This document shows positions 1 through 34,515 of a stretch of DNA of 34,515 nt, piece after piece. This DNA comes from an uncultured Anaerolineae bacterium (GTDB taxonomy: Bacteria; Chloroflexota; Anaerolineae; Promineifilales; Promineifilaceae). The position numbers were made by a program, and so were the translations under genes. Position 1 is the stretch's first letter. Every line of letters starts with the position of its first letter. Below the pieces are notes generated by a model. That model worked only from the letters and a program-made list of their open reading frames with translations. It did not search any database and was not told the DNA's origin. Location of the stretch: the NCBI GenBank assembly GCA_937949915.1, contig CALECP010000139.1, positions 1-34,515 of the forward strand. Reading direction: 5' to 3'.

Positions 1-1
1 T

Positions 2-640
2 AATCGCCTCGTGCAGCAATGGGCATGGTACAGCGTCTATCAATATCGGAGTGATGGTTCGGATGTGAACAATGGTGCCGGTAATAATGTGGAAACTGGC
101 TCATCGAGCAATTTGGTGGATAATCCAGCCAGCTTCATTGATGGTCAACCAAGTGCGCTAAACGATGTTGGTGATACTTTTTTGTCTTATTCAACGGCCG
201 CCACCAACAACAACACCTTATTCCCAGACCTGATAGTAGACGTACAGCCTAGTGCGGTAGCGTACACTTCCACAGGTGCAACCGCTTATCCTGTTACGTT
301 CGAGATAGCTGTCCGCAATACGGGGAACACCTCTGTGGCACAGGGTACAGTTGTCCAACTGTTTGCCGACGCAGCTCTCACACAACCGATTGGCGCGGCA
401 ACGCTCCCGGCCGGATTGGGCGGATGTTCTGTCGATACTCACCATGTAACAATAAGCGGTGTGATCGGCGCGAACATCACCGAGTTTTACGTCAAAGTTG
501 ATGCAAGTAACGTGCTGCAAGAAGACAGCAATGGCGAAAGCAACAACGTCTATGCTGATGCGGCAGGCAATCCATTGCCTATTCCGATCACTTATGAGCC
601 AGCCGGTTCATCTATCTACCTACCCGTTCTGACACGATAG
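2..640 (+). CDS. Secreted CARDB-like protein, 3' fragment
   Basis: The reading frame is open to the left edge of the window, so this is the C-terminal part of a longer protein and the GTG at base 11 is probably not a real start. The first third, rich in Gly, Asn and Ser, is followed by a segment beginning LFPDLIVDV and containing VRNTGNTSVAQGTVVQLF, which has the look of a CARDB-type adhesion beta-sandwich (about the last 130 residues). The chain ends SIYLPVLTR. A short YLP-hydrophobic-basic tail of this kind is, from memory, common at the ends of exported Chloroflexota proteins and may be a sorting or anchoring tail; that is inference. A terminator hairpin follows the TAG stop by about 35 bases. 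The fold assignment rests on pattern only. Confidence 0.6.
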   Translation, partial: NRLVQQWAWYSVYQYRSDGSDVNNGAGNNVETGSSSNLVDNPASFIDGQPSALNDVGDTFLSYSTAATNNNTLFPDLIVDVQPSAVAYTSTGATAYPVTFEIAVRNTGNTSVAQGTVVQLFADAALTQPIGAATLPAGLGGCSVDTHHVTISGVIGANITEFYVKVDASNVLQEDSNGESNNVYADAAGNPLPIPITYEPAGSSIYLPVLTR

Positions 641-672
641 ATCAGATAATCGTTCTAACTGACCTATTTTTT

Positions 673-705
673 GTAGAGACGCAAGATTTTGCGTCTCTTT
701 TTTTC
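673..705 (+). terminator. Rho-independent terminator built from a GTAGAGAC palindrome
   Basis: AGAGACGCAA and TTGCGTCTCT form a perfect 10-bp stem with a GATT loop, followed by a run of T. It lies just after the CARDB-like gene. The left arm continues to GTAGAGACGCAA, so this is also the first member of the dispersed GTARRGAC palindrome family listed below. Confidence 0.8.
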
Positions 706-735
706 TAAATTTTGCGTCTTGTATGATTGTTTATA

Positions 736-983
736 TGTGATCAAATAGTGTGTGGGGAATACATACCAAGCTAGGCGTTTTACTCGTTACCGCTCCGGTT
801 GAAACCGGCTGCTACGCCGACTGAAACCCGTTTGAAACGGGTTTTTTGCCGTGCCGAAAGGCACACTGACAGCCCGTGTGTTTCCAACACCGGGCGAGAC
901 CGATGCAACAAATCGCCGATGATGTGCAGATTTGACTGATTTTCACCTTAGCTTGATACCAATTGTGATCAAATAGTGTGTGG
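736..983. repeat. Multi-hairpin element flanked by perfect 20-bp direct repeats
   Basis: TGTGATCAAATAGTGTGTGG occurs at 736-755 and again, identical, at 964-983. Between the copies lie four short stem-loops in a row: CCGGTT/AACCGG (795-808), AAACCCGTT/AACGGGTTT (824-844, followed by TTT so it can also act as a plus-strand terminator), GTGCC-GAAA-GGCAC (851-864) and GCCCGTGT/ACACCGGGC (872-895). The first two share a TTGAAA-type centre and look like variants of one unit. No open reading frame is convincing here. A REP or MITE-like unit inserted between, or duplicated together with, the direct repeats is the likeliest reading. A similar motif, TGATCAAAATGTGTGTG, is near 5739. Confidence 0.5.
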
Positions 984-986
984 TGC

Positions 987-1826
987 TTACAAAATAGATT
1001 GCATCAATAGATGAATATACCACGCAATCGGCGCACCGATGAGCAAACTATCGACCCGATCCAGCGCACCCCCATGCCCCGGAAAAAGTGTTCCCGTATC
1101 TTTTACTTTTGCTGTGCGCTTGAACATTGAAATAACAAGATCACCGGCCGGATTGAGGATCGCTACACAGATCGTCATCATCAGGACGGCCGTCAGCGGC
1201 AAATCAAATAAGCCGACACCAATGCCCACCGCCAGCAACGACCCCAGCATCGTGCCGCCGATCAGCCCTTCGATGCTTTTGTTGGGACTGAGGCGTGGTG
1301 ACAGGGCATGACGGCCGAGAATGCCGCGCCCCGCGATAAATTTGCCCACTCCATAAGCGAAAAAATCAACCATCCAAATCGCACACACCGCCACCACCGT
1401 CCACTGCCACGCCTCCGAGCCAGTTTCTGGTGCATACGCTCGTAATTTGAGTAAATGTCCCCCAAACCAGCCAAACAGCATGAGGGCAGCCAAAGACATA
1501 ACCAAATCGTGACCGGCGCGTTGACGGCCACTTCGTTCGTAACGGAACAACGACCATAGCAACAACACAAAAGCGGTTGCAAAGAACGTCTCATTTTGTA
1601 AGCGGCCGACCTGCACCGCCAGCCAATGCGCCCCCAAACCAGGCAATAGCAACCCAATCGGAACAAGCAGATCAAGTTTTTTTGCGATCTGGGAAAACTC
1701 GGTCGCTGCCAACCCAAAAAGCAGCACAATCGGTACAAAAAACCACCAGCCACCCAACCATGCAATAGTTACAAAAGTGGTCGCAATGACCAACGAAACA
1801 AGCGCCCGTTGTGCTACCGTACTCAC
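987..1826 (-). CDS. cdsA: Phosphatidate cytidylyltransferase
   Basis: Makes CDP-diacylglycerol from phosphatidate and CTP, the precursor of membrane phospholipids, at the cytoplasmic membrane. The 279-residue chain is mostly hydrophobic with about seven or eight membrane segments. Near its C-terminus it carries the family signature SMFKRTAKVKDTGTLFPGHGG followed by ALDRVDSL, which holds the acidic and lysine residues used for metal and CTP binding. It starts at GTG 1826, two bases after the uppS stop, with AAGG inside the end of uppS as a likely ribosome site, so the two are probably translationally coupled. Last gene of the rpsB-tsf-pyrH-frr-uppS-cdsA cluster; no clear minus-strand terminator follows. 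Confidence 0.95.
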   Translation of the reverse strand: MSTVAQRALVSLVIATTFVTIAWLGGWWFFVPIVLLFGLAATEFSQIAKKLDLLVPIGLLLPGLGAHWLAVQVGRLQNETFFATAFVLLLWSLFRYERSGRQRAGHDLVMSLAALMLFGWFGGHLLKLRAYAPETGSEAWQWTVVAVCAIWMVDFFAYGVGKFIAGRGILGRHALSPRLSPNKSIEGLIGGTMLGSLLAVGIGVGLFDLPLTAVLMMTICVAILNPAGDLVISMFKRTAKVKDTGTLFPGHGGALDRVDSLLIGAPIAWYIHLLMQSIL

Positions 1827-1828
1827 AA

Positions 1829-2578
1829 TTATGCCTTCCCGATTTGCTCGTCTGTTTGTCCAAAACGGCGATTGCGCTGCGAATATGCTTCAATTGCACC
1901 CCATAGCTCATCTCGGCCGAAATCAGGCCAATACACTGGAGTCGGGTACAGTTCTGCATACGCCGCTTGCCAGATCAAAAAGTTGCTGATCCGTAATTCA
2001 CCACTTGTGCGGATCACCAGATCAGGGTCAGGCAGCCCTTTTGTGAACAGATACGAGTTAAATAATTCCTCATTGAGATCATCGGCCGCAATCCCATCCG
2101 CCAACATTTGGCGTACCGCGTGCATGATTTCAGAGCGGCCGCCATAGTTGAACGCCACATTGAGAATCAGCCGCTCATTGTGCTTCGTTAGCTCCAGCGC
2201 ATCATGCAGCTTGCGGGTCAAATCGGGGTTCACGCCCGTTAGTTCGCCCAGATGATGAATGCACACACCCTGCTCGTGCAGCGATTGCGATTCTTTGTTC
2301 AGCACCCGCGCAAACAGCTTCATCAACGCTTGTACTTCCAGCTTCGGCCGATCCCAATTTTCAGTTGAGAACGCATAAATCGTCAAAATCTCAATACCAA
2401 ATTCGACTGATGCATTGATGATCCGGCGCAAATTTTCTGCCCCCGCCCGATGCCCCGCATTGCGTGGCAGACCGCGCTTTTTCGCCCAGCGGCCGTTGCC
2501 ATCCATAATGATCGCCACGTGTTTGGGTGTCACGATCTGTATTTGTTCTTTTGTTGCGTTATCGGGGATCGCCATCAT
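1829..2578 (-). CDS. uppS: Isoprenyl (undecaprenyl) diphosphate synthase
   Basis: cis-Prenyltransferase that extends farnesyl diphosphate with isopentenyl units to form the lipid carrier used for cell-wall and glycan synthesis. Visible signatures are HVAIIMDGNGRWAKKRG near the N-terminus (catalytic Asp and the diphosphate-binding GNGRWA loop), NAGHRAG, and near the C-terminus RTSGELRISNFLIWQAAYAELY. The length (about 249 residues) is normal. The ORF track begins at TTG 2581, but an AGGAG lies nine bases before ATG 2578, so ATG is preferred; a third start, ATG 2575, is also possible. It sits 18 bases after frr and abuts cdsA, the conserved order in many bacteria. Confidence 0.95.
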   Translation of the reverse strand: MMAIPDNATKEQIQIVTPKHVAIIMDGNGRWAKKRGLPRNAGHRAGAENLRRIINASVEFGIEILTIYAFSTENWDRPKLEVQALMKLFARVLNKESQSLHEQGVCIHHLGELTGVNPDLTRKLHDALELTKHNERLILNVAFNYGGRSEIMHAVRQMLADGIAADDLNEELFNSYLFTKGLPDPDLVIRTSGELRISNFLIWQAAYAELYPTPVYWPDFGRDELWGAIEAYSQRNRRFGQTDEQIGKA

Positions 2579-2596
2579 CAATTTACTCTCCTGCGC

Positions 2597-3154
2597 TCAC
2601 ACTTCCATGATCTCGGCCGACTTTTCCTTGCCACGTTCATCGATCTGTTTCACAAAGCTATCAGTCAGCTCTTGCAGCTTCTCATGGCCGCGCCGCTCAT
2701 CATCCTCTGTGATCATCTTTTCATCTTTTAGCTCACGGATGTCGTTTTGCACATCGCGGCGCACATTGCGAACAGCCACCTTTGCCTCTTCTACACGCTT
2801 GCCCACCATCTTGCTCAATTCGCGGCGACGTTCCTCATTCAAACGCGGGATATTGAGGCGGATAATTTTGCCATCATTATTGGGGTTCAAACCCAAATTC
2901 GCCTCCAAAATCGCCCGTTCAATCGCTGGCATCGACGTGGCATCAAACGGCCGAATCGCCAACTGTTGCGCTTCGGGAGCAGAAACAACAGCCAATTGAT
3001 TGAGCGGTAGCAACGAGCCATACAACTCCACACGCACCCGATCCAAAAGCTGTGGGTTCGCTCGTCCTGTCCGAATAGAAGCCAAATCGTTGTCTAAAGA
3101 CCGAATCGCACCTTCCATGCGGTCTTTGCCTTCGTCTAAATACTCTTGGTACAT
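2597..3154 (-). CDS. frr: Ribosome recycling factor
   Basis: With EF-G it splits the post-termination ribosome into subunits for reuse. At 185 residues it is full length. It shows the expected two-domain composition: long charged helices at both ends (LASIRTGRANPQLLD at the start, RRDVQNDIRELKDEKMITEDD near the end) around the beta domain carrying RPFDATSMPAIERAI and LGLNPNNDGKIIRLNIP. ATG 3154 is preceded by GGAG about seven bases upstream (cggagaaatgcaATG). It follows pyrH across a 65-base gap that contains one of the GTRRGGAC palindromes. Confidence 0.97.
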   Translation of the reverse strand: MYQEYLDEGKDRMEGAIRSLDNDLASIRTGRANPQLLDRVRVELYGSLLPLNQLAVVSAPEAQQLAIRPFDATSMPAIERAILEANLGLNPNNDGKIIRLNIPRLNEERRRELSKMVGKRVEEAKVAVRNVRRDVQNDIRELKDEKMITEDDERRGHEKLQELTDSFVKQIDERGKEKSAEIMEV

Positions 3155-3177
3155 TGCATTTCTCCGTGAAGTTGTCT

Positions 3178-3204
3178 GTGGGACACGATAGATCGTGTCC
3201 CCAC
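3178..3204. repeat. Intergenic palindrome, GTGGGACACGAT type
   Basis: GTGGGACACGAT pairs with ATCGTGTCCCCAC around an AG centre, with one bulged base. It lies in the pyrH-frr gap. Second member of the dispersed palindrome family. No T run follows on the transcribed strand, so it is not a classical terminator; an mRNA-stability or processing hairpin is possible. Confidence 0.7.
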
Positions 3205-3219
3205 GATTGCTATAATTGC

Positions 3220-4026
<807 letters not shown>

Positions 4027-4041
4027 CTTATTTGTTAACCA

Positions 4042-4641
4042 CTAAATATCTTCGCCCAAATCGTATCGGACAAATCGCCTAATGACGATATTCTCACCCA
4101 ACTGGGCGCGAGCATCATCCAGCATCTGTTTGACTTTGACTTTATCGTCCTTCACAAACGGCATTTCGAGCAAGCAATACTCTTCATAGAATTTACGCAT
4201 CCGGCCGACCACCATTTTCTGGGCGATCTCTTCTGGCTTGCCTTCTTCCATCGCTTGCTTGGTCAAAATTTCGCGCTCTTCCGCCAAATCCGCCTCTGGT
4301 ACATCTTCGATGCTCACATAACGTGGAGCCATCGACGCAACTTGTAGCGCCACATCTTGTGCCAATTGCAAAAAGGCATCATTCCGTGCTACAAAGTCAG
4401 TCTCACAGTTCAATTCGACCAACACACCCAGTCGTTCGCCCGGATGTGAATACACTTTCACAATGCCTTCTTTCGCATCGCGTCCAGCGCGTTTGTCGAT
4501 CTTTACCTTCAATTGTTCGCGCAATGTTTTAGCTGCTTGGTCGATGTTACCGTCGTTGGCTACCAATGCCTCTTTGCACTTCTTAATACCTGCGCCTGTC
4601 ATTTCGCGCAATTTCTTGATGTCTGCTGCACTTACACTCAT
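4042..4641 (-). CDS. tsf: Elongation factor Ts
   Basis: Nucleotide-exchange factor that releases GDP from EF-Tu. The N-terminal UBA-like domain is clear (IKKLREMTGAGIKKCKEAL), followed by the core motif LGVLVELNCETDFVARND that contacts EF-Tu. At 199 residues this is the short form of the family, as in cyanobacteria and Thermus, compared with about 280 in Escherichia coli. ATG 4641 follows AGGAG at good spacing. It lies downstream of rpsB, the universal arrangement, with a GTAGGGAC palindrome in the gap and a terminator hairpin right after the stop. Confidence 0.97.
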   Translation of the reverse strand: MSVSAADIKKLREMTGAGIKKCKEALVANDGNIDQAAKTLREQLKVKIDKRAGRDAKEGIVKVYSHPGERLGVLVELNCETDFVARNDAFLQLAQDVALQVASMAPRYVSIEDVPEADLAEEREILTKQAMEEGKPEEIAQKMVVGRMRKFYEEYCLLEMPFVKDDKVKVKQMLDDARAQLGENIVIRRFVRYDLGEDI

Positions 4642-4670
4642 GTAAGTTTCTCCTAAAGTAAGGACACAAG

Positions 4671-4698
4671 TAGGGACACGGTAAATCGTGTCCCTACG
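4671..4698. repeat. Intergenic palindrome, GTAGGGACACG type
   Basis: GTAGGGACACGGT pairs with AATCGTGTCCCTAC over thirteen positions (one G-T pair) around a tiny loop, between rpsB and tsf. Third member of the dispersed palindrome family. No T run follows on either strand. Confidence 0.75.
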
Positions 4699-4706
4699 GT
4701 CATATT

Positions 4707-5654
4707 TTACTCAGACGCTTTTTTCTCGTCTGCCAATTTCTTGATCTGTTCACCCGTTGCTGTCGTCGGGGCTGCGTCGATAGAAGCTGCCTTTCTCGAC
4801 GGCGTGACAGTCACTTTCGGGGCTTGCTTTTGGATTTTGGCGCGGGTCGATGCACCGAGCAATGCTTCGTCGCTTGCGTTGTGCAAATCATACGCCTCGC
4901 TGCCACCACTGTAAGAGCCGCCATAGCCGCGTTGTGCGTCTTTGCCTGCTGCTTCGGGGTTGTCGTCTTTCCGCATGTTCGCGCCTTCGATGGCTGCGTC
5001 CGCCAATTTACCTGCGATCAGTTTGATCGCCCGGATCGCATCATCGTTAGCTGGAATCACATGATCAATCGGCGATGGATCACAATTGGTATCGACCATC
5101 GCAATGATCGGAATGCCCAGCTTGTTCGCTTCGGTCACGGCCGTATCTTCACTGCTGATGTCTACGACAAACAACATGGTCGGCAACTCGCTCATCTCAC
5201 GAATACCGCCCAACCGCATGTTAAGACGGTCGATCTCGCGTTGCTTCATCAACATCTCTTTTTTCTTCAAGCCGTCGAATTTGCCTTCTTTCTGGTCTTT
5301 TTCCAACTGCTTCAGATGGTTGATACGCTGCCGAATCGTTGACCAATTGGTAAGCGTACCGCCCAACCAACGTTGGTTGACATATGGCATACCGGCGCGT
5401 GCCGCTTCTTGCCCAATGATGTCTTGCGCTTGGCGTTTTGTGCCGACAAACAAAATTTTGCCGCCTTCGGCCGTGATGTCACGCACCATCTCGTAGATGT
5501 CGTGCAAAATGACAATTGTTTGCTGCAAGTCGAGGATGTGGATGCCGTTCCGTTCTGTAAAGATGTACGGCTTCATATTCGGGTGCCAACGACGGGTGCG
5601 ATGCCCGAAATGTACGCCTGTTTCTAACAGGGCTTTCATAGATACTACGGCCAT
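4707..5654 (-). CDS. rpsB: 30S ribosomal protein S2 (uS2)
   Basis: Small-subunit ribosomal protein. The N-terminal signature [38 protein letters not shown] and the central [30 protein letters not shown] are both present. The track starts at 5744, but ATG 5654 has AAGGAG seven bases upstream and gives the normal N-terminus, so the first 30 track residues are discarded. The mature protein would be 315 residues, about 70 longer than usual. The surplus is a C-terminal tail after [11 protein letters not shown], rich in Gly, Ser, Ala and Lys, probably disordered. First gene of the translation cluster. A small hairpin (CTTGTCC/GGACAAG, 5705-5726) lies in its leader, where S2 autoregulation would be expected; that role is speculative. 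Confidence 0.96.
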
Positions 5655-5809
5655 AATAAAACTCCTTAGGTTAAAACCGCCACATTCGTCATCCCATGCT
5701 GAGACTTGTCCGGCCTGATGGACAAGCACCCTCAACATGATCAAAATGTGTGTGTGATTGTGAATTTGCTCGTAAGTGAGCCGTCAGATTATAGCGAATG
5801 GAGAATGCA

Positions 5810-5844
5810 GTGACAAACTGTATCTGCACATTATACTAGGCAGT
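5810..5844 (+). promoter_or_regulatory. Promoter of the solute-binding lipoprotein, probably leaderless
   Basis: GTGACA (5810-5815), 16 bases, then TATACT (5832-5837). Transcription would begin about seven bases later, at or next to ATG 5845, so the message would have little or no 5' leader. There is also no good Shine-Dalgarno sequence before that ATG. Confidence 0.5.
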
Positions 5845-7146
5845 ATGCAACGGCCGAACGTACTCTGGACAATTGTGTTGATTTTGTTGCTCGTAACGGG
5901 ATGCAGCGACCCCTCTGCCCGTACCCCCACGCCTGCTTCGCCCACCATTCCCACCCGCACCCCCGCGCCCGACGCGGCCGTGGGTGACAATGGCACGGCC
6001 GTCGAGCCAACACCCGCGCCCAAAACGATCCGTTTGTGGACAGGCACGGCCGTTTCTCCATATGGCGACACGGCCGCGCATACCCTCTTGAACGAACAAT
6101 TGGACACTTACCGTGCCGCTCACCCCGATACCCAAATCGAAGTGCATGTCAAAAATTTGTCAGGCCCCGGCAGCATTCTCAACTATTTGCGGACAGGGCT
6201 CACAGTCGCGCCCGGTCTGATGCCCGACGTGATATTGTTGCCGTCGGAACAATTGCTCACATTCAAAACAGAGAATTTGATCGCACCGCTTTCTATTGAA
6301 GGAAGCGATATCGATAATTGGTATCCGGCGGCCGTCGATTTGGCTGTAATAGAAGGAGACGTGTACGCATGGCCGTTTGTGTTTACCAATTTGCATCATC
6401 TGGTATGGAACACGGCCGCCATGACCGAAACGATCCCGGTGGACTGGGCATCGTTTGTGCAAATGGAAAATGCGTCGTTGGCATTCTCGGCCGAAACAAA
6501 CGCGGCCGTCGCCCTGCCCCTACACCTGTATCGCAGCACCGGCAGTTCGCCCCTGGATAGCAATGGGGTGCTAGCGCCTACCCAGCCTGTGACGACGGCC
6601 GTCTATGAGTTGTTGCAAAATGGACAATTGCGCGATCTATTCGCCGTTGACCCCGCTATTTTGACCACCGATGAGCAAGTGCTGCAAGCGGTGGTGGGCA
6701 ATGGGGTGGCGATGGGGGTGGTGGCGGCCGAGACAATGCTTGCGCTCGACCCAGAGGTCGTGGTTGGCTACGATGCGATACCGGGCGAAAGTGAGCTTGC
6801 GCCGCCGTTGGTCAGTGCGCTTTCGTGGGCGGTGACAGCGCAAACAGAGTCACGTCAAGCGTTGGCAAATGATTTGATCGCCTTCTTGACGGCCGACGAT
6901 AATCTGGGCGCGTGGAGTGAGGCAGCGCAACGGCTGCCCAATAGTGCGGGGGCGCTGGCGACGTGGCAAAACAGCGCGTATGCACAATTTATCGACACGC
7001 AGCTAGAGGGCGCGATTGGCTATCCGTACTACGATTCTTCCCGGTCGCGCACATTGGCAGAGGTGACGGCCGCCTTTGTTACCACCCAGCAATCGCCCCG
7101 CGCTGCCACAGACAGTTTGCTAGCCCGCCTGGAAAACAGCCGATAG
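5845..7146 (+). CDS. Extracellular solute-binding lipoprotein (ABC family 1 type)
   Basis: Probably a membrane-anchored binding protein for an ABC importer, likely for sugars. The start chosen, ATG 5845, gives a lipoprotein signal peptide MQRPNVLWTIVLILLLVTGC with lipobox LVTGC; the track start 23 codons upstream would spoil it. A Pro/Thr-rich linker of about 45 residues (TPTPASPTIPTRTPAPD) tethers the domain. The fold then begins with KTIRLWTG and has the family pattern of an extended ligand search: IEVHVKNLSGPGSILNYL, PDVILLPSEQL, VYAWPFVFTNLHHLVWN and late LANDLIAFL. No permease or ATPase gene is adjacent, so its partner and ligand are unknown. It is divergent from rpsB. Start to stop gives 433 residues, a normal size. 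Confidence 0.8.
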   Translation: MQRPNVLWTIVLILLLVTGCSDPSARTPTPASPTIPTRTPAPDAAVGDNGTAVEPTPAPKTIRLWTGTAVSPYGDTAAHTLLNEQLDTYRAAHPDTQIEVHVKNLSGPGSILNYLRTGLTVAPGLMPDVILLPSEQLLTFKTENLIAPLSIEGSDIDNWYPAAVDLAVIEGDVYAWPFVFTNLHHLVWNTAAMTETIPVDWASFVQMENASLAFSAETNAAVALPLHLYRSTGSSPLDSNGVLAPTQPVTTAVYELLQNGQLRDLFAVDPAILTTDEQVLQAVVGNGVAMGVVAAETMLALDPEVVVGYDAIPGESELAPPLVSALSWAVTAQTESRQALANDLIAFLTADDNLGAWSEAAQRLPNSAGALATWQNSAYAQFIDTQLEGAIGYPYYDSSRSRTLAEVTAAFVTTQQSPRAATDSLLARLENSR

Positions 7147-7164
7147 CACGTTACAATCGGCCGT
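7129..7164 (+). promoter_or_regulatory. Possible leaderless promoter of the phosphohexomutase gene
   Basis: TACAAT at 7152-7157 lies seven bases before ATG 7165, with a weak -35 (CTGGAA, 7129-7134) seventeen bases upstream. No Shine-Dalgarno sequence is present. The seven bases between the -10 and the ATG are CGGCCGT. Confidence 0.35.
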
Positions 7165-8592
7165 ATGACAATCAAATTTGGCACAGACGGCTGGCGAGCC
7201 GTTATTTCGGAAACATTTACCTTTCATAATCTTCGTCTCGTCGCTCAAGCGATTGCAGATTTCACCAAACAAGAAGATTCGGCATCCCCCAGCGTCGTCG
7301 TCGGCTTCGACACCCGCTTTTTGTCAGATCGCTATGCGGCCGAAGTGGCACGTGTGATGGCTGGCAACGGCATCAAAACATGGCTGGCACGGGCAGATAC
7401 CCCCACCCCGGCCGTCAGCTATACCATCGTCGATAAACAAGCGACAACCGGTGTCATGATCACCGCCAGCCACAACCCGCCCCGCTACAACGGAGTCAAA
7501 TTAAAAGGGCATTTTGGCGGTAGCGTGACGGTGCAACAAGGCAAACGGATCGAGCGCATTCTGGAAAATAACCTAGAAAATGCGAAAGGCCCCAACATGA
7601 TGGAAATGGAACAAGCCCTCGCGGAAGGGTTGGTGACACGCTTTGATCCGTCGTGGGCATACTACGAGCATTTGAGCAGTTTGGTCGATTTAGATTTGAT
7701 TTCGAGCGGTGAATTGCGTGTCGTGGCTGATGGCATGTGGAGCGCAGGGCGGGGCGTGTTTGGCGAAATGCTCAGTCGCGGCCGTACCACCGTCCACAAC
7801 ATTCGCCATGAAATGAACCCCGGATTCGGCGGCATCCATCCCGAACCGATTGCCAAATATCTCGGCTTGCTCAGTTCCACCATTCAGGCAGGCCACTGGG
7901 ACGTGGGGCTGGCCACAGACGGGGACGCAGACCGCATTGGCGCAGTCGATAAATTTGGCGAATTTGTTGATCCGCACCGCATTTACGCCCTGATCATGCG
8001 CTATCTCATCGAAAAGCGCGGCATGACCGGGAAAATCGTGCGAACAGTCTCGACGACGCGCATGATCGACCGCATCGCCGCCCAGCATGGGCTGGAAGTG
8101 ATCGAAACGCCTGTCGGCTTCAATTACATCGCGGACTTGATGATGAAAGATGATGTTTTGATGGGTGGCGAAGAGTCGGGCGGCATGTCGATCAAGGGAC
8201 ACATTCCCGAAGGAGATGGCATTTTGATGGGCTTGCTGCTGCTGGAAGTGATGGCTGATGCAGGCAAACCGTTGCACCAATTGGTGGCTGAATTGCTGGA
8301 CGAATATGGCCCCGCCCAATACAAGCGCACCGATATGCCGCTCAAGCAGCCGGTGGCGAAAGCGGATATGGTGAAGCTGTTGCTCGATGCCGCGCCAGAT
8401 GCGATTGCGAAGGTGGCTATCGAACGGATCGAGACGACCGATGGCGTAAAGTATTATTTGGCTGATGGCAGTTGGCTGCTGATCCGGCCGAGCGGAACAG
8501 AGTCGGTGCTGCGCGTCTATGCAGAAGCGCCCAGCGATGAGCGGGTGGCGGCGCTGTTATCTTTTGGCGAACAGATGGCGGCACGGGCATAA
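7165..8592 (+). CDS. Phosphoglucomutase/phosphomannomutase family protein
   Basis: Moves the phosphate between C1 and C6 of a hexose phosphate through a phosphoserine enzyme. All four family landmarks are visible: the catalytic loop TASHNPP with Ser102, the Mg loop DGDADR (252-257), the sugar-binding loop EESGG (336-340) and the phosphate-binding loop RPSGTES (441-447). At 475 residues it is the usual size. Which sugar it uses (glucose, mannose or glucosamine phosphate) cannot be told from sequence alone. It begins 18 bases after the solute-binding gene and is followed seven bases later by the nucleotidyltransferase gene. Confidence 0.93.
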   Translation: MTIKFGTDGWRAVISETFTFHNLRLVAQAIADFTKQEDSASPSVVVGFDTRFLSDRYAAEVARVMAGNGIKTWLARADTPTPAVSYTIVDKQATTGVMITASHNPPRYNGVKLKGHFGGSVTVQQGKRIERILENNLENAKGPNMMEMEQALAEGLVTRFDPSWAYYEHLSSLVDLDLISSGELRVVADGMWSAGRGVFGEMLSRGRTTVHNIRHEMNPGFGGIHPEPIAKYLGLLSSTIQAGHWDVGLATDGDADRIGAVDKFGEFVDPHRIYALIMRYLIEKRGMTGKIVRTVSTTRMIDRIAAQHGLEVIETPVGFNYIADLMMKDDVLMGGEESGGMSIKGHIPEGDGILMGLLLLEVMADAGKPLHQLVAELLDEYGPAQYKRTDMPLKQPVAKADMVKLLLDAAPDAIAKVAIERIETTDGVKYYLADGSWLLIRPSGTESVLRVYAEAPSDERVAALLSFGEQMAARA

Positions 8593-8599
8593 TTGACAG

Positions 8600-9466
8600 A
8601 TGAACGAAGCCAGCAAGCGCAAGCGAACACAATTCTCAGATTATATTGCACGAAAAGTGGTGCCAGCGTCGGCCGTGCAGGCGATTGTCGTGATCGGGAG
8701 CGTGGCAAAAGGGGTTGCGCGTGACAATTCTGATATTGACGCAGTTGTGTTTTTGCAGCCGTTCGATCTGTATGCTGTCCCGGCCGAGTTCAAATGGCAG
8801 CCTGAGCAAGATCAGTATTATGGTATTTTTAACAATGTCGCCAACGCTATTCAGGGCGACTTCAAGCGCGTAGATTTAGCGCAATGGTCACAACCAGAGC
8901 ATGTATGGCCCGAAGCGATTTGCGCTGAGTTGCAAGAAGGGTGGGTGGCGTTTGATCGGCGTGATGCGATTCAACCACTGCTCGATGAACGCACAAAATT
9001 TAGTGACCCGATACGACGAAAGCGACTTGACGAAGCGGTTGTGCGGCTCGATTGGCTGTTATCGGAGACGACGATAGACCAAACATGGAACACGCACGGG
9101 GCAACGGTGGCGCATTATCGTCTTCATGCCGCGTATGATTATTTGATCCAAGCACTCTTTGCCTACAATCGGCGGTGGCGTACTTTTCGCAGTCGTGAGC
9201 TGGCTGATTTGTTGACGCTTGCGTGGCTGCCAGCACAATTTGAAGAACACGCTTTCTTGATGATGAATGCGCCTTCCAAGATGCTAGACGGGTATCAGCA
9301 ACGTGCGGCCGTTTTGCGCCAACATTTTGATCAACTACTTGTGCAATGCAAGCAGGATAATCTATTTGGCGAAGATGCTGTTGACGAGGCTTTTGTGCGT
9401 CAGCACGACGAGCCGGGGCGCAACTGGAATATGGATGCGTGGAACGAGCGACACAATCCAACGTAG
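8600..9466 (+). CDS. Pol-beta superfamily nucleotidyltransferase
   Basis: The N-terminal domain has the nucleotidyltransferase signature VIGSVAKGVARDNSDIDAVV (Gly-Ser, then Asp-x-Asp for two metal ligands) and a likely third carboxylate in FKRVDLAQ. The C-terminal half is helical (YRLHAAYDYLIQALFAYNRRWRTFRSREL), similar in style to antibiotic or small-molecule nucleotidyltransferases, but I cannot name the substrate. At 288 residues it is much longer than the minimal nucleotidyltransferases of toxin-antitoxin pairs, and no HEPN partner is adjacent. The last codons and stop (CCA ACG TAG) lie inside a perfect 17-bp palindrome, so the end of the protein may have been set by insertion of that repeat. 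Confidence 0.8.
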   Translation: MNEASKRKRTQFSDYIARKVVPASAVQAIVVIGSVAKGVARDNSDIDAVVFLQPFDLYAVPAEFKWQPEQDQYYGIFNNVANAIQGDFKRVDLAQWSQPEHVWPEAICAELQEGWVAFDRRDAIQPLLDERTKFSDPIRRKRLDEAVVRLDWLLSETTIDQTWNTHGATVAHYRLHAAYDYLIQALFAYNRRWRTFRSRELADLLTLAWLPAQFEEHAFLMMNAPSKMLDGYQQRAAVLRQHFDQLLVQCKQDNLFGEDAVDEAFVRQHDEPGRNWNMDAWNERHNPT

Positions 9467-9495
9467 GGACATGGGGTGCCATGTCCCTACGTTGG
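9458..9495. repeat. Perfect 17-bp palindrome overlapping a stop codon
   Basis: CCAACGTAGGGACATGG, GGTG loop, CCATGTCCCTACGTTGG. Fourth member of the GTARRGAC palindrome family and the longest stem. The TAG within GTAGGG is the stop codon of the preceding nucleotidyltransferase. Located just before recF; no T run follows, so a terminator role is doubtful. Confidence 0.85.
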
Positions 9496-9517
9496 AAATT
9501 AAAAATTAGCAAGAATT

Positions 9518-10723
9518 ATGCGTTTAACCCATTTATCTCTCACCAACTTTCGCAATTTCGGCCGACTCGATCTGCCTGTGGGGGCGGGTGTAACGCTGGT
9601 GCATGGGGCGAACGCGCAGGGCAAGACCAATTTGCTGGAAGCGATCTATTATTTGGCGACGACGCGCTCGCCGTATACGAACCAAGATGATCAGTTGATC
9701 AACTGGGATGCGGGGTACGAAGGGGCGCAGGTGGTGGTCGGCCGTTTGGTCGCACATGTCGATACGGCCGATGGGACGCGCCATCTCGAATTGCGCCTGA
9801 TCCGTGAGTTAAAAGGACACAAAACAACCTTTCGCCGCGAGGCATTGGTAGACCGCCGCAAAGTGCGCTTGCTCGATCTGTTGGGCAATTTGCGCGTCGT
9901 GCTGTTTGTGCCAACTGATTTGGATTTGGTGACAGGATCGCCAGCCAGCCGCCGCCGCTATCTCGATATTACGTTGTGCCAGCGCAACCGCCATTATTGC
10001 CGCACACTGTCCCAATACAACAAAATTTTGGAGCAACGCAACGCCCTTTTGCGCCAGATGGCAGAGCAAGGGACGCGCAACAATCAGGATGTTCTCGATT
10101 TATACACGCAGCGGCTGGTGGAGGCGGCCGGGCAGATATTTGCCATTCGTGCGCGTCTGATCGATACATTGGCGCGAGACGTGCAGCGTATCCATTATGA
10201 ACAGTTGACGGCCGGTAACGAAAGTTTGCGCTTGTTGTATCGGCCGCGCTTGGCAGGATCGGACGTGGATGAGACAGAATCGGCCGACTGGCTTTATAAC
10301 CATGTAGACAATCCCACTATAATCGCTGAGCGAATGCAAACAGCCCTAGCAGATACTTTGTCGTATGATATTCGGCGGGGCGCAACCAGTATAGGCCCCC
10401 ATCGGGACGATTGGGTGTTTCAGGTAAACGGCCGTAGTTTGCGCCATTACGGTTCGCGGGGGCAGCAGCGCAGTGCGGTGCTGGCTCTCAAATTGGGTGA
10501 GATAGCGGGTATCAAGGCTGATACAGGTGCATCTCCCATTTTGTTACTCGATGATGTGATGGCCGAGTTAGATGGGACGCGCCGCCAACATCTAATCACG
10601 GCTCTCCAACAAATGCCACAAGCGATGATCACATCGGCCGAAACCACTATTTTCCCCCCCGACTTCCTCGCACAAACAGAGCAGTTGGCTGTTGATGGCG
10701 GCCGTGTTCATTCTGTAATATGA
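9518..10723 (+). CDS. recF: DNA replication and repair protein RecF
   Basis: SMC-like ATPase that loads RecA at single-strand gaps with RecO and RecR. The N-terminal LTHLSLTNFRNF is typical; the Walker A motif is HGANAQGKTNLLEAI (about residues 29-43), RecF signature segments such as ALVDRRKVRLLDLLGNLRVVLFVPTDLDLV follow, and the C-terminus has the ABC-signature region YGSRGQQRSAVLALKLGEI and Walker B SPILLLDDVMAELD. The length, 401 residues, is slightly above average. It is not next to dnaA, dnaN or gyrB and no DnaA boxes were seen, so this is not an origin region. There is no clear Shine-Dalgarno sequence before ATG 9518. Confidence 0.95.
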   Translation: MRLTHLSLTNFRNFGRLDLPVGAGVTLVHGANAQGKTNLLEAIYYLATTRSPYTNQDDQLINWDAGYEGAQVVVGRLVAHVDTADGTRHLELRLIRELKGHKTTFRREALVDRRKVRLLDLLGNLRVVLFVPTDLDLVTGSPASRRRYLDITLCQRNRHYCRTLSQYNKILEQRNALLRQMAEQGTRNNQDVLDLYTQRLVEAAGQIFAIRARLIDTLARDVQRIHYEQLTAGNESLRLLYRPRLAGSDVDETESADWLYNHVDNPTIIAERMQTALADTLSYDIRRGATSIGPHRDDWVFQVNGRSLRHYGSRGQQRSAVLALKLGEIAGIKADTGASPILLLDDVMAELDGTRRQHLITALQQMPQAMITSAETTIFPPDFLAQTEQLAVDGGRVHSVI

Positions 10724-10835
10724 ACTGTAATGTGAATATAAAGATTTGTGTGGGATGATACAATCTCATTTTTCCCTCTTAAAAAAAGAAGGTTCAGTCT
10801 GGATAAGCCAGATAGATAGTAAGTAAGGATAATAT

Positions 10836-12815
10836 ATGTCATCGCAATTGATATTGATCATCGACAGTGATCCCGTTGATCATAACAATTTAATTGAGCA
10901 AATGACCGAGCCGTCATACCGATTGCTGTCTGCATACACGGGCGACGAGGGGATCATGCAAGCGATAACACATCAGCCTGATTTGATTTTGCTCGACGCG
11001 ATGTTGCCGGGGAAAAATGGGTACGAAGTGTGTCGCATTTTGCGGAACCATACGAACACATCAGATATTCCTATCATCATGCTTTCGCGGTTGCGCGATG
11101 TTAGCTACCGGATTCATGCGATTGAGGCGGGGGCGGATGAGATATTGCGCTTGCCCAACAACCGTGAGGAGTTGTTGGTGCGTGTACGAGGTCATTTGCG
11201 GTTGCGTGAATCACGCAAAAAGCTAGCAATTGAGCGCAGCAATTTACATTTGTTATCAAAAATCGATCAAGCGGTGATGCAGCGAATTGACTTGGATGCG
11301 CTGATCCATACGATCATCGAGGAGACACAAAAGGCACTGGGGGCGAATGAGGGCGTTTTGATCATCATGGATAAAATGGGGCAACCGATTCGGCGGATCG
11401 TTAGGCGTGAAAATGGTGATTCCCACATGTTCGATCTATCTGAGGATCGTGACGTGATGCGCTCTGGGTTTGCTGGCTGGATTTGGGAAAATGAGACAGG
11501 CGCAGTGATCGCGGATGTACGCTGGGATGATCGTTGGCTGCTTTTGGAGAATGGCCCACAGGCGGGGTCGGCCGTTGGTGTCCCGCTTTTTCATGTGGAT
11601 AAGACGTTGTATGGGGTGATGGTGTTCTCGCATAAGGTGCATAATTTTTTTGATAGCAATCATCTGACACTATTGGTGATGATTGCCAACCAAGTGACGG
11701 CCGCGCTGCAAAATGCCCAACTGTATACGGCCGTGCGTGACGAACAGGAAAAGCTGACGACGATTTTGGCAAAAACAAATGATGCGATCATCACCATCGA
11801 TCAAGATAAGCGTATCGAGCGGCTCAATCAAGCGGCCGGAGAGATGTTGGGAACTTCGCTGGAGGAGGTCTATGGTCGGTTATTGAGCGAAGTGGCTGTG
11901 TTTGCCTCAATTGAGCCATTGGTATCCTGGACACAGCCGACGACGGCCGAACATAGATTGGAAGACGGCCGTTATCTCCTCATCAGCATGTCGCCCATTC
12001 CCGATGTTGGCATGGTGATCGTCATCCAAGACACCACCGTTCAGCGACAGCGCGAAGTGGCACGCTATCAACAGCTAGAAGAAACATTCAAGCCGTATGT
12101 CGGTTCGAGCTTATACGAGCTTGCCATTGGCAACACCGATGACAGAATGCGTAAAGATGCCGTTATTTTATTCGCCGATCTTCGCAACCATACCCAGTTG
12201 GTATCAGCATGTAAACCGGGCGAAGCTATCGCTGTCCTCAACCGTTTTTTTGATGAGATGACAAAAGTTGTCCACCAATATAACGGGGTGATCATCGACT
12301 TGATCGGGGACGAACTAGAAGTGTGCTTCAACGTCCATGAATCGCAGCCAGATGCGCCGATTCGTGCCGTTCGCACCGCGATTGCGATGCAGGAGCGATT
12401 TAATGATTTGCGTGATCAATTTCGCATACAGCCTGTCGATGGAGAGGCTGTTGAATTGGGTTTGGGTATCGGGATCGATATTGGCGATGTGTTGGTTGGA
12501 CAAGTAGGGTCACAATCGCGCAAAAATCTAGCATTGGTCGGCCGGGCTGTCAACGCAGCACATCGCATGGTCGATATGGCGCAAGACGGCTATGTGGTGA
12601 TCGGCCGTCACTTTCACCAACTGTTTGCTGCCAAACATCGGCCGCTGGCACAGCTATTTGGCTTTGGCGGCATGACCCCGATCAAAGGGCTAGACGAGCC
12701 AGTAGCGATTATGATGGCGTATATCAAGCCAGAGCTAGAATCGGAATTGTTACAATTAGATTTAGATTTCTCAGAATTAGACAAGGCTCAAACAAGTGGC
12801 GATTTGGCTGGCTGA
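10836..12815 (+). CDS. REC-GAF-PAS-class III nucleotidyl cyclase signalling protein
   Basis: Cytoplasmic signalling protein with four domains. Residues 1-122 form a response-regulator receiver with phospho-acceptor Asp54 (LILLDAMLP) and Ser84, but the usual Lys before Pro is Leu106 (LRLP). Residues about 140-297 form a GAF domain, about 303-405 a PAS domain (ILAKTNDAIITIDQDKRIERLNQAA), and about 438-630 a class III cyclase domain. In the cyclase the two metal Asp residues (FADLRNHT, Asp448; IGDELE, Asp492) and the transition-state Asn573 and Arg577 are kept. The two base-selecting positions are changed: the usual Lys is Asp488 and the usual Asp is Asn564. So it may use another nucleotide or be a sensor. 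AAGGA precedes ATG. The 3' end overlaps convergent rsmG by 28 bases. Confidence 0.88.
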   Translation: MSSQLILIIDSDPVDHNNLIEQMTEPSYRLLSAYTGDEGIMQAITHQPDLILLDAMLPGKNGYEVCRILRNHTNTSDIPIIMLSRLRDVSYRIHAIEAGADEILRLPNNREELLVRVRGHLRLRESRKKLAIERSNLHLLSKIDQAVMQRIDLDALIHTIIEETQKALGANEGVLIIMDKMGQPIRRIVRRENGDSHMFDLSEDRDVMRSGFAGWIWENETGAVIADVRWDDRWLLLENGPQAGSAVGVPLFHVDKTLYGVMVFSHKVHNFFDSNHLTLLVMIANQVTAALQNAQLYTAVRDEQEKLTTILAKTNDAIITIDQDKRIERLNQAAGEMLGTSLEEVYGRLLSEVAVFASIEPLVSWTQPTTAEHRLEDGRYLLISMSPIPDVGMVIVIQDTTVQRQREVARYQQLEETFKPYVGSSLYELAIGNTDDRMRKDAVILFADLRNHTQLVSACKPGEAIAVLNRFFDEMTKVVHQYNGVIIDLIGDELEVCFNVHESQPDAPIRAVRTAIAMQERFNDLRDQFRIQPVDGEAVELGLGIGIDIGDVLVGQVGSQSRKNLALVGRAVNAAHRMVDMAQDGYVVIGRHFHQLFAAKHRPLAQLFGFGGMTPIKGLDEPVAIMMAYIKPELESELLQLDLDFSELDKAQTSGDLAG

Positions 12816-13501
12816 CCGGCCGTGCGCGGATACTGCTTAGGGGTACGTTTTATTTTCGGGATAGTGACCAAATAGTGCAGCATCTCTCGTTCCGGCAATT
12901 GCACAGACGTGAGCTGGGGTGTGCCACCACCGAGAATAGTCAGGGCTGGCACGGCCGCCTCGCTCTCCGCGGCCGCCGTCGTCCCCTTTTGGGCTAGCAT
13001 AGAGCCACCCACACGCACCAATGGCAACAAATACTCTGCCAACACCGGCAGCCGTGCCACCGCCCGCGCCACCGCCCAATCGTACCCCGCCCGATGTGCG
13101 GCCGTTTGCCCCAAATCCTCCACCCGCGCATGAATCACCCGCACCCGTGTCAGGCTCAACTCCCCGACTAACGCCTCCAGAAAGCGCGTCTTTTTCGCCA
13201 CGCTATCAGTTAGCGTCAACAACATATCAGGATACAAAATTTTGAGCGGCACACCGGGAAAGCCAGCCCCCGTACCCACATCGATCACCCGTTGCCCATT
13301 GAGATCGCCCATCACACCCGCACAGGTCAGCGAGTCGAGAAAGTGACGGATCACAATGTCACGCGGCGCGATGATGCGCGTCAGATTGACTTTCTCGTTT
13401 TCCGCGATCAGAAATGCTTGATAGCAAGCGAATTGTTCGAGTTGCTCGTCGGTGAGCGGGATATGCGCGGCCGTGGCGTATTGTTTCAGTATATCGATCA
13501 T
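12788..13501 (-). CDS. rsmG: 16S rRNA (guanine527-N7)-methyltransferase
   Basis: Methylates G527 in the 530 loop of 16S rRNA using S-adenosylmethionine. The SAM-binding motif VIDVGTGAGFPGVPLKI and the preceding HFLDSLTCA are family hallmarks. The second half holds VRVIHARVEDL and DWAVARAVARLPVLAEYLLPLVRVGG. The 237-residue length is normal. The C-terminal end (about ten residues) is encoded antisense to the end of the cyclase gene, a 28-base tail-to-tail overlap. ATG 13501 has only a weak purine stretch upstream. Confidence 0.95.
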   Translation of the reverse strand: MIDILKQYATAAHIPLTDEQLEQFACYQAFLIAENEKVNLTRIIAPRDIVIRHFLDSLTCAGVMGDLNGQRVIDVGTGAGFPGVPLKILYPDMLLTLTDSVAKKTRFLEALVGELSLTRVRVIHARVEDLGQTAAHRAGYDWAVARAVARLPVLAEYLLPLVRVGGSMLAQKGTTAAAESEAAVPALTILGGGTPQLTSVQLPEREMLHYLVTIPKIKRTPKQYPRTAGQPAKSPLV

Positions 13502-13811
13502 AATCTTAGCATGTAATCATATCTAATTTTCCCCCTCACAGCATTTATTGAATAATTGCGCTAAAATGAAAATGCGATACAGAATTTGAAGGCTCTTTTG
13601 GATTTCGCGTGGTTTCCCTCCCCTAACCTCTCCCCCCTTCGGACTGAGGGGGGGAATGTCAACACATGAATCCCCAAAGAACCCAATGAGATTAAACCGA
13701 CAAGATACACGGTGTACGGCCGACTGATATACTGATAACCCCATACTCTTTGGCAATTAGTTGCCCCCCGTGACCGGTAACGGGATAATAGGTGGCACGG
13801 AGAAAAACAAC
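13502..13811. other. Gene-free stretch between rsmG and glpK
   Basis: About 310 bases divergently flanked by rsmG and glpK. The short ORFs on both strands look like chance. A C-rich block at 13617-13660 (CCCTCCCCTAACC, then GGACTGAGGGGGGG) can fold back on itself and has a relative after glpD at 17176. TATACT near 13727 could be part of a glpK promoter, but no matching -35 is visible. Confidence 0.4.
13617..13656. repeat. C-rich foldback repeat, copy 1
   Basis: CCCTCCCCTAACCTC followed by CCTTCGGACTGAGGGGGGG, an imperfect foldback. A relative, CCCTCCCCTAGCCTGCCCCGAAAGGAGGGGA, follows glpD at 17176. Both lie in intergenic DNA. Confidence 0.4.
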
Positions 13812-15305
13812 ATGAATCAATATATCGCCTCGATTGATCAAGGAACAACCAGCACGCGCTGTATGATTTTTAACCATGCAGGAGAAGCGGTCGGCCGACA
13901 CCAGCTAGAACACACACAAATTTACCCTCAGCCCGGTTGGGTGGAACATGACCCGCTTGAGATTTGGGCGCGTACCGAGGATGTGATCCGGGGTGCGCTG
14001 GCTGATGCAAAATTGACCGGGCAGCACATCGCGGCCGTAGGCATCACCAATCAGCGCGAGACAACGGTGGTGTGGGACAAAAACACCGGACAGCCGTTGC
14101 ACAATGCGGTGGTGTGGATGGATACGCGCACGGCCGCATTGGTGACAGAAATGAAGGAAAAGCACGGGGGGCAAGATGCGTTCCGGCCGCAAACCGGGCT
14201 GCCACTGGCGACCTATTTTGCAGGGCTAAAGTTGCGCTGGCTGCTCGATCATGTTCCGGCCGTCCAAGAAGCGGCCGACGCTGGCACCGCCCTCTTTGGC
14301 ACAATCGACACGTGGCTGATATGGAAGCTGACTGGGCAACACATCACCGACGTGACCAACGCCTCGCGCACGATGCTGATGAACATCGAAACGTTGCAGT
14401 GGGATGCAGAGATGTGCGCGGCGTTTGGTATTCCAATGGCGATGTTGCCCGTCATCAAATCATCGGCCGAGATTTACGGCCGTACCAGCGCAGACGGCGC
14501 ATTTGGGGCAGCTATCCCGGTCGCGGGCAATTTGGGCGATCAACATGCGGCTACCGTCGGTCAAGCCTGCTTCTCCCCCGGCGAAGCAAAAAACACCTAC
14601 GGCACCGGCTGCTTTATGATTTTGAATACGGGACATGAGGTGAAACAGTCGAACAATGGGCTGCTCACAACAGTCGCCTACAAGTTTGGGGATGCTCCGG
14701 CCGTGTACGCGCTCGAAGGCTCGATTGCGATTACGGGCGCACTGATCCAATGGCTACGCGACAACCTCAATATCATCGACTCTGCCCCCGAAGTCGAAAC
14801 ATTGGCCGCCACAGTCGATGACAATGGCGGCGCATATTTTGTACCCGCATTTAGCGGTCTGTACGCCCCCTACTGGCGGGACGATGCGCGAGGTGTAATC
14901 GTCGGGCTGACGCGCTACATCACCAAAGCGCACATCGCCCGGGCTGCCCTGGAAGCGACGGCGTACCAAACCCGCGAGGTGCTAGACGCGATGAATGCAG
15001 ACAGCGGCATTCCGTTAACAGCACTAAAAATCGACGGCGGCATGGTGGGCAATGAGTTGCTGATGCAGTTTCAGGCGGACGTGCTGGGCGTGGATGTGGT
15101 ACGGCCGAAAGTGAGCGAAACAACCGCGCTGGGGGCTGCCTACGCGGCCGGGCTAGCCGTCGGCTACTGGCAAAACACAGACGAGATGCGCGCCAATTGG
15201 GGCGAAGACAAACGCTGGTCGCCCGACCCAGACAGCGATGCCAGCACAGAAAAGTATCGTCTCTGGAAAAAAGCGGTGACGAAAGCGTTTGATTGGGAGG
15301 AATAA
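13812..15305 (+). CDS. glpK: Glycerol kinase
   Basis: Phosphorylates glycerol to sn-glycerol 3-phosphate with ATP. FGGY-family kinase: [17 protein letters not shown] at the N-terminus (phosphate-1 loop), [55 protein letters not shown], and late [21 protein letters not shown]. The track start at 13761 adds 17 unlikely residues; ATG 13812 gives [11 protein letters not shown], the usual beginning, with GGAG about eleven bases upstream. 497 residues, a normal length. Followed by glpD across a gap that is entirely one of the leader repeat elements. Confidence 0.97.
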
Positions 15306-15446
15306 GTTGAAAGTTGGAAAGTTGAAAGTAAAGATGATGCAGATCGTTTTTTGTTTTTCATATTTTGATGATGTGGCTGTCGCAGATCGCTATCAAATGT
15401 TGCGATGCACCACTCATCACTCGTCGTTCGTAACTCGTCACTAAAA
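15306..15446 (+). repeat. Leader repeat element, copy 4 (5' of glpD)
   Basis: Fills the glpK-glpD gap. Read in the gene direction it starts with a GTTGAAAG-type array, continues with the shared core (AAAGATGATGCAGATCG, TTTTTCATATTTTGATGATG, TGGCTGTC) and ends with CACTCATCACTCGTCGTTCGTAACTCGTCACT, stopping four bases before ATG. The core aligns base by base with the copies before the aminotransferase and gatA. Unlike those, its 5' arm is not complementary to its 3' arm. No Shine-Dalgarno sequence lies between it and the glpD start. Confidence 0.7.
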
Positions 15447-15449
15447 AAC

Positions 15450-17135
15450 ATGGATAGACAACAAATTCTTAACCAACTTCAAGAAAACCAGACCGTGTCA
15501 GTGCTGATCATCGGCGGCGGCATCAATGGGCTGGGAACGTTCCGTGATTTGGCTTTGCAGGGGGTCGATGTGCTGCTGGTGGAGAAAAATGATTTTTGCT
15601 CCGGCGCAAGTGCCGCATCGTCCCACATGGTGCATGGCGGCGTTCGTTATTTAGAAAATGGCGAATTTCGGCTGGTGCGCGAGGCGGTGCATGAGCGCAA
15701 TCGCTTGCTCAAAAACGCCCCCCACTATGTCACACCATTGCCGACCACGATTCCGCTTTACAAGCTGTTTTCAGGCATTGTCAATGCGCCGTTAAAATTT
15801 TTGCGCTTGCTCGATAAACCGGGTGAACGGGGCGCGGCCGTGATCAAAATCGGCTTGATGCTGTATGACAGTTACACACGGGAGCAAGGCAAGCAATCTG
15901 TCCCCGGTCATCGGTTACGGGGCAGAGCCGCGTCACTACGCGAATTTCCACAGATGAATCCAGACATCATCGGGACAGCCACCTACTACGATGGCGCGAT
16001 GAGCAGCCCCGAACGGATCGCTGTCGAGGTGATGCGTGATGGCGAGGAAGCGAACCGAAACGCCCACGCGCTCAATTATGTGAGTGCGGTCGGTGCAGCG
16101 GCCGATACCGTCACATTACGCGATGAAGAAACAGGCGAAACATATACCGTCAAACCGAAAATCGTGATCAACGCGGCCGGGCCATGGATCGATTTTGCGA
16201 ATGACGCACTCGGCCGCAAAACACGCATGATGGCTGGCACAAAAGGGTCACACATCGTCGTTGATCACCCAGAACTCTATGCGGCCACCCGCAACAATGA
16301 GATATTTTTTGAGAATAAAGACGGCCGGATCGTGCTGGTCTATCCATTGGCTGGCAAAGTGATCATCGGCACAACAGACACGCCGATCAGCAATCCATCG
16401 GAAGCGCGTTGCACCGATGAAGAAGTCGCCTATTTCTTTGAGTTTACGAAGCATGTTTTTCCAGCCATCCAGCTCAAAGAGAGCGATATTGTGTATCGTT
16501 TTTCCGGTGTACGGCCGTTGCCGCGCACCGATGCCAAGACGGCCGGGCAGATCACACGCGATCACAAAAACGAGCTTGTGCCACCGGGGAACGGGATCGA
16601 TTTTCCCACCTACAATTTGGTCGGGGGCAAATGGACATCGTTTCGGGCATTTTCGGAACAGGTGACGGACACGGTGCTGGCAAAGCTCGGCAAGGCACGA
16701 GTACAAAGCACGGCCGACCGTGCCATCGGCGGCGGCCGCGCATACCCGGCCGACAAAAAGCAGTGGGCAAACGATCATGCGGCGGCCGTGGGGCTACCTC
16801 CGGCGCGGCTCGAAATGTTACTAGAGCGTTACGGAACGCTGGCATTGCCAATGGGCGCGTTTATCGTGTCCGAAGCAGACAGTGCGCTCGAATCGCTGCC
16901 CGATTACAGCGTGCGCGAATTGCAATATCTGGTCGAAAAAGAGCAGGTGCGTCGCATCGGCGATTTGCTGCAACGACGCTCTTTGCTAGCGATGACCGGT
17001 CAATTATCAGCAGTGCTGGTGATGGAAGTGGCCGATATTATCGGCGATGTACTGGGCTGGGATAGCGACCGCAAAGAAACAGAAATCGACCGGTTTGCGG
17101 CCGATATTTTGGATAAACATGGCGTGATACTTTAG
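15450..17135 (+). CDS. glpD: Aerobic-type glycerol-3-phosphate dehydrogenase (FAD)
   Basis: Membrane-associated flavoenzyme oxidising glycerol 3-phosphate to dihydroxyacetone phosphate and passing electrons to quinone. The FAD-binding motif VLIIGGGINGLGTFRDLALQG lies near residue 20, followed by DFCSGASAASSHMVHGGVRYLE, KIVINAAGPW and GTTDTPISNPSEARCTDEEV. A C-terminal helical domain (SDSALESLPDYSVRELQYLV-like region) completes about 561 residues. ATG 15450 is chosen; the track start at 15405 lies inside the leader repeat. It completes the two-step glycerol pathway begun by glpK. Confidence 0.95.
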   Translation: MDRQQILNQLQENQTVSVLIIGGGINGLGTFRDLALQGVDVLLVEKNDFCSGASAASSHMVHGGVRYLENGEFRLVREAVHERNRLLKNAPHYVTPLPTTIPLYKLFSGIVNAPLKFLRLLDKPGERGAAVIKIGLMLYDSYTREQGKQSVPGHRLRGRAASLREFPQMNPDIIGTATYYDGAMSSPERIAVEVMRDGEEANRNAHALNYVSAVGAAADTVTLRDEETGETYTVKPKIVINAAGPWIDFANDALGRKTRMMAGTKGSHIVVDHPELYAATRNNEIFFENKDGRIVLVYPLAGKVIIGTTDTPISNPSEARCTDEEVAYFFEFTKHVFPAIQLKESDIVYRFSGVRPLPRTDAKTAGQITRDHKNELVPPGNGIDFPTYNLVGGKWTSFRAFSEQVTDTVLAKLGKARVQSTADRAIGGGRAYPADKKQWANDHAAAVGLPPARLEMLLERYGTLALPMGAFIVSEADSALESLPDYSVRELQYLVEKEQVRRIGDLLQRRSLLAMTGQLSAVLVMEVADIIGDVLGWDSDRKETEIDRFAADILDKHGVIL

Positions 17136-17173
17136 CGACTTAATATCATTTTCTGCGTTTTATAGTGACCGCA

Positions 17174-17206
17174 TTCCCTCCCCTAGCCTGCCCCGAAAGG
17201 AGGGGA
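17174..17206. repeat. C-rich foldback repeat, copy 2
   Basis: TCCCTCCCCTAGCCTGCCCCGAAAGGAGGGGA in the glpD-ppk2 convergent gap: TCCCCT pairs with AGGGGA. Similar to the block at 13617. No T run, so not a typical terminator. Confidence 0.4.
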
Positions 17207-17247
17207 AGGCACGCTCAACCCCACAATGAGTCAGTTCCCGAATTCGA

Positions 17248-18051
17248 TTATTCGATCACATACTGGCTCAAATCTTCTTTGACAGACGGATATTGCAGAT
17301 CAAGCGAGCGCATTTTGTCTACGATAATTTTGGCGATGGCATAATCACGATACCATTTCTGGTCGGCCGGAATCACATGCCAGGGCGCAGCTTCTGTCGA
17401 GCAATGTTGAAACACATCTTGGAAAGCGGTCTGGTATTCGTCCCATTTGGCGCGTTGTTTTAGATCGGCCGGGTCAAACTTCCACCACTTTTCCGGTCTA
17501 TCAATGCGTTCTTGCAGCCGTTCGCGCTGTTCCTCTTTCGAGACATGCAAGTAAAATTTGAGAATCGTTGTGCCTGTCTCCGTCAGATATTGCTCAAATT
17601 GGTTGATCTGCTCATAGCGCGGCCGCCAGACAGATTCCGGTACCAAATTTTGCACCCGCACAATCAACACATCTTCGTAATGCGACCGATTAAAAATACC
17701 GATCATCCCTTTCGCTGGCACACGTTTATGAATGCGCCACAAATAATCGTGCGCCAACTCCTCTTTCGTCGGCGCTTTGAACGGGGTTGATGTGACACCT
17801 TGCGGGTTGACCCCCTTAAACACATTACGAATCGTGCCATCTTTGCCCCCAGCATCCAGGGCTTGCAGCACGATCAGCAGCTTGTGCTGGCGTTGGGCAT
17901 ACAGAATGTGCTGCCATTTGATCAGTTCGCGGCGCAATGCGCTAAATTGAGGGCGAATCGTGCTTTTTTCTAGCGATAGTGCCTCGCCTCCTCTGGTGGA
18001 AATGGCAGATAAATCTACAGTTGTATTGGGTGGAATAAGGTGGTTTTGCAT
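17248..18051 (-). CDS. ppk2: Polyphosphate kinase 2 family protein
   Basis: Transfers phosphate between polyphosphate and nucleotides. The Walker-A-like LQALDAGGKDGTIRNVFKGVNPQG (about residues 62-85), the lid segment HDYLWRIHKRVPAKGMIGIFNRSHYEDVLIVRV (101-133) and RIDRPEKWWKFDPADLKQR are all family features. NRSHYED is closer, from memory, to the class that can phosphorylate both AMP and ADP (class III) than to class I; treat that as inference. At 267 residues it is a single-domain form. ATG 18051 has no Shine-Dalgarno sequence and is preceded by a degenerate heptamer array reaching back to the stop codon of the upstream LysM gene. Confidence 0.92.
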   Translation of the reverse strand: MQNHLIPPNTTVDLSAISTRGGEALSLEKSTIRPQFSALRRELIKWQHILYAQRQHKLLIVLQALDAGGKDGTIRNVFKGVNPQGVTSTPFKAPTKEELAHDYLWRIHKRVPAKGMIGIFNRSHYEDVLIVRVQNLVPESVWRPRYEQINQFEQYLTETGTTILKFYLHVSKEEQRERLQERIDRPEKWWKFDPADLKQRAKWDEYQTAFQDVFQHCSTEAAPWHVIPADQKWYRDYAIAKIIVDKMRSLDLQYPSVKEDLSQYVIE

Positions 18052-18062
18052 GGTTGATACAG

Positions 18063-18149
18063 GTTGGGGTTAAGAGGTTAAAAGTTAAGAGGTTAAAAAG
18101 TTGAAAGTTAGAAGGTTAGAAGGTTGAAAGTTAGAAGGTTAAGAGGTTA
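18063..18149 (-). repeat. Degenerate GTTRRAAG/CTTYYAAC heptamer array 5' of ppk2
   Basis: About twelve 7-8 base units such as GTTAAGAG, GTTAAAA, GTTGAAA and GTTAGAAG in a row. It fills the gap between the LysM gene and ppk2; the TAA stop of the LysM gene is itself part of a unit. The same unit type forms the 5' arm of the leader element before glpD, in opposite orientation relative to transcription. Confidence 0.75.
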
Positions 18150-19271
18150 GGGTTGAGCGAGTGTAAAGGTGCGTTCACTCGCTGGGCCGTTCCATTTGTA
18201 GCTATTGTCTTCGTTCACCAAGACAAAGCTAAGTCGCCAGCGATAACGGCCGTCTGCGCCATCGGGCAGTTGCCAAGATGTTTGGCGGGTAAAAGCACGG
18301 ATCGGCCGGGAATTAAAATCGTCCAAGTAACTCAATTCGACCATGTAATGCTCATTAGCAGCTAAGTCACGCTCGGCGATCCATTGCAGCGTCAACGGCG
18401 TTTGCGTCAGTGTGCTTCCGGCCGAGGGATAGAGCATCATCGGCCGGTTGATCGACGCGCTCGACCGCTGAAGCAAACTGCTATCTAAACTGATCGCCTT
18501 CGCATTAAAAATAATGGTCGGCACACAGACCACATCCCCGATTCTGAGATACGCATTTTCGTCGATGCGGTTCATTCTAAGCAACGCATCGACAGTGACA
18601 TCATAAAGCAGCGCGATCCCAAACAGCGTTTCATCTTGTGCGATCTCGTGCTGGATGCAATCAGTGGGATCAGCCACGGCCGGTTCGCCATTAATGGTGA
18701 TGTCCACAGGCACAAGCGGCGGCGCGGCCGTCGGCCGTGGCACCACGATCTCTTGTCCCACGATCAACCCTTCCGGCGACAATCCTTCGTTGCTGTCCAA
18801 AATCGAGCCAATCGTCACATTGTACGCAAGCGCAACATTGAACAGCACCTCACCCGCATTGATCGTATGCGTGTACGGCGATTGCGGGGTCGCAATCGGC
18901 ACAGGTGTCGGCGTATTGGTCGGCGTGGGGGATGGCACCACCGTCGGCGTGTTGGTCGGCGTAGGGGATGGCGTGATCGTCGGCGTATTGGGGATGATCA
19001 CCGTCGGTGTCGGCGTGGTTGTAATGGTGGCTGTCGGCCGAAAAGCCAGCACAACCGCGTCAGGGTTGCGCCAATTTTGAAAAGCCAGCCCAAACAGCAA
19101 GAGCGAAAATAAGCCAGCAATCACATTTGCCAGCACAGGGGAACGGCGGCGCACCTGCTCTGGCTCAGGCGGCGTGTCAACACGCAGCAACGTACCACAG
19201 TTGGCACATGCGGCCGAGCCATATTGATTGTGGGTCTCACAATGGGGGCAAATCGTCGTTGTCTCACTCAT
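18147..19271 (-). CDS. Zinc-ribbon, single-pass membrane protein with two LysM domains
   Basis: Residues 8-25 hold a CPHC...CANC zinc ribbon (Cys8, 11, 22, 25). A membrane helix follows at about 47-66 (LANVIAGLFSLLLFGLAF), then a Pro/Thr linker with repeated SPTPTNTPT units, then two LysM-type glycan-binding domains at about 133-178 (INAGEVLFNVALAYNVTIGSILDSNEG) and 207-253 (IAQDETLFGIALLYDVTVDALLRMNRI). The last 110 residues resemble a fibronectin-like or wall-associated beta domain (LTLQWIAERDLAANEHYMVEL). Predicted orientation is zinc ribbon inside, LysM domains outside. It could link peptidoglycan to a cytoplasmic partner; the real role is unknown. Divergent from tRNA-Asp. Confidence 0.8.
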   Translation of the reverse strand: MSETTTICPHCETHNQYGSAACANCGTLLRVDTPPEPEQVRRRSPVLANVIAGLFSLLLFGLAFQNWRNPDAVVLAFRPTATITTTPTPTVIIPNTPTITPSPTPTNTPTVVPSPTPTNTPTPVPIATPQSPYTHTINAGEVLFNVALAYNVTIGSILDSNEGLSPEGLIVGQEIVVPRPTAAPPLVPVDITINGEPAVADPTDCIQHEIAQDETLFGIALLYDVTVDALLRMNRIDENAYLRIGDVVCVPTIIFNAKAISLDSSLLQRSSASINRPMMLYPSAGSTLTQTPLTLQWIAERDLAANEHYMVELSYLDDFNSRPIRAFTRQTSWQLPDGADGRYRWRLSFVLVNEDNSYKWNGPASERTFTLAQP

Positions 19272-19341
19272 CCCAGAGCAAGATTATAAACAGAAGCGCG
19301 GTCGTATCCAAATAATCGTAAAAATCGCCCTAAAACAGATG

Positions 19342-19370
19342 TTGACATCACTATTTGATTTTGGTATCCT
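19342..19370 (+). promoter_or_regulatory. Promoter of tRNA-Asp
   Basis: TTGACA (19342-19347), exactly 17 bases, then TATCCT (19365-19370), 28 bases before the first tRNA base. A sigma-70-like promoter with a perfect -35. Confidence 0.8.
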
Positions 19371-19398
19371 TCATCTCGCTTAACAAAACGAGCATTTA

Positions 19399-19471
19399 GG
19401 AGACGTGGTGCAGCGGTTAGCACGCCGGCCTGTCAAGCCGGAGGTCGCGGGTTCAAATCCCGTCGTTTCCG
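19399..19471 (+). tRNA. tRNA-Asp (anticodon GTC)
   Basis: Acceptor GGAGACG pairs with CGTTTCC (one G-T pair), with discriminator G. The anticodon arm is CCGGC-CTGTCAA-GCCGG, giving anticodon GTC. The T arm CGGG-TTCAAAT-CCCG has the conserved TTCAAAT loop. The D arm is present (GTGGTGCAGCGGTTAGCAC). CCA is not encoded. A promoter precedes it and a terminator follows. Confidence 0.97.
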
Positions 19472-19480
19472 TACATATAA

Positions 19481-19517
19481 AAAGAGCCAACCTCGAAAAA
19501 GGTTGGCTCTTTTGTTT
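19481..19517 (+). terminator. Terminator of tRNA-Asp
   Basis: AAAGAGCCAACC, loop TCGAAAAA, GGTTGGCTCTTTT then GTTTT: a strong 12-bp stem with a T-rich tail, ten bases after the tRNA. Confidence 0.92.
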
Positions 19518-19615
19518 TATGCCCAAAAACTAGATAGCAATTTGATTTCAGTATTATAAAAGCCACACGCTTATCTTGAACATAATGTTACTGATCTTGT
19601 CCCAATTCTCACAGA

Positions 19616-20536
19616 TCAGCGTAGCAGTGTTGCCAAAATCGCTTTTTGCGCGTGGAGGCGATTTTCGGCTTGCTCAAATAAGATCGATTGTGCGCTATCG
19701 GCCGCCTCGTCGGTAATCTCCTCGCCGCGATGGGCAGGCAGGCAGTGCATAATGCGGCAATCTGGCTTGGCATGTGCCACCAGTTGCGCGTTGATTTGGT
19801 AGGGAGGGAAAACGCGCAGCCGTTCGGCCGTTTCTTCCTCTTGCCCCATGCTCGTCCACACATCTGTGTACACAATGTCGGCATCGGCCATCGCCGCCAC
19901 CGGGTCTGTCACCAGCGCAATCTCTTGCGAAGCGGAGACACGTCGCGCCATCGCTTCTTCGTAATCATTGGGCGAGAGTGTGTATCCTTCTGGCGAAGCG
20001 ACCGTCATGTGCATTCCGGTCATCGCCGCGCCCAGCAGCAGCGACCGAGCGACATTGTTGCCATCCCCCACGTAGACAACTTTGACATTTTCGAGGCGGC
20101 CGACATGTTCCCAAATCGTAAACAGATCAGTCACTGCCTGCGCCGGATGGTTGTAATCTGTCAAGCCATTGATCACAGGAATCGTGCCATGCGTCGCCAA
20201 TGCCAACAGATGATCATGCCGAAAAAGCCGCGCCATCACACCATCGACATAGCCAGACAGCACCCGCGACACATCGGCAATCGTTTCCCGGCCGCCCATC
20301 TTGATCTCCGATGGCGGCAAGAAAATAGCGTGACCGCCCAAATGCACCATGCCCATCTCAAACGAAACCCGTGTTCGCAACGATGGCTTCTCAAAAATCA
20401 TCGCCAACGCACGGTTGGCAAGAATCGGCGTATTTGCACCCTGCGTTTTGCGTTCCGATTTAAGGTGGGCGGCAAGATCGAGTAGATTGTGCAATTGTTC
20501 TGAAGTAAGGTCAGCAAGATCGAGGAAGTGGTTCAC
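19616..20536 (-). CDS. argF: Ornithine carbamoyltransferase
   Basis: Condenses ornithine and carbamoyl phosphate to citrulline in arginine synthesis (or in the reverse direction in arginine breakdown). Carbamoyl-phosphate motif KPSLRTRVSFE, then HLGGHAIFL, NHPAQAVTDLFTIWE, YVGDGNNVARSLL, and the ornithine loop MHCLPAHRGEEIT identify the ornithine rather than the aspartate enzyme. The track begins at TTG 20575, but GTG 20536 has GGAG five bases upstream and gives the typical beginning NHFLDLADLT with 306 residues. No other arg genes are adjacent. Confidence 0.95.
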   Translation of the reverse strand: MNHFLDLADLTSEQLHNLLDLAAHLKSERKTQGANTPILANRALAMIFEKPSLRTRVSFEMGMVHLGGHAIFLPPSEIKMGGRETIADVSRVLSGYVDGVMARLFRHDHLLALATHGTIPVINGLTDYNHPAQAVTDLFTIWEHVGRLENVKVVYVGDGNNVARSLLLGAAMTGMHMTVASPEGYTLSPNDYEEAMARRVSASQEIALVTDPVAAMADADIVYTDVWTSMGQEEETAERLRVFPPYQINAQLVAHAKPDCRIMHCLPAHRGEEITDEAADSAQSILFEQAENRLHAQKAILATLLR

Positions 20537-20655
20537 GGTATCTCCAAACAAAAATAGTTTCAGTGCGTCATGCAAAAAAGCGCAATCGCCGCTCTTTACA
20601 TGATGCGATTAAGGCATTTTCTTGGCAGGGGTTTATTAGTTGCTATTCCTTTGTA

Positions 20656-21066
20656 TCACACCCATGCAACGGCCGGTTTTGCCAGACGGCATAGATCGAG
20701 CAACAATGGCAGCTTTCCCTCTCGTTGTGCCAACGCCATCAATTCCATTATTTTGCGCCCTTTGCCACCGGGCAGCGTTTCGGGATCGATGTTCATGTCA
20801 AGCGCGATATTTTTTATTTCTTCGTCGCTCAAGTTGTTGAGTATTCTCTCACGCAAGGCGGTGGTGTCAATCCCTTCGGCCGCTTCGTCAAGCATTTGGG
20901 CATTGTTGATGGTTGAACGCCGTGTGGCGCGGTCGATGGTCACTTCGGGGTAAGTGACGGTCGGTGCGTCTGGTGGCACTTCGTCATAATCGAGATGATC
21001 GGAGGACGGCCGTTCAGGAGTCAATTTGCTGCGGATCAGGAGGCTGAGTTTGTCAAATAGCTTCAT
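20656..21066 (-). CDS. Small protein with EAD7-like C-terminal adaptor domain
   Basis: 136 residues. The N-terminal half (MKLFDKLSLLIRSKL, then an acidic Pro-rich stretch) has no clear fold. Residues about 70-132 (LRERILNNLSDEEIKNIALDMNIDPETLPGGKGRKIMELMALAQREGKLPLLLDLCRLAKP) match my memory of effector-associated domain 7: a helical pattern with F/LSxEEL, a central D-x-x-x-LPG-x-GK turn and a final G-x-L-xx-L. EAD domains couple sensors to effectors in bacterial immunity and programmed-death systems. ATG 21066 overlaps the upstream stop in an ATGA, so the two genes are translationally coupled. Function beyond this is unknown. Confidence 0.6.
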   Translation of the reverse strand: MKLFDKLSLLIRSKLTPERPSSDHLDYDEVPPDAPTVTYPEVTIDRATRRSTINNAQMLDEAAEGIDTTALRERILNNLSDEEIKNIALDMNIDPETLPGGKGRKIMELMALAQREGKLPLLLDLCRLAKPAVAWV

Positions 21067-21488
21067 CGGTATGCCTGCGCGAGAATGGGGTGAAAGTACG
21101 TGATGATCTCTGCTAACCGTCGGCCGACCTGCGCTTGATTTTCGGCCGTCAATCCCTCATCTGGGAACAGTTCATACACCTTCGTCCACCCACGATCCCA
21201 TAAATCTGCCTCAAACCGCTCACCCAACTCCGCTTTGATCGCCGTCAGGTGTCGTTGAAACAGATGATACAGTTGTCGGTTCAATTGTTTGTTCTTCGAT
21301 TCAAAATGCAGCCCCAACTCCAAACTAGACAGCCGCGCCACTCGTTGCACTTCATAATGGATACGCACATCGCGGTCATAAAATTGGATGATGCCACTCC
21401 ACGGCTGGCGCGTATGCAGCGCGAACGAAGGGGATAAGTGAGAAAAGACATGCGGCGGTAATGTTCGCAAAAATTGTTTGTACTGCAT
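21063..21488 (-). CDS. Protein of unknown function coupled to the EAD7-like gene
   Basis: Not recognised. ATG 21488 (MQYKQFLRTLPPHVF) is preferred to the upstream TTG 21527, giving 141 residues; neither has a clear ribosome site. The sequence is mixed alpha/beta, with IIQFYDRDVRIHYEVQRVARLSSLELGLHFESKNKQLNRQLYHLFQRH in the middle and a helical end (RWLAEII-like, ending YFHPILAQAYR). Alternating charged and hydrophobic residues around LELGLHFE could be part of a nuclease-like core, but I see no complete motif. Its TGA overlaps the ATG of the EAD7-like gene. Two hairpins with T runs lie 70-170 bases upstream on the same strand. Confidence 0.65.
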   Translation of the reverse strand: MQYKQFLRTLPPHVFSHLSPSFALHTRQPWSGIIQFYDRDVRIHYEVQRVARLSSLELGLHFESKNKQLNRQLYHLFQRHLTAIKAELGERFEADLWDRGWTKVYELFPDEGLTAENQAQVGRRLAEIITYFHPILAQAYR

Positions 21489-21557
21489 TGATGATGAGAT
21501 TGTACGAACCGCGATCTGGACTGTCAATCGTCTTGACGTGGGAAAGCAGAAAGACGC

Positions 21558-21590
21558 AAAAAAAGCGACATCTATAAAAAATGTCGCTTA
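21558..21590 (-). terminator. Terminator-like hairpin upstream of the EAD7-like pair
   Basis: On the minus strand AAGCGACAT, loop, ATGTCGCTT and a run of seven T, about 70 bases before ATG 21488 on the same strand. Confidence 0.75.
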
Positions 21591-21608
21591 CATAAAATTA
21601 TTCGGTTA

Positions 21609-21657
21609 CAAAAAGCGTACTTCTGGTCGCTTAAGTCGTGGAAAGAACCAGAACGCT
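21609..21657 (-). terminator. Second terminator-like hairpin, tandem
   Basis: On the minus strand AGCGT-T-CTGGT ... ACCAG-AAGT-ACGCT followed by TTTTTG. Its loop contains AAGCGAC, the same heptamer as the 5' arm of the next hairpin, so alternative pairing between the two is possible. Confidence 0.5.
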
Positions 21658-22011
21658 ATATGTCAAATCAGTGTGTGTGCGAACGATGTTCTGTTTGTTT
21701 TCGTTGATAGTGCATACTCCTTTTTGTTTCGTCTGGTTTTTTGTTAATTGTCGTGAGCCTTTGTGCGCTCATCTGACAACAGCATACACCATAATCGCGG
21801 GTAGAAAGGTGTTTTGGGCTACAGTTCTCACTTTTGGTTAACGTGACTGTCATTTGCCTCCCCATATTGTTAACCGTAATGAAGCACTCTATAAGCAACG
21901 ACTGAGAATGTAGTATATGTTACCTTCTCCTCATCTTTCGCTGGTAAACTTTCTCACAATTACTATGAGGCGAGGCATTTCGCCTACATCCAAAAATAGG
22001 ACAGACTAACT

Positions 22012-24249
22012 ATGATGAATCGTATTGGGAGTGAAACATTTCCAAAGCTAACACTGATACTTGTATTTTTATTGCTGATTGTCGGCTGTAGCAATGGCCA
22101 AGATGATAGTCCGGCAGACGAACCCGTTAACAATACGCCCAAGACAGGGCAGTCGGACGCGACAGAACCTCCGGCCGTCAGCCAAGTGCTTGACGAGGGT
22201 GCGGTGGCGGCCGAGGGCGCGATCAAAGTGCTGATCGATACCGACGGCGTGTATCGTCTATCAATAGATATGATGCGCGATGCGGGTATCGCCCTCTCTG
22301 CGCTGGACGCTGGCAACCTGAGCCTGACACAAGCTGGGGAACAAGTGCCTTATGTGATCGACGGCGATCAATTGGTATTCTACGGCCGTGCAGGAGACAG
22401 CCGCTATAGTGTCGAACGCCCCTACATCCTCCGAGCAGGTGAAACGGGATTGCTGATGCAGACAGGTGTTGCGCCAGCGATTCAATCTCCCGCCTTGACC
22501 ACTGTGCCACAAATGATCAAAGTGGAAGAGAACCTGTATTACGAACAACGTGCGGCCGAGTCGGAAGGCGAAGTGTGGTTCTGGCAAAAAATCGTCAGTG
22601 ACGGCCCCGATGCAAAAATGACATTTGAGATCGATCTGCCAGCCGGGGCAGCGGGGCAAGCCAGCTTGCTCATGCACTTCTACGGATTGACGTACAACAA
22701 TACAGTCGAGCTTGACCATGATATCAATGTGATCGTCAATGACCAGCCTGTAGGACAAGTGCAATTTGACGGCGCGACCTACTTTTTGAGCGAAATAGCG
22801 ATTGGCGATAACATTTTGCGTGAAGGCACGAACACCATCGTGCTAGACAATTCAGAGTTTGGCGCAGCCTTTATCGATCATGTGTACCTGGACTATGCGG
22901 CCGTGGCCTACGAAGCCGTACCGGCCGCGCTGAATGACAAACTGGTGATCGAAAACAGCGATGGCGTGGTTAACGTCACTGGCTTCACGAGCCAGCCATT
23001 GGTGGTCAATGCGACCAATCCCGATCAACCGTTTTTGATCGATAGCGGTTTTGCAGATGGTCAAGTCAATGTCGGTGTAACCAACGATATGCGCGTCGAA
23101 TTGATCGGCGAAAACGGCTATCGCAACGTGAAAAGCATCGCCCCACTCCGCAGCACAACGTTGCGCGACACCGCCAATCAGGCAGACATGCTGGTGATCA
23201 CCACCCGTGAATTAGCACCAGGCTTGGATGATTTGTTGGCAGCGCGACGCTCGCAGGGATTGAATCCGTATGTGGCGTTTATCGACGATTTGTATGACGA
23301 ATTTGGCTATGGGGATACAGACCCGGCCGCGATTCGCAACTTTGTCGCCTATGCGGCCGCTAATTGGACTGCACCCGCCCCCCGCTATCTGTTTATTGTG
23401 GGCGAAGCCACCACAGACACGTTAGGGTACGAAGCCAACCGGCCGGACAACCCGATCAAGCAGCCGAACAACATCGTGCCATCAGAAATTATCAAAGTTA
23501 ATTTTGGTGGTGAAACGGTAAGCGATGCCCGTCTTGCTGACGCGGACGGCGACCTCAAGCCTGATCTCGCGGTCGGCCGTTGGCCTGTCGATTCACTCAA
23601 AGAAGTGGAGCGCCTGGTCAAACGCACGCTGGCGTATGAAAACAACGAGACACCGAACAACAACGCTGTCTTCACATCCGATCCCTCTAGCCCTACCGAG
23701 TTCGTCAACTTCACCAACCGCCTGATCGAGCAAACCAGCTACCCAGTCGAGTCTGCTTTGCTCTTTGATAGCGAAGAGAACAGCGACATGCTAGAAGCGT
23801 GGTCAGATGCGTGGCTTGTCACCTATGTGGGACACGGCAGTTTGGAGCTATGGGGCGAGGATGAGTTGCTGACCAAAGATCAAGTAAGCGACATCAAGCT
23901 GGGCGATACACCGCCGATTGTGTTGCAATTCTCTTGTCTCACAGGTCAGTTCGCACATCCGAGCAAAGAGACGATTTCAGAGCGGATGCTGAAGCAAGAT
24001 GACGGGCCTATCGCCCTTGTGGCGGCGACCAGCCTCACACTTTCGGGCAATCAATCACCATTTGCTATCAACTTGGTCAATGCGCTCAAGTCGTCGCAAT
24101 ACACTCGTATAGGTGATGCGCTGCAAGCGGCTAAAACAACATTGGACACGTCGAATAATGGTCTGCAAGAGATCAGCGATACGTTCGGGTTGATCGGTGA
24201 TCCGACAGCGTTGATCCAACGGCCGAACGCTGTCCTCTCCACACAATAA
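22012..24249 (+). CDS. Gingipain-type (C25) cysteine peptidase lipoprotein
   Basis: Predicted surface lipoprotein of 745 residues. The signal peptide ends in the lipobox LIVGC (Cys26), then a Ser/Asp/Pro linker. About residues 70-380 look like beta-sandwich domains (YRLSIDMMRDAGI, QASLLMHFYGLTYNNTVELDHDINVIVN). From about 390 the peptidase domain begins: ADMLVITTRELAPGLDDLLAARRSQGLNPYVAFIDDLYDEFGYGDTDPAAIRNFV, then DLAVGRWPV, and the putative catalytic pair His608 in TYVGHGSLELWG and Cys642 in LQFSCLTGQF. This layout is that of gingipain-family enzymes. The usual type IX sorting domain is absent; the lipid anchor replaces it. AGGA lies upstream of ATG. Substrate unknown. Confidence 0.82.
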   Translation: MMNRIGSETFPKLTLILVFLLLIVGCSNGQDDSPADEPVNNTPKTGQSDATEPPAVSQVLDEGAVAAEGAIKVLIDTDGVYRLSIDMMRDAGIALSALDAGNLSLTQAGEQVPYVIDGDQLVFYGRAGDSRYSVERPYILRAGETGLLMQTGVAPAIQSPALTTVPQMIKVEENLYYEQRAAESEGEVWFWQKIVSDGPDAKMTFEIDLPAGAAGQASLLMHFYGLTYNNTVELDHDINVIVNDQPVGQVQFDGATYFLSEIAIGDNILREGTNTIVLDNSEFGAAFIDHVYLDYAAVAYEAVPAALNDKLVIENSDGVVNVTGFTSQPLVVNATNPDQPFLIDSGFADGQVNVGVTNDMRVELIGENGYRNVKSIAPLRSTTLRDTANQADMLVITTRELAPGLDDLLAARRSQGLNPYVAFIDDLYDEFGYGDTDPAAIRNFVAYAAANWTAPAPRYLFIVGEATTDTLGYEANRPDNPIKQPNNIVPSEIIKVNFGGETVSDARLADADGDLKPDLAVGRWPVDSLKEVERLVKRTLAYENNETPNNNAVFTSDPSSPTEFVNFTNRLIEQTSYPVESALLFDSEENSDMLEAWSDAWLVTYVGHGSLELWGEDELLTKDQVSDIKLGDTPPIVLQFSCLTGQFAHPSKETISERMLKQDDGPIALVAATSLTLSGNQSPFAINLVNALKSSQYTRIGDALQAAKTTLDTSNNGLQEISDTFGLIGDPTALIQRPNAVLSTQ

Positions 24250-24276
24250 ACAAACACCCTTTTTCTATAAAACACA

Positions 24277-24309
24277 AAAGCACAGGCATCATGTCTGTGC
24301 TTTTTGTTT
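24277..24309 (+). terminator. Terminator of the C25 peptidase gene
   Basis: AAAAGCACAG-GCAT-CATGT-CTGTGCTTTTT: a 10-bp stem and a T run, 28 bases after the stop. Confidence 0.88.
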
Positions 24310-24463
24310 GCGAGCGAAATGGCAGAAAAACAGCCGCATTGTGAAAAATATCACCAGCGTAGGGTTTGCGTAGCATGTGCGTTGATTAGCCGTACAGATT
24401 ACGTCAGCTTAATTCGGTATGATGTTTGCAACAAGGGTAAATTTCTTCTCCTCCTTTTGATAA

Positions 24464-24501
24464 GAGAACCGGGACGCGGCGACCCGGTTCTTTTGTTTTT
24501 T
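24464..24501 (+). terminator. Orphan terminator
   Basis: AGAACCGGG, loop ACGCGGCGA, CCCGGTTCT followed by TTTGTTTTTT. A strong hairpin, but no gene ends within 190 bases upstream, so it may close a small RNA or act as a second stop. Confidence 0.8.
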
Positions 24502-24632
24502 ATAGGCAGATCGACCTCTCTCCAACGATAAAGTCAACTACATCACAAAACAATCTCATCAAATCATTTATAATATCGTTTCCTGCGAATGGTAGATTTT
24601 GTGTCAATCCTAAATTATTCACGCTATAAACT

Positions 24633-26060
24633 ATGTACCCTCTTATCCGACTCTTTCAAATTATTATTTTTTTACCGATTTTTATCGGTTGCGCTCAGAA
24701 CAGTGATATTGCAACAGTCGCACCGGTGCCAACGGTGACGGCAATCACTATCCCAACAGCCCCACCCACGGCGACAGCACGGCCGACAGAAACGCCTTTA
24801 CCCACCACCTCACATACGCCATTACCACCGACAAACACCCATACACCCACCGCTTCACATACGCCATTACCACCGACAGACACCCATACGCCCACCGCCT
24901 CACATACGCCATTACCACCGACAGACACCCACACGCCCACCGCCTCACATACGCCATTACCACCGACAGACACCTATACGCCCACCGCGACAGAGACTCT
25001 GCCGCCGACCGCCACTGCCACACAGCCCCCCTCTCCTACACCTACCGAACACCCGATTCAACATGTCGTGCATATCAGCGTGGATGGCTTGAACAGTACG
25101 TTGCTGGCCGATTTGGTGGCCAATGATCAATGGGGTGAATATGATGCTTTTCGCCGCCTGATGGACGAAGGCGCGTATACGCTGAACGGCCGGACAGATT
25201 ATGATTGGACGGTGACATTGCCTAACCATACGACGATGTTGACCGCCCGCCCTGCCTTCCCGCAGCCCGATCTTCCGGCCGATACACATCATGGCTATGC
25301 AGGCAACGGTGTGCCATTTCCAGGCGAGACGCTGCACAACAATGGCAATCCGGCCGTCGAGTATGTCACCAGTGTGTTTGATGTGGTACACGATCATGGC
25401 TTGAAAACAGCCCTCTATGCAACGAAGCTCAAATTCAGTTTATTCGATGTGAGTTATAACGAAACGCATGGCGCGGCCGACATGATCGGCGAAGACAACG
25501 GCCGGGACAAAATCGATATTTACGACAACAACCCAATCGCTATTTCGATGTCTGAGGCGTTGCATTATCGTATGTTGGAGAGCTTGGTGACGGAACGGCC
25601 GCACTACGCTTTTGCCCATTACACCGAGCCAGATGCGTTTGGTCATGCGTTTGGTTGGGGATCAGATGATTACAATTTTGCGGTGCGCGAGGTCAGTGGT
25701 CATCTTGGGGAATTATTAGCAACGATTGAGTTTGACCCCGTGCTGGCGGGGCGCACGGCCGTGATCATCACATCGGATCATGGTGGGTCGGAGACAGGAC
25801 ACAGCAATGCGTCGATACCGATGAATTACACTATCCCTATTTTTGTGTGGGGGCCGGGCATTGCGGCCGGGACTGATCTGTACGCGCTCAATCAAACGAC
25901 GCACGTCGATCCGGGTAATGGACGGCCGACCTACACCGATCCCGCCCAGCCGATTCGCAATGGCGACACAGGCACACTCGCCCTCCACTTGCTCAATTTG
26001 CCTGCGATTCCTGGTTCTTATTTAGATCATGCCATCAACGTGTATTCGGTGTTAAAATAA
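24633..26060 (+). CDS. Alkaline-phosphatase-superfamily (type I phosphodiesterase-like) lipoprotein
   Basis: 475 residues. Signal peptide with lipobox FIGC (Cys20). Residues about 36-140 are a Pro/Thr linker containing four near-identical 15-residue repeats SHTPLPPTDTHTPTA. The catalytic domain starts at HVVHISVDGLNSTLL (metal Asp151). The nucleophile is probably Thr195 in TVTLPNHTTML, aligned with the nucleotide-pyrophosphatase type rather than the serine of true alkaline phosphatases. Further metal ligands are in TEPDAFGHAFG and ITSDHGGSETGHS. So it probably hydrolyses phosphodiesters or phosphate monoesters at the cell surface. Same strand as the C25 lipoprotein, but separated by terminators. 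Confidence 0.85.
   Translation: MYPLIRLFQIIIFLPIFIGCAQNSDIATVAPVPTVTAITIPTAPPTATARPTETPLPTTSHTPLPPTNTHTPTASHTPLPPTDTHTPTASHTPLPPTDTHTPTASHTPLPPTDTYTPTATETLPPTATATQPPSPTPTEHPIQHVVHISVDGLNSTLLADLVANDQWGEYDAFRRLMDEGAYTLNGRTDYDWTVTLPNHTTMLTARPAFPQPDLPADTHHGYAGNGVPFPGETLHNNGNPAVEYVTSVFDVVHDHGLKTALYATKLKFSLFDVSYNETHGAADMIGEDNGRDKIDIYDNNPIAISMSEALHYRMLESLVTERPHYAFAHYTEPDAFGHAFGWGSDDYNFAVREVSGHLGELLATIEFDPVLAGRTAVIITSDHGGSETGHSNASIPMNYTIPIFVWGPGIAAGTDLYALNQTTHVDPGNGRPTYTDPAQPIRNGDTGTLALHLLNLPAIPGSYLDHAINVYSVLK
24810..24989 (+). repeat. 45-bp tandem repeat, four copies, in the lipoprotein linker
   Basis: Four in-frame units encoding SHTPLPPT(N/D)T(H/Y)TPTA. The DNA is nearly identical between units, with third-position differences only at a few sites, so copy number could change by slippage or recombination without frameshift. 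Confidence 0.93.
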
Positions 26061-26130
26061 GGATACGCACAAATCGAACAAGTAGATAGTTGTTAGCAAT
26101 TTGCTATTATCTCACCCAAGGAGTTTACCC

Positions 26131-27840
26131 ATGAGCGAAGAAATTACTGAAACAGTCTCGACTGTCCAACCGGCCGATATGCCCTGGTTGAATCAATACG
26201 AGTCGTCTGTCCCGCACACGATTGATTTGCCTGAACATCCATTGACTGACTTTTTAGAAAAATCGGCCGCGAAAGCCCCCAATCATGTCGCTATGATTTT
26301 CAAGGGCAAAGCAATCACATATGCCGAACTGAACGCAGCGGCCGACAATGTGGCGGCCGCCCTACACGCCACCGGCTTCAAACAAGGAGATCGTGCTGTC
26401 GTCTACATGGCAAACTCGCCCCAGTCGATCATCTCCTATTACGGCATCCTAAAAGCAGGCGGCATCGTCATTGCCACCAATCCGCTCTACACCGAGCGCG
26501 AACTAGCCCACCAGCTAGAAGATTGCGGCGCAGAAACGATCTTTGTGATGAGTTTGTTCTATCAAAACGTCAAAAACGTACAGAGTCGCACCAATATCAA
26601 GCGCATCATCGTCACCAATATCAAAGAGTATTTCCCTGGTCATCTCAAGTTGCTCTTTACTTTGCTCAAAGAAAAGAAAGACGGTCATCGCGCCACCGTT
26701 GCCCCAGAAGATATGTGGTTTGGTGATTTTCTTGCGCTGGGTGCAAAAGCTCCGGCCCCCAAAGTGACACTCTCTGGCGACGACGTAGCCCTTTTGCAAT
26801 ACACAGGCGGCACAACCGGCCTCTCGAAAGGCGCGATTGCCACCCACAAAGCGATGGCGGCAAACGTGTACATGATGCAAAAATGGATGTACAAATGGAA
26901 AGAGCGGCAAGAAAATATCCTTGTCTCGATTCCGCTGTTTCATAGTTATGGCATGGTGACAGCTATGCACTTTGGCTTGTCGATTTTGGCAACGCTGGTC
27001 ATCATTCCCAACCCACGTGATCAAAAAGATGTATTGACCAGCATTGAAAAGCACAAAGTAACTTTGTTCCCTGGCGTACCGGCAATGTACAACGCCATCA
27101 ACAACAACCCAGACGTACTGGCTGGCAAATATGACCTGGGCAGCGTTACATCATGTTTATCCGGCTCGGCCCCACTGATGCGCGAAACACAGATGCAGTT
27201 CGAGAAGTTGACAGGCGGCCAATTGGTGGAAGGGTACGGCATGACCGAGACGCATGTAGCGACTCATGCCAATCGCATGTATGTCGATAATCCCGAAGGC
27301 TCGATTGGGCTGCCATTGCCCGGTGTTGATTGTCGTGTGCGCGACGCGGCCGATCCTTCTGTCGAACTAGCGGCCGGACAAATCGGCGAACTGTGGGTCA
27401 AAACACCGACGCTGATGAGCGGCTACTGGAATCTGGAAGAGAAAACCCGCGAGACGATGGTCGATGGCTGGTACGCGACGGGCGACATCGTAGAAATGAA
27501 CGAGGACGGCTTCTTCTTCATTCGTGACCGCAAGAAAGATATGATCCTCTCTGGTGGATACAACATCTACCCGCGTGAACTGGAAGAAGTGTACATGACA
27601 CACCCCGACGTGCTAGAGGTGGCTGTGATCGGTGTGCCAAACGAAAAGCGCGGCGAAGAACCGGTTGCCTATATCGTCAGAAAACCGGATGCGACTATTA
27701 CAGAAGAACAATTTATAGCATGGGGCAAAGAACAATTTGCGCGTTATAAATATCCACGTCAAGTCAAATTTCTTGATGAGTTGCCAAAGTCAGGCGTGGG
27801 CAAAGTCCTAAAACGAGAGTTACGAAAAGCATCTGATTAG
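26131..27840 (+). CDS. fadD: Long-chain fatty-acid-CoA ligase (AMP-forming)
   Basis: Activates fatty acids to acyl-CoA through an acyl-adenylate. The P-loop-like motif LLQYTGGTTGLSKGAIATH, the VEGYGMTE motif, GWYATGDIVEMNEDGFFFIRDRKKDMILSGGYNIYPRELEE and the C-terminal PKSGVGKVLKRELR (catalytic Lys) are complete. ATG 26131 has AAGGAG seven bases upstream; the ten extra track residues are dropped, leaving 569. The N-terminal WLNQYESSVPHTIDLPEHPL is typical of FadD. Single gene with its own terminator; no beta-oxidation genes are adjacent. Confidence 0.94.
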   Translation: MSEEITETVSTVQPADMPWLNQYESSVPHTIDLPEHPLTDFLEKSAAKAPNHVAMIFKGKAITYAELNAAADNVAAALHATGFKQGDRAVVYMANSPQSIISYYGILKAGGIVIATNPLYTERELAHQLEDCGAETIFVMSLFYQNVKNVQSRTNIKRIIVTNIKEYFPGHLKLLFTLLKEKKDGHRATVAPEDMWFGDFLALGAKAPAPKVTLSGDDVALLQYTGGTTGLSKGAIATHKAMAANVYMMQKWMYKWKERQENILVSIPLFHSYGMVTAMHFGLSILATLVIIPNPRDQKDVLTSIEKHKVTLFPGVPAMYNAINNNPDVLAGKYDLGSVTSCLSGSAPLMRETQMQFEKLTGGQLVEGYGMTETHVATHANRMYVDNPEGSIGLPLPGVDCRVRDAADPSVELAAGQIGELWVKTPTLMSGYWNLEEKTRETMVDGWYATGDIVEMNEDGFFFIRDRKKDMILSGGYNIYPRELEEVYMTHPDVLEVAVIGVPNEKRGEEPVAYIVRKPDATITEEQFIAWGKEQFARYKYPRQVKFLDELPKSGVGKVLKRELRKASD

Positions 27841-27869
27841 GACAGCAAAGCGATTAGAAATTGTTTAGT

Positions 27870-27904
27870 AACGGCCGTGAGTGTACTCACGGCCGTTTTT
27901 TTTT
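27870..27904 (+). terminator. Terminator of fadD made from two ACGGCCGT palindromes
   Basis: ACGGCCGTGA-GTGTAC-TCACGGCCGT followed by nine T. Each arm contains the repeated CGGCCG hexamer. Confidence 0.93.
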
Positions 27905-27912
27905 GTCATCGT

Positions 27913-28377
27913 TCAGAAACGATCTCGACGAGAGAGCAAGAGCGCGATCAAACCAAAACCACCCATAACGAGCAACGGCGCGAATCCAAATCCGCCGACC
28001 AAAATGCTCCATGCAAAGAAGGCCAATGTAAAGGCGGGCCAACTGGTGACGCGAAATTTTTGGTTGCGCCACGCGATCACGATAAAGATCAGCCACCAAT
28101 AGCGGCCGAGCAAACCGATCACATTGGCATCGGCAAATGCAGAGAAGCCGACCAAGAATGCAACGATTATGCCAAGCCGACCCCATCCCCAGCTATCCTC
28201 TGGTTGCGGCCGCATCCGGCCGCCCTCTGTACCAGAAACGGTGATCAGTTCGCTTTCTTCCTCTTTCAGATCATCAATCGTGATCCGCTCATACCGTTCT
28301 TCCTCTGCCCATGCCCATTGATTGGGCTCCATGCGCTCTTTTTCTTCAGCTTTCAATTGATCGATTTCATCTGTCAT
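27913..28377 (-). CDS. Small membrane protein of unknown function
   Basis: 154 residues; not recognised. The first 65 residues are soluble and strongly acidic (MTDEIDQLKAEEKERMEP, DDLKEEESELITV), possibly coiled coil. Four hydrophobic stretches follow (LGIIVAFLVGFSAFA, YWWLIFIVIAW, WPAFTLAFFAWSILVGG, LLVMGGFGLIALLLS), ending in a basic SRRDRF. ATG 28377 has GGAG eight bases upstream and is preferred to the track start at 28386. Convergent with fadD, whose terminator lies in the gap. Confidence 0.75.
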   Translation of the reverse strand: MTDEIDQLKAEEKERMEPNQWAWAEEERYERITIDDLKEEESELITVSGTEGGRMRPQPEDSWGWGRLGIIVAFLVGFSAFADANVIGLLGRYWWLIFIVIAWRNQKFRVTSWPAFTLAFFAWSILVGGFGFAPLLVMGGFGLIALLLSRRDRF

Positions 28378-28450
28378 ACAAAGCACTCCGACCTGTATTG
28401 TAGCAATTTATGACGGCCGGGTGTACGAATACATCAAAAATTCACGGTTC

Positions 28451-28481
28451 TGTAAAGACGCACCGGTGGTGCGTCTTTACA
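28451..28481. repeat. Intergenic palindrome, TGTAAAGACGCACC type
   Basis: TGTAAAGACGCACC-GGT-GGTGCGTCTTTACA, a perfect 14-bp stem, just after the aminotransferase stop on the minus strand. Fifth member of the palindrome family; relative to the copy at 32973 both arms are changed (AAAG against AGAG) with pairing kept. Confidence 0.85.
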
Positions 28482-28489
28482 AGATTATT

Positions 28490-29653
28490 TCATCCGTACT
28501 GGCGCATAAACGATTCCAAGCGATTGAGGGCTTCCTCGATTTTGTCGTAGGCAGTCGCATAGGCGGCACGCGCATACCCCGCCCCACTCGCCCCAAACGC
28601 ATTGCCGGGAATCATAGCCACCTCGTACTCATGCAAAAAGCGCATACAAAATTCATCGCTCGTCATGCCGGTGCGCTGGATCGACGGGAACGCATAAAAC
28701 GCCCCTTTTGGCTCGAAGCAATCCAGCCCCAGCGTATTGAACCCATCGACGATCAAACGGCGGCGGCGATCATAATCTTGGCGCATCACTTCTACATCGT
28801 CGTCTGCCACTTCGAGCGCGGTAAAGGCAGCGAATTGGGCGATTGTCGGCGCGGACATCATAATGTACTGATGCACTTTTCGCATGGCGAATAGCAGATC
28901 AGCATGGGCGCACACGTAGCCGACCCGCCAGCCTGTCATAGCATGGCTTTTGCTAAATCCGTTGAGCAAGACAGTGCGATCTTTCATCCCCGGCAGGGAC
29001 GCAAAACAGATGTGTTCGATGTCGTTGTAGATGAGACGGCCGTAAATTTCATCGGAGATCACAACCAAATCATGCTTGATCGCCAAATCAGCAATATCGA
29101 GCATTTGCTGGTACGTCAGCACCGCCCCAGTCGGATTGCACGGATAGCCAATAAAGATCGCTTTTGTTTTGGGTGTAATCGCTGCCTCAATCGTCTCGGC
29201 CGATACCGCAAACCCATCGTCCATAAACGTCGGTACATTGACCACAACCCCACCCGCAAACTCAATCGTCGCCTGGTACGCCACAAAGCACGGCTCTGGC
29301 ACGATCACCTCATCACCCGGATCGAGCAGCGCCGTCATCGTCAAATTCATCGCCTCGCTCACACCCACCGTCACCAAAATTTCGTTAGCTGGATCATAAT
29401 CGACGGCGTACAGGCGATTGAGATAGCGGCTGATCGCGTCACGCAATTCAAACGTGCCACTGTTGGACGTGTAATGGGTTTCCCCCCGCGCCAACGCCCG
29501 TTGCCCAGCCCGAATAATCGGCCGGGGCGTAACGAAATCCGGCTCGCCAATGCCCAATGAAATGACATCACGCATCTCGGCCGCGATGTCAAAAAATTTC
29601 CGTAAACCAGAAGGTGGCGTATCTGCCACCCGTTTTGAAACAAATCTATCCAT
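28490..29653 (-). CDS. Class I/II pyridoxal-phosphate aminotransferase
   Basis: Fold-type I aminotransferase, probably for aspartate, aromatic or similar amino acids. The PLP lysine lies in LLNGFSKSHAMTGWRVGYV. Other landmarks are ISLGIGEPDFVTP, HYTSNSGTFELRDAIS, YPCNPTGAVLT, VISDEIYGRLIY and late GNAFGASGAGYARAAYA. 387 residues. ATG 29653 has no Shine-Dalgarno sequence: the leader repeat ends eleven bases before it (CGTAACTAAATAAATATG). Substrate cannot be fixed from sequence. Confidence 0.92.
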   Translation of the reverse strand: MDRFVSKRVADTPPSGLRKFFDIAAEMRDVISLGIGEPDFVTPRPIIRAGQRALARGETHYTSNSGTFELRDAISRYLNRLYAVDYDPANEILVTVGVSEAMNLTMTALLDPGDEVIVPEPCFVAYQATIEFAGGVVVNVPTFMDDGFAVSAETIEAAITPKTKAIFIGYPCNPTGAVLTYQQMLDIADLAIKHDLVVISDEIYGRLIYNDIEHICFASLPGMKDRTVLLNGFSKSHAMTGWRVGYVCAHADLLFAMRKVHQYIMMSAPTIAQFAAFTALEVADDDVEVMRQDYDRRRRLIVDGFNTLGLDCFEPKGAFYAFPSIQRTGMTSDEFCMRFLHEYEVAMIPGNAFGASGAGYARAAYATAYDKIEEALNRLESFMRQYG

Positions 29654-29661
29654 ATTTATTT

Positions 29662-29790
29662 AGTTACGAGTGACGAATGACGAGTGGGGTTGTGCATATC
29701 ATTACTTGTATACACCCCCACCCAAGCCACACAATCAAAACTGAAACAACAAACACTCATCGGCATCATCTTTCACTCGTCGTTCGTCAT
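29662..29790 (-). repeat. Leader repeat element, copy 1 (5' of the aminotransferase)
   Basis: In gene direction: ATGACGAACGACGAGTGAAAGATGATGCCG, core TTTGTTGTTTCAGTTTTGATTGTGTGGCTT, then CACTCGTCATTCGTCACTCGTAACT. The 5' arm GACGAACGACGAGTG and 3' arm CACTCGTCATTCGTC are complementary, so the element can close as one large hairpin. It ends nine bases before ATG 29653. Confidence 0.8.
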
Positions 29791-29794
29791 TTTT

Positions 29795-29943
29795 AGTTAC
29801 GAGCGACGAATGACAAGTGACGAGTGGGGTTGTGCATACCATTGCTTGTACGCGCCTCTGTCAAAGCCACACAATCAAAACTGAAACAACAAACACTCAT
29901 CGGCATCATCTTTCACTCGTCGTTCGTCACTCGTTATTCGTCA
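29795..29943 (-). repeat. Leader repeat element, copy 2 (tandem, after the sugar-nucleotidyltransferase)
   Basis: Nearly identical in the core to copy 1 (AAAGATGATGCCGATGAGTGTTTGTTGTTTCAGTTTTGATTGTGTGGCT), then TTTGACAGAGGCGCG instead of TTGGGTGGGGGTG, and longer heptamer arms on both sides. It begins directly at the stop codon (TAG) of the upstream gene. Copies 1 and 2 are head-to-tail. Confidence 0.8.
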
Positions 29944-30960
29944 CTAAGCAAGATCAATCGTCGATTTATCGCCTACAAACATACCTGCGCTGTGTCCTTT
30001 CACTGTTGCCTGTTCACCGATCAACGCTTGGTCTAGCACACAATCTTCGACACTGGCACCGGGATCGATAATCGAGTTACGGATGACAGAGCCGCGAATG
30101 GTTACGTTTGCGTCGATGTGCGTGTAGGGGCCGATCACGGATGCTTCGATGTCGGCCGATTCGTGGATAAACACTGGCGGAATCACCGTAAACGCCTCAC
30201 CGTAGCCCCGTTCGAGCGCATTGGGCGTGACCCCCGTGCCATGCCCCAAAAGCTGACGATTGGAGTCCAAAATGTGTCCCGGCTTGCCCGCATCTAGCCA
30301 ATACTCAACCGGCATCGTGCGGATTTTGGCGTTGTTTTCGAGCATCACTTCATACGCATCAGCCATGTAAAACTCGCCCTTTGTCTGGCGGTTTTCTTTG
30401 ATGATCGTCTCTAGTGCGGTCAACAAATAGCGGCTGCTACGAAACCAATTGATGCCAACCGCACACTCTTTGTTGTCGGTTGTGTCAGGCTTTTCGATGA
30501 ACTGTGTCACATAGCCTGCTTCGTCTTTGACAGTTACGCCAAACGGCCGGGGGTCATCAATCGTTTTCGTCGTAAACACAGCGTCCGCATCGTCTCCGGC
30601 CGTGGCGGCAAAATCAGCATAGTTGGCACGGACAACGCCATCGCCAAACGCCACCACCACGTCGCTCTCATCTTCCAAAAACGAGCGACACAAATAGACA
30701 GCGTGTGCTTGTCCCAACGCCGTTTCTTGGAACACGTAATGCGTCTTCAAGTGGGGATAATGATGATCAATCCATTCGCGGATTTGCTCACCCCGGTAGC
30801 CCACTACGAAGATCACTTCTTCGGTCAACACATCTTGCATTTCGTCCAATAAGTGACCGATCACCGTGTTGCCAGCCACCTTCATCAACGCTTTCGGCCG
30901 ACTCCAGGTATGTGGTCTCATGCGTGTGCCATAGCCAGCAAGAAGGATAATTACTTTCAT
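29944..30960 (-). CDS. Sugar-phosphate nucleotidyltransferase with C-terminal left-handed beta-helix
   Basis: Makes a nucleotide sugar from a sugar 1-phosphate and NTP. The N-terminal Rossmann-like domain has the nucleotide signature VIILLAGYGTRMRPHTWSRPKALMKVAG, ALGQAHAVYL, VVVAFGDGVV and TQFIEKP. From about residue 255 the chain turns into hexapeptide repeats (PPVFIHESADIEASVIGPYTHIDANVTIRGSVIRNSIIDPGASVED), a left-handed beta-helix. 338 residues; similar in build to the thymidylyl- or GlmU-type enzymes, but no acetyltransferase residues can be assigned. GGAG eight bases before ATG 30960. Follows gatA by 23 bases, so probably the same transcript. Confidence 0.9.
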   Translation of the reverse strand: MKVIILLAGYGTRMRPHTWSRPKALMKVAGNTVIGHLLDEMQDVLTEEVIFVVGYRGEQIREWIDHHYPHLKTHYVFQETALGQAHAVYLCRSFLEDESDVVVAFGDGVVRANYADFAATAGDDADAVFTTKTIDDPRPFGVTVKDEAGYVTQFIEKPDTTDNKECAVGINWFRSSRYLLTALETIIKENRQTKGEFYMADAYEVMLENNAKIRTMPVEYWLDAGKPGHILDSNRQLLGHGTGVTPNALERGYGEAFTVIPPVFIHESADIEASVIGPYTHIDANVTIRGSVIRNSIIDPGASVEDCVLDQALIGEQATVKGHSAGMFVGDKSTIDLA

Positions 30961-30983
30961 CGTTTGTTCTCCAATTTACATCT

Positions 30984-32441
30984 TTACAGTTTGATATTGG
31001 GGGTTTGTTTATAAAATTGGGTCGCGCTTTCATACGCATAGGCGGCATTGAGAATCGTCGCCTCTTGCAGCGTGTCGCCGATCAATTGCAAACCGATGGG
31101 CAACCCGGCCGCATCAAACCCACATGGCACAGACAGCCCACAACTCGCACTGAGATTGAGCGAAACGGTAAAAATATCGTTCAAATACATGCTCAAAGGA
31201 TCATCTGTTTTGTCGCCGATCTTAAAGGCAGTCGTCGGTGTGGTGGGGGACGCGATCACGTCTACTTGCTCAAACGCTTTTTTGAAATCGTTTTTGATCA
31301 ATGTCCGTGCTTTTAAGGCGCGGCCGTAATACGCATCGTAATAACCAGCACTGAGCGCATACGTGCCAAGCATAATCCGCCGTTGCACTTCTTCCCCAAA
31401 CAGGGCGCGGGTCTTTTTGACAGTGCTGATCATGTCATCACCCGTCACACGGGGGCCAAAGCGCGTTCCTTCATAGCGGGCCAGATTGGCACTCGCTTCG
31501 GCCGGGGCGATCAAATAGTAGACCGGCAGCGCGTACTCGGTGTGCGGCAAACTGATCTCGACAATTTCCGCGCCCAAGTCAGCCAATTGGGCAATCGCGG
31601 CGCGTACCGCTTTTTCAGTTTCGGGATTCAATCCTTCGACAAAATACTCTTTCGGCACACCGACGCGCAACCCTTTGATGTCGCCTGTCAGCGCAGCTTC
31701 GTAATCCGGGACGGCAACGCTCAAGGAGGTGCTATCGTGGGGATCATGTCCGGCCGTTGCTTGGAAAATGGCCGTCGTATCGGCAACTGTCCGGCCGAAA
31801 CAACCCACTTGATCAAGGCTGCTGGCATACGCGATCACACCCCAGCGCGACATCCGGCCGTAGGTCGGCCGAATACCGACGACACCGCAGAACGACGCAG
31901 GCTGGCGCACACTTCCCCCTGTATCTGACCCCAGGGCGGCATAGCCCAATTGCGCCGATACGGCCGCCGCGCTACCGCCACTGCTGCCACCCGGCACCCG
32001 TGTCACATCCCAGGGATTGCTCGTCGTCATGTACGCCGAATTTTCAGTCGATGACCCCATCGCAAATTCGTCTGTGTTCGTTTTACCGAGGATGACCGCG
32101 CCCGTTTTTTTCAGTTGCTCCACCACAAACGCATCGTAAGGCGGTACAAACCCTTCAAGGATTTTGCTTCCGGCCGTGGTCTGCACCCCTTTGGTGCAAA
32201 TGATGTCTTTGACACCGACAGGCACACCCAACAGGGGCGAATCGTCTCCGGCCGCACGGCGTTTGTCGGCCGCGGCCGCATCTGCCAGCGCATTCTCAGG
32301 TGTCAGCGTCAGATAGCTCTTGACGGCCGGATCAACCGCGTCGATCCGATCCAGCACCGCCTGTGTTGCCTCCACACTCGACGTTTCACCCCGTCGTAGC
32401 GCATCCCGCAATTCCGTTAAAGTCAAATCAGTTAGTTTCAT
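30984..32441 (-). CDS. gatA: Asp-tRNA(Asn)/Glu-tRNA(Gln) amidotransferase subunit A
   Basis: Glutaminase subunit of GatCAB, which converts Glu-tRNA(Gln) or Asp-tRNA(Asn) to the amide form. Amidase signature with the Ser-cis-Ser-Lys triad: Lys in VPVGVKDIICTKG, Ser in PGGSSGGSAAAV and Ser in SDTGGSVRQPASFCG. 485 residues, the standard length. Also typical are KTNTDEFAMGSSTENSAY and PTYGRMSRWGVIAYASSLDQVG. ATG 32441 has no Shine-Dalgarno sequence; the leader repeat ends three bases before it. gatB is not in the window. Confidence 0.97.
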   Translation of the reverse strand: MKLTDLTLTELRDALRRGETSSVEATQAVLDRIDAVDPAVKSYLTLTPENALADAAAADKRRAAGDDSPLLGVPVGVKDIICTKGVQTTAGSKILEGFVPPYDAFVVEQLKKTGAVILGKTNTDEFAMGSSTENSAYMTTSNPWDVTRVPGGSSGGSAAAVSAQLGYAALGSDTGGSVRQPASFCGVVGIRPTYGRMSRWGVIAYASSLDQVGCFGRTVADTTAIFQATAGHDPHDSTSLSVAVPDYEAALTGDIKGLRVGVPKEYFVEGLNPETEKAVRAAIAQLADLGAEIVEISLPHTEYALPVYYLIAPAEASANLARYEGTRFGPRVTGDDMISTVKKTRALFGEEVQRRIMLGTYALSAGYYDAYYGRALKARTLIKNDFKKAFEQVDVIASPTTPTTAFKIGDKTDDPLSMYLNDIFTVSLNLSASCGLSVPCGFDAAGLPIGLQLIGDTLQEATILNAAYAYESATQFYKQTPNIKL

Positions 32442-32444
32442 AAT

Positions 32445-32581
32445 AGTTACGAATGACGAGTGACGAATGACGAGTGGTGCGTACCGTTACTTGTCTTCAT
32501 CTCTGTCAAAGCCACAAATTCAAAATCGAAACACCAAACGCCCTTTTGCATCATCTCTACTCGTCACTCGTCGTTTGTCAT
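32445..32581 (-). repeat. Leader repeat element, copy 3 (gatC-gatA gap)
   Basis: In gene direction it starts at the gatC stop: the TGA of gatC is the first TGA of TGACAAACGACGAGTGACGAG. Then AGAGATGATGCA, TTTGGTGTTTCGATTTTGAATTTGTGGCTTTGACAGAGATG, ACGCACCACTCGTCATTCGTCACTCGTCATTCGTAACT. It therefore occupies the whole gap, to three bases before the gatA ATG. Core and both arms align with copies 1 and 2; TTTGACAGAG is shared with copy 2. Confidence 0.8.
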
Positions 32582-32868
32582 TCATCAAGAACGGCTTGGA
32601 TCACAAATTGATTGTTTGCTTTCTGGGGCGCGTTTGCCAGCACTTCGTCCATCGTCAGCGTTGTTTCCACGACATCTGCTCGCAGCACGTTCCGCATCGT
32701 CACCGCTTGCGTCGTCGGTTCAACCCCTTCCAGGTCAAGCTGATCGAGCATGTCCGCATAATTGAGAATATCGGACAACTGCTGCTGGTACATGGCGGTT
32801 TGCGTCCCGGTCAATTCGAGTCGTGCGAGGTTAGCAATTTGTTCTACGTCGTTGCGTGTGAGAGCCAT
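32578..32868 (-). CDS. gatC: Asp-tRNA(Asn)/Glu-tRNA(Gln) amidotransferase subunit C
   Basis: Small 96-residue subunit that stabilises the GatA-GatB complex. Typical sequence ALTRNDVEQIANLARLELT, QQLSDILNYADMLDQLDLEGVEPTTQAV, NVLRADVVETTLTMDEVLANAP and FVIQAVLDE. AAGGA lies about seven bases before ATG 32868, and a promoter candidate is 30-55 bases upstream. First gene of the gatC-gatA-nucleotidyltransferase unit. The TGA stop lies at the edge of leader repeat copy 3. Confidence 0.96.
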   Translation of the reverse strand: MALTRNDVEQIANLARLELTGTQTAMYQQQLSDILNYADMLDQLDLEGVEPTTQAVTMRNVLRADVVETTLTMDEVLANAPQKANNQFVIQAVLDE

Positions 32869-32897
32869 AAACTGTTCCTTATTGATTAGTGCGTGGA

Positions 32898-32925
32898 ATT
32901 ATAACAGTGATCGAACAATTGGCGA
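32898..32925 (-). promoter_or_regulatory. Promoter of gatC-gatA
   Basis: On the minus strand TCGCCA (32925-32920), 16 bases, then a perfect TATAAT (32903-32898), about 30 bases before gatC. Confidence 0.6.
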
Positions 32926-32972
32926 TTGTATACAAATAGGCGCGGCCGGACTGCATCTTTCTATCCCATATT

Positions 32973-33001
32973 GTAGAGACGCACCGGCGGTGCGTCTCTA
33001 C
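32973..33001. repeat. Intergenic palindrome, GTAGAGACGCACC type
   Basis: GTAGAGACGCACC-GGC-GGTGCGTCTCTAC, perfect 13-bp stem. Sixth member of the palindrome family. Its last base is immediately followed by the -35 box of the sdpR-like promoter. Confidence 0.88.
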
Positions 33002-33030
33002 TTGACAGGTGATTATTTATTTTGTATTCT
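33002..33030 (+). promoter_or_regulatory. Promoter of the ArsR/SdpR-SdpI operon
   Basis: TTGACA (33002-33007), exactly 17 bases, TATTCT (33025-33030). Confidence 0.85.
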
Positions 33031-33032
33031 GT

Positions 33033-33060
33033 ATTTAGCTATTTCGCTAAATAGCTAAAT
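33033..33060 (+). promoter_or_regulatory. Probable autorepressor operator
   Basis: Perfect 12-bp inverted repeat ATTTAGCTATTT-CGCT-AAATAGCTAAAT starting two bases after the -10, over the expected transcription start. Position and symmetry suit a dimeric winged-helix repressor such as the product of the next gene. Confidence 0.75.
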
Positions 33061-33077
33061 TAGAAAGCGAGAACAAA

Positions 33078-33368
33078 ATGGCAGCGACTGTTTACAAAGC
33101 CCTCGCCGATCCCACCAGACGGCGCATATTACAACTACTACGCGAACGTGACATGACGGCCGGAGAACTGGCCGTCCACTTCGAGAGTTCCAAGCCGACC
33201 CTCTCCCGCCATTTCAGCGTTCTCAGCAACGCCGATCTGATTCAGGGAACACGGGACGGCAACCGTATCATCTATCGTCTGAACGTTACTGTGCTGGAGG
33301 AAGCCCTCCTCACCATGATGAATATGTTCAGCATAGAAATTGTCGGAGGTGACAAAAATGAACAATGA
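33078..33368 (+). CDS. ArsR-family (SdpR-like) transcriptional repressor
   Basis: 96-residue winged-helix repressor. Starts VYKALADPTRRRILQLLRERDMTAGELAVHFESSKPTLSRHFSVLSNADLI (recognition helix around KPTLSRHFSVL), followed by the wing GTRDGNRIIYRLN. No ArsR metal-binding CxC motif is present, which fits the SdpR subgroup. Genes of this subgroup often sit before an SdpI-type membrane protein and repress their own operon; both features are found here (operator 33033-33060, overlapping downstream gene). Only a weak GAGA lies before ATG 33078. Confidence 0.92.
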   Translation: MAATVYKALADPTRRRILQLLRERDMTAGELAVHFESSKPTLSRHFSVLSNADLIQGTRDGNRIIYRLNVTVLEEALLTMMNMFSIEIVGGDKNEQ

Positions 33369-34041
33369 AAGACCTGTAATCGGCCGCATTCCTTTACAAA
33401 TTGGCTTGATCGTACTCGCCCTGATGTTTGCGATAGCAGCGTGGGCGTGGTTTCAAATCCCGGCCGGGGAGCAAATACCGGTGCATTGGGGGCCAAGCGG
33501 CACACCAGACCGTTACGGCGGCAAGTTTGAAGGGTTGTTATTGCTCCCTTTGATCACGGCAGGTACGGCCGTTTTGCTCGCAGTCATCCCCCGCTTCGAG
33601 CCTCGGCAGCGCAATATCAGCCTGTCCGGCCGGGTATATGGTGCATTTTTCATCATCATGATGCTGTTCATGCTCGGTGTACAGCTTATGACGATGGCAA
33701 GCATTTTCGGCTATGTTGTGAATACCAACATGTATATCGCTATTGCATTGGGTGCGCTGTTTATCGCCATCGGCAACTTCATGGGGAAGATTCGCAGCAA
33801 CTTCTTCTTCGGCATCCGCACCCCCTGGACATTGGCAAGCGATCTCGCTTGGGACAAAACACATCGTCTCGGCGGCAAGCTGATGATGGGCATGGGCATA
33901 CTCGTCCTCCTGTCAGGCGTTTTGTCTAGTAGTCCCTTGTTCATCTGGATACTGCTTGGTGGCAATGTATTGCTCTTGGTGGTGCTGATGGCGTATTCGT
34001 ATAGGGTGTGGCGGGATGATCCGGCCGTTGAACGGATGTAA
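33358..34041 (+). CDS. SdpI/DUF1648-family membrane protein
   Basis: 227 residues, about six membrane helices. The N-terminus has the DUF1648 motif IPVHWGPSGTPDRYGGKFEG after a first helix; the second half has the SdpI pattern NFMGKIRSNFFFGIRTPWTLASDLAWDKTHRLGGKL. In Bacillus, SdpI gives immunity to the SdpC killing peptide and relays a signal to SdpR. Here no SdpC gene is nearby, so an immunity role is only by family analogy. ATG 33358 follows GGAGGT at seven bases and overlaps the end of the repressor gene by eleven bases. Confidence 0.9.
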   Translation: MNNERPVIGRIPLQIGLIVLALMFAIAAWAWFQIPAGEQIPVHWGPSGTPDRYGGKFEGLLLLPLITAGTAVLLAVIPRFEPRQRNISLSGRVYGAFFIIMMLFMLGVQLMTMASIFGYVVNTNMYIAIALGALFIAIGNFMGKIRSNFFFGIRTPWTLASDLAWDKTHRLGGKLMMGMGILVLLSGVLSSSPLFIWILLGGNVLLLVVLMAYSYRVWRDDPAVERM

Positions 34042-34063
34042 TTCCCCCTCTCCAAATAAATAG

Positions 34064-34098
34064 AACAGGCGGCAATCTCTTTGCCGCCTGTTTTTATT
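34064..34098. terminator. Terminator after the SdpI-like gene, possibly bidirectional
   Basis: AACAGGCGGCAA, loop TCTCT, TTGCCGCCTGTT then TTTATTTATT: a 12-bp stem. The reverse strand also has a T-rich tail (TTCTATTTATT), so it may serve the convergent small ORF too. Confidence 0.88.
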
Positions 34099-34110
34099 TA
34101 TTCACACACG

Positions 34111-34287
34111 CTAAAAAGGCAGCTCCCAGGGGGATTTGCCGGTACGTTGCGGCCGTCGTTTGCGAAATGGCTTGCCCGATTGGTTGCAACATGGCTGAAT
34201 ATGATTGAATGGCATACCACGATGGCACGGACAATGACAACGGACAGGTTCAGGCTTAACAATGTGACTGTCTTTATTATTAGACAT
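34111..34287 (-). CDS. Small Cys/His-rich protein
   Basis: 58-residue ORF MSNNKDSHIVKPEPVRCHCPCHRGMPFNH, then QPCCNQSGKPFRKRRP. The spacing C-x-C-x-C-H ... H-x-x-x-C-C suggests a small zinc-binding fold, perhaps related to SEC-C-type tails. The track ORF runs to the window edge, but its first 76 residues look like chance sequence. No clear Shine-Dalgarno sequence. It lies next to the presumed insertion-sequence end, so it could be partly displaced from its own promoter. Confidence 0.5.
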   Translation of the reverse strand: MSNNKDSHIVKPEPVRCHCPCHRGMPFNHIQPCCNQSGKPFRKRRPQRTGKSPWELPF

Positions 34288-34347
34288 TATCGGAAATAAG
34301 GAGCAATACCTCAATGGCTGTAAAATACAGCCTACCAAAAAACAAAA

Positions 34348-34515
34348 GGCTCTTTGGGAACTCAGGGGGTGATGGGAAAAACAGAGGAGGATAAAATCGG
34401 GTTTTGATATGTGCGAGGTAGTCATGATAAACAACCGACAAGCTGAGATTACAATTCCAATCGATATTCCAGACGTAGCGATTGTGGCAATGGAAATAAA
34501 AGAAAAGCAAATCAT
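34348..34515 (+). mobile_element. Probable left end of an ISL3-like insertion sequence (truncated by window)
   Basis: GGCTCTTTGGGAACTCAGGG at 34348 resembles the terminal repeat style of ISL3 elements, and an ISL3-like transposase N-terminus begins 76 bases inside. The region contains no CGGCCG, unlike most of the host DNA. The right end is outside the window, so the inverted repeat cannot be confirmed. Confidence 0.4.
34424..34515 (+). CDS. Transposase N-terminus (ISL3-like), cut by window end
   Basis: Thirty codons are visible, MINNRQAEITIPIDIPDVAIVAMEIKEKQI, open to the window edge. The pattern ITIPIDIPDVxIVxxEI is what I expect just before the Cys-rich zinc finger of ISL3-family transposases, where a line such as LPLPGVRILSVE is usual. 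GAGGT lies four bases before ATG; ATG 34409 in the same frame is an alternative. Too short for certainty. Confidence 0.4.
   Translation, partial: MINNRQAEITIPIDIPDVAIVAMEIKEKQI

Follow-up and report, generated by a model that had tools for sequence, protein, structure and literature searches.

Heptamer-armed palindromes between the genes of an uncultured Promineifilaceae bacterium and its relatives

The nearest published parallel in position to the elements described herein is provided by the TAACTGA repeats of Beggiatoaceae, cyanobacteria and Bacteroidetes (MacGregor 2015, PMC4679880), which are likewise 7-base tandem units in spacers, lie mostly a few bases from a start codon in a setting where Shine-Dalgarno (SD) sequences are rare (approximately 10% of the repeat-containing spacers have one, compared with 25% in the genome), can run into the end of the preceding gene and show a patchy distribution. 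However, the TAACTGA system comprises only direct repeats of a single unit, with related heptamers being rare and with neither an inverted partner nor a conserved core, whereas the present family has arrays in inverted pairs, units that are degenerate, and a core. Among the intergenic heptamer tandem repeats, the present elements thus share the concentration of 7-base units in spacers, but not the TAACTGA unit or the restriction to direct repeats. Over-represented heptamers have also been reported in Xanthomonas and Nostoc (GGGAATC, GGGGAYT), where spacers keep their repeats despite changes in length and sequence (PMC4692102), and a heptamer satellite family, (GATAGRA)n, has been described in Chloroflexus (PMC6749651). 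These repeats and the cyanobacterial STRR resemble the present family in the 7-base period, the intergenic position and the over-representation, but they are G-rich or direct arrays in which inverted pairs are only occasional and a core is absent.

Palindromic repeats constitute a further group for comparison. Similar to the present elements, REP/BIME sequences and the GTAG/CGTC-tagged palindromes are extragenic, frequent between co-directional genes and proposed to form RNA stem-loops, but they are 20-40 bp in length, carry an unpaired tetranucleotide tag, have arms without tandem units and are partly tied to RAYT transposases (PMC3733652). The present element does not have the build of a REP, as its length is 145 bp and CGTC is part of the repeated arm instead of a tag. 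MITEs possess defined terminal repeats along with target duplications, and they have a parent transposase. The present family is short, non-coding and multi-copy with inverted ends, as MITEs are, but no target-site duplication was evident at the copy junctions inspected. A literature search, with subscription journals mostly outside its scope, revealed no paper on tandem-heptamer-armed palindromes in this bacterial group.

Four copies in the window and their family in the genome

In the window, i.e. the whole stretch of 34,515 nucleotides analyzed in the present study, four copies with a common core and heptamer arms were observed (Table 1), at roughly the positions given in an earlier note made from the sequence alone. 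The heptamer pattern occurs 27 times, compared with 4.5 expected, and 27 was reached by no shuffle. The heptamer array noted at the 3' end is present, but arrays occur at both ends. The starts directly preceded by a copy, those of glpD (15450), the aminotransferase (29653) and gatA (32441), have no SD-like match (0/3), as had been stated, and the remaining copy stands in tandem behind copy 2, to which it is 90% identical over 124 nt. Copies 2, 3 and 4 all fold better than shuffled sequences (z -3.35, -3.92 and -2.12, respectively), and copy 1 (15306-15446) shows no advantage over them (z -0.18) because an array with an 8-base period replaces its 5' arm; the odd copy is copy 1 and not copy 4, which the earlier note had exchanged. 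An array of the CTTCTAAC/CTTTCAAC type, also with an 8-base period, fills a co-directional spacer at 18052-18146; this array represents a unit family other than the heptamers, and copy 1 has units related to it in place of its 5' arm.

Table 1. Elements and neighboring genes in the window
Feature	Position	Strand	Remark
glpK, glycerol kinase, upstream of copy 1	13770..15305	+	
8-base-period array (AAGTTGAAAGTTGGAAAGTTGAAAGT; also AAGTTGGAAAGTTGAAAGT) in place of the 5' arm of copy 1	15304..15329	+	
Copy 1 in the glpK-glpD spacer, comprising the core and the 3' heptamer array	15330..15445	+	Own 5' arm missing
glpD-type glycerol-3-phosphate dehydrogenase	15450..17135	+	Best match below the model's own cut-off
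PLP-dependent aminotransferase, downstream of copy 2	28490..29653	-	
Copy 2, immediately upstream of the aminotransferase start codon (ATG at 29653)	29660..29790	-	
Copy 3, tandem partner of copy 2, directly after the sugar-phosphate nucleotidyltransferase stop codon	29793..29946	-	
Sugar-1-phosphate nucleotidyltransferase family gene, upstream of copy 3	29944..30960	-	
gatA	30984..32441	-	
Copy 4, between gatC and gatA	32445..32587	-	gatC stop codon inside the first heptamer region of the copy
gatC	32578..32868	-	

In the comparisons below, G000 is the present genome, G007 is its congener, G032 is a near-complete relative of the same family, and G038 is the congener of G032 (98% complete). 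The four window copies and 22 others from G000 gave a consensus of approximately 145 bp, in which an AGTGACG-type array, the core (GATGATGCAGATCG..TTTTGATT.TGT.GC..GACAGAAA..CAAGCAATGGTACGCA) and a CGTCACT-type array follow one another, with the arm unit CGT[CA][AG][CT]T being present as inverted pairs. The heptamer pattern has 239 matches in G000, compared with 1 for the reversed pattern. A sequence-profile search of this genome revealed approximately 31 copies with the full core, three half copies and approximately 20 sites with arms around other cores, all of which are lower bounds, given the 150 first-look candidates that entered the scoring and an assembly in 425 contigs. The half copies (L080:6240-6338, L082:6853-6958 and L100:9431-9537) consist of the 5' arm plus the beginning of the core and have no 3' arm; they end inside the core, and a start codon follows almost directly.

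With genes called by a codon-pair script over 735 kb, the copies were located between genes. They usually begin right at the upstream stop codon or a few bases from it, and in many the end lies 2-7 bases short of the following start. The upstream gene often takes its stop codon from the first heptamers; since the common unit contains TGA and has a length of 7 bases, three units in tandem give a stop in every frame. Co-directional genes flank 29 of the 33 placed copies (P=0.011 compared with all spacers), and the other 4 lie between genes of opposite direction. The core runs with the genes in 24 of these 29 copies and against them in 5 (P=0.0005). The family is real and multi-copy, and its position is far from random; the earlier claim of one orientation relative to transcription holds for the window (4/4), but becomes a bias instead of a rule across the genome. 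The five reversed copies occupy the same stop/start slot as the others and were not separated by contig GC skew, which bears on the idea that the replication strand underlies the bias. The genes downstream of copies, including glpD and gatA and, from N-termini judged by eye, guaA, recR, fmt and an anti-sigma-like gene, have no apparent shared function. In named genomes, the closest glpD relatives belong to Anaerolineae/Chloroflexi assemblies and reach only 54-57% identity. The family core was absent from the plasmid collection and viral contigs searched. CGTCACT-type arrays were observed in five contigs listed as viral in IMG/VR (L262, L263, L264, L265 and L266).

Shine-Dalgarno sequences, arm pairing and rival explanations

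The missing SD sequences, which the earlier note had pointed out, are normal in this genome. An SD match of at least 5 nt is present at only 18% of 597 G000 starts (4% in the control window), and one of at least 4 nt is present at 37% (control 18%). Next to the elements, a match of at least 4 nt was observed in 3/23 cases, which is below the genome value (P=0.01) and equal to the background (P=0.39); this is what an element that simply takes up the potential SD position would produce. No family copy was detected in the congener G007, where the glpD start is preceded by ..TTGACTAGATT and the gatA start by ..GGACACGGTTGAACGC, both element-free and without an SD except for a distant 4-nt AGGA before gatA. 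Given the low genome-wide SD frequency and these orthologues without a strong SD, the absent SD is a property of the lineage and not of the element, and the replacement of the SD by the element is not supported. In G000, G007 and G032, a TANNWT hexamer peaks 12-13 nt upstream of starts, a position that suggests partly leaderless transcripts. TATAAT-like hexamers 12-13 nt before starts, e.g. TGCTATAATCGGCCCATG, were observed at approximately 1690-1705 of L082 (C394) and 6310-6330 of L086 (C137).

Pairing between the arms was examined by arm-swap permutation in 24 copies, in which Watson-Crick pairs accounted for 76% of positions within copies compared with 80% between them (test for an excess, P=0.999). 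The compensatory change on which the earlier note had staked its own reading is therefore absent, and an RNA hairpin kept by selection is not supported; the deficit within copies might perhaps reflect the instability of perfect long palindromes. In each arm, the unit positions are 80-100% conserved without covariation, and variation is limited to a few unit positions. In the core, with a mean pairwise identity of 61%, a TGATGC box is invariant in 26/26 copies (P=0.0001, an optimistic value, as the copies were gathered by similarity, which favors conserved boxes). Neither arm covariation nor a match to an Rfam family places the elements among structured RNA leaders or riboswitches: at the gathering score, the Rfam search over the window yielded only a tRNA, and that over the elements yielded one sub-threshold microRNA match at chance level. 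An intrinsic terminator appears unlikely, since A, not T, follows the hairpin in the gene direction in many copies.

These results bear on several explanations. A functional 5' leader, in which the hairpin or heptamer array would draw ribosomes, or else a regulator of translation, to starts without an SD, could account for the orientation bias of 24:5, the many copy ends 2-7 bases from a start and the slight depletion of SD sequences near copies, and it has a published parallel in the TAACTGA repeats before SD-less starts (PMC4679880). Of this earlier reading, the real, oriented family with non-random positions before starts survives, but the SD replacement and the selected hairpin are not supported. 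The majority of starts are SD-less without any element, the element-free orthologues likewise have no strong SD, the arms do not covary, five reversed copies occupy identical slots, the downstream genes have no common function, and the family is absent from the congener; a leader of this kind is unlikely, and the element is probably neither a gene-specific leader nor an SD substitute. The conservation of 80-100% per arm, together with the lack of covariation and the few variable unit positions, would also suit heptamers that serve as multimerized sites for a DNA- or RNA-binding protein, each arm being conserved alone and pairing being irrelevant. However, the unit changes fully between congeneric species and between the spacers of one genome, which one protein could not follow, and we consider such sites quite unlikely.

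The orientation bias would likewise be explained if the core were the promoter of the downstream gene and the 3' arm an untranslated leader, and TTGACA is indeed present inside the core of many copies. Nevertheless, a second subfamily has GATCTCAAG in place of TTGACA, a good -10 hexamer at 17 nt is absent, the three half copies do not contain the TTGACA part, and most copies are located within operon-like gene rows, making a promoter very improbable. The mobilization of REP-like palindromes by a Y1 tyrosine transposase, to which the extragenic palindromes in co-directional spacers and the CGTC in the unit might point (PMC3733652), is hardly credible considering the 145 bp and the tandem-repeat arms compared with REPs of 20-40 bp, the lack of a Y1_Tnp (PF01797) match in the 98% complete G038 despite 395 heptamer-array matches, and the single short Y1_Tnp match in G000.

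Repeat-armed palindromes in related genomes

In the spacers of G000, G007 and G032, repeats at lag 7 outweigh those at all other lags from 4 to 24. Arrays of 7-9 base units were observed in 113/438 spacers of G032 (26%), 19/233 of G007 (8%) and 47/411 of G000, the last value being inflated because the contigs were mostly picked for containing copies; in shuffled spacers, the corresponding numbers were 5, 0 and 0. An inverted partner is present for a majority of the arrays, and in paired arrays the purine-rich arm tends to come first (48/53 in G032, 9/9 in G000 and 2/4 in G007). The units are diverse, including CTAGCAA, AATACGC, ACCACGC and CACTTAC in G007; the 7-base units ATTCGTC, TAATTCC, CACTGCC, CACCCGC, CTAGAAC and TTCATCC in G032; and, also in G032, the 8-base CCCCTGCT and the 9-base AATCTGTGA and ACACAGAGG. 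The loop GAAGAGC..GCTCTTC is common to four arm families of G032, and loops of the AAGAA/TTCTT type accompany the 9-base family, but not CACTGCC. At G032 sites such as L187:9028, L190:4048 and L198:16555, families of 9-base units (AATCTGTGA, AATCTGCGT) form palindromes nested in palindromes. CGTCACT arrays are patchily distributed, with 166 matches in G000 and 0 in its congener G007, and 384 and 395 matches in G032 and G038, respectively.

Turnover was followed by comparing the array spacers of G032 with orthologous G038 spacers that have matching neighbors. The unit is identical in the guaA spacer of both genomes, a decayed relic of an array persists in G038 in two spacers before nuoC-like and nuoD-like genes, and elsewhere a different unit occupies the orthologous slot (CGTCACC compared with TTCATCC); the other orthologous G038 spacers are short and array-free, and several have a plain SD. 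Spacers that are empty, relic-bearing or equipped with the same or a different unit thus indicate that elements come and go under a stable gene order. Between G000 and G007, the guaA and sigma/anti-sigma spacers contain CGTCACT arrays in one genome and CTAGCAA-type arrays in the other, but such slot reuse was observed in two or three of approximately fifteen cases, which is not above the base rate. An array-flanked spacer is shared by L217 of G038 and L195:10933 of G032, and the G038 spacer has an additional small open reading frame between its two array blocks. Across the bacterial family, palindromes of this build but with different units and loops are widespread, and they turn over between congeneric species.

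Meaning for intercistronic repeats

Herein, we propose that these dispersed, imperfect, repeat-armed palindromes are probably non-essential for the most part and tolerated in the spaces between cistrons, comparable to intergenic heptamer repeats and to hairpins of the REP type, with a generic effect at most. A cassette of core plus arms would be copied to new sites, where the unit arrays might expand, contract and change through slippage or conversion, and copies would persist only where both adjoining reading frames stay intact. If transcribed, such a copy would form a stem-loop between cistrons, and any effect of it, e.g. on RNA stability or the insulation of cistrons, would be generic. Against a neutral insert, the orientation of 24:5 and the invariant TGATGC box exceed what such an insert needs, and they would be compatible with a host function or with a site recognized by an enzyme. 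More tentatively, and with considerable doubt, the elements might constitute a class of modular intercistronic palindromes. Their loop would be kept within a genome, and their arms would be interchangeable, unrelated arrays of 7-, 8- or 9-base units, of which the purine-rich one usually leads. If this modular class is true, an undescribed process would write repeat arms around a core and rewrite them in place.

In genomes where most starts are SD-less, a missing SD beside a repeat is no evidence for a leader. Heptamer arrays between bacterial genes were previously observed in scattered lineages without an explanation. The present family ties them to hairpins, to co-directional stop/start slots and to a genome-wide core, and the sequence of the unit is replaceable while the period and layout persist. 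Spread as mobile DNA, polymerase slippage and generic intercistronic stem-loops can now be tested against one another as explanations for these arrays.
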